From the NCBI RefSeq assembly GCF_028752835.1, contig NZ_CP087952.1:3160501-3224500 (forward strand): DNA of 64,000 nt, given 5' to 3'. Origin of the DNA: Desulfosarcina sp. BuS5. Lineage in GTDB: Bacteria > Desulfobacterota > Desulfobacteria > Desulfobacterales > BuS5. A model generated the notes under the pieces. It worked only from the letters and a program-made list of their open reading frames with translations. It made no database searches and was not told the origin of the DNA. A program made the position numbers and the translations under genes. Below, piece after piece: positions 1 to 64,000 of the stretch (positions within the stretch are counted from its first letter, which is position 1; each line of letters opens with the position of its first letter).

Positions 1-1
1 T

Positions 2-1150
2 ATTATCCAAGAGGGTGAAAGCTATCTTGTTGAATTTAAAGAACGGGTAAACAAACCCCTATCCCGTGAATTGACGGCCTTTGCTAATGCCTCAGGCGGC
101 AGAATTTTCCTTGGCGTGGATAATCAGGGTAATGCAAAAGGCATCACAAATTCAAATACACTTCGTTCTCAGATTCAGGATATTGCGTTTAATTGTCAAC
201 CTTCCATTACCGTCTATATTTCTTCCTTTCAAAATGTTGTCATAATTTCAGTGCCTGAGGGTAAAGATAAGCCGTATCAGTGCAGTGACGGTTTTTTTAT
301 CCGCATGGGCGCAAATTCCCAAAAAACGGGCCGAGACCAACTCGTTGAGTTCTTACAGGCTGAAGGAGTTCTTCGCTTTGAAGAACAATATCATCCCCGA
401 TTTAATTTTCAAAAACATTACAATGCTGAGCGATTGAATGCCTTTTTAAGACTTGCCCACATCAGTAAAGAGCTGGATGATGAACCTATTCTTGAAAATC
501 TGGGCGTAGCCGACCGCCTCGACAAAAAATTAAAAATGAAAAACGCGGGTGTTCTGTTTTTCGCCAAGTCCATCGAACTGCTTTGCGAGCAAGCCACTAT
601 TACCTGCGGTACCTTTGAGGGATCAGATCGCTTTCAGGTGGTCAACCGCAAGGACTACCAGGAAGACCTAATCACCAATATCACTCTATCCATGCATTTT
701 ATCCGGCAGGAGCTGCGGGTCAGGTATGAGATGACCGGAAGTCCAAGAAGAAAAGAGATTTATGAGATCCCACTTGATGCGATTCGGGAAGCGCTGGTCA
801 ATGCGGTCTCTCACCGGGATTATCTGAAAACCGGTAGCCACACGACCGTGGAAATTTTTGATGACCGCATCGAAATATCAAACCCCGGTGGTTTGCCGAA
901 AGGATTAACCGAAAAAGAGTTCGGGAAAAAAGCCGTTCGTAGAAATCAGATTATTGCATCCCTTCTGCAACGAGTGGATCTGGTTGAAAACATGGGTACC
1001 GGTATCCATAAAATCTGGCGACTACTGAAGGACGCTGGCTGCCCAGATCCGAAATTTGAGTTTGACAGCTTTTTTACCATTGTCTTTAAGCGGGATACCA
1101 GCGGGGTTTTTCATGTCCTTGAAAAAAAGTTCGGTGAAAACTACGGATAA
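2..1150 (+). CDS. AlbA_2 (Schlafen/RecG-like) putative DNA-binding protein, 5' partial and frameshifted at its end
   Basis: The frame is open from base 2, so the true start lies before the window. The first visible residues (VEFKERVNK, then AFANASGGRIFLGVD) are the AlbA_2 signature of Schlafen-like DNA-binding proteins often annotated as RecG-like helicases or transcriptional regulators. The middle carries the family's C-terminal ATPase-like block, seen in EALVNAVSHRDY and ENMGTGIHKI. After the run of seven A at 1122-1128 the protein reads a short unrelated tail and stops, while the expected winged-helix tail continues in the next frame (separate entry). Such genes often sit beside mobile or defence DNA. 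Function beyond nucleic-acid binding and regulation is not known. The frameshift may be a real mutation or a sequencing error. Confidence 0.8.
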   Translation: MIQEGESYLVEFKERVNKPLSRELTAFANASGGRIFLGVDNQGNAKGITNSNTLRSQIQDIAFNCQPSITVYISSFQNVVIISVPEGKDKPYQCSDGFFIRMGANSQKTGRDQLVEFLQAEGVLRFEEQYHPRFNFQKHYNAERLNAFLRLAHISKELDDEPILENLGVADRLDKKLKMKNAGVLFFAKSIELLCEQATITCGTFEGSDRFQVVNRKDYQEDLITNITLSMHFIRQELRVRYEMTGSPRRKEIYEIPLDAIREALVNAVSHRDYLKTGSHTTVEIFDDRIEISNPGGLPKGLTEKEFGKKAVRRNQIIASLLQRVDLVENMGTGIHKIWRLLKDAGCPDPKFEFDSFFTIVFKRDTSGVFHVLEKKFGENYG

Positions 1151-1322
1151 GATAATAAAACTTATGCGCGAGAATTTTCAGATAACCATTCCTGAACTGG
1201 CAAATGTTCTTGAAATAACGACTCGCGCGATTGAAAAACAAATCGCCAAATTGCAAAAAAACGGGCGGTTAAAGCGCATCGGCCCGCCTAAGGGTGGGTG
1301 TTGGGAAGTTGTGGATGGATAG
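1122..1322 (+). pseudogene. Out-of-frame winged-helix C-terminus of the AlbA_2 gene
   Basis: This frame encodes a helix-turn-helix segment (ITIPELANVLEITTRAIEK, then the closing motif RIGPPKGGCWEV), which is the usual C-terminal end of AlbA_2-domain regulators. It joins the upstream gene by a one-base shift at the poly-A run 1122-1128. The open frame reaches back to 1056, but those codons overlap the AlbA_2 ORF and look like nonsense. Read with the preceding entry, the two make one normal-length protein, so this is a broken tail and not an independent gene. Confidence 0.7.
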
Positions 1323-1402
1323 ACTATAGATCTTCACATATGAATTGATACTAATTGTCATATAAAAAACCCCAGAGAGCGTAAAGTGAAGCTGAACTTA
1401 TA

Positions 1403-4400
1403 ATGCAATATCAAAATCCTGTTGCAGTGGTGAAGATTTCCGGAATATTCCCGGGCGCTGATAATCCGCAAATATTCTGGAACAATATCGTTGACAGGGT
1501 CTATGCAGGCTGTGAAATACCGGCCGGGAGATGGATTGTTGAACCGAATTCCATCTTCAATCCTGAATATACTCCTGACAAAGCAATTTCAAAAAAAGCA
1601 TGCCTGATAACCGATTTCCGATTCGACCCGACAAGCATCGACCTTGAGCCGGAATTATTAAAAAATCTGGATCCGCTTTACCATCTTGTGCTGCAGGCCG
1701 GGCGGGAACTTTTATCAGGCATGGAAACGTTCAAACGCGACCGTACCGGGGTAATCCTGGCCGCCATTGCCCTCCCTACGGATGCAACATCATTAATCAC
1801 CAGAAAAATTCTCGGCAAATCCTTTGAAGATAAACTTTTTGGCGATATTGCAACAAACAGTCTGGATTCCATTTCCGCCCATGAGGCTGTCAATGCCGAC
1901 GTAACCTCCCTGCCGGGAGCAATTCTGGCCGAGGCCTTCGGCCTGGGCGGCGGAACCATGACACTTGATGCGGCCTGTGCTTCATCCATTTATGCCGTTA
2001 AACTTGCCTGCGACAAACTGAACATGCACAGGGCGGACATGATGATAGCAGGCGGAGTCTCACGCCCGGAATCCCTTTATACCCAGATTGGATTCAGCCA
2101 GCTTAAGGCGCTCTCACCTTCAGGAATTTGCGCTCCTTTTGACGAGTTTGCAGACGGACTGGTGGTTGGTGAAGGTGTAGGGATGCTGGTATTGAAAAGA
2201 CTTGAAGACGCTCTGGCGGATAATGACAAAATTTACGGTATTATTCGTGGCACAGGACTTTCAAACGATATCCGGGGAAATCTGCTTGCGCCTGATATAG
2301 AAGGCCAGGTCAGGGCCATGACAGCAGCTTATAAGTCTGCGGGATGGACACCCTATGATGTTGACCTGATTGAATGCCATGGCGCAGGCACGCCGGTGGG
2401 TGATAATACGGAGTTGCTGAGCCTGAGAGAGATGTGGGGCGCATCCGGCTGGTCTAAGGGAGCATCATGCGCCATCGGTTCGGTAAAATCGAATATCGGC
2501 CACCTCTTAACCGGCGCAGGCGCTGCCGGAATGATCAAAACCCTCCTGGCTTTAAAAAATGGAATTATTCCGCCTTCCTGTAATTTTAAACATGCTGCGC
2601 CCCAAAGCCCGCTAAACAATAGTCCCTTTAAAGTGCCGACCGAACCGCAAGAGTGGCGCCGGAGAGCCGGGGATATTCCCCGCCGGGCCGCGGTAAGCGC
2701 ATTCGGCTTTGGAGGCATAAACGGGCACATCCTGTTTGAGGAATGGCGCTCCGATCATCCATCCCCGGCTGCAAGTTCGATTAAAGTGCACCAAAGTAAC
2801 GTTCATCAGGTTAAAAATGATCCGGAACCTGAAATAGCCATCATCGGCATGGACGTCTCCTTCGGCTCTTTAACATCCCTGCGGGAATTTCAGGAGACCA
2901 TTTTTTGTGGAGATTCCGTCATTCAAAAAAGCCCCCCCAACCGCCGGCATGGTTCTGAAAAAATAGCTGAAAAACATCTGGGCCGCAAGATGCCATACGG
3001 CGCTTTTGCTGAAGAGCTCTCGCTTCTGATCGGTGAATTCCGCATCCCTCCCAGGGAAATTCCTGATATACTGATTCAGCAGCTCCTGATGCTGAAGGTG
3101 GCGGACGGAGCAATCAAAAACGCGGGAATCAGCATCAAGAATGAAAATCCGCGCGCCGGAGCGATCATTGGAATAGGGTTTGATTTTGAGACTACCGATT
3201 TTACGGTGCGCTGGAACCTGGCCAATGCAATCTCTGAGTGGAAAAAAAAGAGGGATCTGAATTTTGATGATGAAGAGGCCTGGCTTGCAGAACTGAAGCA
3301 TGAAGCCGGGCCGCCTTTAACCGCCACAAGGACACTGGGCTCCCTGGGCAGCGTGGTTGCCAGCCGCATAGCCCGTGAATTCCGTTTTGGAGGGCCGAGT
3401 TTTTCAGTCTCCGGGGAAGAGACTTCCGGCCTGAAGGCCATCCGGATCGGGATGCAGGCTCTACAAAATCATGAAATCGATCTTGCGCTGGCCGGAGCGG
3501 TTGATCTTTGCGGTGATGTGCGGAGCATAATTACTTTTTCGAAAAGCAGAAAATTATCCGAATCCAAAGAAATATATCCTTTTGATAAAAAGGCCGACGG
3601 GACGCTGCCGGGAGAAGGCGCTGCAGCTATTATTATGAAAAGGCTGGATCAGGCCATGGCCGACGGAGACCGGATATACGCGGTAATCAAAGGCTCCGGA
3701 GCAGCATCAGGCGGCGGCATAAATTTGTCTTCTCTTTCCCAAACCGCATACCTGGCGTCCATGCGCAGGGCTTTTAAGGATGCAGATCTTAACCCTTCGT
3801 CAATTTCTTTTTTTGAAGCCCATGGCAGCGGCGACCCGGATGAGGATAGAATAGAAGCGGAGGCTGCTGAAAATTTTTTTACAGGATCTGATTTACAGCA
3901 ATGCGCCCTTGGTTCGCTTAAACCGAATATCGGTCATACCGGGGCTGCCTCCGGTATGGCATCTGTTGTCAAGGCAAGCCTCTGCCTGTTTCAGGAGATA
4001 ATTCCACCCTTAAGAAATTTTAAAACCCCGGCCTGCCCAAGCCTTGCCAATGGCGCCTGGCATATGCCCATTCAGCCGCAGTACTGGCTCCGCAACCGGG
4101 CTGAGGGCCCGCGCCGCGCCTGCGTGGGAGCCTTGACCAATGACGGAAATGTTGCGCATCTAATCCTGGAAGCTTATGAAAATAATACCGATCCGGATTA
4201 TTTAAGCCAAAGCGATATCAAGAGCCCCATCAAGATTAACAGAGAGCGGAAAAGACCCCTTGGTTTTGAAGATTATGGTCTTTTTATGATTGAAGGGGAT
4301 AGCCCGGAAGAGCTCCTCAACGGCTTGGCAGTATTGAAAAATTTTGTAAAAGAGCCATCCTTTACAACAATTCCTGCCGGCAGAGTTGCCGGTCAATGGT

Positions 4401-7400
4401 ATCTGCAATGCGGACATAATCCTCATAAAAAACTGGGCCTGGCCATATCCGCAAAAGATATTCGTGAGCTTGAATTATATATTAATGATGCTGAAAAAAC
4501 AGTTCTCACAGAGACTTTAACCAGAATCGGCATCCGGGGCGGGGTGGCTTATGCGCCTGAACCGCTCGGGCCGGACGCAGAAACAGCTTTTGTTTTTCCG
4601 GGTTCCGGGAATCATTATCTCGGAATGGGCCGGGAGTTGGGAACAAGATGGCCGGAGATTCTGCGCGGCATGGATCAAAAAACCGGGCATCTTAAAACCC
4701 AACTCATACCGGAGCGCTTTGTACCATGGCGGGCATCCTGGCCTGGGGAATGTACGGGGGACTGGAAAGAAAAGGCCTTGCAGGAGATAGAATCGAATGC
4801 ACTTAATATGATCTTCGGACAGGTTGTGCACGGCGGGGTTGTTTCAAATCTGGTCAGAAGTTTTGGAGTCAAGCCGGATGCTGCTATCGGCTACAGCCTG
4901 GGCGAATCTGCCGGGTTTTTTGCGCTGGATGCCTGGCCAGACCGGGGTGAAATGCTCAAAAGGATGCGGCAGACCCGGCTATTTACCACCGAATTGGCCG
5001 GGCCATGCCATGCTGCCCGTCAGGCCTGGGATATTCCCGGCAAGGGTGATCTTGACTGGCATGTTGCCGTTGTTAACAAACCGGCCGGGCCGGTTCGGGA
5101 GGTTATTGCCGATTTGCCTGAAACCAGGCTCCTGATTATAAATACTCCGAACCAGTGCGTGATCGGCGGCATAAAAAAATATGTTGAAGCAGCGATCAAA
5201 CGGCTGAAATGCGACTCTGTGGCGTTAAAAGGTATTGTAACCGTGCATTGCGACGCAGCCGAACCTGTGGCCGAAGCTTATCGGGCTTTGCATCTTTTTT
5301 CTGTTAATACAAATAACAAGATAAAATTTTACAGTTGCGCTTCCGGCCGGGTAAACAAACTTACTACAGAGAGCGCGGCCGACTCAATCCTGAACCAGGC
5401 TTTGCACGGTTTTGATTTTAATAAAACCATTAACCAGGCCTACCAGGACGGAGTCAGGATCTTTCTTGAAATGGGACCCCATGCTTCCTGCACCGGCATG
5501 ATCTCTTCCATACTGGGAGACAGACCGCACCTTGCTGTCTCGGCCTGCTCAAGATATGAAGCCGATCATCGCACAATCATCAAATTGCTCGGCGCTTTGG
5601 TGGCTGAAAGGGTGGCCTTTAATCCTGATCTGCTTTACGGCGAATCTTCGTACCCGCCGGTTTTAGTCAAAGCCGAAAAATCAGGCAGGGAGATCAAACT
5701 GCTGATCGGAAAAAAAGCCCCTCAACCGCATCTGCCGGAGACTAAAACCAGACCTCAAAAAATCATCGCAAAGGCTGAACCTGTTGAAAAGCACGTCAAA
5801 AGCTTGTCACCCTTTGCAGGCCTGGCGGATTCAATGCTCAAAACTGTCTATGCCACCGCCGGTGCGCATCAAACCTTTCTTGAGTTTGCCGATTTTAATA
5901 CCAAAGCATATGCCGAAACCCTTACCTTTCAAAACCGGCTGCTTGAAAAAATGATCGCCGCAGGAGAGCTTCCATCCTTAGTAGTTGAGCCTCCTGAGCG
6001 GGAGATTGCATTTTCAAGAGAAATGTGCCTGGAGTTTGCAACCGGCTCGGTTGCCGCAGTTCTTGGTCCTGAATTTGCGGTAGTTGACACCTGCAAAGCC
6101 AGGGTGCGACTGCCGGATGAACCCCTGATGCTGGTTGACCGCATAATTTCCATTCAAGGAGAAAAAGGGTCAATGGGATCGGGTCGCATTATCACGGAAC
6201 ATGATGTCCTCCCCGGAGCCTGGTATCTTGATGGCGGCCGGGCGCCGGTATGTATCTCTGTTGAAGCCGGCCAAGCCGACCTTTTTCTCTGCTCTTACCT
6301 TGGTATCGATCTTGAGATAAAAGGAACCAGAACATACAGGCTCCTGGATGCAACCGTAAAATTTCACAGCGGATTGCCCCTGGCCGGCGATTTGTTGAGA
6401 TATGAAATTGAAATCGAAAAATTTATCCGCCAGGGCGCAACCTATATGTTTTTCTTTAATTTCAAAGGTACGACAAATGGCCGACTCCTTATCACAATGA
6501 CAAATGGCTGCGCAGGTTTTTTTACGGAAGAAGAGGTGAAGAATTCCGGCGGTATAATCCTTACAAATGAAGATCCGGAACCCACGCCGGGTCAGGCAAA
6601 ATCAAAGCCGCAGCTATGGAAAACCCTGGCGCCTGCTGCAACGGAAGCCTATGACGATGCCGCGGTTGAAGAACTGCGCCAGGGTAATCCATCCGGCTGT
6701 TTTGGGAAGCTTTTTGAAAACAAAGAGATACCATCATCATTGAGACTTCCCGGGGGAAGGATGAGCCTCATCAACCGGGTTCCGGCCCTCGATCCCAACG
6801 GCGGCCGCTTCGGCCTCGGGTTGATCCGGGCTGAAGCAGATATCCATCCGGATGACTGGTTTCTCACCTGCCATTTTGTGGATGACATGGTTATGCCCGG
6901 CACACTGATGTATGAATGCTGCGCCCACACCTTAAGAATTTTTGTCCAGCGGATGGGCTGGATACACGATAAAACCGATGCATGTTACGAACCGGTGGTC
7001 GGCATAGAGAGTATTTTAAAATGCAGAGGCCCTGTTACCCCACAAACAAAGCATGTGATCTATGAGGTCGAAATCAAGGAGGCCGGTTATAACCCCGAAC
7101 CCTATGTGACAGCAGACGCGTACATGTATGCCGACGGTCAGATGATTGTGATGTTTAAGGATATGTCGCTGCGAATGTCCGGCATAACTGAACAAGATCT
7201 GGAAAAATTCTGGTCAATTGAAAAAAAATTACCGCCGTTAAAGCTGAAAACCGAACTCTTTTCTAAAAAAAGGCTGATAGCTTTTGCAAGCGGCAACCCT
7301 TCCGAGGCCTTTGGTGAAAAATATCGTCCTTTTGACAATCAAAGATTTATTGCACGGCTTCCGGGTCCCCCCTTCCTGCTCATTGACCGTATCACCAGGA

Positions 7401-8392
7401 TAGAGGCGGAGCAGTGGCAGCTTAAAGCGGGCGGCTGGATTGAAGCCGAATATGATATTTCTGACACAGCCTGGTATTTCAAAGCCGACCGGTCAACAGT
7501 ACTCCCTTTCAGTTTCCTGCTTGAAATCGCGCTCCAGCCCTGTGGATGGCTGGCGGCCTATATGGGATCAGCCCTGAAAAGCAAGCATGACCTTAAGTTC
7601 CGGAACCTGGACGGCAATGCGGTTCTCCACAGAAATCTTTACTGCCATTCAGGAACGCTTATGGTCAGAACCAAACTGCGCCAGGTTTCAGAAGCCGGCG
7701 ACATGATCATCGAACAGTTTGATTTTCAGGTGTTTCAGGGCGGAGAAATTGTATATGAAGGTGATACAACCTTCGGCTTTTTTACCGAAAAAGCGCTTGC
7801 AATGCAGACCGGGCTTCCGGATGCTGGCAACAAGATTTTTGATAATCATAACCCTGCCCAGCCCGGCATTATTAAAGACCTTGTTCTTGCTGATCTGGAA
7901 CCCTTTACGCCTGATGCTTGTGATAATTACCGAATTGATTCTTCATCGCCACTGGCCATGCCTGCCAAGGCCTTAAAGATGATAGACGAAATAGACCTTT
8001 ATATTCCTGACGGCGGACCTAATGGTTTGGGATTTATCCGCTCTTCAAAACAGGTTGACCCGGATGAATGGTATTTTAAAGCCCACTTTTTACATGACCC
8101 GGTTATACCCGGATCTCTTGGCATAGAATCATTTTTGCAGCTTCTGAAATTCATGGCCCTGCAACGCTGGAATCATTTGGCCGATACCCATCGATTCGAA
8201 CTAATCACATCCGCCAAACAGACTTGGACCTACAGGGGCCAGATTCTTCCCGAAAACCGCTGCATAGAAGTAGAAGCTGTTATAACAGGAATAGATGAGG
8301 AGCCTCCAGCCATCCATGCAGACGGATTTCTTAAAATTGACGGGCTTTATATATATAAGGTTGATGGGTTGGGTATAAAACTTGTAATATAA
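1403..8392 (+). CDS. PUFA-synthase-type megaenzyme subunit (PfaC/Pfa3-like), KS-CLF-AT-DH-DH
   Basis: A 2329-residue multidomain protein. The ketosynthase (about 1-460) has its triad at C192 (DAACASS), H326 (ECHGAGT) and H367 (NIGHL). The second KS-like domain (about 475-925) is a chain-length factor: the cysteine position is E673 while the two histidine motifs remain. An acyltransferase (about 1060-1400) has the nucleophile S1165 in GYSLGES. Two FabA-like double-hotdog dehydratases follow (about 1560-1910 and 1980-2329), with H1824 in CHFVDDMVMPG and H2228 in AHFLHDPVIPG. This order is known from the third subunit of myxobacterial-type polyunsaturated fatty acid synthases; marine PfaC lacks the AT. 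I see no ACP, ketoreductase or enoylreductase, so it must work with partners in trans. Its neighbours are not lipid genes. The product could be a PUFA or another secondary lipid. Confidence 0.88.
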   Translation: MQYQNPVAVVKISGIFPGADNPQIFWNNIVDRVYAGCEIPAGRWIVEPNSIFNPEYTPDKAISKKACLITDFRFDPTSIDLEPELLKNLDPLYHLVLQAGRELLSGMETFKRDRTGVILAAIALPTDATSLITRKILGKSFEDKLFGDIATNSLDSISAHEAVNADVTSLPGAILAEAFGLGGGTMTLDAACASSIYAVKLACDKLNMHRADMMIAGGVSRPESLYTQIGFSQLKALSPSGICAPFDEFADGLVVGEGVGMLVLKRLEDALADNDKIYGIIRGTGLSNDIRGNLLAPDIEGQVRAMTAAYKSAGWTPYDVDLIECHGAGTPVGDNTELLSLREMWGASGWSKGASCAIGSVKSNIGHLLTGAGAAGMIKTLLALKNGIIPPSCNFKHAAPQSPLNNSPFKVPTEPQEWRRRAGDIPRRAAVSAFGFGGINGHILFEEWRSDHPSPAASSIKVHQSNVHQVKNDPEPEIAIIGMDVSFGSLTSLREFQETIFCGDSVIQKSPPNRRHGSEKIAEKHLGRKMPYGAFAEELSLLIGEFRIPPREIPDILIQQLLMLKVADGAIKNAGISIKNENPRAGAIIGIGFDFETTDFTVRWNLANAISEWKKKRDLNFDDEEAWLAELKHEAGPPLTATRTLGSLGSVVASRIAREFRFGGPSFSVSGEETSGLKAIRIGMQALQNHEIDLALAGAVDLCGDVRSIITFSKSRKLSESKEIYPFDKKADGTLPGEGAAAIIMKRLDQAMADGDRIYAVIKGSGAASGGGINLSSLSQTAYLASMRRAFKDADLNPSSISFFEAHGSGDPDEDRIEAEAAENFFTGSDLQQCALGSLKPNIGHTGAASGMASVVKASLCLFQEIIPPLRNFKTPACPSLANGAWHMPIQPQYWLRNRAEGPRRACVGALTNDGNVAHLILEAYENNTDPDYLSQSDIKSPIKINRERKRPLGFEDYGLFMIEGDSPEELLNGLAVLKNFVKEPSFTTIPAGRVAGQWYLQCGHNPHKKLGLAISAKDIRELELYINDAEKTVLTETLTRIGIRGGVAYAPEPLGPDAETAFVFPGSGNHYLGMGRELGTRWPEILRGMDQKTGHLKTQLIPERFVPWRASWPGECTGDWKEKALQEIESNALNMIFGQVVHGGVVSNLVRSFGVKPDAAIGYSLGESAGFFALDAWPDRGEMLKRMRQTRLFTTELAGPCHAARQAWDIPGKGDLDWHVAVVNKPAGPVREVIADLPETRLLIINTPNQCVIGGIKKYVEAAIKRLKCDSVALKGIVTVHCDAAEPVAEAYRALHLFSVNTNNKIKFYSCASGRVNKLTTESAADSILNQALHGFDFNKTINQAYQDGVRIFLEMGPHASCTGMISSILGDRPHLAVSACSRYEADHRTIIKLLGALVAERVAFNPDLLYGESSYPPVLVKAEKSGREIKLLIGKKAPQPHLPETKTRPQKIIAKAEPVEKHVKSLSPFAGLADSMLKTVYATAGAHQTFLEFADFNTKAYAETLTFQNRLLEKMIAAGELPSLVVEPPEREIAFSREMCLEFATGSVAAVLGPEFAVVDTCKARVRLPDEPLMLVDRIISIQGEKGSMGSGRIITEHDVLPGAWYLDGGRAPVCISVEAGQADLFLCSYLGIDLEIKGTRTYRLLDATVKFHSGLPLAGDLLRYEIEIEKFIRQGATYMFFFNFKGTTNGRLLITMTNGCAGFFTEEEVKNSGGIILTNEDPEPTPGQAKSKPQLWKTLAPAATEAYDDAAVEELRQGNPSGCFGKLFENKEIPSSLRLPGGRMSLINRVPALDPNGGRFGLGLIRAEADIHPDDWFLTCHFVDDMVMPGTLMYECCAHTLRIFVQRMGWIHDKTDACYEPVVGIESILKCRGPVTPQTKHVIYEVEIKEAGYNPEPYVTADAYMYADGQMIVMFKDMSLRMSGITEQDLEKFWSIEKKLPPLKLKTELFSKKRLIAFASGNPSEAFGEKYRPFDNQRFIARLPGPPFLLIDRITRIEAEQWQLKAGGWIEAEYDISDTAWYFKADRSTVLPFSFLLEIALQPCGWLAAYMGSALKSKHDLKFRNLDGNAVLHRNLYCHSGTLMVRTKLRQVSEAGDMIIEQFDFQVFQGGEIVYEGDTTFGFFTEKALAMQTGLPDAGNKIFDNHNPAQPGIIKDLVLADLEPFTPDACDNYRIDSSSPLAMPAKALKMIDEIDLYIPDGGPNGLGFIRSSKQVDPDEWYFKAHFLHDPVIPGSLGIESFLQLLKFMALQRWNHLADTHRFELITSAKQTWTYRGQILPENRCIEVEAVITGIDEEPPAIHADGFLKIDGLYIYKVDGLGIKLVI

Positions 8393-8424
8393 CAGGGTTA
8401 TCATCATAGATTATTTGAAAAACG

Positions 8425-8554
8425 TATCCTATTCAAATTTCGGGGTAAACGCTGTTTAATCTTAAAAATTAAATTATGAGCATTAATAAAAACAGTAAGT
8501 TATAATAATATTTATTGATACCATAAAATTCTACCCCGGAATTTGAATATGATA
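8425..8554. repeat. MITE-like inverted-repeat element
   Basis: Arms 8425-8447 and 8532-8554 are inverted repeats of 23 bases with two mismatches, separated by about 84 AT-rich bases without an ORF. The element fills the gap between the megasynthase and the toxin-antitoxin pair. It may be a non-autonomous mobile element or a long transcript hairpin; no flanking target duplication is obvious. Confidence 0.55.
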
Positions 8555-8631
8555 CTGAAAAACTGTGTTTTATATGTTAAATTGTAATTTATTATAAACT
8601 ATAAGGCTATAAAATATAATGGAGAAAACTA

Positions 8632-8874
8632 ATGCCAATCATTTCATCTGAAGGACAAATTTTAATCCCAAAGTTTGTACGTGATGTCTTGAGTATTTCC
8701 TCTGGAGATGAAGTTGATTTCCAAATTTCCGGTAATCAAGTTTTTCTATGTAAAAAAAAACATAAAAAAAAATCTTTTCGCAAATATTTTGGAGATCTTT
8801 CAAATCTTCAGGGAGCAAACCCCGATAAAATTATTGAGGAACTGAGAGGAAAGTCTGATGATATCAGCAGTTGA
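8632..8874 (+). CDS. AbrB/MazE-type antitoxin
   Basis: An 80-residue protein whose first 45 residues match the SpoVT-AbrB swapped-hairpin DNA-binding domain (EGQILIPKFVRDVLSISSGDEV). A lysine-rich linker and a short acidic tail follow, which in this family binds the toxin. A GGAG ribosome site lies 7 bases before the ATG. It overlaps the next gene by 17 bases, the usual antitoxin-first arrangement. It probably represses its own promoter. The partner toxin is frameshifted, so this may be an orphaned antitoxin. Confidence 0.8.
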   Translation: MPIISSEGQILIPKFVRDVLSISSGDEVDFQISGNQVFLCKKKHKKKSFRKYFGDLSNLQGANPDKIIEELRGKSDDISS

Positions 8875-9303
8875 TACTAATGTACTGCTGGATATCCTTA
8901 TTCCAAATGCAGATTATGCGACACCTTCTTTAGAAACACTTGAAATATTGTCTGAACAGGGCAGTCTTGTTATTTCCGAAATGGTGTTTGCCGAACTCTC
9001 CTCCCAGTTCCTTTCTTTGGAAGAACTCAGGACATTTTTAGATGAAACAGATATTAAATTTGTAAATTCTCCTGATAAGGCTCTTTATGAGGCAAGCCTT
9101 GCCTGGAAAAAATATCTTGAAAATAGAAAAAAAATCAAAAATGCCCTCATTGCGGAAAAATATTACCAGGCAGAATTCATATTATCAGCGATTTTATCAT
9201 CGGTGGTCATGCGATAAAATGTGCTAATCAGCTTATCACAAGAGACCGTGGTTTTTACCGAGTTTATTTTAAAGGCCTTAAAATCATTGATCCAACGCAA
9301 TAA
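8858..9303 (+). pseudogene. PIN-domain (VapC-like) toxin with a one-base deletion
   Basis: The first frame (8858-9217, 119 residues) opens with the PIN signature AVDTNVLLDI (acidic residue D6) and has E41 in SEMVFAEL. It derails after FILSA. From 9190 the next frame supplies the missing end: DFIIGGHA, then TRDRGFYRVYF and KIIDPTQ, stopping at 9303. Adding one base after GC at 9188-9189 would restore ILSADFIIGGHA. Without it the product loses the C-terminal acidic residues needed for Mg-dependent RNase activity. Either the toxin is dead or the base is a sequencing error. Confidence 0.8.
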
Positions 9304-9304
9304 T

Positions 9305-9538
9305 GTAACCGTTCACGGTTACAAGCGGCATAATTTCCTGTTTATAAATTGAATCTCAGGCCATCAACGTAAGGCGGGACAGCTACTTTGGTGGATTCGT
9401 CGCTTACGCTCCTTAATCCACCCTACGGTTCAAAAGCAACGTAAGTTTGTAGGGTGGATTAAGCGAAGCGAATCCACCGAAACCTGCTGTATTTTTCAAC
9501 CGTTAACTGTGAACCTATAACCGTGAACGGTTACAAAA
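9305..9538. repeat. Repeat cluster: two GTAACCGT palindromes around a GTAGGGTGGATTAAG hairpin
   Basis: Near-palindromes at 9305-9322 and about 9519-9534 share arms GTAACCGT and ACGGTTAC. Between them, 9390-9426 and 9449-9478 form an imperfect inverted repeat with arms beginning GGTGGATTCG and GTAGGGTGGATTAAG. The whole cluster separates the broken toxin from the truncated transposase. The 20 bases at 9519-9538 recur exactly at 31088-31107. Confidence 0.6.
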
Positions 9539-10428
9539 GAATATACAAAACATCCTTCGTATGACTGTTTTATCTCTGCTTGCGGACAAGCCTCAAAAAA
9601 ATTTAAGCAAACAGTACTTGCATTTTTTGCACCCCCAAAGGTTTCGACAAAAGCTCGATTCATGAATATTCATCTAATGGTGAAATGGGCTGAAATGGTT
9701 CTTAAGCACTCACCACGGGGGCGAGTTTCAAAGGACCCTGTAGTTTCAAAACTTAGGAATTATCTTGGTAAACTTCCTGAATATAAACAGTTTATCAAGC
9801 GATTTCTTCGTGATGCATCTCCTCTTTTAAAAAGCCAGGAAATTCTTAAAGCTCAAGGCTTGAATATGAAAACCTACAAAGAGTGCAAAGAACTTTTAAA
9901 AAATATCCCTCAAAGCTCTCAAGTACGTATCGGTTTTATTACCTGGATGGAAAAACAATTAATAGTCGCTGAATCATTGGGCATGGGCAATACTGGAATG
10001 CCTATTTGTTCTGATAATATTGAATCCCTGTTTGGACTTGGTAAAACACATGGTACAGGAGAAGTAAAAGATGCAAACCGAATTGCACTTCGTTTACCGG
10101 CTTTTTGCGGATCTGTGAATAGAGAATCCGTTCGGATGGCAATGGACGTCACAGTAAAGGAACAACAGGAAGTTGAAAATAAGTTGTTGTCTTTAACTCG
10201 GCAGCGCCGAAAAATTTTACCAACCCCGGAAGCCTTACAGATAGTTTGTCAACTGAGTTTGACTGTGGTTTAACTCTTCTACCGGTGCCAAAAAATGATG
10301 AAAAATCAAAAGATGTAACTGATATTACAGCAAATTTTGAACAATTAGGTGGGCCCGTAAATAAGTTTACAAAACAACCTTATGCGCCTAATAATGCCAT
10401 GAACAGTTTAATGAACCTGTATCAATAA
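9536..10428 (+). pseudogene. Transposase remnant, 5'-truncated and frameshifted
   Basis: An ATG-initiated frame of 203 residues runs 9662-10273, but coding-like sequence in the same frame reaches back to about 9536, where the palindromic repeat begins, so the N-terminus is missing. SDNIESLFG resembles the catalytic-glutamate region of DDE transposases. Near 10243 the protein appears to pass into the next frame (DSLSTEFDCGLTLLPVP) and ends at 10428. No terminal inverted repeats were found. I cannot assign the IS family from the sequence alone. Confidence 0.6.
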
Positions 10429-10548
10429 AGAGGATTCGTCAGCTTAGAAATACCATCCAGAACGAATTGCGTACTGACAAAAAAAACGTATGGTCTGATA
10501 ATCTGATTATCAAAGAGCAAATGCTATATGCAAAAACTTAACCGGACA

Positions 10549-10890
10549 CTACTGAATAAAAATAGAAGTAGCAGCGGCTATTTTGGTTGGCACCCTCAAG
10601 ATATATATTAGAAGGGGCACGATAAAAACCCCGCCGTCGATTCCCAAAAGGCCTAGGATAAAACCGATGACGCCGCCCCGATGGTTTTTCGCGAAGTACT
10701 GATGGTTGTCACTTCGGATTCCACTTTTCCGGAAAAGAGCATCCTGAATGATGCCATAAATATAACTCAGGCCGGGATGGCCGTAAACAGCTGAATGTTA
10801 ATCCTGGCTGTGACGTATGCGCCTACCGGTGCAAACAGGGAAGAAGATATTATCAGCGGAAGGGCAATTTTGATGTCCACTAAAAAAATA
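10549..10890 (-). pseudogene. TauE/SafE (sulfite exporter family) membrane protein fragment
   Basis: Reading the minus strand, one frame gives VDIKIALPLIISSSLFAPVG up to an in-frame TGA, and another gives GFILGLLGIDGGVFIVPLL then KIAAATSIF. Both are typical membrane-segment blocks of TauE/SafE anion exporters, in the right order. A stop and at least one frameshift separate them. Both ends are missing: one abuts the transposase remnant, the other runs into the leader of the aldo/keto reductase gene. This is a dead gene fragment. Confidence 0.65.
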
Positions 10891-10901
10891 GAGGAGCTAC
10901 G

Positions 10902-12407
10902 ATGACAGTCGACCGGTCTTTAAATACATTTGGAAAATCAGATACATTTGGGAAGATTGATTTTAATGTGAGTCAAATCGGTTTTGGCGGCTATCGGATT
11001 TATGAGAAGTCTAAAGAGCATGGGGAGGCCCTTGAATATGCCCTGGTAAACGGTTTTAATCTGATCGACACTTCCAGTAATTATACAGGCGGTGGGAGCG
11101 AACGGCTCATCGGGAACATCTTGAAGCAGATGATCCAGGAGGGTGAAATTAATCGAGAAGATTTTTTACTTATATCCAAAGGAGGATATGTCCAGGGTGA
11201 AAACCTGACCCTGGCCCGGGAGCATGAAACCCGGGGGCAGCCCTTCCCGGAGATGGTTAAATATATGGAAGGATGCTGGCATTGCATTAATCCGGATTTC
11301 CTTGAAAATCAGTTGCAGCGCACCTTGAACAATCTGCAAACGGACAATCTGGATGTTTATTTGCTGCACAATCCTGAATATTTTTTAACCTATATCAAAA
11401 ATAGACGCCTTATGGACCTGGGAACGGCACGCAAGGAGTATGAACGCCGCATTGGGCAGGCCTTTTGCCGGCTGGAAGAAAAAGTTAAAACCGGCAAGAT
11501 TAAAGCTTATGGAATTTCTTCAAATACCTTCATCAATCCGGCTGACGATTTTGAGTTTACCTCTCTTGAAAGGGTGCTTGAAATTGCCGAAACCATCACA
11601 TCCAACCATAATTTTAAAGTCATCCAGTTTCCGCTTAATCTCTTTGAACCAGGGGCTTGCCTGGAAAAGAATCAGGCTTGTGGCACTAAAACTCTGCTTG
11701 ACGTTGCGTTGGAAAAAAATATAGCGACCCTGATAAACCGTCCTTTAAATGCTATAGTCGGCAATAGAATGATTCGCCTGGCCGATTTTGATGATATTCA
11801 TCACCAGACAATAATGGAAAATTTTTCCAGGTTAGAAAAAAAAAGCATGGAGCTGGGAAGTCGATTCAAGACTGATTTTAAAATCAAATGGCCGGAGGGC
11901 AGTGATTTAACTCACATCGACAGACTTTTTTCAATTCCCCAATATCTTTCCTCAGCTTTAATTAAGATTCAAAGCTGGGAGCAATGGGACTATGAAAAAG
12001 AGTACCGGATCATGCCTCAAATATATGATGGTGTAAATTACCTTGAAAATATCATGCCGGCTGATGCCGAGTGGCAGGAGTGGGTAGTAGAGTTTTCTCA
12101 ATCCTTATTTAAATTGCTTGAAATCGCTGCAACCCATTTTAAAACCTCGAAACATGCCTTTGCGGCAACGTTTTGCCAAAGGTTGGATGAACTTGACCCG
12201 GACTTGAAATCATCCGCCTCGCTTTCCAGTAAAGCCCTGCGGATACTGAGATCTATACCGGGAGTCGACTCTATTCTTTTGGGCATGCGAAAGAGAGATT
12301 ATGTCGATGATGCCCTAGAGACCCTTAAGGAACCGCCCATTCATGATGCGGTCAGTATTCTGTCATCTATTTCTCAAGAAGAATTGATCCGGCAATGGGA
12401 GAAATAG
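10902..12407 (+). CDS. Large aldo/keto reductase family protein
   Basis: A 501-residue protein with an N-terminal aldo/keto reductase barrel. The catalytic tetrad positions can be placed at D56 (LIDTSSNY), Y61, K93 (ISKGGY) and H156 (LLHNPEY). The family is usually about 320 residues. The extra length lies mainly in the C-terminal half, which ends in a conserved-looking SIPGVDSILLGMRKRDYV segment typical of the NADP-binding end. It probably reduces a carbonyl with NAD(P)H; the substrate is unknown. AGGAG lies 8 bases before the ATG. It converges on the selenium genes and overlies the end of a dead TauE gene. Confidence 0.8.
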   Translation: MTVDRSLNTFGKSDTFGKIDFNVSQIGFGGYRIYEKSKEHGEALEYALVNGFNLIDTSSNYTGGGSERLIGNILKQMIQEGEINREDFLLISKGGYVQGENLTLAREHETRGQPFPEMVKYMEGCWHCINPDFLENQLQRTLNNLQTDNLDVYLLHNPEYFLTYIKNRRLMDLGTARKEYERRIGQAFCRLEEKVKTGKIKAYGISSNTFINPADDFEFTSLERVLEIAETITSNHNFKVIQFPLNLFEPGACLEKNQACGTKTLLDVALEKNIATLINRPLNAIVGNRMIRLADFDDIHHQTIMENFSRLEKKSMELGSRFKTDFKIKWPEGSDLTHIDRLFSIPQYLSSALIKIQSWEQWDYEKEYRIMPQIYDGVNYLENIMPADAEWQEWVVEFSQSLFKLLEIAATHFKTSKHAFAATFCQRLDELDPDLKSSASLSSKALRILRSIPGVDSILLGMRKRDYVDDALETLKEPPIHDAVSILSSISQEELIRQWEK

Positions 12408-12428
12408 AAAAAAATTTTTTTTAGCTTT

Positions 12429-13034
12429 TTACATATTAATCACCTTATCGGCAAGCTGCATAGCCGTTACAATATCGAGCATGTTTGTAGTTTCTCCAAC
12501 CTCTTTTTTATCCAAAATATTAAAATGGGTAAGGCATGTTCCGCATACAAGTATGTAAATTCCATCTTTTTCCAGATCCTTGAGAACAGACAGGGTTTCT
12601 GCATCTGAAATTGTCAGTTTAACGCCGGCATTCAAAAAAACAAGCCGCCATAATTCAGGGCCCATCTCTTTCAATGTTTTTAAAAAAGAAATCATAAGTT
12701 TTGTGCCGAGGTCATCATCTCCATGCCCCATGCGATTGCCGGACACCATTACCATAATTTTTTTTGTGCCCGGCTTTTCCTGTTCCTTTATCTCGGAAAA
12801 TGCGGAATCAGGCATATTTCTGTCTATTTTGCCGGTAAGATAAAAAGCTTCGTCAGCCTGCTTTGTGGAAACCTCAAAATGTCTTGATTCCAGGAAGCGT
12901 GTGACATTCTGCCTGGCAGCCTCGTTGTCCACAATCACCTTTATTATTTCCGTGTCTTCTTCTTCCACGGTTTTTTTTGTCTGTAAAACCGGCGCAGGAC
13001 AGGCTAACCCCCTTGCATCTATCTCTTTTATCAT
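12429..13034 (-). CDS. yedF: YedF-type selenium-metabolism sulfurtransferase-like protein
   Basis: An N-terminal TusA-like domain starts at IDARGLACPAPV with the key cysteine C12 in CPAP. A DsrE/F-like domain (about 100-200) follows, with GTCLTHFNILDKKEVGETTN near the end. This fusion is the YedF family commonly found beside selD and thought to handle sulfur or selenium for selenophosphate synthesis. I start at the ATG at 13034, where the TusA domain begins; the frame is open upstream to 13088 without domain homology. selD lies 80 bases upstream on the same strand, so the two are probably co-transcribed. Confidence 0.85.
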   Translation of the reverse strand: MIKEIDARGLACPAPVLQTKKTVEEEDTEIIKVIVDNEAARQNVTRFLESRHFEVSTKQADEAFYLTGKIDRNMPDSAFSEIKEQEKPGTKKIMVMVSGNRMGHGDDDLGTKLMISFLKTLKEMGPELWRLVFLNAGVKLTISDAETLSVLKDLEKDGIYILVCGTCLTHFNILDKKEVGETTNMLDIVTAMQLADKVINM

Positions 13035-13113
13035 AAAATCATTACCTTTTTCAGAGTCTCGAAATCTATTGGTTTTGCTGTGGAACAAGTTTAATCAAAA
13101 TCAATTAACAGCT

Positions 13114-14169
13114 TTAATTTACTATTATTATGCAACCTAAATTTTGTGAAACAGAACCTATTATGGCGGCTGTGCTCATCCCCTTTTCCTTAAGCTCAAA
13201 CAACAGGCTGTCCGCCTGGCGTGATTCTACGCATATAAGCAGACCTCCTGATGTCTGCGGATCAAACAGAATATCCTGAAGGGCACGATCCACAGAGGGT
13301 GCGATATCCGTCATCGGCTCCCTGAACTCCCGGTTTCTGTATGTTCCCGCGGGCACAAGTCCCATGGCCGCAAATTCCATAGCCTCCGGAATTATTGGAA
13401 GTTTATCAGAAATAATTTCAATCCCGTATCCTGATTCACTTACCATTTCAGCAAGATGGCCTATTAGTCCGAAACCTGTAATGTCGGTGCAGGCATGCAC
13501 CGGATAATTAACTATAACTTCCGCAGCGGTCCTGTTCAGCTCCGCCATCAGGGCTGTGACTGATTCTGTAGTTTCAACGGAAGCAATTCCGCCCTTGATC
13601 GCGGTATTAATAATGCCGGTGCCCAGCGGCTTGGTAAGAATCAGGCGATCACCCGGCATCAGGTTTTTCTTTACAAGGATACGGTCAGGATGGACAAAAC
13701 CGGTTACAGAGAGCCCGTATTTTAATTCATTATCATCTACGCTGTGCCCCCCCACAAGAACCATCTCCGCCTCTTTCATCTTGACCAGGCCACCTTCAAG
13801 AATCCTGCGCAGTACGGACATGTCCATCTGTTTTGAAGGGAAACAGACTATATTCATGGCTGTTTTCGGCACACCACCCATGGCATATATATCACTTAAT
13901 GCATTTGCCGCGGCTATCTGGCCGAACATGTACGGATCATCTACCACGGGTGTAAAAAAGTCGAGAGTCTGGATTATGGCAAGATCTTTTGTGATTCTGT
14001 AAACACCGGCATCATCAGCGCTTTTCAGTCCTACAATAAGGTTCGGATCAGTTGGAAATTGCAATCCGCATAATGCTTTGTCCAGGTCCCCCGGAGCAAG
14101 TTTTGATGCTCAGCCGGAACCTGAAACAGTTTCAGTGAGACGAAGATTTTTAAATTCTTTGTTCATCAT
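13114..14169 (-). CDS. selD: Selenide, water dikinase (selenophosphate synthetase), selenoprotein
   Basis: Makes selenophosphate from selenide and ATP. A conventional ORF begins only at 14064, but the frame continues upstream through a single TGA at 14110-14112 to tandem ATGs at 14169 and 14166, giving the missing N-terminus with GSG-U-ASKLAPGDLDKAL. In SelD this is the active-site position occupied by Cys or selenocysteine, so the TGA is read as Sec20. AGGGGA lies about 7 bases before the ATG. The rest is normal for the family (SADDAGVYRI, DIYAMGG, TDITGFGLIGHL, DPQTSGGLL), total 351 residues. It sits with yedF and a LysR regulator. Confidence 0.92.
14110..14112 (-). other. In-frame UGA read as selenocysteine in selD
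   Basis: This TGA is flanked on both sides by SelD-family sequence in one frame. The bases just downstream on the minus strand are GC-rich (CTTGCTCCGGGGGACCTGG) and could form a short bacterial SECIS hairpin, but I could not fold it. Use of Sec requires selA, selB and selC, none of which is in the window. Confidence 0.85.
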
Positions 14170-14292
14170 TAAGTTCCCCTGGTTATCTATCTTGATAGAG
14201 TTGATAGACTGATTTGTCAAACAGGATTTTTCGATATATTAATGGTTTGCTATTGGTGATACTGATGAAAAATCTTAGGGTGTGGTGGGTGT

Positions 14293-15207
14293 TTATCTGG
14301 CTGTGGCTTTTAAAAGAAAAAAATCAAGGAGGGCCTGGGATACAGGTGACAGGTTTCTTCTTTTATCACGAATAAGGTAAAAATTACGGGTCATTGAAAG
14401 CTTTTCGATTTTTAATGTTTTAATAATATCTGCATCGAGTTCTGTTTTTATCGCTCTTAAAGAGAGAACAGATATTCCCAGACCGGATTTTATTCCTTCT
14501 TTAACGGCTGTGGAAGATCCGAAACGGGCAACTGTTTTTAAGGAATCCATATCAACCGATGCCGAATTGAAATAATCTTTTATGATTTTCAATGTTCCCG
14601 AGCCCTCTTCTCTTAATATGAACGGCTCTTCAGCAAGTTCCTGTATGGTAATACTGTTTTTGCCGGACCAGCGGTGTTTGGCAGAAACAGCTAAAACCAG
14701 TTTATCGTCCCAGAGCTTATTATATGTCAAATTACTGCCTGAATTCCTGGAGCCGACAATACCTATTTCAAGATCACCGCCGACAATACGGTTTTCAATC
14801 TCTTTGGTGTCTGAAATAGCTAATTTGATGGAAATTAACGGATATTTTTCTGAAAACTCAACCATAATGCCGGGAAGGATATATTCACCCGGTATGGTGC
14901 TTGCTCCAATGTTAACTTCACCTTTCCTGATACCGAGAAAAGCATCCATCTCCATGCAGACCATCTGTTTCATTTCCAGCATGGCGGCCGCATGCTTGAA
15001 AAGAAGCTTGCCGGCTGGTGTGGGAACCACTTTCCTGCCCAGCCGGTCAAGCAGCCTGGTTCCCACAGAATTTTCAAGCACGGCAATCCGTTCGCTGACC
15101 GAAGCTTGTGCCAGGGCAACAGCATTGGCCGCCTTGGTAAAACTTTCAAGCTCAACCACCTTGCAGAAAATCTCAAGTTGCCTTAAATCAAAATCTATAC
15201 AATGCAT
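14293..15207 (-). CDS. LysR-family regulator, probably of selenium metabolism
   Basis: A 304-residue LysR-type protein: winged helix at 5-65 (LRQLEIFCKVVELESFTKAA, then SVSERIAVLE), the VVPTPAGKLL motif, and a C-terminal periplasmic-binding-like effector domain. I start at the ATG at 15207 because the DLRQLEIF opening is the normal N-terminus; an upstream in-frame ATG would overlap the BI-1 gene. The domain sequence and its place behind selD fit the LysR subgroup associated with selenium genes, which is inference from context. selD lies on the same strand 123 bases downstream of it. Confidence 0.8.
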   Translation of the reverse strand: MHCIDFDLRQLEIFCKVVELESFTKAANAVALAQASVSERIAVLENSVGTRLLDRLGRKVVPTPAGKLLFKHAAAMLEMKQMVCMEMDAFLGIRKGEVNIGASTIPGEYILPGIMVEFSEKYPLISIKLAISDTKEIENRIVGGDLEIGIVGSRNSGSNLTYNKLWDDKLVLAVSAKHRWSGKNSITIQELAEEPFILREEGSGTLKIIKDYFNSASVDMDSLKTVARFGSSTAVKEGIKSGLGISVLSLRAIKTELDADIIKTLKIEKLSMTRNFYLIRDKRRNLSPVSQALLDFFLLKATAR

Positions 15208-15214
15208 ATTTATG

Positions 15215-15916
15215 TTAATCCCTGTTTCCCAGGATTCTGAGCAGCATAAGGAACAGGTTGATGAAATCAAGATAGAGTGTAAGAGCGCCCATAATAGCGC
15301 CTTTCCTGACAACCCCGGCATCAAGTCCTGCAGGCTGTGAAACAGACATCTCCTTTAATTTTTGAGTGTCATAAGCAGTCAGGCCGACAAAAACAATAAC
15401 GCCGATATAGCTTATTATTATGCTCATGCCGGAGCTTCTCAAAAATAGATTGACAACCGAAGCTATTATAATGCCGATCAGGCCCATGGCCATGAATCCG
15501 CCGAGAGATGTGAGGTCACGTTTGGTAACCATGCCGTAAATACTGCAGGTGACAAATGTTGCTGCACAAATAAAAAATGTGGATGTAATTGACGAACTTG
15601 TATAGATCATGAAAACAAACGAGAGAGTGGCTCCGTTTAAGGCTGAATAGAATACGAACAGGGCTGTAGCGGTGGATGCTTGAATTTTGCTCACCCTGGC
15701 GCTTAGAAAAAAAACAAGCCCGAGTTCACCTATTATCATCCCGTAAAAAATTATCGGATTGCCAAAGATCAGCCTTGTAATTGAAGGGCTGTAGGCAACA
15801 TAATAAGCTATAAATCCGGTTATGCCGAGCCCGATGGCCATCCAGTTGTAAACACTCCTGATAAACTCGTTAACTCTTACTGCTGTTTCTGTTCTTTGTG
15901 TCGGTATTGTATGCAT
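15215..15916 (-). CDS. Bax inhibitor-1/YccA-family membrane protein
   Basis: A 233-residue hydrophobic protein with seven predicted membrane segments after a short polar N-terminus, as in the YbhL/YccA branch of the BI-1 family. The signature is at the C-terminal half (GLTAYDTQKLKEM, then GALTLYLDFINLFLMLLRIL). The family includes pH-sensitive calcium-leak channels and FtsH modulators; the bacterial role is not settled. A GGAGG-like site precedes the ATG. It lies 8 bases upstream of the LysR gene, but no functional link is evident. Confidence 0.9.
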   Translation of the reverse strand: MHTIPTQRTETAVRVNEFIRSVYNWMAIGLGITGFIAYYVAYSPSITRLIFGNPIIFYGMIIGELGLVFFLSARVSKIQASTATALFVFYSALNGATLSFVFMIYTSSSITSTFFICAATFVTCSIYGMVTKRDLTSLGGFMAMGLIGIIIASVVNLFLRSSGMSIIISYIGVIVFVGLTAYDTQKLKEMSVSQPAGLDAGVVRKGAIMGALTLYLDFINLFLMLLRILGNRD

Positions 15917-15980
15917 TTTTACCTCCTTATTTTATATCTTTTAAATATAACACAAAAAAAACCTGGCGCAAGGGGATAAC

Positions 15981-16022
15981 ATATAGATTTTCGCATAATT
16001 ATTTTTACGTGAAAATCTATAT
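15981..16022. repeat. Short palindrome ATATAGATTTTC...GAAAATCTATAT
   Basis: Twelve-base perfect arms (15981-15992 and 16011-16022) separated by 18 bases, in the divergent spacer between the BI-1 gene and the ABC operon. The arms resemble the ends of the ~120-bp repeat family found at 32-38 kb. It could be an operator or a minimal repeat derivative. Confidence 0.45.
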
Positions 16023-16102
16023 TTCCTTTTTTTCTTGAAAAGAAAAAAAATATAGTTATTATGGCTGTAAATTAAATGTTCACAAATGAAAGGTAAGCGA
16101 AC

Positions 16103-17041
16103 ATGATCCATATTAAAAAATTGACTAAATATTATAATGAGTTGCGCGCTGTGGACCGGATAGATCTGGATATCAACAAGGGTGAGGTACTTGGATTGCT
16201 GGGGCCGAATGGCGCCGGTAAAACAACAACCCTGCGGATTCTTACCGGTTTTTTAAAGCCGACATCCGGCAGCATAAGGATCAATGGATATAATATAGAT
16301 GAAAACCTGCTGCAAATTAAAGGCCTTATAGGATACCTGCCGGAATCTGCGCCCCTTTATTATAATATGCTGGTATTTGATTATTTGAACTTCGTGGCGG
16401 ATATAAGAGGGATCGAGAGTAACAAAAAACTGACCAGAATTCGCGAACTTTCGGATTTGTGCGGTCTTAATGAGGTAATGCACAAATCAATCGGAGAGCT
16501 ATCCAAGGGATATAAACAGCGGACAGGGCTTGCCCATGCGATGATGAGCAACCCCGAAATACTTGTTCTAGACGAACCCACTTCAGGGCTGGATCCTAAC
16601 CAGATTGTTGAAATTCGTAAAATTATCAAACAGATAGGCAAAGAGAAAACCATTATTTTTTCAACCCATATACTCAGCGAAGCCGAAGCTACCTCAGACA
16701 GGATTGTTATAATAAATCAGGGAAAAATAGTTGCTGACGGCAGCGCCCAAAGTTTAAAAGGGTCTGGGCAAAGCGAATCTTCCGTAAGCATAGCTCTTAA
16801 AGGTCCGGATTTTGAGTCCGTGAAGGATTTGTTCAGCGCCGATAACAATATTGTACGGATTAAACCTGATGATAACGGTAATTATGATATTGTACGGATA
16901 AAACTATACTGCCGCTCATCTTCAGATCTGATGGAAAATATTTATAAAAAAATTAAAGCGACCGACTGGGTTCTGCTAGAATTGCATCAGGATACAAAAA
17001 CTCTTGAAAAAATTTTCCGCGAATTAACCATGGAGCAGTGA
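16103..17041 (+). CDS. ABC transporter ATP-binding protein (GldA-like)
   Basis: A 312-residue ABC ATPase: Walker A GPNGAGKT at 34-41, signature LSKGY at 133-137, Walker B ILVLDE at 153-158 and H-loop H189. The region after about 220 is a regulatory tail. It is followed by a permease, a GldG-like auxiliary protein and a DUF4340 protein, an arrangement known from Bacteroidetes gliding-type (GldA-GldF-GldG) and related ABC exporters of unknown substrate in many other bacteria. It probably powers the GldF-like permease. The next start follows by one base. Confidence 0.9.
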   Translation: MIHIKKLTKYYNELRAVDRIDLDINKGEVLGLLGPNGAGKTTTLRILTGFLKPTSGSIRINGYNIDENLLQIKGLIGYLPESAPLYYNMLVFDYLNFVADIRGIESNKKLTRIRELSDLCGLNEVMHKSIGELSKGYKQRTGLAHAMMSNPEILVLDEPTSGLDPNQIVEIRKIIKQIGKEKTIIFSTHILSEAEATSDRIVIINQGKIVADGSAQSLKGSGQSESSVSIALKGPDFESVKDLFSADNNIVRIKPDDNGNYDIVRIKLYCRSSSDLMENIYKKIKATDWVLLELHQDTKTLEKIFRELTMEQ

Positions 17042-17042
17042 T

Positions 17043-17747
17043 ATGAGTCAAATCAGGCATATATTTATCAAAGAATTTAAAGATTATTTTGTGTCGCCCA
17101 TAGCATATATTGTGATTTCCATCTTCCTTCTGGTGACTGGCTGGTTCTTTTTTACGACTTTTTTCATTTACGATCAGGCCAATCTAAGAAATTTTTTTAC
17201 ACTCCTTCCAATCATTTTTTCTTTTGTAATTCCTGCAATAACAATGAGACTTTTTGCCGAAGAGATGAGTGTGGGATCATATGAAGTTTTGCTTACTCTT
17301 CCGGTTACATCCGGAGATATAATATTAGGAAAATTTTTTGCAAGTGTTGGTTTTGTTGCTGCCATGCTTCTTCCTACTATTTTATATCCGGTGTCGATAT
17401 CTTTCCTTGGCAGCCTCGACTGGGGGCCTGTTGCAGGGGGCTATATCGGAGCCATTTTGCTTGGCGCGGCATTTTCCGCTATAGGGCTATTTGCTTCATC
17501 ATTGACACGAAATCAGATCATAGCCTTCATTATTGGTGTGGCAATCTGTTTTGCATTGACGATAATTGACAAGATGCTGTTTTTTTTTCCAAAATATATC
17601 CTCTGCTTTCTCGAAAATATCGGGGCGGATTTCCATTTTAAGAATATCTCCAAAGGGATTTTGGATTCAAGGGATATTATCTATTTCTTAAGTGTCGCTT
17701 TTATCGGGCTTTACTGTTCACATATAGCGCTACAAAATAAAAAATAA
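17043..17747 (+). CDS. ABC transporter permease (GldF-like, ABC-2 type)
   Basis: A 234-residue inner-membrane protein with about six membrane segments, opening with a cytoplasmic amphipathic stretch (IFIKEFKDYFVSPIAYIV) typical of ABC-2/GldF permeases. Its gene starts one base after the ATPase stop, so the two are translationally coupled. The substrate is unknown. Confidence 0.88.
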   Translation: MSQIRHIFIKEFKDYFVSPIAYIVISIFLLVTGWFFFTTFFIYDQANLRNFFTLLPIIFSFVIPAITMRLFAEEMSVGSYEVLLTLPVTSGDIILGKFFASVGFVAAMLLPTILYPVSISFLGSLDWGPVAGGYIGAILLGAAFSAIGLFASSLTRNQIIAFIIGVAICFALTIIDKMLFFFPKYILCFLENIGADFHFKNISKGILDSRDIIYFLSVAFIGLYCSHIALQNKK

Positions 17748-17767
17748 CGGAGAAATGGTGAATTAGC

Positions 17768-19951
17768 ATGAATAGAACTCCCGGAAAATATATTAACCTT
17801 GTAATATATCTGATTGTCATACTCCTTATTAATATTGCAGGCATGACTCTTTTTTTCAGAATAGATTTGACCCGGAACGGGATATATTCCCTTTCCGACA
17901 TAAGCCAAAGAGTCGGCTCAACACTCTCGGAGCCACTGACTATTAAGGTGTTTTTCACAAAAAATCTTCCTGCCCCGTATAATAATGTAGAACGGTATCT
18001 GCATGATATGCTCGAAGAATATTCAATAGATGCCAATCAAAACTTCAACTACCAGTTTTATGATGTCAGCCCTGAGGATGATGGACTGGATTCTGAAACT
18101 CAAGGAAACCGGAAAATGGCGTTAAACTACGGGATAACCCCGGTGCAGATTCAGATTGTGGAAAAGGATGAATTGAAATTCAAAAAGGCATATATGGGTC
18201 TTGTGATAATTCATGGTGATCTTATTGAAAAAATTCAGACAATTACATCAACAAACGGACTTGAGTACAAGCTTACAACAACAATTCAAAAAATGAATAA
18301 TAAAATAAGTGCCCTGTCGTTACTGCCTGAAAAAATAAAGATAAAGCTGTTTCTGTCATCTTCTTTATATGAGGTTGCTCCTCATATGGGGATTTCTGAT
18401 CTGCCGGGATTGAATGCGCAGGTCGAGGGCATGGTTAAAAAACTTAATAAAAAGAATTATGACAAGCTTGAGTTCATTAAACTCGACCCAATGGGCGATA
18501 CCCGGCTTGAAGATGCCGTCAAGCACTATCAAATCTTAAAACTTCAATGGCCTGACATTGCGAAAGCAGGCATTAAGGCCGGAACAGGAGCCATCGGTCT
18601 TGTCATGGAATATAATGGTAAAGCGGCTCAGCTCCCTCTTCTCCAAGTTTTACAGATACCTATGATAGGTATACGTTATCAGATAGTTGACCTGAAGAGT
18701 ATTGAAGAAAGCATTGACGAGAATGTTAGCACCATGATTGGTATTAATGAAGATATCGGCTACCTGACCGATCATGACACTTTGCAAATTTACGGAGAGA
18801 CTCCGTCAGGCCCCATGGGAACGCAGGTAAAATCCGAGCTTTCCAATTTTAGGAATTTATTATCACAAAATTATTCAATCCGGGATGTAAATTTGAATTA
18901 TGAAAATATTCCTGAAAATATAAACTGTCTTATCATAGCCCACCCCAAAAAAAAGTTTACAGATTACGAATTGTTTCAGATCGATCAATTTTTGATGAAA
19001 GGAAAAAATCTGGCTCTATTTCTGGATCCCTTCAAAGAGGTTATGCCTGAAGGGCAGAACAATATGAGATTCGGCGCCAATCCGCAATTTGTTGAATTGG
19101 ATACCGGTCTTGAAAAGCTACTTGACCACTATGGAGTCGGCCTGGGAAAATCCTATGTACTCGATAAAACATGTTTCAAACAGAAAGTTCCGGCTCAATT
19201 CGGCGGTGGTGAAAAACCGATTTATTTTGCGCCTGTTATAGAAAACAAATTTATAAACAACGATCTTGATTTTATGAGGAATATAAATGAATTGATCACT
19301 TTAAAAGTCGCTCCGGTAGAAATTGATCTGGAAAAAATAAACAAAAACGGCCTCAATGCTGTAAAACTGATATCATCATCCGAAAACTCCTGGGAAATGA
19401 GCGAACGGATAAGCTTGAACCCCATGCTTCTCCCATCCCCTCCACCGCCCGGCGATATGCAGAGTTTCCCCCTGGCATACTTGATCAAAGGGCGTTTTCC
19501 CAGTTATTTTGCCGGAAAACCGGTACCCGTCAGGGTGATGGATAAAAAAGATGCTGAAAAATATAAGTCCAAAAAAGATCAAGGGAAAGATCAGGCCGAA
19601 ATTACACGCCAAGGTGAATTCCTTGAAAAGGGTAGGGCGGGTAAAATTTTCATTATCGGATCTTCTGAAATTTTAAAAAATACCCTGCTTGATGAAGCGG
19701 GTAAGGGCCGTGAAGGCATATTCATCATGAATGTTATAGATTATCTTAATAACCATGTTGATATTTCTCTTCTTAGAAGCAAAGAGCAACGCTTGAATCC
19801 TCTGAAGAATGACATTGGGCAGGGTGTCAAAACATTTGTCAAGACCATTAATATAGCAGGTCTGCCATTGCTTGTAGTTTTGTTCGGAATCATTATCCTG
19901 TTGAGAAGGGTTGCCAGGAAGAAACAGATTAGTATTATATTTAATAAATAA
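17768..19951 (+). CDS. GldG-like ABC-type auxiliary protein
   Basis: A 727-residue protein with an N-terminal membrane anchor (about 11-34), a large extracytoplasmic region and a C-terminal membrane helix (about 700-718) before a basic end. RIDLTRNGIYSLSDISQRV and LTIKVFFTKNLP match the start of the GldG/ABC_transp_aux family. LNCLIIAHPKKKFTDYELFQIDQFL-like sequence (about 380-410) marks the conserved auxiliary domain. These proteins accompany GldA/GldF and may couple the transporter to periplasmic partners. It ends 15 bases before the DUF4340 gene. Confidence 0.85.
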   Translation: MNRTPGKYINLVIYLIVILLINIAGMTLFFRIDLTRNGIYSLSDISQRVGSTLSEPLTIKVFFTKNLPAPYNNVERYLHDMLEEYSIDANQNFNYQFYDVSPEDDGLDSETQGNRKMALNYGITPVQIQIVEKDELKFKKAYMGLVIIHGDLIEKIQTITSTNGLEYKLTTTIQKMNNKISALSLLPEKIKIKLFLSSSLYEVAPHMGISDLPGLNAQVEGMVKKLNKKNYDKLEFIKLDPMGDTRLEDAVKHYQILKLQWPDIAKAGIKAGTGAIGLVMEYNGKAAQLPLLQVLQIPMIGIRYQIVDLKSIEESIDENVSTMIGINEDIGYLTDHDTLQIYGETPSGPMGTQVKSELSNFRNLLSQNYSIRDVNLNYENIPENINCLIIAHPKKKFTDYELFQIDQFLMKGKNLALFLDPFKEVMPEGQNNMRFGANPQFVELDTGLEKLLDHYGVGLGKSYVLDKTCFKQKVPAQFGGGEKPIYFAPVIENKFINNDLDFMRNINELITLKVAPVEIDLEKINKNGLNAVKLISSSENSWEMSERISLNPMLLPSPPPPGDMQSFPLAYLIKGRFPSYFAGKPVPVRVMDKKDAEKYKSKKDQGKDQAEITRQGEFLEKGRAGKIFIIGSSEILKNTLLDEAGKGREGIFIMNVIDYLNNHVDISLLRSKEQRLNPLKNDIGQGVKTFVKTINIAGLPLLVVLFGIIILLRRVARKKQISIIFNK

Positions 19952-19965
19952 CCAAAGGGCTCGCA

Positions 19966-20928
19966 ATGAAAAGATACAAAACAAATATAATCCTCATAGC
20001 GTTAATAATAGTTCTCTCTTTATATGTCTTTATGCATAAAAAAGATAAGACAAATTACAAATTGCCGGAGATTTCGGATATAGAAAAAACGGAGATAACC
20101 AAACTTGAAATAGCCGCGATAAACTCCGATATTATTTTGAAAAAAAAATCGGGTAACTGGTATATTGACCCGGAAGGTTATCCGGCCGATAAGGATAAAA
20201 TTAACAGGATGCTCGACAGTCTCAAGAATATCAAAGTGACAGCCCTTGTTTCCCAGTTAAAAAATTATAATCTGTATGATTTGAATGATGAAAAAAAGAT
20301 CACTATTAAGGCATGGAATAAAGATAAGTTAAAACGCCTGTGCGAAATCGGGAAAACCGCCTCATCTTACCGACACACCTTTATCAAGCTTGAAAAAGAT
20401 GGTCCGGTTTATCATGCAGAAGGGGATTTTAGAAGCAGCTTTGATCTGACAAAAGATAAATTAAGAGATACGCTGGTATTATCATTTGAAAAAAATGAAA
20501 TCAGCGCAATTAATATCGATAAAGGCAATGCAAATATTGCATTAGCCTTAAAAGATGTTCAGAATAAAGAGCAAAAAAATAACGAGCAAAAAGAGGAGGT
20601 TGAGCATAAATCAACCACTAAAGTCTGGCAGACTGATGATGGTAAAATATGCATAAAATCAAAGATAGATGAGCTTCTTGGCAAGCTGTCCGGTTTAAAA
20701 TGTAAACAATATATAGAGAATAAAACTAAGGATGATTTTAAAGATCCAATTTTTACTATAATATTAAAAGGAACAAAAGAGAACAAACTTTTAATTTTTC
20801 CCATGCATGGTGAAGATGCAACGGAATATCCCTGCATATCCTCCGCAACGGAATATCCCTTCTTTCTCACGAAGTACCAGGCTGAAAATATTATGATAGA
20901 TCCTGAGGAAATAGTTGAAAAAAAATAG
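19966..20928 (+). CDS. DUF4340 domain-containing membrane-anchored protein
   Basis: A 320-residue protein with one N-terminal membrane helix (about 7-24). It contains two DUF4340-like repeats: the first around WYIDPEGYPADKDKINRMLDSL, the second around the tryptophan of KVWQTDDGKICIKSKIDELL. DUF4340 genes commonly follow gldG-like genes, as here, and the protein likely sits on the outer face of the inner membrane with that complex. Its biochemical role is unknown. A lysine-rich charged insert lies at about 200-215. Confidence 0.82.
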   Translation: MKRYKTNIILIALIIVLSLYVFMHKKDKTNYKLPEISDIEKTEITKLEIAAINSDIILKKKSGNWYIDPEGYPADKDKINRMLDSLKNIKVTALVSQLKNYNLYDLNDEKKITIKAWNKDKLKRLCEIGKTASSYRHTFIKLEKDGPVYHAEGDFRSSFDLTKDKLRDTLVLSFEKNEISAINIDKGNANIALALKDVQNKEQKNNEQKEEVEHKSTTKVWQTDDGKICIKSKIDELLGKLSGLKCKQYIENKTKDDFKDPIFTIILKGTKENKLLIFPMHGEDATEYPCISSATEYPFFLTKYQAENIMIDPEEIVEKK

Positions 20929-20996
20929 TCCTGGGGTGATATTTTTGATTGCAGTGAGAAAATTTCAAAGGAAAGTCAAGGAGATATAATTCTTCT

Positions 20997-23900
20997 TTAC
21001 TTCTCAATTATATACAGTATATCGCCGCCGCTTTCCAGCCCGTATTCCGTCTGTACATGCAGTTTTTTCTTCAGCTTATAACGGAGGCGGATGGTGCTGA
21101 CAGGTTCGAACAGGCCGATGCCGTAATTTAGATACAATCCAGGCGACAGATATTTTCCAATAAATAGCGTGGCCTGTTCCGGTGTTTCGCCCTTTTCGAT
21201 TTCAATATCCTCTACACCGAAAGCGGCTCCGATTTTTTGTGCAATGAATCCTCCGGCGCTCAGACCTGCGGAAAGCGCGGCTCCGTAAAGCTCGTTTCCC
21301 TCAGAGTCCGAAAGCTGCTTCATGGGCCGTCCGAAGAGAACATAAGAGAGCGCGTTGGATTCATCCATTGGGGGTACAGAGTAGGCGTCAAGTGTGGGTG
21401 TCTTGAGGGTCCCCTGAACAATTAGACCGGCGGTCACATCCTTTATCTTTCTGAAGGCCCTTATGTCAAGCCCGGGATTATCTATAAGCCCTGCAAAGAT
21501 AAGCCGGCCTTTTTCAATTGTAAGGTCCTGCCCGTAGGCCTTGTATTCCCCATCAATTATCTGCAACTCACCATGACCCTGCGTAACCTTGCCGGGCTGC
21601 TCCGTCAGATTAATACCTCCGGTTATGCGGCATTTGAGTCCGTAACCCCTGAATTTAACATTATCACCGAGTGATAGTCTGAGTTTGCCTTTTACGGACC
21701 ACTCCGCCTTTTTTTCACTCACAGGCATATCCAGGACTATTACGTCTTTTGAAGGTAAAACGGCTTCCGACATATCCTGAGGTTCCAGTCTGGCCTTTGG
21801 AATTTTCAGACAGCCTGCAAAGTTAATCGTTTTGTCTTTGATCCGCAAATCAATATCAGGTGATACGATTAGCCATGTGCCGGGTATTTTAACAGCCTCG
21901 AAATTTTTACCCTGAATCCGTAAAACAACTGAAGGGGCTTTTTCTTTATGCAGTCCTATTGTTCCATGCAGGGCTGCTTGAGCGCTGCCGGATGATAGCC
22001 GTCCTTCGATTGTATATGTTCCTCTTTCATCACCCTTCAGGTTTACATTGATATCCCTTAGTTTCAAGCCCAGGTCAGGAATATCGGCCGTCCCTTCATG
22101 CAATGTCATGTCACCTGTTATGGCTGTCTCTGCAAATGTTCCATCAATATTGACCCGTGCCGCTACAAGTCCTGAAGTTTTATTTACTTGTTTTATAAAT
22201 ACAGGAATTAAGTCAAGATTATTAAGCTCTGCTGTAACATGGCCGATGATTTGCTGATTAGCCGTATCCGTTGTGCCCGGCATGAACCGGGGAAGATTTA
22301 GTCCGCCTTTTATATGTCCCCTGTCAGGGAATATTATTTCGGCATTTGCGTCCAAAGCTTTCCCATCCATGATAATATCTATTCGCGATTTTTCAAGCGC
22401 AATATCAACGGGCTCATCATCCGCCTCATAATGTAATTTCCCTGAAGGCATAATCAGCGAAATATTTCCTGAGATTATTCCTGCCGGAGTCTTTGCTATT
22501 TCGCCGCCTCCACTGATATTACCCTCAGCGTCAACGGGTGAAGGAAGAATTGTTTTTACAGTTGAAAGGGGCAGATCAGTTAAAGAGAACTTCCCCTTAA
22601 AACCTTCAGTCCTGTCCCATGAAGTTTGGAAACAGATATCAGTTTCATTGCTAACCATGCATAGAAATTCAAAATAAGCCTTATCCATGGATACGGATAA
22701 AGAAGCAGGTTCCCTGAGAGACCACTTGCCGAATTTACCGGCATTAATTACGGCACTGTTAAATCGTCCGTCCCATACTTCATCCCTGTATCCTCCTGTA
22801 ATCGAGATGGCCATGCTTTGATTATCCATTAGCGCATCCATTGAAATGGAATGAGCCGAAACCAGACCGTTGCTTTTAAGAGAAACAGTTTTGAACTTTT
22901 GTCGTTCAATCAGGAGCTTGGCCGCACTTATATCTATGAATGATTCTCTTTCATCTTTCGTGTCGATATCAAATACGGTCTTAATGCTTTCAGCACTGTA
23001 GTTATTATAGGAGACTGCTTTTCCGTTGATAGTGCCTTTGATTAAAGGATAAAATCTGCTGCCCGTGACGGAACCGCTGCCTTCGATTACTCCCTTTAAT
23101 GTAGGCATCAGGTCTCCTGCATCACCTATTTGCGCTTTCCATTTTAGTGACAATGTATCGGCCACTTTACCTGAGGCGGACAAATGTGATTTACCTGAGC
23201 TGACTTCCAGGCCGGCCAACTCCAGTTGTGAGTTCTTCGCAGAAAATCGCGCTTGCGCTTTTAACTGCCTGTTTCTTAAATCCCCTTCTACAGTCACTTC
23301 AGACGGTTTGACTGTGAGTGCCCCCTTTTTATATTGCCCTGAGGAATGAAGGGTTACATCCATTGCTCCTTGCCATTCCGGCCACTGAATTCCCGGATTA
23401 AGGCTTTCAGAGTTTATATTAAATGCCCAGCTTATATCAGGTTCCCAGCCCATAGAGCCCTTGCCTGTAACTATGCCGTCAAGTATACGAAGGGAAAGAG
23501 ATGAAATGTTTGCATTCGTGCCGAATCCATGCCCGCTGATATCGCCGGAAAGAGTCAGGTCAGGCCATCTCTTGTTGAGGATTAACGTATTGAATTCCCG
23601 GACAGCAAGGTTTCCCTCCCAACTGGGTTTTTTTATTATGTTACTGATGTTCACCTTTATATCAGATGAAAATGGATATGTTGTTTCCTGTTTTATCTTG
23701 AGCATTTTAAACGTGCCGGCAATTTCTCCGTGCCCTGATATCTCTTCATATCCCGGGGCACGTATTTTCCATGATGTGGAGATGCTCATCGGGTAATCCC
23801 CGGTGGGAGATAGCCATCCTTTTGCGGCAAGAGTAAGTTCGGGCATTTCTATATCCAGTTGATTAATTCTTATGGCCTTGGGGCCCATACGCCCTTTTAG

Positions 23901-24359
23901 TGAAACTGTTTGAATATTAACAGGATTCCGATTACCGCTTTGCATAATGGAGATATTGTTAATAACCGCTTTCTCAAGTACAATTTTCAGCGGGATACTG
24001 ACCTCCGGCAAACATGCGGCTGGTGCAGCCGGTCCGGTTTGTCCGGCAGTAATAATAGTGACTCCTTCTACTTTCAGGTTGGAGAAATGGGCCTCTAAAA
24101 GCATGAACCTGGAAGCTTTCCAATCCAGCGCAATCTCATCTATGCCGAATGACGACTTACCCGATTTATAAATTATGCCCCTTATTTTCATAGGCCCGGA
24201 AAGCCTGCCCTGTGCAGACGTTATGGATAATCCGTCAACGGAATGTATAGCTTTGGTTATCAGCCATTGCAATCCTGCTTCGGAATGTATGAGGTAGAGA
24301 ATTCCTGTGATAAATAGAATAATAATTAATGTACCTGTTATTAAGAAAACCCGTTTCAT
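20997..24359 (-). CDS. tamB: Translocation and assembly module subunit TamB
   Basis: A 1120-residue protein with an N-terminal signal anchor (about 4-22) and long beta-rich repeats, ending in the conserved DUF490/TamB domain (YVLFGRP, then GKYLSPGLYLNYGIGLFEP). TamB spans the periplasm and, with TamA, acts in outer-membrane protein assembly or phospholipid transport. The length is close to the usual 1200-1400 residues. Its ATG overlaps the tamA stop by four bases, so the pair is coupled. Confidence 0.9.
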   Translation of the reverse strand: MKRVFLITGTLIIILFITGILYLIHSEAGLQWLITKAIHSVDGLSITSAQGRLSGPMKIRGIIYKSGKSSFGIDEIALDWKASRFMLLEAHFSNLKVEGVTIITAGQTGPAAPAACLPEVSIPLKIVLEKAVINNISIMQSGNRNPVNIQTVSLKGRMGPKAIRINQLDIEMPELTLAAKGWLSPTGDYPMSISTSWKIRAPGYEEISGHGEIAGTFKMLKIKQETTYPFSSDIKVNISNIIKKPSWEGNLAVREFNTLILNKRWPDLTLSGDISGHGFGTNANISSLSLRILDGIVTGKGSMGWEPDISWAFNINSESLNPGIQWPEWQGAMDVTLHSSGQYKKGALTVKPSEVTVEGDLRNRQLKAQARFSAKNSQLELAGLEVSSGKSHLSASGKVADTLSLKWKAQIGDAGDLMPTLKGVIEGSGSVTGSRFYPLIKGTINGKAVSYNNYSAESIKTVFDIDTKDERESFIDISAAKLLIERQKFKTVSLKSNGLVSAHSISMDALMDNQSMAISITGGYRDEVWDGRFNSAVINAGKFGKWSLREPASLSVSMDKAYFEFLCMVSNETDICFQTSWDRTEGFKGKFSLTDLPLSTVKTILPSPVDAEGNISGGGEIAKTPAGIISGNISLIMPSGKLHYEADDEPVDIALEKSRIDIIMDGKALDANAEIIFPDRGHIKGGLNLPRFMPGTTDTANQQIIGHVTAELNNLDLIPVFIKQVNKTSGLVAARVNIDGTFAETAITGDMTLHEGTADIPDLGLKLRDINVNLKGDERGTYTIEGRLSSGSAQAALHGTIGLHKEKAPSVVLRIQGKNFEAVKIPGTWLIVSPDIDLRIKDKTINFAGCLKIPKARLEPQDMSEAVLPSKDVIVLDMPVSEKKAEWSVKGKLRLSLGDNVKFRGYGLKCRITGGINLTEQPGKVTQGHGELQIIDGEYKAYGQDLTIEKGRLIFAGLIDNPGLDIRAFRKIKDVTAGLIVQGTLKTPTLDAYSVPPMDESNALSYVLFGRPMKQLSDSEGNELYGAALSAGLSAGGFIAQKIGAAFGVEDIEIEKGETPEQATLFIGKYLSPGLYLNYGIGLFEPVSTIRLRYKLKKKLHVQTEYGLESGGDILYIIEK

Positions 24360-26098
24360 AAATCAGGCCCCACAACTAAATGAATACGCCAGCCTTTATC
24401 CGGTTCGGACACCGGGAAAGCCAGGTTAATCCTCACTGGTCCCAAAGGCGACTTCCACCGTAAACCAAACCCTGCTCCCGACTCCATGGTGTCCGAAATC
24501 GAATTCATTGCATTCCCTGCATCATAGAATAAAGCAGCGCTCCAGTTTCCCCGTATTTTCTGCTCATATTCAATGCTCCCGACAAGAAGATGCTTGCCGC
24601 CCGTAATATCGCCGTTTCCATCCTCCGGGCCGAGTGAGTTATAAGCATAACCACGTATACTATGATCTCCTCCTGCAAAAAACCTGATAGATGGGGGCAG
24701 CTCCGAGACGTCACTTACTATAGAAGTTGCTCCTTCGCCGCGCATGATAATTCTGCCGCCGGTCCACAAACTACGTATACATTTCAGTTGTGACCGCAAT
24801 TGCAGAAAGGATGAATCCGATATAATCGAATCATGGGCACCGCGGATGTCAAGACATAACCTGAGTCCACGTTTTGTGTTAACAGGATTGTCCGCCCATA
24901 TTTTTGTCCGTCTGATTCCCGATATAAGGAGGGTGGTCAGTCCTTCATCATCGGCAACATCAAAGTCTTCCCTTTCATAGTTAATGTATACCGACTCCCT
25001 CCAGTCCTTTATAACGTGATTGAACCGCATGCTGCTAAAGATTTTCTCACTAAAGCTTGTCTTCGTATCTTCCCTTAAGAGCCCGGACGCAAAGACCAGA
25101 CTGTCAGTGCGCGGGTCTTTGAGAGGAACAGTATACTCCCCGGTGACACCTGATTTGATCTCCGATTTCTTTAATGTAATGCCAAACCGTTGTCCTGCTT
25201 TATTTATTCTGTTTATTTCCCACCCCACGCTTCCTCTGAATCCGGTGTCTGTTCCAAAACCCAGACCAAACGTGTATTTATTTCGTTTGTGTGGAACAAG
25301 TTTAACATCTATGGGCACTTCAAGATCTTCAGCCTGATCAATATGGGGTGTGATCTCTACGGACTCGAAATAGTCGCTGTTATTCAAGGCGTTCTTAAGG
25401 TCAAGTATGCTGGATACTACATAGGGCTCACCTTTTTTGAAATGTATGAAACGAGCAAGGAATTCATGACTGAAAACGTTCTGAAAAAAAGTCACATTGC
25501 CGAAACGAAATTGCGGTCCCGTGTTAAAGTTAAGGATTATATTTGAGATCCCTTTTTTTGCATGCACCTCTATTTTACTTTTAAGCATTTGAGCTTTAAA
25601 AAATCCAAAACTTATTGCTGTATCTTGAAGGAGACGCTTGGCCTTTTCATATTGCTCATGGTTTAATATATCTCCTTTATTAACCGGGATATGTTCTATA
25701 AATCTCTTGAAACTCTTATGATTCCGGCCTTCTCCTGTGATCGAGACTTCAACATTGTCGATGATAACAGGATCACCCGGGGTTATTCTGTAGAAAAGAT
25801 TCCAGGTTGATTCTTTAAGGAGAATTTCTGCCTGAATATAAGGCCGATAATATCCAAAGGGCTGAAGTGCCTGCCTGATTTCATAGGGGGCTTTTTTATG
25901 AAGCTTTTTCATCAGGCTCTCCGTCATATCCGGATGCTTCTTTTGTTGTTCTATACTCAAAAAAGCAAAAACGTTATTTTTGATATCACCTTCGACGCCT
26001 TTAACGGAGACGTTTATATTAATCGCCGCATGTGCAGGTTGAATATTAAGGAGGGTAATTGTAAGTGCAAGAGCATAATTAATAAACGTTTTTGTCAC
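24356..26098 (-). CDS. tamA: Outer-membrane translocation protein TamA (BamA family)
   Basis: A 580-residue protein: signal peptide (about 1-24, ending AHA), POTRA-like repeats (about 27-260) and a C-terminal 16-strand barrel. FFAGGDHSIRGYAYNSLGP is the conserved RGY-type motif of Omp85 proteins, and GFGLRWKSPLGPVRINLAFP is the usual final-strand region. The end GPDL resembles TamA and not BamA, which ends in an aromatic residue. It is first in an operon with tamB. Confidence 0.9.
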   Translation of the reverse strand: MTKTFINYALALTITLLNIQPAHAAININVSVKGVEGDIKNNVFAFLSIEQQKKHPDMTESLMKKLHKKAPYEIRQALQPFGYYRPYIQAEILLKESTWNLFYRITPGDPVIIDNVEVSITGEGRNHKSFKRFIEHIPVNKGDILNHEQYEKAKRLLQDTAISFGFFKAQMLKSKIEVHAKKGISNIILNFNTGPQFRFGNVTFFQNVFSHEFLARFIHFKKGEPYVVSSILDLKNALNNSDYFESVEITPHIDQAEDLEVPIDVKLVPHKRNKYTFGLGFGTDTGFRGSVGWEINRINKAGQRFGITLKKSEIKSGVTGEYTVPLKDPRTDSLVFASGLLREDTKTSFSEKIFSSMRFNHVIKDWRESVYINYEREDFDVADDEGLTTLLISGIRRTKIWADNPVNTKRGLRLCLDIRGAHDSIISDSSFLQLRSQLKCIRSLWTGGRIIMRGEGATSIVSDVSELPPSIRFFAGGDHSIRGYAYNSLGPEDGNGDITGGKHLLVGSIEYEQKIRGNWSAALFYDAGNAMNSISDTMESGAGFGLRWKSPLGPVRINLAFPVSEPDKGWRIHLVVGPDL

Positions 26099-26182
26099 TT
26101 TGCCAATTAAAATAATGGAGGCATAGTGGCAGAAAGTATTGGTGGGTACTAAAATGGTAATTCAACTTCCCGGCAGAGTAAA

Positions 26183-26215
26183 ACACCGATCTCCTGCTAT
26201 GCAGGATATCGGTGC
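26183..26215 (-). terminator. Rho-independent terminator of the CGGC-domain gene
   Basis: The arms (GCACCGAT...ATCGGTG on the minus strand, with an inner ATCCTGC/GCAGGAG pairing) form a strong hairpin followed by TTTTA, 50 bases after the stop of the minus-strand gene at 26266. Confidence 0.65.
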
Positions 26216-26265
26216 TTTATGTTATAACAAGTTTTCAGAGCGGTGCTCGATTTATTCCCATCTCT

Positions 26266-26646
26266 TTATTGTATAGTCTTGATTTTATAATCTTTGGGAA
26301 GGTGAGCAGTGCCTTTAATACATGGAATACCTGTTTCTTTGTGGATATTTTCAAGGATTTTATCAATGTTTTCGCAAAACCCGCCATCTTTGTCAGACCA
26401 GCCTGCATCGGTCTTTTTAGCAAAAGTACATGTGCAGAAGTGAACTGCCTCAGCGCCCTTGGCCTTGAGAATTTTTGATAAATCGACTGCTACATCACCC
26501 GGGCATTTACATGTAAAAACACCAGTCAGGGTACAATCTTCGTAATTTGCGAAGCCCTCCTTTTTTTCATTCAGGCATCGAAAACAGCTTGTCAAAGGAC
26601 ATCTTTCCATATTTTTTTCACAACGGATAATGGCTACATTTGTCAT
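26266..26646 (-). CDS. CGGC-domain (cysteine-rich, putative metal-binding) protein
   Basis: A 126-residue protein resembling the CGGC family of anaerobes: the opening NVAIIRCEKNMERCPLTSCF, an FTCKCPGD block and HFCTCTFAKK. Eleven cysteines suggest metal or cluster binding. The function is unknown. An AGGAGG site sits 6 bases before the ATG. It is transcribed alone, with a terminator behind it. Confidence 0.78.
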   Translation of the reverse strand: MTNVAIIRCEKNMERCPLTSCFRCLNEKKEGFANYEDCTLTGVFTCKCPGDVAVDLSKILKAKGAEAVHFCTCTFAKKTDAGWSDKDGGFCENIDKILENIHKETGIPCIKGTAHLPKDYKIKTIQ

Positions 26647-26712
26647 TTATAACCTCCTTATTTATTGCAGAATTTTGATTATTTAATAACATGGACTGCC
26701 ACACAAACAATT

Positions 26713-26901
26713 TTACTCTCGTAAAAAGGTGGAGATTGTCTTCACATCTGAAAAAGCTATTACACCATCCCACCAACCTTCCTTTATCACTTTATCAAGG
26801 ATTTTATCAATTAAATTGTTTGGTAAAACGTTCATCTCTTTAGCTGCCGCTCTTACGTTTTGTCCAGCCTGGCCCCAAAGCCTGGCTATAGATTGCTGTC
26901 G
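26713..26901 (-). other. Open frame without start after the TetR gene
   Basis: A 63-codon minus-strand frame bounded by TAG and TAA reads plausible protein (SIARLWGQAGQNVRAAAKEM, then IKEGWWDGVIAFSDV). It begins at the end of the TetR gene in another frame, so it could be a lost C-terminal extension or a fragment of another gene. An internal ATG gives only 40 residues. I do not recognise it. Confidence 0.25.
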
Positions 26902-27647
26902 CTATCCATATTGTCTATGAGATCAATCAAAAACCGGCACTGCGCTTTTAATTCCTTGAAGGCTCTTTTTTTGCCGCCTCCGTCCTTATCCATGATCTTC
27001 TCCATTTTGTTTTTCTCTAGGGCTCGGCCTGCTGTGGTTTCGGATGCAAGATAACCTCTTTCAAGGAGATTTATTATATGGTCGGCTATTTGGTCGGGTT
27101 TGTAAGGAGTATACTCCGGATTATACCATTTATATATCCAGTTACACATCCCAAGTATTCCATATGTTTGCAGCTTGGTGTCAGTATCCCTGAAGACTCC
27201 CTGGTCGATACCTTCCCCAATAATTTTTTCTAAAATTTGGTTATATTTTTTTTTTTCAGCCTTAATCCCTTTAAAATCCGCCGGTGAAAGCTGATTCTCC
27301 TCAGCAAAAAAAACAGAAAGAATAGAGAGTGACTTTATGCTGATATTTTTAACGTGGTTACTTATAATAAGACGCATCTTTTCATCCGGAGGAAGATTCA
27401 TCTCAGCGATTTTATTTGTATTTTTGAAAATGCTCTCAAGTGCCTTAATATAAATTATTGAAAGCAGGTTCTCTTTGCTGGAAACATAATGATATAATGC
27501 AGCTTTGGTTATCCCTATCTCTTTGGCTACATGTTCAAGGGTGGTGGACCTGTATCCATTTTTGTGAAAGAGTTCAGTGGCGGTATTAATAATTCTTTTT
27601 ATCCGCAAACTCTTATCCAGCACCCTGAAATTATTATTATTATTCAA
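26886..27647 (-). CDS. TetR/AcrR-family regulator
   Basis: A 253-residue protein. The N-terminal TetR helix-turn-helix (about 15-62) reads TATELFHKNGYRSTTLEHVA, then GITKAALYHYVSSKENLL. The ligand-binding half resembles the KstR2-type C-terminal domain of regulators of acyl-CoA metabolism (MCNWIYKWYNPEYTPYKPDQIADHI-like end). The last 50 residues are basic and unusual. It stands alone, divergent from pyrG. It could control nearby acyl-CoA genes, which is inference. Confidence 0.83.
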   Translation of the reverse strand: MNNNNNFRVLDKSLRIKRIINTATELFHKNGYRSTTLEHVAKEIGITKAALYHYVSSKENLLSIIYIKALESIFKNTNKIAEMNLPPDEKMRLIISNHVKNISIKSLSILSVFFAEENQLSPADFKGIKAEKKKYNQILEKIIGEGIDQGVFRDTDTKLQTYGILGMCNWIYKWYNPEYTPYKPDQIADHIINLLERGYLASETTAGRALEKNKMEKIMDKDGGGKKRAFKELKAQCRFLIDLIDNMDSDSNL

Positions 27648-28005
27648 ATTACTACCTTTAAGCGGTTGAATTGTCTCCCTGCTTGGGTTTTAATTAAATT
27701 TAAGCGTTCCCAAAGGAATTGAAGGGAGATACGATTTTTGCTTATTTGTTTATATGGATGTTTTATTGTCTTTTGGGGAAGAGGAGGCTTTTGAAAGATT
27801 ACAAAAGTTGATTACAAATGATCATATATATGCTTTATAGTCAACAAAAAAAATAATTTTTTGATTGATTCTGTTCGCTTAATTTTTAAAAAATCTTGAC
27901 AATGATTAAACGGGCAGTTAGTTATGGTGAATCATTGGTAACTTGATTGGGAAATTTATACCTTTAAATGTGCTATCTATTTTCAGCTTCATATCTTTAT
28001 ATTTA

Positions 28006-28042
28006 CCCAAACCGGACTTCCAGGTTTGGGGGTTTTTGTTTT
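28006..28042 (+). terminator. Terminator-like hairpin in the pyrG leader
   Basis: Perfect 8-base arms (CCCAAACC at 28006-28013, GGTTTGGG at 28023-28030) are followed by a T-rich run GGTTTTTGTTTT. It lies 137 bases before the pyrG ATG and downstream of a TTGACA at 27896. No gene precedes it on this strand, so it may end a small RNA or act as an attenuator. Confidence 0.55.
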
Positions 28043-28097
28043 GCAGAATAAAACCTTGCCAGAAGGATAAAATGTTCATATTAATTATAGATTTACT

Positions 28098-28120
28098 GAT
28101 AACGCAGTGAAATTATTTAT
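28098..28120 (-). repeat. Fragment of the ~120-bp dispersed repeat family
   Basis: These 23 bases are the exact reverse complement of the left part of the repeats at 32.3, 38.1 and 38.5 kb. The fragment lies between the terminator-like hairpin and pyrG. Confidence 0.7.
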
Positions 28121-28169
28121 CTGGAAACAGATATCTATTTCACTCCTGTTTGGAAAATATAATTAATAA

Positions 28170-30937
<2,768 letters not shown>

Positions 30938-31087
30938 AGGATAGGCCGGGAAGCTTTATGTAAATTCCCACTTAAATCATTTCAATCTGTTACCTGTCTG
31001 CCACAGGGGAAGAGGTTTGCCCATTTTTGTGTTAAAAGTTTGCGAAACATAAACTTTGGAATATCCTTCCGTGAACTGATAACTGTA

Positions 31088-31107
31088 AACCGTGAACGGT
31101 TACAAAA
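31088..31107 (+). repeat. Copy of the palindromic repeat AACCGTGAACGGTTACAAAA
   Basis: Exact 20-base match to 9519-9538, and a palindrome-like relative of 9305-9322. It lies 24 bases before the acyl-CoA dehydrogenase start. A degenerate relative occurs at about 51334-51364. Confidence 0.6.
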
Positions 31108-31131
31108 ATATATACAAGAAAGGAATAATTG

Positions 31132-32283
31132 ATGGCATTTGAACTTACCAAAGAAGAATTGATGGTACAAAAAATGACAAGGGAATTTGCACAAAAGGAA
31201 CTGGTTGAACAGGCTGCGGAAAACGACAAAACACATAGCTACCCTGCTGAAGCATTAAAAAAAATGGGCGAACTCGGTTATTTGGGAATGCTTGTTAAAG
31301 AAGAGTATGGCGGTGATGATGCAGGTACTGTATCGTATGCCTTGGCCCTGATGGAAATTGCCGCTGCAGATGCTTCTTGTGCTGTTATTATGTCGGTACA
31401 TGATTCAATTGGCTGTGGAAGCATCCAGAAATTCGGAACAGAAGAACAGAAAAAAAAATGGCTTGAACCTATGGCTCGCGGAGAATTTATCGGTGCTTTT
31501 TGCCTGACTGAACCAGAAGCCGGTTCTGATCCGCAGTCAATGGGGACTACGGCGGAAAGAAATGGAGATGATTATATAATCAATGGCATTAAACGGTTTA
31601 TTACCACAGGAAAAAATGCAGGGGTCTATGTAACCATAACAAAAACAGATCCCGCTGCCGGCAGCAAAGGAATGACGGCATTTTTACTGGACCAGAGTCT
31701 GCCCGGATTTATAGTGGGCAGGGTTGAAGACAAGATGGGCCAACGCGGTTCCGACACTACTGATATCATATTAGAAAACTGCCGGGTTCCTGCATCAAGA
31801 ATGCTTGGCAAAGAGGGCGAAGGATTTATGGTTGCCATGTCAAGCCTTGAAGACGGCCGAATCGGAGTCGGATCCATAGGGTGCGGAATAGCAATGGCTG
31901 CTTTGGGTGAGACTATAAAATACGCAAAACAGAGAAAACAGTTTGGCCGGCTTATTGCTGAAAATCAGGCAATAAGATTCATGATCGCAGATATGAAGAT
32001 GAAAGTCGAAGCGGCCCGTTTGTTGATATTGAACGCAGCATCTAAAAAAGACAGGGGTGAAAGCTGTGCCCTTGAGGCGTCCATGGCAAAATGTTATGCT
32101 ACTGATATTGCACAGGAGGTATGCGGCGAGGCTATCCAGATTCACGGCGGATATGGATACCTGACGGATTATCCGGTAGAGCGTTATTACAGAGATGCCA
32201 GGATCACAACAATTTACGAAGGAACCAATCAGATACAAAGAATCGTTATTGCAAACGAGATATTGGGCAAAATCATTTCATAA
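31132..32283 (+). CDS. Acyl-CoA dehydrogenase (short-chain/butyryl type)
   Basis: A 383-residue flavoprotein that oxidises acyl-CoA to enoyl-CoA, passing electrons to ETF. It carries the family motifs AFCLTEPEAGSD, the CGEAIQIHGGYGYLTDYPVERYYRD block and the catalytic base E363 in IYEGTNQIQR, placed as in short-chain (butyryl) dehydrogenases. AAGGAA precedes the ATG at 31132; an in-frame TTG lies three bases before it. It faces the hbd-thiolase-IcmF genes, so butyryl-CoA or an isobutyryl-type substrate is likely. Confidence 0.92.
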   Translation: MAFELTKEELMVQKMTREFAQKELVEQAAENDKTHSYPAEALKKMGELGYLGMLVKEEYGGDDAGTVSYALALMEIAAADASCAVIMSVHDSIGCGSIQKFGTEEQKKKWLEPMARGEFIGAFCLTEPEAGSDPQSMGTTAERNGDDYIINGIKRFITTGKNAGVYVTITKTDPAAGSKGMTAFLLDQSLPGFIVGRVEDKMGQRGSDTTDIILENCRVPASRMLGKEGEGFMVAMSSLEDGRIGVGSIGCGIAMAALGETIKYAKQRKQFGRLIAENQAIRFMIADMKMKVEAARLLILNAASKKDRGESCALEASMAKCYATDIAQEVCGEAIQIHGGYGYLTDYPVERYYRDARITTIYEGTNQIQRIVIANEILGKIIS

Positions 32284-32288
32284 TATAT

Positions 32289-32383
32289 ATATAGATTGTC
32301 ACATAAATAATTTCACTGCGTTATCGGTCGTTGGAGTAGAGACGCAAGATTTTGCGTCTCTACCACCTTTAAAACTATCTATA
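32289..32383. repeat. ~120-bp dispersed repeat, copy A (3' end diverged)
   Basis: Begins ATATAGATTGTCACATAAAT and shares the first ~50 bases with copies B and C. Its central hairpin reads GAGACGCAAGATTTTGCGTC (then TC), different in sequence from B and C but still fully paired. It fills the spacer between two convergent genes and overlaps the 3' end of the hydroxybutyryl-CoA dehydrogenase gene, so it may serve as a two-way terminator. Confidence 0.75.
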
Positions 32384-33226
32384 ATTATAAAATCCTCGCC
32401 CGGTTTTTCTGCCAAGCCATCCGGCCTCAACGTATTTTCTAAGGAGGGGGCAAGGACGATACTTGGAATCTTTAAATCCATTGTAAAGTGTTTCCATTAT
32501 TGCAAGGCATGTATCCAGACCTATAAGATCAGCCAGGGCAAGCGGCCCCATGGGATGATTCATGCCTAATTTCATAACTGTATCAATAGCTTCAGGAGTT
32601 CCCACGCTATGATACAGGCAGAAAACAGCCTCATTAATCATCGGAAGCAGAATCCGGTTAGCAATAAAACCAGGATAATCATTGGCCTCAGCCGGAGTCT
32701 TGCCGAATTTCAGGCTTAGGTCCCATGTGGTTTTAAATGTTTCCTCTGATGTGGCAATCCCCTTTATGATTTCAACAAGCTTCATAACCGGCACGGGATT
32801 CATGAAATGCATTCCAATGACCTTTTCCGGTCTTTTTGTCTGGGCTGCAATACGTCCGATGGGAATTGAAGAAGTGTTGGTCGACAGTATCGTGTCCGGT
32901 TTACATATCTCATCCAGATCTTTGAAAATCTGCATTTTGATCGGCTCATTTTCAGTGGCAGCCTCAACAACAAAATCCGCCTCCTCCATATCCTTGAGGG
33001 CCACACTGGTCTTGATCCGGCCAAGTACGGCATCCTTCTCATCCGCCGTTATTTTGCCCTTGTCCACATTTTTACCAAGTATCTTGGTAATATTTGCCAT
33101 GCCGCGCTCTACAAATTCAGTATTAATGTCATTCATAATAACATTAAGGCCGCTCATTGATGCGACCTGAGCGATGCCATTACCCATCTGACCTGCGCCG
33201 ATTACGCCGTAAGTCTTAATATCCAT
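32375..33226 (-). CDS. 3-hydroxybutyryl-CoA dehydrogenase
   Basis: A 283-residue NAD-dependent enzyme (3-hydroxyacyl-CoA to acetoacyl-CoA). The Rossmann motif GAGQMG is at 10-15; the catalytic His lies in IGMHFMNPVPVMKLVEI; the C-terminal domain has GFIANRILLPMINEA. The length is that of the stand-alone Hbd/PaaH form. It follows the thiolase gene by 27 bases on the same strand, a two-step unit ending in acetyl-CoA. A repeat lies over its 3' end. Confidence 0.93.
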   Translation of the reverse strand: MDIKTYGVIGAGQMGNGIAQVASMSGLNVIMNDINTEFVERGMANITKILGKNVDKGKITADEKDAVLGRIKTSVALKDMEEADFVVEAATENEPIKMQIFKDLDEICKPDTILSTNTSSIPIGRIAAQTKRPEKVIGMHFMNPVPVMKLVEIIKGIATSEETFKTTWDLSLKFGKTPAEANDYPGFIANRILLPMINEAVFCLYHSVGTPEAIDTVMKLGMNHPMGPLALADLIGLDTCLAIMETLYNGFKDSKYRPCPLLRKYVEAGWLGRKTGRGFYNYR

Positions 33227-33253
33227 ATCAATATCTCCTTAAGTGATTAAAAG

Positions 33254-34429
33254 TTATCTTTTAACGATCATGGACACAGCCTCTCCCCCTCCGAGGCAGA
33301 GTGAGGCCAGTCCTGTTTTTTTATCCTGTTTTATCATTTCATGAAGCAATGTAACTAAAACGCGGCACCCGCTGGCACCGATAGGATGACCAAGCGCTAC
33401 AACGCCGCCGTTGACATTAACCTTGCTTCCGTCAAGTTTTAGTTCCTGTGCTATTGCCGCACTTGATCCGCTAAATGCCTCGTTTACCTCAAAAAGATCT
33501 ACATCATCAATGGAAATCCCTTCTTTTTTAAGGCACTTGGGAATTGCCCAGATAGGTGCAACAAGAACATATTTCATATCCAAAGCAAATGACGCCTGTG
33601 CGCCTATTGTCGCAAGGATTTCGCATCCAAGCTCTTCTGCCTTTTCTCTTGACATAACTACAACTGCAGCCGCTCCGTCACTTATTATGGAGGCATTGCC
33701 GGCCGTGCCTACTCCGCCTTTTTTAAAAGCGCCCTTCATTTTGGACAGCAATTCCAAAGAAGTCTCTTGCGGGCATTCATCATCCTCAAAAATAACAGGA
33801 TCGCCCTTGCGCTGTGGTATTTCAACCGGTATAATTTCATCCTTGAATCTGCCGGACTTTATGGCAGTTAGCGCGCGGCGGTAAGATTCCACAGCAAATT
33901 TGTCCTGATCCTCTCTGCTGATATTATATTTTTCAGAGCAGAGTTCATTCGATATACCCATATGAAAATCATTGACAATATCCCACAAACCGTCATTGAT
34001 CATATGATCCTTAATAGCGCCATGACCCATACGGTACCCTGTTCTAGCTTTATCCAGATAATATGGTGCCATACTCATAGATTCCATGCCTCCGGCAACA
34101 AGGATATCGGCATCGCCTACCTGAATCGCCTGGGCTGCCAGCATAACGGTTTTTAAAGAAGATCCGCAAACCTTGTTAACCGTAATACACTCGACTTTCC
34201 ATGGCATACCGGCCTTTACTGCAGCCTGTTTGGCAGGATTTTGGCCGTAACCGCAGGGGAGTACCTGCCCCATCAGTACTTCATCAACGTCTTCTTTTTT
34301 GATTCCGGCCCTCTTTACTGCTTCCTTAATAACTATAGCGCCAAGATCTGTGGCGCCGATTTTGCTTAATGAGCCGCCAAAACTCCCCAGGGGAGTCCGC
34401 ACTGCACTTACAATGACTGCTTCTTTCAT
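33254..34429 (-). CDS. Acetyl-CoA acetyltransferase (thiolase II type)
   Basis: A 391-residue thiolase that cleaves or forms acetoacetyl-CoA. The acyl-accepting cysteine is C88 in NKVCGSS. NGGVVALGHPIGASGCRVL carries the catalytic histidine and second cysteine-containing loop, and CLGGGEAVSMIV ends the protein. An AAGGAG-like site precedes the ATG. It lies upstream of hbd and downstream of icmF on the same strand, with a 315-base gap containing hairpins. Confidence 0.93.
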   Translation of the reverse strand: MKEAVIVSAVRTPLGSFGGSLSKIGATDLGAIVIKEAVKRAGIKKEDVDEVLMGQVLPCGYGQNPAKQAAVKAGMPWKVECITVNKVCGSSLKTVMLAAQAIQVGDADILVAGGMESMSMAPYYLDKARTGYRMGHGAIKDHMINDGLWDIVNDFHMGISNELCSEKYNISREDQDKFAVESYRRALTAIKSGRFKDEIIPVEIPQRKGDPVIFEDDECPQETSLELLSKMKGAFKKGGVGTAGNASIISDGAAAVVVMSREKAEELGCEILATIGAQASFALDMKYVLVAPIWAIPKCLKKEGISIDDVDLFEVNEAFSGSSAAIAQELKLDGSKVNVNGGVVALGHPIGASGCRVLVTLLHEMIKQDKKTGLASLCLGGGEAVSMIVKR

Positions 34430-34507
34430 TTACAATTTCTCCTTCATAATATTTTGAGTGATAACAAATCAATCTTATTAACTTGCAGGATTAGATGCTG
34501 AAAAGAT

Positions 34508-34551
34508 GGGAGGCTGGAAGGCTGGGAGACTATAAAGCTTCCAAGCCTCCC
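34508..34551 (-). terminator. Hairpin after icmF, possible terminator
   Basis: Arms GGGAGGCTGGAAG (34508-34520) and CTTCCAAGCCTCCC (34538-34551) pair with one bulge; on the minus strand the hairpin is followed by ATCTTTT. It could separate icmF from the thiolase-hbd transcript. Confidence 0.4.
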
Positions 34552-34562
34552 AGTATTTTATC

Positions 34563-34682
34563 ATATATCCGGCATCCTTCATATCACTTCAAAAGTATTT
34601 TACACTTTTTTTAACAAATAAACCTATCTGTGTGCCATTGTTGTTTCAAAAGTGTCAACGACAAATGAAGGATGCCATATAT
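34563..34682. repeat. MITE-like inverted repeat between icmF and the thiolase gene
   Basis: The arms, with GGCATCCTTCAT at the left (34563-34582) and ATGAAGGATGCC at the right (34665-34682), continue into ATATAT on each side. The 82-base interior has smaller palindromes and no ORF. Confidence 0.5.
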
Positions 34683-34744
34683 CTAAACTTTTTTTAAATT
34701 ATACCTCGGAAGGTTATAAATTGTTTTTTTCGGTCTTTAAACAC

Positions 34745-37700
34745 CTACATATTCCTTCGATATTGTCCGCCCACTCCATACAAAGCTTCAGTTATCTGAC
34801 CAAGGGAGCATACACGGACAGTATCCATAAGCTCTGCAAAAATATTACCGTCTTCCAGGGCAACCCTCTGTAAACTTAACAAGGCCTCGGGTGCCTCTTT
34901 TTCATGCAGTTTGTGAAAATCTGCAAGACGCTTCAACTGGGACTCCTTTTCATCATCTGTGGCTCTTGCAAGTTCAAGCTCTGCTGCGCCTTCTTCCAGG
35001 TTGGTTTCAGTATCCTGGAACATATTCACCCCTACAATCGGAAACTCTCCGGTATGCTTTAATCCTTCATAATACATCGATTCTTCCTGGATTTTGCTGC
35101 GCTGGTAGCCGGTTTCCATGGCACCCAGAACACCCCCGCGTTCTGTAATCCTGTCAAATTCGGAGAGAATCGCCTCTTCCACCAGAGCTGTCAATTCCTC
35201 TACTACGAAACTGCCCTGGTTCATATTCTCGTTTTTGGCAAGCCCCCATTCACGGTTAATTATAAGCTGGATAGCCAGCGCACGCCGCACAGATTCGCGA
35301 CTGGGAGTCGTGATCGCCTCATCATAGGAATTGGTGTGCAGGCTGTTACAGTTATCGTAAATCGCGCACAGAGCCTGGAGAGTAGTCCGAATATCATTAA
35401 ACTGTATATCCTGGCTGTGCAGGGATCTGCCGGATGTCTGAACATGATACTTCAGCTTCTGGGAAAGGGCTGATGCTCCATATTTTTCACGTAAAGCGAT
35501 CGACCAGATCCGCCGGGCAACCCGACCGATTACAGTATATTCCGGGTCCATGCCGTTTGAGAAGAAATATGACAAACTCGGCGCAAAAGTGTCAACCGGC
35601 ATGCCGCGTGACAGATAATACTCAAGATATGTAAAGCCATTGGACAATGTAAAGGCGACCTGTGAAATAGGATTTGCCCCTGCTTCGGCGATATGATAAC
35701 CGGAAATAGAAACCGAATAAAAATTTCTGACATTGTTGTCAATAAAAAATTGCTGGATATCGCCCATCATCTTTAAGGCAAATTCTATCGAAAATATGCA
35801 GGTGTTCTGGCCCTGATCCTCTTTGAGGATATCAGCCTGGACAGTTCCGCGTACATTCGACAAGGCCATGGCGCGGATATTCTCATATTCCTCCTGGGAG
35901 GGATCCATCCCCTTCTCATTTTTATACTTGTCCACCTCCAGATCAATGGCGGTGTTCATGAACATGGCCAGCATTATAGGCGCAGGTCCGTTGATTGTCA
36001 TGGATACAGAGGTGTTTGGTGCGCAGAGATCAAATCCGCTATAAAGCACTTTGACATCATCCAGGGTACAAACACTGACACCGGAGTTGCCTATTTTACC
36101 GTAAATATCCAGCCGGCGGTCAGGATTGTAACCATACAGGGTAACGGAATCAAAAGCAGTGGAGAGTCGTTTGGCTTCATAATTGGCGGATAACAGCCTG
36201 AATCTGGCATTGGTTTTAAAGGGATCGCCTTCGCCGGCAAACATGCGGGTCGGATCCTCTCCGACACGTTTCATCGGGAAGACACCGGCTGTATAAGGAA
36301 AGTAGCCGGGCAGATTCTCTCTTCTCATCCACCTGTATATTTCACCCGGATCTTTAAAATCCGGCAGAACGATTTTTGGAATCTTAAGGTGTGAAAGTGA
36401 TTCAGTGTAAAGTGGAATCCTTATCTCGCGATCACGGACAGTATAAACCAGTTCATCCTTGCTGTAAGCAGCCTTAATTGTTTCCCATTCATCCAGAAGT
36501 TCCTCAGTCTCTTTGTCCAGATGTTTTTTTGCCTCAGATAGCTCCTCCTTGAGCCGGGATAACAGATTTGCAGCATCATCGTCCTTGCCGCTATCTTCCA
36601 AAACATTTATGGTTTCGCGCAGGTGCCAAGCCTTGCGAACCGCATCTGACTGTTTTTCCGTTTGCTTATGATAATTCCTGACAGTATCAGAAATTTCAGT
36701 GAGATATCTCGATCGCTCAGACGGAATAATGATTGTTTTGGACGAGGATATTTTTTTGTCGGGTCGGGGAAGTTTTGAGCGCAGTTTAATGCCTGTTTTT
36801 TTCTCAAAAAATTCGAGAACGGCATAATACATGGCTGTTACGCCGTCGTCATTGAACTTGGATGCGATTGTTCCGAAAACCGGCATATCTTCAAGTTGTT
36901 TATCCCATGCTTCCAGATTACGCTGAACCTGTTTTCTTACATCCCTCAACGCATCTTCACTACCCCGTTTTTCAAATTTGTTCACTACAACCAGGTCGGC
37001 ATAATCAAGCATGTCTATTTTTTCCAGTTGCGATGGAGCGCCGAATTCGCTCGTCATCACATAAATGGAAAGATCCACCATTTCCGAAATACTTGAATCG
37101 CCCTGTCCTATTCCAGCCGTTTCAGCTATAACGAGATCAAAGCCAGCGGATTTAGCAACTTCAATGGCTTCCGGCAAAGCTCCGGCAACTTCTGAACGTG
37201 AGCCTCTTGTGGCAAGACTGCGCATATAAACACTGGGCGTTTCAATGGCATTCATGCGAATACGGTCGCCCAAAAGAGCTCCCCCGGTTTTGCGTCTTGA
37301 CGGATCTGAGCTTATGATGGCAATCTTTATGTTTTTAAAATCATGCAGGATTCGCTGCACAAGTTCATCGGTCAGGGATGATTTTCCAGCACCGCCTGTG
37401 CCGGTAATACCGATTACAGCCGTTTTGTGACCACCTGGATGTTTTGAAAGCGCTACTTTAAGCTTATCTAACTGTCCGTTACCACAGGCCTTGGCCTGGA
37501 CGACAGCAGTTATAAGTTTTGCAATCAGCGGTTTATTTTCTGTTGATAAATTCGAAATATCAATATTATCATCTTCAACAGTAGAATAATCCATGGCTTT
37601 AACCATATGGTTAATAATTCCCTGGAGTCCCATTTTAGCGCCGTCTTCCGGGGAATATATTTTGGTAACACCATATTCTTCCAGTTCCTTGATTTCATCA

Positions 37701-38017
37701 GGGACTATTACACCCCCCCCCCCGCCAAAAATCTTGATATGGGAAGCGCCTTTTTTTTTTAACATATCCACCATATATTTAAAAAATTCCATATGGCCGC
37801 CCTGATAACTGGAAAGAGCCATGCCCTGCACATCTTCTTCAATGGCTGCATCAACAAACTCTTCAACGGAACGGTTATGTCCAAGATGAATAACCTCCGC
37901 GCCGGTGTTCTGGAGAATCCTCCGCATAATATTGATTGACGCATCATGGCCGTCAAATAATGACGTAGCAGTAACAATTCTGATATTATTCTTAGGCTTG
38001 TAAACTTCCACTTCCAT
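34745..38017 (-). CDS. icmF: Fused isobutyryl-CoA mutase IcmF
   Basis: A 1090-residue fusion: a B12-binding domain (1-140, DGHDASINI with H24 as the cobalt ligand), a MeaB-like GTPase chaperone (about 195-430, P-loop GTGGAGKSS at 206-214) and the acyl-CoA mutase barrel (about 540-1090). TAGVFPMKR has F580 where methylmalonyl-CoA mutase has tyrosine, and [17 protein letters not shown] follows; both fit isobutyryl-CoA mutase. It interconverts isobutyryl- and butyryl-CoA, with the GTPase guarding cofactor loading. An 11-G and a 10-A run lie in the B12 domain without breaking the frame. Neighbouring genes can oxidise butyryl-CoA. Confidence 0.95.
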
Positions 38018-38058
38018 TGGTTGCTCCTTTGACTTATAAAGATGACTTATAAAGAGTT

Positions 38059-38180
38059 ATATAGATTGCCACATAAATAATTTCACTGCGTTATCGGTCG
38101 TCGGAGGGGTTCAAGATTTTGAACCCCTACTATATCTTGTACCAAATTTTAAAATCAGGTTATTATCTGACAATCTATAT
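38059..38180. repeat. ~120-bp dispersed repeat, copy B
   Basis: Ends ATATAGATTGCCA and TGACAATCTATAT form near-perfect terminal inverted repeats. The central hairpin is GGGGTTCAAGATTTTGAACC (then CC). It lies 42 bases before the icmF start codon. Confidence 0.8.
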
Positions 38181-38504
38181 ATCTATATTTTTTTTAAATT
38201 GATGATATTGATATATCCTATACATTCTTTTTATAAAAATTAAAAGACATTTGCATGGTGTCACCAATATTTTTCATATTCATGAAGCTATCGGCATTCA
38301 ATTTTTCCCGAATTCCCAGGATATTAATTGTTGATTTGGTCGTTTTTTTATAAACGGGCATGCAAGGGCTCAGGTTTAAGTCTCACTTAAAAATAATTTT
38401 ACATTTTTACATCGCATTTTTAGGTTAAATCTAAGTGCAAATTATGTGAATTTATTTTTCAGCGAGGCCTTAGGTGTTAACCTAAACATCGGGCAGAGTG
38501 TAGC
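38181..38504. other. Gene-free spacer between repeat copies B and C
   Basis: 324 AT-rich bases bracketed by two direct copies of the same element. No ORF, tRNA or B12-riboswitch-like box was recognised. Small palindromes (for example around 38380-38440) are present but weak. Confidence 0.5.
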
Positions 38505-38628
38505 TATAGATTGTCACATAAATAATTTCACTGCGTTATCGGTCGTCGGAGTAGGGGTTCAAGATTTTGAACCCCTACTATATCTTGTACCAAATTTTAA
38601 AATCAGGTTATTATCTGACAATCTATAT
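38505..38628. repeat. ~120-bp dispersed repeat, copy C
   Basis: Nearly identical to copy B in the same orientation, with ends TATAGATTGTCA and TGACAATCTATAT and the same central hairpin. It lies 19 bases downstream of the minus-strand B12-subunit gene, where it could end transcription. Confidence 0.8.
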
Positions 38629-38646
38629 CTGTTTTGTGCCTGTTGC

Positions 38647-39072
38647 TTATGAAGCTTTTTTTACTTCTTTCAGCCAAGGCCTTTCAGTAAAAAAAGTAGC
38701 AATACTTTCCAGGGAAGAACCAACAGGGAAAACCTTGGTTATCCCGAGTTCCAGTAATTTCGGGATATCCTGGCGCGGGATAACGCCCCCTATGGTAACA
38801 GGGATATCACCAATGCCCTCCATTTTAAGTTTATCCATCAATTTTCTACTCAACTCAAGATGAACACCGGATAATACACTCAAAGCTATTATGTCCACAT
38901 CTTCCTGAACAGCCGCTTTGACAATTTGGTCAATGCTTCTTCTCAGACCTGTATAAATAATTTCGACACCAGAATCGCGCAACAAAGAAGCAACGATTTT
39001 AATACCTTTATCATGTCCGTCCAAACCCGGTTTTCCTAATAAAACTCTTAAAGGTGCAATATTATTCTGCAA
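38647..39072 (-). CDS. B12-binding small subunit of an acyl-CoA mutase
   Basis: A 141-residue cobalamin-binding domain with the base-off motif DGHDKG (H20 binds cobalt) and the GG loop in PVTIGGVIPRQD. It matches the C-terminal, B12-binding part of methylmalonyl-CoA mutase encoded as a separate subunit. It sits 73 bases after the large-subunit gene and surely partners it. A GGAGGAG site precedes the ATG. The same subunit might also serve other mutases in trans. Confidence 0.93.
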   Translation of the reverse strand: MQNNIAPLRVLLGKPGLDGHDKGIKIVASLLRDSGVEIIYTGLRRSIDQIVKAAVQEDVDIIALSVLSGVHLELSRKLMDKLKMEGIGDIPVTIGGVIPRQDIPKLLELGITKVFPVGSSLESIATFFTERPWLKEVKKAS

Positions 39073-39145
39073 TTTTTTTACTCCTCCTGCTCATTGGTTA
39101 TAATTAAAAATTTGCGATAATTTAACATTCAAAAAATTACTTCAA

Positions 39146-40801
39146 TTAAAAAATTTCCTGATATTCACCGAACACGTCTCTTAAAGCCCCGCAAATTTCT
39201 CCCAATGTGGCATATTCGTGCACAGCCAAAAGTATAGGCCCCATAAGATTGCCTGATGTTTCGGCAACACGCTTGATTTCATCTAACAGCATTTCCACCT
39301 GCTTATTGTTCCTGTTCTTTTTTGTCTCTTCTAAACGTACTACTTGACGATCTCTAATAGTCGTATCCGCCAGTGTAATGTCTATATCGGCTTCGTCTTC
39401 GTCAGAGACAAATTTATTCACACCAACCAGTACACTTTCACCTGATTCAATCTTTTTGGCTTCTTCGTAGGACTGGCGCGCTATATCTCTTGGAATGGAT
39501 CCGTCGCTGATACCTTTTACCATACCACCGTATTCTTCGATCTTGGCCATCTCTTTTTCGACTTCTTTTTCAATTTTATCTGTCATGGCTTCAAGAAAAT
39601 AAGAACCTCCCATGGGATCAGCCACAGCAGCAATATCTGTTTCATAACCGATGATCTGCTGGGTTCTGAGGGCAATTCGCTGGGACTGCTCGGTCGGAAT
39701 GGCATAAGCTTCATCATAAGCAGTACAATGAATTGCCTGACATCCGGAAAGAGACGCCACAAGACTCATAATAGCTCCCCTGGCTATATTATTCAATGGT
39801 TCTTTATCTGTAAAAGAAGAAGCCGAACACCCTGTAAACATCCGCAGTTTCATTGATTTGGGGTTTTTGGCATTAAACCTGTTTTTCATTATTTTGGCCC
39901 AAAGCTTTCTCATGGCCCGAAATTTGGCAACTTCTTCAAACATTCTCATGCCGCTGCACATCAGAAAGCTCAGGCGCGGAGCAAATTCATCAACATCAAT
40001 ACCTCTTTTTAAGACCTCTTCCACATAAGCAATTGCATCCGATAAACAGTAGGCCACTTCCTGAACCATGCTGCATCCGGCTTCACGCATATGATAACCA
40101 CATATGCTGATAGTGTTCATTTTGGGGACTTCAGTACGGCAATATTCAATAATATCACCGATAAGTCTCATGGAAGGAGTCGGAGGATAGATATAGGTCC
40201 CTCTTGCAAGATATTCTTTTAAAATATCATTTTGCAGGGTTCCCCCTATTTTATCAAGACTGATGTTTCTTTTTTGAGCCAGGGCAACGTACATGGCCAG
40301 AATAACGGCAGAGGTCGGATTGACTGTGAACGAAGTCGTAATTTTATCTAAAGGAATTCCTTCAAAAATTATTTCAATATCTTTCAGCGAATCAACCGCT
40401 ACCCCCACACGTCCCACTTCCTCTTCCACCGTTGGGTCATCCGAATCATAACCGATCTGACTTGGCAAATCAAAAGCAACGCTGAGACCGGTTTGTCCTT
40501 TTGACAGCAGTTCCTTGTATAGAACGTTTGTTTCTTCCGGATTGCCGATTCCCGCGTATTGCCTCATGGTCCATAAACGCCCACGGTACATGGTTGGCTG
40601 AACGCCTCTGACAAAAGGAAATTCACCTGGAAGACCAATGTCATTGAGATAATCTATTCCGGCCAGATTATCCGGCGTGTAAACAACATCAAGCTCTTCT
40701 CCCCATGAACTTTTGACATCCCTTGGTTTGAATCTCGAATTCGTAACATTGGCTTCATACCATTTTTCTTTTTTTTCACTGATTTCCTGTAATTGATCCA
40801 T
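39146..40801 (-). CDS. Acyl-CoA mutase large subunit, methylmalonyl-CoA mutase family, substrate uncertain
   Basis: A 551-residue B12-independent half of a mutase: family blocks PTMYRGRLWTMRQYAG, QTGLSVAFDLPSQIGYDSD, SICGYHMREAG and PLGGS-like DPMGGSYFLE. The residue aligned with the substrate tyrosine of methylmalonyl-CoA mutase is Q68 (RGVQPTMY). The region usually reading HTQTAGSTLT is GCSASSFT. Archaeal-type stand-alone large subunits can have the Q variant, so methylmalonyl-CoA remains possible, but the second change argues for another substrate. It is the first gene of its operon, behind a sigma-54 promoter, with a divergent activator. Confidence 0.88.
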   Translation of the reverse strand: MDQLQEISEKKEKWYEANVTNSRFKPRDVKSSWGEELDVVYTPDNLAGIDYLNDIGLPGEFPFVRGVQPTMYRGRLWTMRQYAGIGNPEETNVLYKELLSKGQTGLSVAFDLPSQIGYDSDDPTVEEEVGRVGVAVDSLKDIEIIFEGIPLDKITTSFTVNPTSAVILAMYVALAQKRNISLDKIGGTLQNDILKEYLARGTYIYPPTPSMRLIGDIIEYCRTEVPKMNTISICGYHMREAGCSMVQEVAYCLSDAIAYVEEVLKRGIDVDEFAPRLSFLMCSGMRMFEEVAKFRAMRKLWAKIMKNRFNAKNPKSMKLRMFTGCSASSFTDKEPLNNIARGAIMSLVASLSGCQAIHCTAYDEAYAIPTEQSQRIALRTQQIIGYETDIAAVADPMGGSYFLEAMTDKIEKEVEKEMAKIEEYGGMVKGISDGSIPRDIARQSYEEAKKIESGESVLVGVNKFVSDEDEADIDITLADTTIRDRQVVRLEETKKNRNNKQVEMLLDEIKRVAETSGNLMGPILLAVHEYATLGEICGALRDVFGEYQEIF

Positions 40802-40880
40802 TTAACAGATTCTCCTTTTAGTATTTATTTTTTTCCGTGCTCCTAAGCGGAGCATCCGGCAACATCTGAATAAATATGTA

Positions 40881-40895
40881 GCAAATTGTATACCA
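40881..40895 (-). promoter_or_regulatory. Sigma-54 (-24/-12) promoter of the mutase operon
   Basis: On the minus strand the sequence is TGGTATACAATTTGC, matching TGGCAC-N5-TTGC at the invariant GG and GC with exact spacing. It predicts a start near 40869, about 68 bases before the mutase ATG. A sigma-54 activator gene is divergent to it. Confidence 0.65.
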
Positions 40896-40991
40896 TTTTT
40901 GTATAGTAATTTGCAATGGAATAACGTATTGTATTTACAGATATTTTATCTAACAGCCTTTAAGCCTGTTTTTTTTAGTTAACGTAAGAAT

Positions 40992-41006
40992 TGGCTACAC
41001 CCATGC
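40992..41006 (+). promoter_or_regulatory. Possible sigma-54 promoter of the activator gene
   Basis: TGGCTACACCCATGC has the GG and GC of a -24/-12 element with correct spacing, 124 bases before the activator ATG. The match is weaker than the one on the other strand. An inverted repeat ATATCAA...TTGATAT (about 41012-41045) nearby may be an activator site. Confidence 0.35.
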
Positions 41007-41129
41007 ATGACATATCAATAACACTTTGAAATAATAGTTGATATATATGTATTATTTTTTTACATGTAAAACCTATATACATTTTATAATAAATTTGCTA
41101 TATCAATTTTCAGAAGGAGTAATCATAAC

Positions 41130-42515
41130 ATGGAAAATGATGAAAAGGCTGTTATTATGGATGCCTTAATAAGCAATCCTTATCTGGGAATAACAATTTT
41201 TGATAAAAACGGTTCGATTATATGCAGAAACAGGGTTAATGAAGATATTTCGGGGATGAAAAATTTCGATGTTATCAAAAAACATTCTTCAATCATGCCT
41301 TATTATAAAGAATTGAAGCAAGTATTAAAAAAAGGTATTCCCAGCATCGGTCTTCCTTATAAGACTGCAAACGGATGTCAGGCAATGATTCATCGTATTC
41401 CGCTCAAGATAAATAATGAAATAATAGGCGCAATTTCAATTACGGTTTTCAATGATGCCAGGGAACTTGAAGCGCTCATATCCAAATACGATTTGTTGAA
41501 AAATCGGCTGACACCCTATAATCCGGAACTAAGCAAATTAAGGTCTGCTAAATACACCTTTAAAAATATTATAGGGAATAATAATAAAATATTAATGAGC
41601 AAAAAACTTGCTGAAAATTATGCGCAAGGTAAGTCATCCGTACTGATTACAGGTGAAACCGGAACCGGCAAAGAACTTTTTGCCCATGCGATCCATCTGG
41701 CCAGCCCCAGGAAAGATCATCCGTTTATCAGAGTCAACTGTGGCGCTATTCCGCCTGATCTCCTGGAAAGTGAGCTGTTTGGATACGAACCCGGAGCTTT
41801 TACAGGCGCCGGGAAGGGCCCAAGGATAGGAAAATTCGAATTGGCACATCATGGAACTATCTTTCTGGATGAAATTTCATCATTGAGTCTGGCTATGCAG
41901 CCAAAATTACTATCTGTTTTACAGAATCGCGAAATAGAAAGAATAGGCGGCAACAAAATTATCAATCTTGATTTTCGGATTATATCTGCTACGAACAAAT
42001 CTTTAACTCAAATGGTTAAAGAAGGATTGTTCAGAAGCGATCTTTATTACCGCCTGAATGTTTTTAATCTTGATATTACACCTTTGCGTGAAAGAATTGA
42101 TGATATCAAAATCCTTACAAAATATTTTCTGGAAGGATTATATGATGAATATGGTTTTAATCTCAGACGACTCACTCCATCTGTGCTGAAAATTCTTTCG
42201 CAATGGTCCTGGCCCGGAAATGTGCGGGAATTACAAAATGTCCTGGAAAGATCAGTTCAAGTAAGCGACAAGAAAGAGATCAAAATTGCTGATCTGCCTG
42301 ATTACTTGACAAGCGGCCTGGAATTGGATGAGATAGAATCAGCGGGCAATAATAAAGTTAATGTCCTTAAAGAATCAAAAGACGGGATCGAAAAAAAAAT
42401 AATAGAAAGGGCGCTTATTTCCAATAACTGGAATAAATCCGGAACCGCAAGGCAGATAGGAATTTCACGATCACTCTTATATGCTTTGATTAAAAAATAC
42501 GACCTGAAAAAATAG
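41130..42515 (+). CDS. Sigma-54-dependent transcriptional activator (PAS-AAA-Fis type)
   Basis: A 461-residue activator. A PAS-like sensor (about 10-115, [15 protein letters not shown]) precedes the AAA+ domain with Walker A GETGTGKE (175-182), the sigma-54 contact loop GAFTGA (222-227) and Walker B FLDEIS (245-250). A Fis-type helix-turn-helix closes it ([20 protein letters not shown]). There is no phosphoreceiver, so the PAS domain probably senses a small ligand. It is divergent from the mutase operon and faces a good sigma-54 promoter, making it the likely activator of that operon. AGAAGGAG precedes the ATG. Confidence 0.93.
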
Positions 42516-43147
42516 CCTTCATGAATTGTAATTTCCGGGGATAATCATATTTTCGGCCATAGGTTTTAAAAAAATTTTAAGTAATGCCTGAGCGAAAACT
42601 AAAAACAGATACTATTTCGGATAGTTAAACATTATTCAAGCAACGAAAATTTTTGAAAAGCTGTTAGCATTTAGCCGTTAGCTATTGTCTCAAGGAACTA
42701 TCTATTTGATTTTAAAAGCTAATGGCTCAAAAACTTCGATTTGGGAAACATCCATCGATTTGACCTGTGAGCTGATTTGATTGTAAATACAGCTAATTGT
42801 GATATTCAAGAAGAACTTCTTCAAGAATATTTTCAATTTCTTGAATATTAGTACCTTACTCCTGAACTTCTGTCATAAAAAACAAGAAAATTATTAATGA
42901 AAAATTAGCTACAAATTTTGTATGTGGTGACAGATATATAGTAAATACAATGAGTTGGGTTGCGGGCGTTTAGCCCGCCTTAGCTATTATTTCATGTTGT
43001 GCCTGGCCCTGAGTGCATATATTTTTAATGATTAAAATAAGAGAAGACATCCGTTGAAGATTACGAACAGACTCCCAGCTTATTGCCTCATCAATATGAA
43101 ATATTACACGTTCGCAGCCTTCAAAGGCTTTTTTTTGTTCGGCTATT
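42516..43147. other. Gene-free region, 632 bases
   Basis: No convincing gene. A perfect hairpin GCGGGC/GCCCGC lies at 42962-42978, and an inverted repeat AGCCGTTAGCT / AGCTAATGGCT at about 42671-42727. A start-less minus-strand frame of about 58 codons just after the zinc-finger gene is not recognisable. Confidence 0.5.
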
Positions 43148-43390
43148 TCATGTCACTTTGCGATATTTGGTCACTTCCACTTGACGATGTATATTCTTAG
43201 TTTCTTCCATTATACTTTCAACGTTTGCAGCTACTTCGTCAGAAAGCCATTCGTTCCCACATAACGAACAAAGTGTTGCTGGTACCTTTCTGATCACCAT
43301 CAGAGTATCTTCCATATCTACCGTAAATGTTGCGGTTCCCTGTTTTTTAAGCCCTCCACAAAGTGGACAAATATTTTTGGTTGAACTCAT
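43148..43390 (-). CDS. MqsA/YgiT-type zinc-finger antitoxin
   Basis: An 80-residue protein with two CxxC pairs (CPLCGG and CSLCGNEW) that bind one zinc, the N-terminal domain of MqsA-type antitoxins. The C-terminal helix-turn-helix of MqsA is absent; the short end is helical. Its ATG shares a base with the upstream stop (TAATG) and follows an AGGAGG site, so it is coupled to the DUF4258 gene. The toxin-first order is normal for this class. Confidence 0.85.
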   Translation of the reverse strand: MSSTKNICPLCGGLKKQGTATFTVDMEDTLMVIRKVPATLCSLCGNEWLSDEVAANVESIMEETKNIHRQVEVTKYRKVT

Positions 43391-43686
43391 TACCTCCTCC
43401 TGGTTTTTAAGTCTGTTTCAAAGTGTTCTTCATCCGGCCAATAAGCTGTGATTAAGAATATTTTTTGCTCGGTAAGATCATAGACAATAACTGCATGCAA
43501 TGGCTGATTTTGCCATATTCCGTAGAATAATCCACTTGGGAAAGGTTTGTTATCAGGATAATTTTCAATCATTTTTCCTGTACAAATGATATGCTTCACA
43601 GATGCTCTGCTGATCCCCTTCTCCAAATCGGTCGTCGGAGTATTATAATACGCCTTTTGGACTAAGTGTAACAGTGCTGATTTCAT
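43390..43686 (-). CDS. DUF4258-family putative toxin with altered N-terminus
   Basis: The C-terminal two thirds match DUF4258 (TGKMIENYPDNKPFPSGLF, then QPLHAVIVYD and a final KTRRR), a putative RelE-like RNase fold paired with YgiT-type antitoxins. The family's usual N-terminal TRHA...R segment is missing; instead the protein has LVQKAYYNTPTTDLEKG, encoded partly by a fragment of the dispersed repeat (43627-43642). I start at the ATG at 43686; an in-frame ATG at 43725 adds a hydrophobic stretch. No clear ribosome site supports either. It may be inactive. Confidence 0.7.
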   Translation of the reverse strand: MKSALLHLVQKAYYNTPTTDLEKGISRASVKHIICTGKMIENYPDNKPFPSGLFYGIWQNQPLHAVIVYDLTEQKIFLITAYWPDEEHFETDLKTRRR

Positions 43687-43795
43687 GACTAAAATCCAAA
43701 ATGAACAAGGTAGTGAGAAAAACAAACAAAAATTAAATCAATTGCTAATTTTTCTCTAACCTTTATTTTTTATGATAACCTCTAAAAAAATAGTA

Positions 43796-43909
43796 TTCAG
43801 ATTGCAAAATTTTTGCTGTATTATGAGAGGATATCCATGAAAACACGATTCAAGTATGACACAACAGGCAACTGGTCTAAGGGAAACCTCAATAGCTTTG
43901 CAATCTGAA
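43796..43909. repeat. Inverted repeat enclosing a 23-codon ORF
   Basis: Perfect 13-base arms TTCAGATTGCAAA (43796-43808) and TTTGCAATCTGAA (43897-43909). The right arm covers the end of the mini-ORF. Confidence 0.5.
43837..43908 (+). pseudogene. 23-codon ORF resembling the start of a PHP-domain protein
   Basis: An ATG with a GAGAGGATA site reads MKTRFKYDTTGNWSKGNLNS before a TGA. The W-KGNLH-like opening resembles the N-terminus of PHP metal-dependent phosphoesterases (WYKGNLHxHT), but everything after it is absent. It may be a gene remnant or a leader peptide before uvrC; the resemblance is short. Confidence 0.3.
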
Positions 43910-44036
43910 CAGTAAATTGTTACTCTAAGGTTGAGTTGCCTTTACAGCAATTACTGAAAAAAGGCTTGAAAAAAAACTATTGCCTTATTTTAACCTGTTT
44001 TTTATCATTTTTAATTAAAATTAACTGAATCAATTA

Positions 44037-45857
44037 ATGTCAAAAAATCTACACGACAAGCTGTTAATGACTTCCTCCGAACCTGGTGTATACTTGATGA
44101 AGGATGATGCCGGAAAGATTATCTATGTGGGTAAGGCTGCAAATTTAAAAAAACGCCTCTATTCATACTTTTCCAAACCGGTGCATACTGACATGAAAAC
44201 CGGTGTTCTTGTAAAAAAGATTGCCGGATTTGATACCATTATCACCGCAACTGAAAAAGAAGCCCTGATTCTCGAATCTAACCTGATAAAGAAATATAAG
44301 CCCAAGTATAATGTTATTTTAAAGGACGGGAAAAGGTATCCGTCCCTGCGCATCGACCTTAACAGCGATTATCCTAATCTTGCTATAGTCCGAAAAATTA
44401 CCAAAGACGGCGCAAAATATTTTGGGCCCTTTTCTTCGGCTCTTGCTGTGCGGCAGACTCTCAAGGTTATCAATAAAACATTCAAGCTGAGAAAATGCAA
44501 AGGCGGGTCATTTAAAAGCCGGTCCCGCCCATGTCTTAACCACCAGATCGGAGCGTGCCTGGCGCCCTGCTGTCTCGATGTAGCCAAGTCTGAGTATGAT
44601 GAAATAGTCAATGAAGTTATTATGTTTTTAAAGGGCAGAACTACTGAGCTGCTTCAGGATATAAAGAACCGGATGAAGTCTGCGGCTGAACATAAGGATT
44701 TTGAAAGGGCTGCCCAGTTGAGGGACAAGATGTTTGCTCTTGAAAAAACCCTTGAAAAGCAGGTTGCCGTGACAACCGATTTGAAGGACAGGGATGTGCT
44801 GGCAGTGGCACGAATGCATGGGAATGCCATGATTACATTGCTGACCGTGCGTGGAGGATTTCTGCTTGGCAGCCGGCATTTTGGTTTTGGTGAAACTTTT
44901 TCAATTGATGCGGAAATTATAGAGGATTTTATCAGGCAGAATTACGAGAATACCCCTTATATTCCAAAAGAGATACTGGTCTCTTCGATGTCGGATAATT
45001 TATCTTTGCTGGAAGATTTCTTAGGCAGAATCAAAGGTAAAAAAGTCCGGGTACTCAGGCCTCAAAGGGGTGAAAAATTGCAGCTTGTTAATATGGCGGT
45101 AAAGAATGCAGGGAACAGGTTAAGGGAGATAGCAGCTTCTGATGCGGTTAGAGAAGATATGCTTGCAAGGCTGAAATATGAGCTGAAAATAGACAGGATC
45201 CCGTTTTGGATAGAATGTTTTGATAATTCTCATATTTCAGGTAAAGATGCGGTTTCTGCAATGGTGGTCTTTAAAAACGGTCAGCCCGATAAGTCCTCAT
45301 ACAAAAAATTCAAAATAAAAACCGCCCATGCTCAGGATGATTATGCCTGTATGTTGGAAACCTTAATCAGGCGCTACGGGAATGCCGGAAAAACAGAAGC
45401 TTATCCTGATCTTCTTGTTATTGACGGAGGCAAGGGCCAACTGAATATTGCGGTATCAGTTATTAAAGAGCTGAACCTTTCTGGAAAATTTGAAATAATC
45501 GGAATAGCAAAAAGAGATGACAAAAAAGGGGAAACCAAAGACAAGATATATAAGTACGGACGAATTAATCCTGTTAACATGGGAAAAAGAGGAGATACAC
45601 TTCTATTCCTGCAAAGAATAAGAGATGAGGCCCACCGTTTTGCCATATCATTTCATCGCCGGCGGCGCAGCAAGTCATTTATTCATTCGGAGCTTGATGA
45701 TATTCCGGGAGTTGGCGAAAAGAGGAAAAGAATTCTTTTAACTCATTTTAAGGGTATTGAAAAAATCCGGACAGCCGCACTTGACGAGATAAGCGCGCTG
45801 CCCGGAATGAGTAAAAGTGTTGCAAAAGAGGTTAAAAAAAGATTAATTCAGGATTGA
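44037..45857 (+). CDS. uvrC: Excinuclease ABC subunit C
   Basis: A 606-residue nucleotide-excision repair nuclease. The N-terminal GIY-YIG domain reads PGVYLMKDDAGKIIYVGKA; a UVR domain (about 200-235, FERAAQLRDKMFALEK) binds UvrB; the C-terminal endonuclease has CFDNSHISGKDAV and LLVIDGGKGQLN; helix-hairpin-helix motifs (DIPGVGEKRKRILL) close it. The length is standard. It makes both incisions around UvrAB-marked lesions. Its stop abuts the end of mdh on the other strand. Confidence 0.96.
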   Translation: MSKNLHDKLLMTSSEPGVYLMKDDAGKIIYVGKAANLKKRLYSYFSKPVHTDMKTGVLVKKIAGFDTIITATEKEALILESNLIKKYKPKYNVILKDGKRYPSLRIDLNSDYPNLAIVRKITKDGAKYFGPFSSALAVRQTLKVINKTFKLRKCKGGSFKSRSRPCLNHQIGACLAPCCLDVAKSEYDEIVNEVIMFLKGRTTELLQDIKNRMKSAAEHKDFERAAQLRDKMFALEKTLEKQVAVTTDLKDRDVLAVARMHGNAMITLLTVRGGFLLGSRHFGFGETFSIDAEIIEDFIRQNYENTPYIPKEILVSSMSDNLSLLEDFLGRIKGKKVRVLRPQRGEKLQLVNMAVKNAGNRLREIAASDAVREDMLARLKYELKIDRIPFWIECFDNSHISGKDAVSAMVVFKNGQPDKSSYKKFKIKTAHAQDDYACMLETLIRRYGNAGKTEAYPDLLVIDGGKGQLNIAVSVIKELNLSGKFEIIGIAKRDDKKGETKDKIYKYGRINPVNMGKRGDTLLFLQRIRDEAHRFAISFHRRRRSKSFIHSELDDIPGVGEKRKRILLTHFKGIEKIRTAALDEISALPGMSKSVAKEVKKRLIQD

Positions 45858-46790
45858 TTATACCAGTTTTTTTAATGCTTCAACCAGTTCTGTGACGGCA
45901 TCGGCTGATTTGTCCAGTTCCGCCATTTCCTTGTCTGCCAGATTAAGCTCGATGATCTCCTCAATGCCGTTTGCTCCAAGTTTTACCGGAACCCCTATAA
46001 AAAGACCATTCTTGCCATACTCACCTTCAAGATAAGCAGCGCATGGCAGGATTTTTTTCTTGTCCAGAAGAATCGATTCAGCCATTTCGAGCACAGCCGA
46101 TGAAGGAGCATAAAATGCGCTTCCGGTCTTAAAAAGACCTACAATTTCCGCTCCACCATTTCTTGTTCTTTCTATCAGAGCTTCAATACGGTCCTCCGGA
46201 AGCAGTTCTGTGATCGGTATGCCTGCGACAGTAGTGTATCGCGGCAGGGGAACCATGGTATCGCCATGTCCGCCTAAAACCAGCGCTTGTGTACTTTCCA
46301 CCGAGACACCAAGCTCCCAGGATATAAATGTCCTGAATCTTGCGGAATCCAAAACACCGGCCATCCCTATAACCCTGTTTTTCGGGAATCCGGTTGTATC
46401 AAAAGCAACATGGCACATGGCATCAAGGGGATTGCTGAGAACGAGAATTATTGCTTCGGGTGAAAGTTTCGCCACTTTTCCTGTTATATCTTTCATGATC
46501 TTGGCATTTATTCCCAATAAATCATCACGGCTCATGTTTGGTTTGCGTGGCACGCCTGCTGTAATTATAACTATATCTGATCCTTCAGATGGTTCATAAT
46601 CGTTGGAACCTGTTAAATTAACGTCATATTTTTCTATCGGCGATGCTTCTGCCAAGTCTAAAGCCTTTCCCTGGGGAATACCATCGAGAATATCTACCAA
46701 GACTACATCACATATCCCTTTCATAGCCAAGTGCTGCGCAGCCATGCCTCCAACATTACCGGCTCCCACAACGGTCACTTTTTTGTCCAC
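45858..46790 (-). CDS. mdh: Malate dehydrogenase
   Basis: A 310-residue NAD-dependent dehydrogenase of the LDH-like (MDH type 3) group: GAGNVGG at the N-terminus, substrate arginines in [13 protein letters not shown] and the catalytic His in [11 protein letters not shown] start at GTG 46790, directly before [10 protein letters not shown], because AAGGAGAAC sits 6 bases upstream; the frame is open to 46886 but that stretch has no homology. It works in the TCA cycle between malate and oxaloacetate and is probably monocistronic. Confidence 0.94.
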
Positions 46791-47094
46791 AACGTTCTCC
46801 TTTCTTAATGTTATTATTATAATATTAACTTTTATATATATTCCAAGGATCTTTTCATTGTCAAGACAAAAAGCATGCCGCAACATTTTATCCCATGATC
46901 AAATGTATTGGAATATCCTTAGGAGCAGATTTGCGTGTTTGCACCTGGCGAACAATTACTGGTCCTTATTGAAAAAAATTAACCATGCTATTTTGAGGTG
47001 TCATCAGGTATGATATTTGCATATCTTTTGTTCGAAAATTTCGGTTTAACCAGATCCAAAATTTTAACGTCTATCGCGTCAGTACCTTTCAAAG

Positions 47095-47124
47095 ATTGAC
47101 AAAATTGATAAAAAAAAGCTATAA
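47095..47124 (+). promoter_or_regulatory. Sigma-70-type promoter of the signalling operon
   Basis: TTGACA at 47095-47100 and TATAAA at 47119-47124 with an 18-base spacer, giving a transcript start about 90 bases before the ATG at 47221. Confidence 0.6.
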
Positions 47125-47220
47125 ATTAAATTTTATATTAATTTTCCGGGCTAGCTATTTAATTTAAAAGGTATTAATTACCGATGCTTGTGCTAATACT
47201 AACAATTGGTGGTATCAAAT

Positions 47221-48138
47221 ATGAATATTGCAAAACAGATTAAGGGACTAATACAGGAAGCGGATATTTATAGTTCTCAGGGGTTGTATGTTGAAGCTAA
47301 GGGAAAGTATGAAGATGCAGCAGGATTATTTCAAAAAAGTAAACAACTTGAAAACAGCGATAATCTGTTAAGTGTAATTTTACAAAAAATTTCAGCATTG
47401 GGACAGAAGATTAAGTCATTAGACGGAACCGGAGCAAACCATGAAATATCTATAAAGGCGCAGAATCTTATAAAACAATTATTCTCTTTTTCAAGTGAGG
47501 AACATGAAGAGGCTGCAAAGCTTGAGGGAGCTATAGCGTTGGCGAAATTCGGTCAGTTTGAACGGGCATTAAAAGATTTTTTCGAATTGTTAAGACATGA
47601 TACTGTCCGGGTAGTGGCTGCAAAGAATATTCTTAGATGCCATGTAGCTTTATCTTCACTGGATGCTGCTGTGGCTCAATTCCAAAAATGGCTGACCAGT
47701 GATTCTTTTAATTCCGCAGAGTTAAAAAAGATACGGTTATTCCTGCAGGATATGATTGATAAAAAGGAGGTGAATATCACTCTTCCTGAAATACGCGGTG
47801 AGGATAAGGGGTCTAACCAACTTCAGGAGAAGGATGATCCTGCTAATGTGCTGGATATCAGTTCAATCGGGATTATTTTTGATTCCGGGCCTCGAAAGGG
47901 ATCAATTGTAGAATATGATGTCAGCTTTCAATCCGGCAATATGATTAGTTTGATAATTTCAAGCAAGGAGAAGGAATGGGTCGACAGCCTTTCCATAGAC
48001 CATAAGCTTGAAGATGTTCAATATTACTCTCCTATAGCAATGTTTAACGGTTCCGGTCTTGTTTCATCCAAGACAGAGATAAAATCAGGGCCAAAGAGAG
48101 GAGATTATTGTCTGGATATAAAAATTTTAAGTATGTAA
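47221..48138 (+). CDS. Helical-repeat (TPR-like) protein with an unknown C-terminal domain
   Basis: A 305-residue protein I do not recognise as a named family. Residues 1-185 are helical with TPR-like spacing (QGLYVEAKGKYEDAAGLFQ, KFGQFERALKDFFELLRHD). The C-terminal 100 residues are beta-rich and contain two similar motifs, SGPRKGSIVEYDV and SGPKRGDYCLDIK, suggesting a duplicated strand pair. The ATG at 47221 is preferred over in-frame upstream TTG/GTG codons. It leads genes for an MglA GTPase, a DUF4388-cNMP protein and a PilZ protein, so a scaffold role in signalling is a guess. Confidence 0.6.
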   Translation: MNIAKQIKGLIQEADIYSSQGLYVEAKGKYEDAAGLFQKSKQLENSDNLLSVILQKISALGQKIKSLDGTGANHEISIKAQNLIKQLFSFSSEEHEEAAKLEGAIALAKFGQFERALKDFFELLRHDTVRVVAAKNILRCHVALSSLDAAVAQFQKWLTSDSFNSAELKKIRLFLQDMIDKKEVNITLPEIRGEDKGSNQLQEKDDPANVLDISSIGIIFDSGPRKGSIVEYDVSFQSGNMISLIISSKEKEWVDSLSIDHKLEDVQYYSPIAMFNGSGLVSSKTEIKSGPKRGDYCLDIKILSM

Positions 48139-48246
48139 AATAGTAACTGTTATAAGATAAATGTTGCATTTTTGCTTGAAGTAGCTTGCAAAATATTTTT
48201 ATGAGTTTGTTAAAAAAATCCTCTTATTGCCTTGGAGCTGGAAAAT

Positions 48247-48861
48247 ATGGCTATTTTTAATTTGAAGAAACGAGAAATAGAGTGTAAAATTGTATATTAC
48301 GGCCCTGGTAGGTGTGGAAAGACAACAAATCTTGAATCAATTTTCAGGACTTATCAGAAACAGATAACCGGCGAAATGGTTTCCATTAATACAGAGGGTG
48401 ATCGTACCCTTTTTTTCGATTTTCTTCCCATGGGCCTTGGTAAAATTAGGGGTTGTGAAATTAGAGCGCAATTATATACCGTCCCTGGTCAGGTACGCTA
48501 TTCTTCAACCAGAAAGCTGGTTTTACGAGGTGTTGACGGCATAATATTTGTCGCTGATTCGTTTAAGGTCAGGCGTGAAAAAAATATGCTCTCATTGCAG
48601 GATCTGCAGAAGAATTTAAAGGAATATGGTATAAATATTTTAAAAATACCTCTTGTTATGCAGTATAATAAAAGAGATCTTGCTGAAGAAGGGCTTCCAT
48701 TGATGTCTCTGGAAATGATGGAAAGGGATCTGAACAGGCAGCTTAAGGTGCCTTCCTTTTCCGCAAGTGCAATCACTGGTGATGGTGTTGGAGAAACTTT
48801 ACAGGGATGCATGAAATTAACACTGGAATTTTTACAGAAACAATTAAAGTGGGCTGAATAA
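48247..48861 (+). CDS. MglA-type small Ras-like GTPase
   Basis: A 204-residue GTPase: P-loop GPGRCGKT at 19-26, the MglA-type switch region TVPGQVRYSSTRKLVLRGVD and the guanine motif NKRD in QYNKRDL. MglA proteins set front-rear polarity and drive motility in myxobacteria and occur widely as signalling switches elsewhere. No MglB-like Roadblock partner is adjacent; instead DUF4388 and PilZ genes follow. The ATG at 48247 has GGAG 9 bases upstream; a TTG at 48232 is also in frame. Confidence 0.9.
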   Translation: MAIFNLKKREIECKIVYYGPGRCGKTTNLESIFRTYQKQITGEMVSINTEGDRTLFFDFLPMGLGKIRGCEIRAQLYTVPGQVRYSSTRKLVLRGVDGIIFVADSFKVRREKNMLSLQDLQKNLKEYGINILKIPLVMQYNKRDLAEEGLPLMSLEMMERDLNRQLKVPSFSASAITGDGVGETLQGCMKLTLEFLQKQLKWAE

Positions 48862-48870
48862 ATAACAGGT

Positions 48871-50061
48871 ATGAAAAACAGCATTGTTTTTTCCGGCGAA
48901 CTTCAGTTTTTAAATCTTGCTGAATTGATACAGGTTCTTGGTACAAATGCAAGTAATGGTATTCTGCGCATTACCAGCAGATATGCTAAAAAGCCCGGTT
49001 TCATATACTTTAAAAATGGTGATCTTGTAGATGCCTCAAACGGTTCAAACACAGGGGCCGAAGCTGTTTATTCGCTGTTTGGATGGACTGAAGGTATATT
49101 TGAATTTACCCTTATGGATTTAGATATTGAGAAGAAGATCAACCAGAGCAGGATGAAAATGATCCTGGACGGATTGAGGATGCTGGATGATGGAAAAATT
49201 ATAAGACTTGGCCCTGTTTCTGATGTCAAGAAATTTATTCCCGATAGCCAGCCTGGCAAACCTTTGATTAAGGGTCCGCTTATCGATTATATGTATGTGG
49301 TGGACGAAGAAGAATTTCTTGATGGTGATAGAATTGTTGAAGAGAATAAATTCGGTAACTGGATGTGGGTTATATTGAGCGGTGTAGTGGATATAATTAG
49401 AAAAACAAAACAAGGCCCGGAGGTAATTTTAAAGATCGGCAAGGGTGGTTTTATCGGCAGGTTAACTTCATTGTTAGTGCGAAGGGATATACGTAATGCT
49501 ACTGTTGTTGCTGTTGGTAATGTTCAACTGGGCGTACTCGATTTACAACGTTTGTCCAATGAATACTCCTGCATGTCTAATGAGTTCAGGAATATTGTAA
49601 CGAGCCTTGAAAACAGACTGGATCAGGTTACCAATTTGTATATCGGGCCTGGAATGCCTAATAAGGATTTTTATGATTTCATCAAAGGCAAAGACCCATT
49701 CTTCGTGCAGGGTGGGAGAGATGCAAGGCTTTTCACGATAACATACGGCCAAGCCTTTGTTGCTCGCAATACACCGGGAGGTTATGTTAAGCTTGCCAAT
49801 CTAAGCGAGGGAGATTTTGTTGGTAATATTCCGTTCCATTCGATAGGGCATGAGCCTGGTGCAGCTTCTGTTTTCGGATCAAAAGATATTGAGGTTATGC
49901 CGATTGATCCAGGTAAGTTGCAAAAAGAATATAATGGTACTCCATTAATTTTTAAAAAAATTATTGAACATACGGGAAATTGTATTGCCGTTACCACAAG
50001 ATTGGCCTGTGATAAGAACAAGAGCTGTTTAATTAATAAGAATGAAAAAGTGGGAATATGA
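48871..50061 (+). CDS. DUF4388 and tandem cyclic-nucleotide-binding-like domain protein
   Basis: A 396-residue protein. Residues 5-110 form a DUF4388 (PATAN-like) domain (FSGELQFLNLAELIQVLGTN, then GFIYFKNGDLVDAS), found in signalling proteins near Ras-like GTPases. Two cNMP-binding-like beta-rolls follow (about 140-250 and 265-375). The first includes WVILSGVVDIIRK and GKGGFIGRLTSLL, but the arginine-bearing phosphate loop of true cAMP sites is not clear. It overlaps the PilZ gene by four bases. It probably responds to, or localises with, the adjacent GTPase. Confidence 0.8.
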   Translation: MKNSIVFSGELQFLNLAELIQVLGTNASNGILRITSRYAKKPGFIYFKNGDLVDASNGSNTGAEAVYSLFGWTEGIFEFTLMDLDIEKKINQSRMKMILDGLRMLDDGKIIRLGPVSDVKKFIPDSQPGKPLIKGPLIDYMYVVDEEEFLDGDRIVEENKFGNWMWVILSGVVDIIRKTKQGPEVILKIGKGGFIGRLTSLLVRRDIRNATVVAVGNVQLGVLDLQRLSNEYSCMSNEFRNIVTSLENRLDQVTNLYIGPGMPNKDFYDFIKGKDPFFVQGGRDARLFTITYGQAFVARNTPGGYVKLANLSEGDFVGNIPFHSIGHEPGAASVFGSKDIEVMPIDPGKLQKEYNGTPLIFKKIIEHTGNCIAVTTRLACDKNKSCLINKNEKVGI

Positions 50062-50411
50062 TGACTAAAGACAACAGAAGACATATAAGAATAGACTCAA
50101 TCAATCTGACATATTTTGCACTTGATGAAAATGATAAAATTGTAAAGCAGAGCATTGGCAGAACATTGAATGTTTCAGAATCGGGAATTCTTTTGGAAAC
50201 CCATATTCCTGTTGATTTAAAGCAGGCAATATTGCTGGCAATAGGCCTGGAAGACGATGTGGTTGATATCAAGGGTAATGTTATTTATTCAGCCGATTGC
50301 GAGAATGGAAAATATAAAACCGGAATTGAGTTTTATGATGTTGATGAAACAGCTTTTCAGATTTTAAAGTTATTTATCGATTATTTTAACAGGCACGAGG
50401 GAAAGGGATAA
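50058..50411 (+). CDS. PilZ-domain protein (putative c-di-GMP receptor)
   Basis: A 117-residue single PilZ domain: the c-di-GMP motif RxxxR is R7-R11 (RRHIR) and NxSxxG is N38-G43 (NVSESG), both intact. It is coupled to the DUF4388 gene by an ATGA overlap, which suggests c-di-GMP input to the GTPase module. It is followed directly by purC. Confidence 0.88.
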   Translation: MMTKDNRRHIRIDSINLTYFALDENDKIVKQSIGRTLNVSESGILLETHIPVDLKQAILLAIGLEDDVVDIKGNVIYSADCENGKYKTGIEFYDVDETAFQILKLFIDYFNRHEGKG

Positions 50412-50417
50412 GGTGTA

Positions 50418-51299
50418 ATGGGACAATCTTTATTTGAGACTGATTTTACTGAGCTGGAACTGGCGAAAAGGGGGAAGGTAAGAGATATCTATGACCTTGG
50501 AGACAGACTTTTGATAGTAGCAACCGATCGAATCTCTGCGTTTGATGTTATAATGCCGGATCCTGTTCCTGAAAAAGGAAAAATTCTTACAGCAATCTCC
50601 CTGTTCTGGTTTGAAGTTATGGAGCCGATTGTACAAAATCATCTTATTTCAAGTAACATAAAAGATTATCCTGATATATGTAAACCGTATGCTGATTTCC
50701 TGGACGGAAGAAGCATGCTTGTTAAAAAAGCGAAACCCCTTCCTATCGAATGCGTTGTAAGGGGATATATTTCAGGCTCAGGGTGGAAGTCATATCAGGT
50801 ATCCGGAAGTATTTGCGGTATAGAGCTGCCTAAAGGGCTTAAAGAGTCGGATAAACTCCCGGAAATTATTTTTACTCCTTCTACAAAAGAGGAGCAAGGG
50901 GCGCATGACATTAATATAGATTATGAATCAGCAGCCAAGATGGTTGGGCCAAATCTTGCAGCAAGAGTCAAAGAACTCAGTATTGCAATATATAAAAAGG
51001 GAGTTGAGCTTGCTGATGAGAAAGGAATTATTATTGCCGATACCAAGTTTGAATTCGGCCTTTATGATAATGAGGTTATTTTAATAGATGAAGTGCTTAC
51101 CCCCGATTCATCCAGATTTTGGCCCAAGGGATCTTACCATCCCGGAGGCCCGCAGGATAGTTATGATAAACAATACATCAGGGATTATCTGATTTCAATC
51201 AATTGGAATAAAACACCGCCTGCTCCAAACCTGCCCGGCAAAGTTATTCAGAATACGCGCAGCAAATATATGGAGGCGTTAAAGCAGTTGACAGAATAA
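50418..51299 (+). CDS. purC: Phosphoribosylaminoimidazole-succinocarboxamide synthase
   Basis: A 293-residue enzyme of purine synthesis joining CAIR and aspartate with ATP. It is the longer bacterial/eukaryotic-like form: [26 protein letters not shown] at the start, [29 protein letters not shown] and [15 protein letters not shown]. It starts 7 bases after the PilZ gene and may share its transcript, though the functions are unrelated. Confidence 0.96.
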
Positions 51300-51360
51300 A
51301 TAGCGGTCACGGCTGGTTGAAACAGAAAAAAAACGGTAAACCGGGAACTGATAACCGTGA

Positions 51361-52338
51361 ATGGGCGTTAAATACTCATCTATGCACTTTAAAGAAAAAA
51401 ACATAGAGCTTGCGTGTATTGATTCAGAAGATAAGACTTTCTGTATTACAACCAGAACTGAAATTGATCCCCTGGCTGCATCTATTCAGGAAATAGGGTT
51501 GATTACCCTCCCCATACTTAAAGAAAAAGGTGTAAAATTAATAGTTGTTAGCGGTTTCAGGCGGATAAAAGCATGTAAATTGCTCGGGCTTGTTCATATC
51601 AAGGCGCGTGTTTTATCTTCGGAAGTAACTGATTTAACATCGATTAAAATTGCTGTTGCTGAGAACGCTCTCCAAAGGCCCTTGGATTTGATAGAGCAAG
51701 CACGGGCGGTTCATCTGCTCGGTAAATATATTGAAGATGATACTGCAGCGGCAAAGATTGCATCCGGACTGTGTCTGCCGGGAAATCAGTCTATTATTAA
51801 AAAACTTAAAGACCTTTATAATCTATCTTCTTCTTTACAGGAATATGTACTCAATAAGACCCTTTCCCTTACAATAGCTCTCGAACTTGGGGCTTTGGAT
51901 AACCATGCCGGAGTAGCTTTTGCCGATCTTTTTGATGAACTTAAAACAAGCCTGAATAAACAGAAGGAGATAATTAGTTTAACTAAAGAAATTGCTTTGC
52001 GTGATGATAGCTCAATTTTGGAAGTGCTGCAGGAGAACGGGTTAAATAAAATAATTAACAGTAAAGACCCGGATCGGGCAAAAAAAACCGCAGAAATAAG
52101 ATCTTACTTAAAGCAGAGACGGTTTCCCGTCATAACAGATTATGAGAAAAATTTTAAAAAGCTTATCAAAGTATTAAGACTCGGAAATGGTATAAAACTT
52201 GTTCCCCCTAAAAATTTTGAAGGAAAGATCTATAAATTAACCATAGATTTTAAAAGCCACGCGGAGCTCGAAAAACGTCAATCTATCCTCAACAGGATTA
52301 TAAATGAAAAAGGGGTCAAATCCATGTTCGACCACTGA
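51361..52338 (+). CDS. Orphan ParB/Srx-like N-terminal domain protein
   Basis: A 325-residue protein with ParB-like motifs: SIQEIGLITLPIL, GFRRIKACKLLG (family GERRxRAA) and ENALQRPLDLIEQARAVHLL (family ENxQRxDLxPxEEA). A helix-turn-helix-like segment follows. No ParA or origin is nearby, so chromosome partitioning is unlikely; a regulator is more plausible. The ATG at 51361 lies in a degenerate copy of the CCGTGAACGG repeat and lacks a ribosome site; ATG 51382 (MHFKEKNIEL) is an alternative. Confidence 0.65.
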   Translation: MGVKYSSMHFKEKNIELACIDSEDKTFCITTRTEIDPLAASIQEIGLITLPILKEKGVKLIVVSGFRRIKACKLLGLVHIKARVLSSEVTDLTSIKIAVAENALQRPLDLIEQARAVHLLGKYIEDDTAAAKIASGLCLPGNQSIIKKLKDLYNLSSSLQEYVLNKTLSLTIALELGALDNHAGVAFADLFDELKTSLNKQKEIISLTKEIALRDDSSILEVLQENGLNKIINSKDPDRAKKTAEIRSYLKQRRFPVITDYEKNFKKLIKVLRLGNGIKLVPPKNFEGKIYKLTIDFKSHAELEKRQSILNRIINEKGVKSMFDH

Positions 52339-52370
52339 CAGTCAAACATCGAGCCGACCCCTTTTTGTTT
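52307..52370 (+). terminator. Terminator at the end of the ParB-like gene
   Basis: Arms AAAAAGGGGTC (52307-52317) and GACCCCTTTTT (52356-52366) pair perfectly, followed by GTTTT. The left arm lies inside the last codons of the gene. The symmetric A/T flanks make it usable from both strands, including the convergent biotin-carrier gene. Confidence 0.65.
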
Positions 52371-52382
52371 TAGGTTAAAGTA

Positions 52383-52598
52383 TTAATCTATTATCGCCAG
52401 TACCTGATTAACTTGCACCTTATCCTGTTCTTCTACTTTGACCTCGGTAACTGTGCCGTCTGACGAAGCACAGATCGGATTTTCCATCTTCATGGATTCA
52501 AGTATTATCAACTCATCATCAGCATTTACTTTGTCTCCGGTTTTTACCAAAACTTCTATTATGGTTCCTGGCATTGGGGATACTATCTCTACACTCAT
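52383..52598 (-). CDS. Small biotin/lipoyl carrier protein
   Basis: A 71-residue single biotinyl domain, with biotin expected on K37 in ESMKMEN and PMPGT at the start. This is the size of stand-alone carriers of acyl-CoA or oxaloacetate-type carboxylases, lacking the N-terminal linker of AccB. An AGGAGC site precedes the ATG. No carboxylase or transcarboxylase gene is adjacent; with the B12 mutases in the same genome it could serve a propionyl-CoA type carboxylase, which is inference. Confidence 0.9.
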   Translation of the reverse strand: MSVEIVSPMPGTIIEVLVKTGDKVNADDELIILESMKMENPICASSDGTVTEVKVEEQDKVQVNQVLAIID

Positions 52599-52678
52599 TT
52601 AATTGCTCCTTTTAAAAAAAATATAAGTGTTCGGTTGAAATTTCGGGCCTTTTTTGCAAGAGTTTTCGTTTGAAATTA

Positions 52679-52697
52679 ATTATCTGAAAATCTATAT
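52679..52697. repeat. Solo end of the ~120-bp repeat family
   Basis: ATTATCTGAAAATCTATAT matches the right ends of copies B and C with one mismatch. No left end is present. Confidence 0.4.
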
Positions 52698-52796
52698 TGT
52701 GTGTAAAAACTATACGTTTAATTTATTTAATATGGTATAAAAACACCATGTATGTCAAGTTAGAAATGAATCTCTTAAGCCCTAAATGTAGATTTT

Positions 52797-53006
52797 TCTA
52801 AAACTCCGATATAAGGATTTTTAAATAAAGAGGTAGCCTTCAACGCCTACGTTACGAGGGGTTTTAAAGCGCGTACAGGCGCGTAATTGCATAAATAGAG
52901 GTGTTTGTATGACTGTGTGGCTATCAAGTTTACTTAATTAACATATTGATATAATTAGTATTTTATATTATTATCTTTGCTTAAATCCTTATATCGGAGT
53001 TTTAGA
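52797..53006. repeat. MITE-like element with perfect 24-bp terminal inverted repeats
   Basis: Arms 52797-52820 (TCTAAAACTCCGATATAAGG...) and 52983-53006 are perfect inverted copies. The 162-base interior has no ORF of note and a small GC-rich patch (AAAGCGCGTACAGGCGCG). It occupies the spacer before ffh. Confidence 0.65.
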
Positions 53007-53116
53007 GATTTTTTAATTAGATTGACTTTTTGAAGGCTTTATGATGAAAAGTCAATATTTCAAGAATTATTTTTTATATATAGGGAATGCTTATGGGAAA
53101 ACAGCTATGATTTAGC

Positions 53117-53145
53117 TTGACACTTTTTGCTTTTAATATTAATTT
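53117..53145 (+). promoter_or_regulatory. Possible sigma-70 promoter of ffh
   Basis: TTGACA at 53117-53122 with a 17-base spacer to TAATTT at 53140-53145, 46 bases before the ffh ATG. The -35 box is perfect, the -10 weak. Confidence 0.4.
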
Positions 53146-53190
53146 TATTTATTTTATGTGTATTAATCCATCTTTGATTCGGATCCGTTT

Positions 53191-54522
53191 ATGTTTGATA
53201 ATTTAAGTGACAGGCTAAACTCAGTATTTAAAAAGCTAAAAGGGCATGGTAAATTAACTGAGAAAAATATTGAAGTCGGTCTTAAAGAAGTCAGGATGGC
53301 ATTACTGGAAGCTGATGTTCATTACAGGGTTGCAAAGAAGTTCATTTCGGCTATAAAAGAGCGTTCCCTTGGTCAGGAGGTGTTATCAAGTCTTACACCT
53401 GGCCAGCAGATTATAAAAATAGTTAGTGATGAGCTTACGGAACTTATGGGGGCCACCTGCGTGGGCTTGAATCTTGCCGGACAAAAACCTGTTTCAATTA
53501 TGCTTGTCGGGCTTCAAGGATCGGGCAAAACAACTACCGCAGGCAAGCTTTCTGTTTTATTAAGGAAAGAAGAAAAAAAACCTTATCTGGTGCCTGCTGA
53601 TGTTTACAGGCCGGCTGCAATTGATCAGCTGAAAAAGCTTGGAAAACAGCTCTCTGTCCCTGTTTTTCCTTCAAGTGCGGATATGGATCCTGTGCAGATT
53701 TGTATGGATGCTAGAGCCTCTGCCCTGCAGGAGGGATATGATACCCTTATTCTTGATACAGCAGGACGGCTGCATATTGATGAGAAGTTGATGGGTGAAC
53801 TTTCTCAAATAAAAGAGGGGGTTTGTCCTACGGATATTCTGCTTGTGGCAGATGCAATGACAGGTCAGGATGCTGTCAATATTGCCGAATCATTTGATAA
53901 GGCGCTTGATATCGGCGGTATTATTTTGACTAAAATGGATGGCGATGCCCGAGGCGGAGCTGCTCTTTCCATTAAGGCGGTAACAGGCAAGCCGATCAAA
54001 TTCATTGGCGTCGGGGAAAAGTTAGGTGATATTGAGCCTTTTCATCCCGACAGGATGTCTTCGAGAATTCTTGGAATGGGAGATATCCTTACCTTTATTG
54101 AAAAAGCACAATCGACAGTAGATGCAAAAAAAGCCGCTGAACTTGAAAAAAAACTAAGAAAGAGCAGTTTTACATTAGATGATTTTCGTGACCAAATGGT
54201 TCAGGTCCGCAAGATGGGCGCGCTTGATGATCTTATAAAGATGATACCGGGGATAGGTAAGAGCAAGCATCTGAAAAATCTTAAAGTGGATGAAAAGGAG
54301 CTGGCCAGGATTGAAGCCATTATCAGTTCCATGACACCCATGGAGCGGCAAAAACATACTATTATTAATGGCAGCCGCAGAAAAAGGATTGCAAAAGGAA
54401 GTGGTACGAGTGTACAGAATGTAAATAAGCTGCTTAAAAATTATGCTCAGATGATGAAGATGCTTAAAAAATTTAATCAGGGCGGCATGCATGGATTAGG
54501 CAGGGGTATGCTGCAGGTTTAA
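53191..54522 (+). CDS. ffh: Signal recognition particle GTPase Ffh
   Basis: A 443-residue SRP54 homologue: N domain (1-90), GTPase G domain with GLQGSGKTTTAGKL at 107-120 and DTAGRLHID, and a methionine-rich M domain from about 330 (MTPMERQKHTIINGSRRKRIAKGSG) that binds SRP RNA and signal peptides. It delivers nascent membrane proteins to FtsY. It starts the conserved translation/RNA block; a large hairpin separates it from rpsP. Confidence 0.97.
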   Translation: MFDNLSDRLNSVFKKLKGHGKLTEKNIEVGLKEVRMALLEADVHYRVAKKFISAIKERSLGQEVLSSLTPGQQIIKIVSDELTELMGATCVGLNLAGQKPVSIMLVGLQGSGKTTTAGKLSVLLRKEEKKPYLVPADVYRPAAIDQLKKLGKQLSVPVFPSSADMDPVQICMDARASALQEGYDTLILDTAGRLHIDEKLMGELSQIKEGVCPTDILLVADAMTGQDAVNIAESFDKALDIGGIILTKMDGDARGGAALSIKAVTGKPIKFIGVGEKLGDIEPFHPDRMSSRILGMGDILTFIEKAQSTVDAKKAAELEKKLRKSSFTLDDFRDQMVQVRKMGALDDLIKMIPGIGKSKHLKNLKVDEKELARIEAIISSMTPMERQKHTIINGSRRKRIAKGSGTSVQNVNKLLKNYAQMMKMLKKFNQGGMHGLGRGMLQV

Positions 54523-54680
54523 GGGAACTTCCAAGAAATAATATACCCATCCTGCTTGCCCTTTTGCCCGTCTTCTATGTTGTGATAACAGGCACATAGC
54601 TCACTATGCACCTTCTATCGCGCCTTGAAGACGAACAAAAGTTCTGCACGATATAGGTATATTATTTTTTTCCAGTTCCC
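54523..54680. repeat. 158-base near-palindromic hairpin between ffh and rpsP
   Basis: Outer arms (GGGAACTTCCAAGAAATAAT... and its mirror ending CCAGTTCCC) pair over about 25 bases. Inner arms CTTTTGCCCGTCTTC and GAAGACGAACAAAAG also pair, and the tip CATAG-CTCA-CTATG forms a tetraloop. It fills the whole gap, ending 12 bases before the rpsP start. It could be a MITE, an RNase processing site or a regulatory leader. Confidence 0.7.
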
Positions 54681-54692
54681 TAAGGAGAATTA

Positions 54693-54947
54693 ATGTCAGT
54701 AAAAATTAGATTGGCAAGATATGGCGCAAAGAAAAGGCCTTTTTATCGAATAGTTGTTGCAGATTCCGAATCTCCAAGAGATGGTAAATTTTTGGAATCG
54801 GTAGGGACATATAATCCATTACAAGACCCAGGTGCAGTTATTCTTCAAGCCGACAGAGTCAGATACTGGATGGATAACGGTGCTATTCCTACAGATACAG
54901 TAAGAAGCCTTTTAAAGAAACAAGATTTTTTTGCTGCGGATGTGTGA
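54693..54947 (+). CDS. rpsP: 30S ribosomal protein S16
   Basis: An 84-residue protein with the typical S16 opening [23 protein letters not shown] and TYNPLQDP. It binds 16S rRNA early in 30S assembly. TAAGGAG precedes the ATG. It is followed by khpA, rimM and trmD as in many bacteria. Confidence 0.97.
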
Positions 54948-55012
54948 TAATTACATAATCGGCAAAAGTTCAACCCTTCATTCTTGAACAGCCTAACAAA
55001 GGAGATGGATCT

Positions 55013-55243
55013 ATGAAAGAGCTGGTAAAATATATTGCTCAGGCACTTGTTGATAATCCTGATCAGGTAGAGGTCTCGGAGGTAGAGGGGAACCAGACTT
55101 CAGTTTTGGAACTTAAAGTTGCCAAGGAAGATCTGGGCAAGGTTATCGGGAAGCAAGGGCGGACTGCAAGAGCCATGCGGACTATTTTAAGCGCTGCTTC
55201 TGCCAAGGTGAGAAAACGAACGGTGCTTGAGATCATGGAATAA
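55013..55243 (+). CDS. khpA: KH-domain RNA-binding protein KhpA
   Basis: A 76-residue single KH domain with the RNA-binding loop GKQG at 46-49 in [16 protein letters not shown]. It is the YlqC/KhpA family encoded between rpsP and rimM. In Firmicutes KhpA pairs with KhpB and affects cell size; in this group the role is unknown. AGGAGA precedes the ATG. Confidence 0.93.
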
Positions 55244-55247
55244 TTTG

Positions 55248-55769
55248 GTGGGGAAAGAGGGTTTTCTTTTAATCGGCAAGATTGTTGGCGTTCATGGTGT
55301 AAGAGGGAACGTCAAGGTCTACTCATATGCAGAATCCATTTCTACATTTAAAGCAGGGAGTTCAATTCTGCTTATTGATTCTGAAGGATTTGAAAAGAAT
55401 TTTGTAATAGAATCGGTTAAGCCTCACAAAAACATTATCCTTTTATCACTTAATGGGATTTATAGTCGGGCTCTTGCTTTGCCCCTGACAGGGGCAAAGG
55501 TTTTTACGGAAAAATTTAAGCTCCCTGAGATTGATGAAAATGAATATTATTGGTTTGATATTATTGGGCTTTCAGTTTTTACATTAAAAGGGGAGTTTCT
55601 TGGAATAGTCGAATCAATAATGACTACAGGGAGTAATGATGTTTATGTTGTGAAGAATTCCGATAATCTTGAGAAGAGCGAGCTGCTGATTCCAGCACTT
55701 GAGTCGGTGGTATTAAAGATTAATTTAGAACATAAGAAAATGATCGTAGATCTCCCGGAAGGGCTGTGA
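55248..55769 (+). CDS. rimM: Ribosome maturation factor RimM
   Basis: About 173 residues: an N-terminal RimM domain (IGKIVGVHGVRGNVKVYSYAES) and a C-terminal PRC barrel (YYWFDIIGLSVFT, then LLIPALESVVLKINLEHKKMIV). It aids 30S head maturation with S19. Starts are non-ATG; GTG 55248, TTG 55245 and TTG 55227 are in frame. I chose GTG 55248, just behind the khpA stop, where homology begins soon after. Confidence 0.93.
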   Translation: MGKEGFLLIGKIVGVHGVRGNVKVYSYAESISTFKAGSSILLIDSEGFEKNFVIESVKPHKNIILLSLNGIYSRALALPLTGAKVFTEKFKLPEIDENEYYWFDIIGLSVFTLKGEFLGIVESIMTTGSNDVYVVKNSDNLEKSELLIPALESVVLKINLEHKKMIVDLPEGL

Positions 55770-55782
55770 CGGTTGTCGGTAT

Positions 55783-56568
55783 ATGAATTTTGCTGTTCTT
55801 ACAATCTTTCCGGAAATGTTTGATCTGTTCTGGTCCCACGGAATAGTAAGAAGGGCCATAGAAAAAAAGAGGATATCTGCTCATACAGTCAATATCAGGG
55901 ATTTTGCCATGGACAGGCATAAGTCGACTGATGACAGGCCTTTCGGCGGCGGGTGCGGAATGCTTATGAAAACCGAACCTATGGCCGCAGCAATAAGATC
56001 CGCAAAAATAAGAAATCCTGCTTCGCAAACAATCCTCCTTACACCACAGGGGCGAAGGTTTGATCAGAATCTGGCCTATGCTCTGGCATCATTAAATGAT
56101 CTTATCCTGGTGTGCGGTCGTTATGAAGGCGTTGATGAGCGTATTTGCGACACCTTAATAGATTTTGAAATCTCTATTGGTGATTATGTTCTGACCGGAG
56201 GTGAGCTTCCGGCTATGATCATCATGGATGCAGTGACCAGATTGCTTCCTGATACGTTGGGAGGAGCTGAATCAGCGGAAAAAGATTCATTTTCAGACAC
56301 CTTGCTGGAGCATGCGCACTATACCAGGCCAAGAAGTTTTGAGGAAATTGATGTTCCTGAAGTGCTTTTGTCGGGTAACCATAGGGCTATTGATAAGTGG
56401 AGGCTTGAATCATCTCTGATTAGAACTTTTTTGAAAAGACCGGACCTGCTTGAAAAGAAAAGATTGGATTCCGGGGAGATAGATATTCTGAAAAAATGGT
56501 GTCTTGATATTGAGAAAATTATACGCAGCCAATCTTTACATGGCACTGATGCATTATCCGGTAGTTAA
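55783..56568 (+). CDS. trmD: tRNA (guanine-N1-)-methyltransferase
   Basis: A 261-residue knotted SPOUT enzyme making m1G37 in tRNA. Signatures: LTIFPEMFDLFWSHGIVRRA, DDRPFGGGCGMLMK and the SAM-binding knot CGRYEGVDERICD with SIGDYVLTGGELPAMI. It is 13 bases after rimM and overlaps the next gene. Confidence 0.97.
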   Translation: MNFAVLTIFPEMFDLFWSHGIVRRAIEKKRISAHTVNIRDFAMDRHKSTDDRPFGGGCGMLMKTEPMAAAIRSAKIRNPASQTILLTPQGRRFDQNLAYALASLNDLILVCGRYEGVDERICDTLIDFEISIGDYVLTGGELPAMIIMDAVTRLLPDTLGGAESAEKDSFSDTLLEHAHYTRPRSFEEIDVPEVLLSGNHRAIDKWRLESSLIRTFLKRPDLLEKKRLDSGEIDILKKWCLDIEKIIRSQSLHGTDALSGS

Positions 56569-57079
56569 TCGTAATGGCGATATAATTACATCGGCTGTAA
56601 CAAATCTTGATATTCATGATATGTCACGGGCGGCTAAAACTTACGGTGTTAAAGCATTCTATATTGTAACTCCCCTGATGGATCAGCAACGGCTCGTCAA
56701 GAAGATAACCTCACATTGGACCGAAGGAGCCGGGGCCGAGTATAACCCCCTCAGGCGCAAAGCTCTTGAGTTGGTAAATATAAAGTCTTCTTTGAATGAA
56801 GTTGTGGGAGATATATATGATCGGTGTGAGCTTTTTCCGAAAGTAGTTGTTACGTCGTCTAAAAATTTTGGACCGAAACTGGTTATTGATAATTTTCGTA
56901 CAATGCTTCAAAATTCCGGGACATATCTTTTGTTATTCGGAACAGGGTGGGGACTCACTGAAGAATTTATCAGCGCCGCCGATTATTTGCTTGAACCGGT
57001 TAAGGGCTGCACAGACTATAATCATCTTTCTGTCAGGTCTGCTGCAGCAATAATATTAGACAGACTGTTTGGGATCTGA
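56540..57079 (+). CDS. SPOUT-type RNA methyltransferase (Tm1570-like)
   Basis: A protein of about 180 residues opening with the conserved LYMALMHYPVVNRNG and ITSAVTNLDIHDMSRAAKTYGV, and ending YLLEPVKGCTDYNHLSVRSAAAIILDRL. This is the small SPOUT family found between trmD and rplS in delta-proteobacteria and Thermotogae; in some species it is fused to TrmD. Its RNA target is unknown. The conserved motif begins before the ATG at 56540, so translation may start at TTG 56504 or 56510, deeper inside trmD. Confidence 0.82.
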   Translation: MALMHYPVVNRNGDIITSAVTNLDIHDMSRAAKTYGVKAFYIVTPLMDQQRLVKKITSHWTEGAGAEYNPLRRKALELVNIKSSLNEVVGDIYDRCELFPKVVVTSSKNFGPKLVIDNFRTMLQNSGTYLLLFGTGWGLTEEFISAADYLLEPVKGCTDYNHLSVRSAAAIILDRLFGI

Positions 57080-57121
57080 AAATCTATAAAAGGTTTTTTA
57101 AATAATAATTCAGGAGACATT

Positions 57122-57466
57122 ATGCAAATCATAGATCAGCTTAATAAAGAAAGCATGAGACTTGACATACCGGATTTTCGTGCCGGTGACACGGTCAAGG
57201 TGCATGCAAAGATAAGAGAGGGTGAAAAGGAACGTATTCAGATTTTTGAAGGAGTTGTAATCAGCAAACGCAAGGGCAAGTCGAACGCAACTTTTACGGT
57301 ACGTAAGGTTTCATACGGCGTTGGCGTTGAGCGTATTTTTCTGCTGCACGCCCCTACCATCGATAAAATTGAAGTTGTAACAAGAGGTCTTGTGCGCAGG
57401 GCAAAAATATATTATCTGCGTAACTTAAGAGGTAAGGCCGCCAGAATAAAAGAGCGACGCTTTTAG
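57122..57466 (+). CDS. rplS: 50S ribosomal protein L19
   Basis: A 114-residue protein with the L19 signature [30 protein letters not shown] and the [14 protein letters not shown] segment. It sits at the 30S-50S interface. AGGAGA lies before the ATG. Confidence 0.97.
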
Positions 57467-57484
57467 GAGGCCGGGGTATCTATA

Positions 57485-58123
57485 TTGTCGATTAAAGTGC
57501 TGATTAAAGAATTGGCTGGCCAGGACTGGTGGAAGTTTGAAAGGGAAGCTTTCAATAAAGGTTTTTTTAAAATTGCCGGCTTGGATGAAGCCGGCCGAGG
57601 TCCCCTGGCTGGTCCGGTTGTTTCCGCAGCAGTAATACTTTCTGATTCTTTTTCGGTATCCGGTATAAATGATTCAAAAAAATTAACCCCTGTAAAACGT
57701 GATTATCTTTATGATGAAATTTGTAAGCAGGCTCTCGCAACAGGAACAGGTATCGTAGATTCCGCGAAAATTGATCGAGTTAACATACTTCAGGCAACTC
57801 TGCTGTCAATGTTTAAAGCGGTTGAAAATCTTGAAATCAGACCCGACTGCCTGCTTATTGACGGCACATTCACTATTCCATCCGACCTTCCCCAAACTAC
57901 AATTCCCAAAGGTGATTCTCTCAGCATTTCCATTGCCGCCGCGTCCATTATCGCCAAGGTAACGCGTGACAGGCTTATGAGAAAATATGACAGTAAATAT
58001 CCTCAATTCGGCTTTTCACGGCATAAGGGTTATCCTACCAGAGCCCACAAGGAAGCGATAAAAAAGTTCGGTCCGTGTCTTATTCACAGGCGCACCTTTA
58101 AAGGGGTTAAAGAATATCTATAG
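57485..58123 (+). CDS. rnhB: Ribonuclease HII
   Basis: A 212-residue enzyme removing ribonucleotides and RNA primers from DNA. The catalytic acids are D34 and E35 in AGLDEAGRGPLAGPVV, plus the aspartate in CLLIDGTF and a later one near AKVTRDRLM. FSRHKGYPTRAH is the conserved C-terminal motif. The start is TTG at 57485, with AGGAGG about 13 bases upstream. Confidence 0.95.
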   Translation: MSIKVLIKELAGQDWWKFEREAFNKGFFKIAGLDEAGRGPLAGPVVSAAVILSDSFSVSGINDSKKLTPVKRDYLYDEICKQALATGTGIVDSAKIDRVNILQATLLSMFKAVENLEIRPDCLLIDGTFTIPSDLPQTTIPKGDSLSISIAAASIIAKVTRDRLMRKYDSKYPQFGFSRHKGYPTRAHKEAIKKFGPCLIHRRTFKGVKEYL

Positions 58124-58134
58124 ATTTCCGGATT

Positions 58135-58509
58135 ATGCTTAATAATAATCAAAAATTTGGTGAAAAAAGTGAATCAATGGCTGCCGGGTATCTTGCGAAA
58201 AGATTAGGATATAAAATTCTTAAAAAAAATTATCGTACAAAAATTGGAGAAATTGATATTATCGCAAAAGACGGGGATACTTTTGTTTTTGTGGAGGTAA
58301 AAGCCAGAAGATCGTCATTTTATGGAAATCCCAAGTACGCGGTAACATCCATGAAACAGAAAAAAATATCTATGGCGGCTCTTTATTATCTTAAAACAAG
58401 AAAGCTAAGCAATGCCAAAGCAAGATTTGATGTAGTGGCAATAAATTTTTCGAAACAACTCCCTGAAATAGAAATAATAAAAAATGCCTTTGAACTTGCC
58501 TATAGATGA
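58135..58509 (+). CDS. YraN-family (UPF0102) putative endonuclease
   Basis: A 124-residue protein with the nuclease-like core GEIDIIAKDGDTFVFVEVKAR of the restriction-endonuclease-like fold and an N-terminal GEKSESMAAGYLAKRLGYKIL. Its role is unknown, but it regularly sits beside rnhB and rsmI. It overlaps rsmI by 26 bases. Confidence 0.92.
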   Translation: MLNNNQKFGEKSESMAAGYLAKRLGYKILKKNYRTKIGEIDIIAKDGDTFVFVEVKARRSSFYGNPKYAVTSMKQKKISMAALYYLKTRKLSNAKARFDVVAINFSKQLPEIEIIKNAFELAYR

Positions 58510-59377
58510 TCCTGAAAAAAGCAAAGTTCAGGGTTGCCTGTATATTGTTTCTACACCCATAGGAAACAGGGATGATATTACACTAAGAGCGCTAAAAGTT
58601 CTTGAAGAAGTCGATCTTATCGCCGCGGAAGATACAAGAAAGACGGGCCGCCTACTTGCTTTTTACAAGATTAATAATCGACTGACATCTTATCATGAAT
58701 ATAATGAAGCTGAGAGTACTGCAAGACTGATTAAAAAAATAGATTCAGGATTATCGATCGCATTAGTATCTAATGCCGGAACCCCGTCTGTCTCTGATCC
58801 CGGATATCGCCTTATTAAAGAGGCTGTTGCAGGGGGTATAAAAATAATTCCGGTTCCCGGTGTATCTGCTGCTGTAACAGCTCTTTCCGTTTCAGGCCTC
58901 CCCACCGATTCTTTTGTCTTTGCCGGCTTCCTTTCCAAAAAGAAGGGAAAACGTTTGGGGCAGTTAGGAAAGTTTACATCTGAATTAAGAACCATGATAT
59001 TTTATGAATCGAATAAGAGGATAGAACGATTTTTAGGGGAAATAATAGAAACCTTAGGCGACAGATATGGAGTTCTTGCCCGTGAAATGACAAAGAGACA
59101 TGAAGAGTTTATCAGGGGGCCAATCTCTGATATTTTCAACAGTATTAAAAAGCGTACTGTTGTCAAGGGAGAGTGTACGCTTATAGTAAGCGGCTGCGTG
59201 GAAAAAGAAAAAGTTGCGCCGGAGACTGTCACAGACGAAATCAGGCGAAGACTGAAAGTATCCGATGAGAGCATTTCACAACTTTCAAAAGATATAGCAG
59301 TAAAATTCGGTGTTTCAAAAAAGAGCGTCTATGATGACGCGGTTAGAATGAAGAAGGAATTACTAAAGAGTGATTAG
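58484..59377 (+). CDS. rsmI: 16S rRNA (cytidine-1402-2'-O)-methyltransferase
   Basis: A 297-residue tetrapyrrole-methylase-fold enzyme: LYIVSTPIGNRDDITLRAL, AAEDTRKTGRLL, SNAGTPSVSDPG and PVPGVSAAVTALSVSGLPTDSFVFAGFL. It 2'-O-methylates C1402 in the ribosomal P site together with RsmH. The C-terminal tail has a short helical extension. Confidence 0.96.
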   Translation: MPLNLPIDDPEKSKVQGCLYIVSTPIGNRDDITLRALKVLEEVDLIAAEDTRKTGRLLAFYKINNRLTSYHEYNEAESTARLIKKIDSGLSIALVSNAGTPSVSDPGYRLIKEAVAGGIKIIPVPGVSAAVTALSVSGLPTDSFVFAGFLSKKKGKRLGQLGKFTSELRTMIFYESNKRIERFLGEIIETLGDRYGVLAREMTKRHEEFIRGPISDIFNSIKKRTVVKGECTLIVSGCVEKEKVAPETVTDEIRRRLKVSDESISQLSKDIAVKFGVSKKSVYDDAVRMKKELLKSD

Positions 59378-59391
59378 GGGCAATCTGCGCT

Positions 59392-59955
59392 ATGGGTATT
59401 ATTTATCCCGTCATACTACCTGTGCCTGAAAAAGATCAGATCCTTTCCGGCAGGGAAAAGGTATTATACTTAAGCCGGCACGCAAGAAAAGCTCTTGCAG
59501 TTTCAGCGCGTAAAAATGGATTTGTTTTAACCGAATTAGTAAAAGATGACCAGGGGGCACCCAAGCCATTTGATGGAAAATGCTGGTCTATCACCCACAA
59601 GGATGAATATGTCGGTGGTGTGGTCTCACCAGCAAGGATTGGAATCGATATAGAAAAAATCAAGTCATGCTCCAAGTCTCTTTTTAAGAAAACGGCAAGT
59701 CAAAAAGAATGGTCTCTTTCTGATGAAGAACCGGATCGACTTTTTTTTAGATACTGGACCGCCAAAGAGGCTGTAATAAAGGCAAACGGAACAGGCATCA
59801 AAGATCTTTTAAAATGTAATGTTATAAAAATTATGGATAAAAATCGACTTGTTGTGGGTTATATGGATAATACCTGGATAGTTGAACATTTTTTTTTTAA
59901 CGGGCATATAGCATCTGTCGTTAAAAATTCAAAAGTAATAGAATGGGTGTTTTAG
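59392..59955 (+). CDS. 4'-phosphopantetheinyl transferase superfamily protein
   Basis: A 187-residue Sfp/AcpS-superfamily protein with the Mg and CoA motifs IGIDIEK and FRYWTAKEAVIKANGTGI. It transfers phosphopantetheine to carrier proteins. It is shorter than Sfp at the N-terminus. It could activate the carrier domains that the 1.4-kb megasynthase needs, but the two are 51 kb apart and the link is a guess. It lies 14 bases after rsmI. Confidence 0.85.
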   Translation: MGIIYPVILPVPEKDQILSGREKVLYLSRHARKALAVSARKNGFVLTELVKDDQGAPKPFDGKCWSITHKDEYVGGVVSPARIGIDIEKIKSCSKSLFKKTASQKEWSLSDEEPDRLFFRYWTAKEAVIKANGTGIKDLLKCNVIKIMDKNRLVVGYMDNTWIVEHFFFNGHIASVVKNSKVIEWVF

Positions 59956-60023
59956 GAAAGTGTTGACCGATAGCGAAGTTGAAATCATCCGATAACTTTT
60001 TATGAGAGGGTCTATATTTAAAC

Positions 60024-61307
60024 ATGAAACGAGAAAAATCACAAAACCTGTTTAATAGAACTACTGGTATCATACCAGGCGGAGTTAACAGTCCTGTGCG
60101 GGCATGCAAATCTGTCGGTGAAGAACCTGTTTTTATAGATTATGCCGAAGGGTGCATGATCTATGATGTGGATGGAAACTCGTTTATAGATTACATAGGT
60201 TCCTGGGGACCAATGATATTAGGACATAGATATCCGTCAGTTATTAGGGCCCTTGGATCTGCTTTAAATCGCGGTACCAGTTTCGGAGCCCCCTCAGATC
60301 TTGAAACAAGGCTTGCTGAAACAGTAATTAATGCGGTGCCGTCCATAGAAATGGTTCGCTTGGTTAACTCGGGTACGGAAGCAGCCATGAGCGCCGTGAG
60401 GCTTGCACGGGGATATACAGGCCGGGATGTGATTGTTAAATTTGACGGCTGTTATCATGGCCATGCAGATACCCTTTTAGTCGAGGCAGGATCGGGCGTT
60501 GCAACTCTTGGGATTCCGGGAAGTCCAGGCATCCCTGAATCGATTGCCCAACACACTAATTCTCTTCCGTTTAATGATATTGATTGTTTTAAACAGTTCA
60601 TGGATGATAGAGGTGACAGCATTGCCGCAGTAATAGTTGAGCCGGTTGCGGGAAACATGGGCCTTGTTCCGCCAGTGGAAGGTTTTTTGGAGATATTAAG
60701 GTCTTTGACGGAAAAATATGGGGCCTTGCTGATTTTTGATGAAGTAATGTCCGGTTTCAGGGTTGCTTACGGAGGTGCCCAGTCTCTTTATGGGATTAAT
60801 CCGGATATAACCTGTCTAGGTAAAATTATAGGGGGCGGCCTGCCGGTTGGAGCTTATGGTGGACGCAAAAAGATTATGGAGCATATTGCTCCCCAGGGGC
60901 CGGTATATCAGGCCGGAACATTGTCTGGTAATCCTCTTGCCATGGCTGCCGGAATAGCAACTCTGCTGGAGTTGAAGAAACCAGGTTTTTATGAAAAGAT
61001 AAATCAAAAAGCGGAACGTCTGGTCGAAGGACTCAAAACGGCCGCTGTAAAGAGAGAAGTACAAGTCCAGGTCAAGTGGGTGGGCGGCATGTTGGGTCTG
61101 TTTTTTTCAGATAGGGATGTAAAGAACTTTAATGATGCAAAAAACTGCGATCTTGATATGTTTGCAGCTTATTATAAGGGTATGTTGAAAAAAGGAGTAT
61201 TCCTGGCGCCTTCACAGTTTGAAGCAATCTTTATTTCAGCAGTTCATAAAAGTGCAGACATAGATAAAACAATAAAAGCTGCGGAAGAAGTATTCGAAGC
61301 ATTGTAA
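60024..61307 (+). CDS. hemL: Glutamate-1-semialdehyde 2,1-aminomutase
   Basis: A 427-residue PLP enzyme forming 5-aminolevulinate in the C5 haem/B12 pathway. PLP is bound at K267 in CLGKIIGGGLPVGAYGG. Other signatures are PGGVNSPVRA, NSGTEAAMSAVRLARGYTGR and FDEVMSGFRVA. It supports tetrapyrrole synthesis, including the B12 needed by the mutases. Confidence 0.97.
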   Translation: MKREKSQNLFNRTTGIIPGGVNSPVRACKSVGEEPVFIDYAEGCMIYDVDGNSFIDYIGSWGPMILGHRYPSVIRALGSALNRGTSFGAPSDLETRLAETVINAVPSIEMVRLVNSGTEAAMSAVRLARGYTGRDVIVKFDGCYHGHADTLLVEAGSGVATLGIPGSPGIPESIAQHTNSLPFNDIDCFKQFMDDRGDSIAAVIVEPVAGNMGLVPPVEGFLEILRSLTEKYGALLIFDEVMSGFRVAYGGAQSLYGINPDITCLGKIIGGGLPVGAYGGRKKIMEHIAPQGPVYQAGTLSGNPLAMAAGIATLLELKKPGFYEKINQKAERLVEGLKTAAVKREVQVQVKWVGGMLGLFFSDRDVKNFNDAKNCDLDMFAAYYKGMLKKGVFLAPSQFEAIFISAVHKSADIDKTIKAAEEVFEAL

Positions 61308-61323
61308 AGATATAGATTTAATT

Positions 61324-62145
61324 TCAGCTTCTGAAGACTTCCATTATGGACGGAAGAGCAGTGCCGCTCGCTTGTTTGATAAAAAATCCCCGCTCGACTG
61401 ACAGCGCCAGCTTGGTAAACGGGTTCTCTTCAATATTTATATCAATAATTATTGCATTATGATTTTTTGCTTCCCAGGCTACTTGGTTAGGAAGATTTGT
61501 TGCGCCTGAAGTGCCGACTATCAGGAGTAGTTCCGTTTCTGCGGCCGCCGCCAGGGAGCTGTGGAAGTGATAGTGTTTTTCATTATAGGCTTCATCAAAC
61601 CAGAGCACATGGGGCCTGGTGTTTTTTCCGCAATCAGGACACTTGAGAAGTTGCCGTTCTTCTTCTGTAATATTTTCTCCTTTTTCTTTGCCCGGTAGAT
61701 CTCTGGGGAGCGGATAAATTTTTGAAGTGCAGTCATGCACGCAGCGCATGAAGAAGATGTTGCCATGTATTTGATATGTTCTTGCAAGGCTGTTGCCGGC
61801 CATTAGGTGCAAGCTGTCGACATTTTGGGTTATGATCGTAAATCTGTCCTGAAAAAGTTTTTCCATTTCAACCAGGGCAATATGCCCCGGATTCGGCTTG
61901 GCCTTTCTGCATATGTTCATTCTGTAAAGATACCATTTCCAAACCTCATCCGGTTTTTGCATAAACATATTGTATGTGGCCATCTCTTGAGGGTGATATT
62001 CCTTTGAACCTATGCTCCAGTATCCTTCCGGCCCACGGAAAGTAGGGATGCCGCTTTCGGCGGAAATGCCCGCGCCGGTTAAAACTGTTATACGTTTTTT
62101 GTTTTGAGCAAATTCTGTAAGTATTTTTTTCAGTCTGGAATTCAT
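61324..62145 (-). CDS. NAD-dependent protein deacylase, Sir2 family
   Basis: A 273-residue sirtuin: GAGISAESGIPTFRGPEGYW (NAD binding), TQNVDSLH, the catalytic His in QIHGNIFFMRC, and two cysteine pairs for zinc (CVHDC and CPDC). I start at ATG 62145 because AAGGAGACTCC precedes it; an in-frame ATG at 62181 lacks support. It removes acyl groups from lysines, for example of acyl-CoA synthetases. It converges on hemL. Confidence 0.93.
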   Translation of the reverse strand: MNSRLKKILTEFAQNKKRITVLTGAGISAESGIPTFRGPEGYWSIGSKEYHPQEMATYNMFMQKPDEVWKWYLYRMNICRKAKPNPGHIALVEMEKLFQDRFTIITQNVDSLHLMAGNSLARTYQIHGNIFFMRCVHDCTSKIYPLPRDLPGKEKGENITEEERQLLKCPDCGKNTRPHVLWFDEAYNEKHYHFHSSLAAAAETELLLIVGTSGATNLPNQVAWEAKNHNAIIIDINIEENPFTKLALSVERGFFIKQASGTALPSIMEVFRS

Positions 62146-62480
62146 TGGAGTCTCCTTGGGAAAGTTACACGATTTTTTCACTTTTAATCGGTAGCAGTAG
62201 TCTTATAAAATTTCAAATCATTAATTCCACATTATCTCACCATTATCTTTGATGTTTTTTATGAGAAAATAGGGTTAGACAAGTTTCTTGCGTTAATATT
62301 TAATCTTTGTTAGCCTTCCAACGTTTGAAATTTATTTTGTTTATTACCCCAATACCATGGCTGACATGACAAAAAAGGAAAGAGAGATTTATATTTTTAT
62401 AAAACCGGATTGGGTCTTCATAAAATTCGATCCAGCTACAATACATAAAGCATTTTTTTATATAAAAGGTATTTGAATGT

Positions 62481-64000
62481 ATGGCAACAAATAAAAGCGT
62501 CTCCAGGATATTGAAAAAAAGGGCGAAAAAAGAGAAAAAAGGTATCTTGTCAAAAATTTTTCTGTGGTTTTTTTTATTTGTAATATTAATAATATGTTCG
62601 ACAGGCATGGCCGTCACAGGAATATATTTATACCTTAGTGAAAATTTGCCGAAAATTTCGCGGCTTTCGGATTATCAACCTCCGGTGATTACAACAGTCT
62701 ATTCTGATGACAATAGAAAAATAGCTGAATTCTATCATGAACGAAGGATAATTATTCCTTTTTCCGAAATACCCCCTATGTTGACAGAGGCTTTTCTTGC
62801 GGCTGAAGATGCCAGGTTTTATGTACATAAAGGGATAGATTTTCTTAGTATTGTAAGAGCTTTTTTTAAAAATATAGAAGCCGGAACTATAGTGCAGGGA
62901 GGCAGTACCATAACCCAGCAGGTGGCAAAATCATTTCTTTTGACGCCTGAAAGGAGTTATACAAGAAAAGCAAAAGAGGCCTTGCTGGCTTACAAAATCA
63001 ACAAGGCCTTCACCAAAGAAAACATACTGTTTCTATATCTTAATCAGATCTATCTGGGGCATGGGGCGTATGGAGTGGAAGCAGCTTCTGAAAATTATTT
63101 CGGCAAATCCGTAAAAGAATTAAATCTCGCGGAATCTGCACTGCTGGCCGGCCTGCCCCAGGCTCCAAGCAGATATTCACCTTTTAAATTTCCTAAAAGG
63201 GCAAAGCAACGTCAGATATATGTTTTGAACCGTATGGTTGCCGAGGGATATATAACCAATATTCAAGCTACAGAGGCAATTAATACCAGGCTCGATATTA
63301 AACCGCGGCGCAATTGGTATATTGAGGAGGTGCCTTATTATACCGAATATATCAGGTGTTATATTGACAACAAATACGGAGAGAATGCCCTTTATAATGG
63401 CGGATTGCAGATATACACTGCTGTTGACATAGAGATGCAGAAGATTGCCAGGGAAGCGATAAATAATGGACTGATGGCTTTGGATAAACGCCAGGGTTAT
63501 AGGGGACCTCTAAAAAATTTAGCTCCTGGAGAGATAGAGTCATTTTCGAAAGAGGTCACCGATAGTCTGGGCGCCCGGCCTCTGCTGCAGGGCGACATCT
63601 TAAAGGGAATGGTAATAGAAGTCGATGATAAAAAAAAAATGGCTACTGTTCGTATAGGCAGTAAGCTAGGCGCGATTAGTATCGAAGATATGAAATGGGC
63701 CAGAAAACCTGATCCCGAAACCCCTTATTTTAAAGCAAGAATATATCATCCCGGGGAAGCTCTCAAAACAGGTGACGTGATACTGGTCAAGGTTGCAGGG
63801 AAGATTGATGGTTCCGATCTATATAAACTTTCACTTGAGCAGACCCCTGCTGCCCAGTCCGCATTGCTGTCTATTGAAGCGGAAACCGGACTGGTAAAGG
63901 TAATGGTGGGGGGAAAAGATTTTAAAACGAGCCAGTTCAACAGAGCTGTTCAGTCGAGACGGCAGCCGGGTTCGGCCTTTAAACCTGTTATCTATGCAGC
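62481..64000 (+). CDS. Penicillin-binding protein 1A (class A), 3' partial
   Basis: The frame is open from ATG 62481 to the window end (506 residues seen). A basic N-terminus and membrane anchor (about 28-55) lead to the GT51 glycosyltransferase: AAEDARFYVHKGIDF, GGSTITQQVAKSFLL and FLYLNQIYLGHGAYGVEAAS. A linker (about 280-460) leads to the transpeptidase domain, whose catalytic serine is S498 in QPGSAFKPVIYA just before the edge. It builds and crosslinks peptidoglycan in the periplasm. A ribosome site is weak (AAAGGTA, 11 bases away). Confidence 0.95.
   Translation, partial: MATNKSVSRILKKRAKKEKKGILSKIFLWFFLFVILIICSTGMAVTGIYLYLSENLPKISRLSDYQPPVITTVYSDDNRKIAEFYHERRIIIPFSEIPPMLTEAFLAAEDARFYVHKGIDFLSIVRAFFKNIEAGTIVQGGSTITQQVAKSFLLTPERSYTRKAKEALLAYKINKAFTKENILFLYLNQIYLGHGAYGVEAASENYFGKSVKELNLAESALLAGLPQAPSRYSPFKFPKRAKQRQIYVLNRMVAEGYITNIQATEAINTRLDIKPRRNWYIEEVPYYTEYIRCYIDNKYGENALYNGGLQIYTAVDIEMQKIAREAINNGLMALDKRQGYRGPLKNLAPGEIESFSKEVTDSLGARPLLQGDILKGMVIEVDDKKKMATVRIGSKLGAISIEDMKWARKPDPETPYFKARIYHPGEALKTGDVILVKVAGKIDGSDLYKLSLEQTPAAQSALLSIEAETGLVKVMVGGKDFKTSQFNRAVQSRRQPGSAFKPVIYA

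Follow-up and report, generated by a model that had tools for sequence, protein, structure and literature searches.

The closest described counterpart of the gene analysed here is the pfaBC fusion with the domain order KS-CLF-AT-DH2 that Shulse and Allen (2011) classified as Type C and that comes from Desulfatibacillum alkenivorans AK-01 (PMC3098273). According to the same survey, Types D, H, I, and L also have pfaBC fusions, that of L with another domain order, PfaB is encoded by a separate gene in Types A and B, and the ole genes are either linked to pfa clusters or located apart from them (PMC3098273). The product of Type C was listed there as uncharacterised in 2011, and its 4'-phosphopantetheinyl transferase (PPTase) as having the PUFA-type motifs, P0 and P1b; the deltaproteobacterial Type I was suggested to feed olefin synthesis, with C31H46 of Geobacter bemidjiensis cited in this context (PMC3098273). 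Working in E. coli with gammaproteobacterial genes, Allemann et al. (2019) found that OleA links Pfa to a 31:8 ketone (PMC6463001), and Lofeudo et al. (2026) described PfaB as a terminal acyltransferase and presented the structure of S. baltica PfaB (PMC12895367).

The gene described here lies in a 64,000-nucleotide stretch of the genome of Desulfosarcina sp. BuS5 (the window). With a probability of roughly 70%, we consider it to be pfaBC of a complete secondary-lipid (Pfa) synthase in a Pfa-Ole polyunsaturated-hydrocarbon pathway, the ancestral locus of which was broken into four pieces. That the gene encodes PfaBC of a scattered working synthase is suggested because its partner genes are present elsewhere in the same genome. 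As far as it can be likened by description to Type C pfaBC, it shares with it the KS-CLF-AT-DH2 order, PfaA and PfaD as partners, and a deltaproteobacterial host. However, Type C is encoded by one gene cluster, whereas here the three subunit genes lie 0.29–1.24 Mb apart, and the Type C PPTase, with its PUFA-type motifs, is encoded nearby, whereas here the PPTase gene lies about 51 kb from pfaBC and its product lacks these motifs by eye (PMC3098273). As in the Pfa-OleABCD systems of Shewanella and Photobacterium (PMC6463001), both enzyme sets occur in one genome, and many relatives within the order have pfaBC and oleA adjacent; in contrast to those systems, the product here is predicted from the genes, and the host is a deltaproteobacterium, presumed to be anaerobic from the group of a same-genus MAG. 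A limited literature search revealed no published account of a scattered pfaA/pfaBC/pfaD arrangement. Within that search, the enzyme, the fusion, and the Pfa-Ole logic are already known, and the complete scatter and the order-wide pairing of pfaBC with oleA are new.

Domain organization of the megasynthase gene

The gene is a single intact ORF with an ATG start, as seen in the ORF list (Table 1). Pfam searches at E up to 1 found in its product two N-terminal and two C-terminal ketoacyl-synthase stretches, one Acyl_transf_1, and four FabA stretches, placing KS, CLF, AT, DH, and DH in this order within a single protein, as in a PfaBC subunit, and found none of the ACP, KR, and ER families in the 2,329 aa. 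We read the four FabA stretches as two probable catalytic hot-dogs, each with a degenerate one ahead of it; the dehydratases match FabA-type PDB chains. When KS and CLF are aligned locally, E673 of CLF falls opposite C192 of KS, which points to a KS with the catalytic Cys followed by a CLF without it, again as in a PfaBC subunit. An earlier note on this DNA had described just these domains, with C192, E673, and S1165 and without ACP, KR, or ER, and its description was borne out by Pfam, the KS-CLF alignment, and an alignment of motifs.

The motif alignment comprised 20 proteins, namely the window protein and 19 of 21 relatives, as two with shorter frames were dropped and one was kept despite its truncation. 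Both KS His motifs, like the KS Cys motif, were found in 19/20 of the aligned proteins, whereas all 20 have the AT Ser motif GYS(L/I)GE as well as the His in each of the two DH motifs. The best solved structure for the KS-CLF part is 6riw, deposited as ORF10 (E 8.6e-125), which covers both KS and CLF. We take 6riw to be Moritella marina PfaC, which would make the KS-CLF parts of the two proteins alike, but PfaC has no AT. For the AT, the best solved structure is PfaB (9ry8), with the GYS(M/L)GE motif, but the AT scores below the cut-off of the PfaB family model TIGR02816, and here it is fused between CLF and DH, with no room for the KS-like domain that PfaB has of its own.

Table 1. Features of the window; positions are counted from its first base.
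Feature	Position	Strand	Basis or remark
AlbA_2/HATPase_c_4 gene, 390 aa, beginning 23 bases before the window	2..1322	+	
pfaBC-type megasynthase gene, KS-CLF-AT-(psiDH-DH1)-(psiDH-DH2), 2,329 aa	1403..8392	+	ORF, Pfam, dN/dS 0.14
N-terminal domain of KS; active-site Cys192 encoded at 1976-1978	1415..2212	+	PF00109; DAAC(A/S)SS, 19/20 aligned proteins
CLF N-terminal domain; Glu673 (codon 3419-3421) in place of the catalytic Cys	2831..3655	+	Second PF00109 stretch; KS-CLF alignment; site variable among aligned relatives
PfaB-type acyltransferase; Ser1165 within GYSLGE (codon 4895-4897)	4514..5632	+	TIGR02816, 86 bits, below the cut-off of 144.3; best PDB match 9ry8 'PfaBs', E 3e-21
Degenerate FabA-like hot-dog preceding DH1	6110..6496	+	PF07977, 35 bits
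FabA-like dehydratase DH1, CHFVDDM motif	6746..7156	+	PF07977, 116 bits; CHF 20/20
Degenerate FabA-like hot-dog preceding DH2	7358..7762	+	PF07977, 40 bits
FabA-like dehydratase DH2, AHFLHDP motif	7961..8362	+	PF07977, 112 bits; AHF 20/20
MazE-like antitoxin ORF, 80 aa, then short PIN ORF, 119 aa	8632..9217	+	Behind pfaBC
Perfect 18-base inverted repeat, 196 bases between its arms	9304..9535		Perhaps a small mobile element
ORF near-identical to L017:842-1606 (-)	9662..10270	+	No Pfam match
SelD-like frame	13117..14199	-	Named by eye; in-frame TGA near the start (SGSG*A)
4'-phosphopantetheinyl transferase, 187 aa; candidate activator of the PfaA ACPs	59392..59955	+	Only PF01648 match in the genome

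Partner genes elsewhere in the genome

The genome (4,175,088 bases on two contigs, 97.3% complete) encodes the partners that a PfaBC subunit would need. PfaA, a protein of 2,139 aa with the order KS-AT-ACP-ACP-KR-DH and hence two ACPs, is encoded at C1:1919889-1926308 and passes TIGR02813 (1,458 bits versus a cut-off of 1,010), and PfaD, encoded at C1:2212951-2214630, passes TIGR02814 (601 bits versus a cut-off of 449). Alongside these Pfa synthase genes, the genome has four adjoining oleABCD-type genes at about C1:3638863-3643531, which share a strand and are arranged as oleA-B-C-D. The gaps between the matches are 1,239 kb for pfaBC and pfaA, 287 kb for pfaA and pfaD, 950 kb for pfaBC and pfaD, and 474 kb for pfaBC and oleA. 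The earlier note had called the gene an orphan without its partner subunits, which holds for the locus and fails for the genome: the PfaA with tandem ACPs and the PfaD for which it had proposed to search are encoded 1.24 Mb and 0.95 Mb away, and together with the PPTase and the oleABCD-type genes they bear out its own alternative that the partners are encoded elsewhere.

When the 18.4 kb upstream of pfaBC and the whole window were searched by tblastn with PfaA, PfaD, OleA-D, and PPTase of the same genome, no pfa or ole partner but the PPTase was found, and the PfaA query matched pfaBC itself at KS, CLF, and AT. The earlier note had held that partner genes just upstream of base 1 of the window would speak against an orphan; judged by eye, the genes in the 18.4 kb before pfaBC include thrS, AlbA_2, a gene for glutamate dehydrogenase, and IS genes. 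The PPTase, also by eye, has no P0 motif, and where the PUFA-type P1b would be expected it carries WSITH, which is P1b'-like. Being the sole PPTase match, it would need to serve FAS II and PfaA alike, unless the missing 3% of the genome or its masked bases conceal another one.

The assignment of the ole candidates differs from gene to gene. The OleA candidate passes NF006720, a model named 3-oxoacyl-ACP synthase III (473 versus a cut-off of 285), and at E up to 1e-20 it matches 12 PDB entries, which are 3fk5, 3row, 3s21, 4kti, and their kin; we take 3row, 3s21, 4kti, and kin to be Xanthomonas OleA. For the OleC candidate, the NF006754 score is above the cut-off (730 versus 478), but the scores on two olefin beta-lactone synthetase models are below theirs (608 and 601 versus cut-offs of 900 and 850), and a PDB search at E up to 1e-40 gave no match. 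The OleD candidate also stays below the cut-off (403 and 384 versus 580), and the OleB candidate matches dehalogenase-type models only, below their cut-offs, its PDB matches being hydrolases and dehalogenases. No olefin-specific model reaches its own cut-off for the ole candidates. The four putative Ole names come from model or PDB matches and gene order, those of OleB and OleD from gene order and sub-cut-off matches.

The earlier note had also considered an unusual synthase that uses ACP, KR, and ER of FAS II instead of the distant PfaA and PfaD. Nothing specific favours such borrowing, although a stand-alone ACP gene and a FabF-type KS gene do sit together elsewhere in the genome. It is unneeded; the genome has both PfaA and PfaD, each under constraint, and the arrangement at one locus of pfaD, pfaA, and pfaBC in the related genomes G066, G003, and G070 also argues against it, so that we find it hardly credible. 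FAS II without a dehydratase, reported for D. autotrophicum in an excerpt of the 2011 survey (PMC3098273), is refuted here by a stand-alone 156-aa frame of the FabA/FabZ family. A further ketosynthase match, in a seemingly gigantic frame, turned out to be a masked-base artefact and not a giant protein.

Selection on the pfa genes and probable break-up of the locus

Compared with one same-genus genome (G049), pfaBC has a dN/dS of 0.14 over 2,314 codons, and of 0.05–0.28 in each of eight parts, with the AT-DH linker highest. The dN/dS of PfaA is 0.30 versus G098 (1,020 codons) and 0.12 versus G049 (505 codons), and that of PfaD is 0.18 over 515 codons; the neighbours of these genes gave comparable values (rlmN, 0.25 and 0.19; xerD, 0.09). 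Thus, the dN/dS test that had been proposed for this gene reads as purifying selection on a gene that appears to be maintained.

A relic, or a gene decaying after its separation from an operon, as also envisaged in the earlier note, would fit the long stem branch (0.85) that leads to the G000/G049 pair among the PfaBC proteins, the probably broken neighbours, and the lack of promoter signal above chance: a promoter and terminator scan of the region gave 11 sites versus 11.0 in shuffles, and 8 versus 11.2. However, the ORF is intact in two species, its catalytic motifs are kept, none of its eight parts has lost constraint, and PfaA and PfaD are likewise constrained. These results speak against a relic, and we give it very little credence.

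Probable traces of an ancestral arrangement are visible at the separated genes. In the window's genome, pfaD still lies beside xerD and an M24 peptidase gene, as in G066, G070, G003, and G049 (in G273 it has these neighbours too, with one gene between), and pfaA directly adjoins rlmN, an arrangement shared with G049 and G098. No pfa gene lies near pfaBC of G049 on its 14-kb contig, and the outer neighbours of the gene differ there from those in the window, but a trace of the same PIN gene lies behind it (44-aa match, L051:10600-10731). On the simplest reading, an ancestral locus had already been disrupted by the time the genus began to diversify.

As to the genes next to pfaBC in the window, the earlier note had reported a broken AlbA_2 gene and a broken toxin–antitoxin pair. 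This was borne out in part. A 3' frameshift in the AlbA_2/HATPase_c_4 gene is likely, because its end is shared with a winged-helix ORF that is read in a different frame; the pair consists of the MazE-like and PIN ORFs of the sizes given in Table 1. The near-identical ORFs that flank pfaBC are probably remains of the same IS element, and could be linked to rearrangement. Farther along the window, the SelD-like frame, which is followed by a TusA/YedF-like gene, probably encodes a selenocysteine-containing selenophosphate synthase, because of the in-frame TGA near its start.

Linkage across the order and the proposed pathway

We searched 291 genomes of the order with cut-offs of E up to 1e-30 for PfaBC, 1e-60 for PfaA and PfaD, and 1e-40 for OleA, and found matches in 201, 208, 213, and 200 genomes for PfaBC, PfaA, PfaD, and OleA, respectively. 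The places of the genes were counted for the best 148 of 201 PfaBC, 149 of 208 PfaA, 149 of 213 PfaD, and 150 of 200 OleA genomes, with one match per genome (second matches of G104, G235, G085, and G213, among others, were left out); in draft genomes, genes on different contigs are uninformative for linkage. Among the matches listed, and with kinship ignored, oleA lies at most 2 kb downstream of pfaBC on the same strand in 90/122 genomes, farther than 2 kb on the same contig in 6/122 (2,048 bases away in G144, and between 100 kb and 1.8 Mb away in G000, G070, G115, G167, and G214), and on a different contig in 26/122. Among the same matches, oleA was never found within 2 kb of pfaA (0/122) or pfaD (0/116). 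In a tree of the CLF-AT-DH part of 41 PfaBC proteins from the order, in which many deep forks are weakly supported, the four rows in which oleA shares the contig but is not next to pfaBC require four separate changes.

The two enzymes also co-occur. With kinship ignored, an OleA match was present in 184/201 genomes with PfaBC (absent in 17/201) versus 16/90 without it, or, when strong matches only were counted, in 132/160 versus 33/131. In the 160 genomes with strong PfaBC matches (E up to 1.6e-180), OleA was weak only (E above 1e-100) in 19 and absent in 9.

Among the matches listed, pfaBC and pfaA share a contig in 37 of the 112 genomes with PfaBC, PfaA, and PfaD (within 30 kb in 28, and 38 kb to 3.6 Mb apart in 9), and pfaA and pfaD do so in 65/112 (within 30 kb in 63). 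Thus, pfaBC is apart from pfaA in several of these genomes and pfaA is split from pfaD in two only, which are the window's genome and G054. In G066 and G003, a single locus carries, in order, M24 peptidase, xerD, pfaD, pfaA, pfaBC, oleA, oleB, oleC, and oleD. Other genes separate pfaA from pfaBC in both genomes, and a single gene separates pfaD from pfaA in G066.

It could be argued that the scattered synthase is complete but makes a membrane polyunsaturated (or hydroxy) fatty acid, and that Ole uses other acyl chains. The set of Pfa parts is complete, pfaBC is not linked to oleA in this genome, and in G216, which keeps pfaD, pfaA, and pfaBC together, another gene directly follows pfaBC and the OleA match is weak, all of which would suit a fatty-acid product. 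In contrast, the adjacency of oleA among the matches listed and its co-occurrence with PfaBC indicate OleA as the usual taker of the chain, and we regard a fatty-acid product as unlikely. The adjacency and co-occurrence in relatives support the predicted condensation of Pfa-made chains by OleA.

In the Pfa-Ole pathway that we favour, PfaBC, PfaA, PfaD, one PPTase, and the four oleABCD-type genes are seen in the sequence, and we infer the working from them. The PPTase would charge both ACPs of PfaA, and the KS, AT, and KR of PfaA would extend and reduce a malonyl-fed chain. The KS-CLF and the two dehydratases of PfaBC would act in trans on the PfaA ACPs in chain extension and the setting of double bonds, with PfaD reducing enoyls. 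The finished acyl chain would be removed by the PfaB-type AT, and two such chains would be condensed head to head by OleA. From the condensed chains, OleBCD would form a long polyunsaturated hydrocarbon, which in Shewanella is 31:9. Rearrangements in this lineage would probably have split what was once a single locus.

On this reading, an apparent orphan becomes part of a concrete and testable pathway to a polyunsaturated hydrocarbon by an oxygen-independent route, and OleA is named as the likely acceptor enzyme for a synthase type whose product was uncharacterised in 2011. Synthase subunits of this kind would not need to be encoded together, and genome-mining rules that require a pfa cluster would miss such genomes. 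A wider proposal, which we put forward tentatively, is that Pfa synthases throughout the order serve mainly to make hydrocarbons, that PfaBC hands the chain to OleA by means of its terminal AT, and that the pair is kept even where pfaDA is distant; in the genus of the window even the pfaBC-oleA link would be dispensable, and the products of four scattered loci would form one megacomplex in trans.

A different arrangement was seen in G273 (L095, L096), in which pfaBC is followed by oleB-oleC-oleD, with no oleA at the locus and a weak OleA match elsewhere in the genome.
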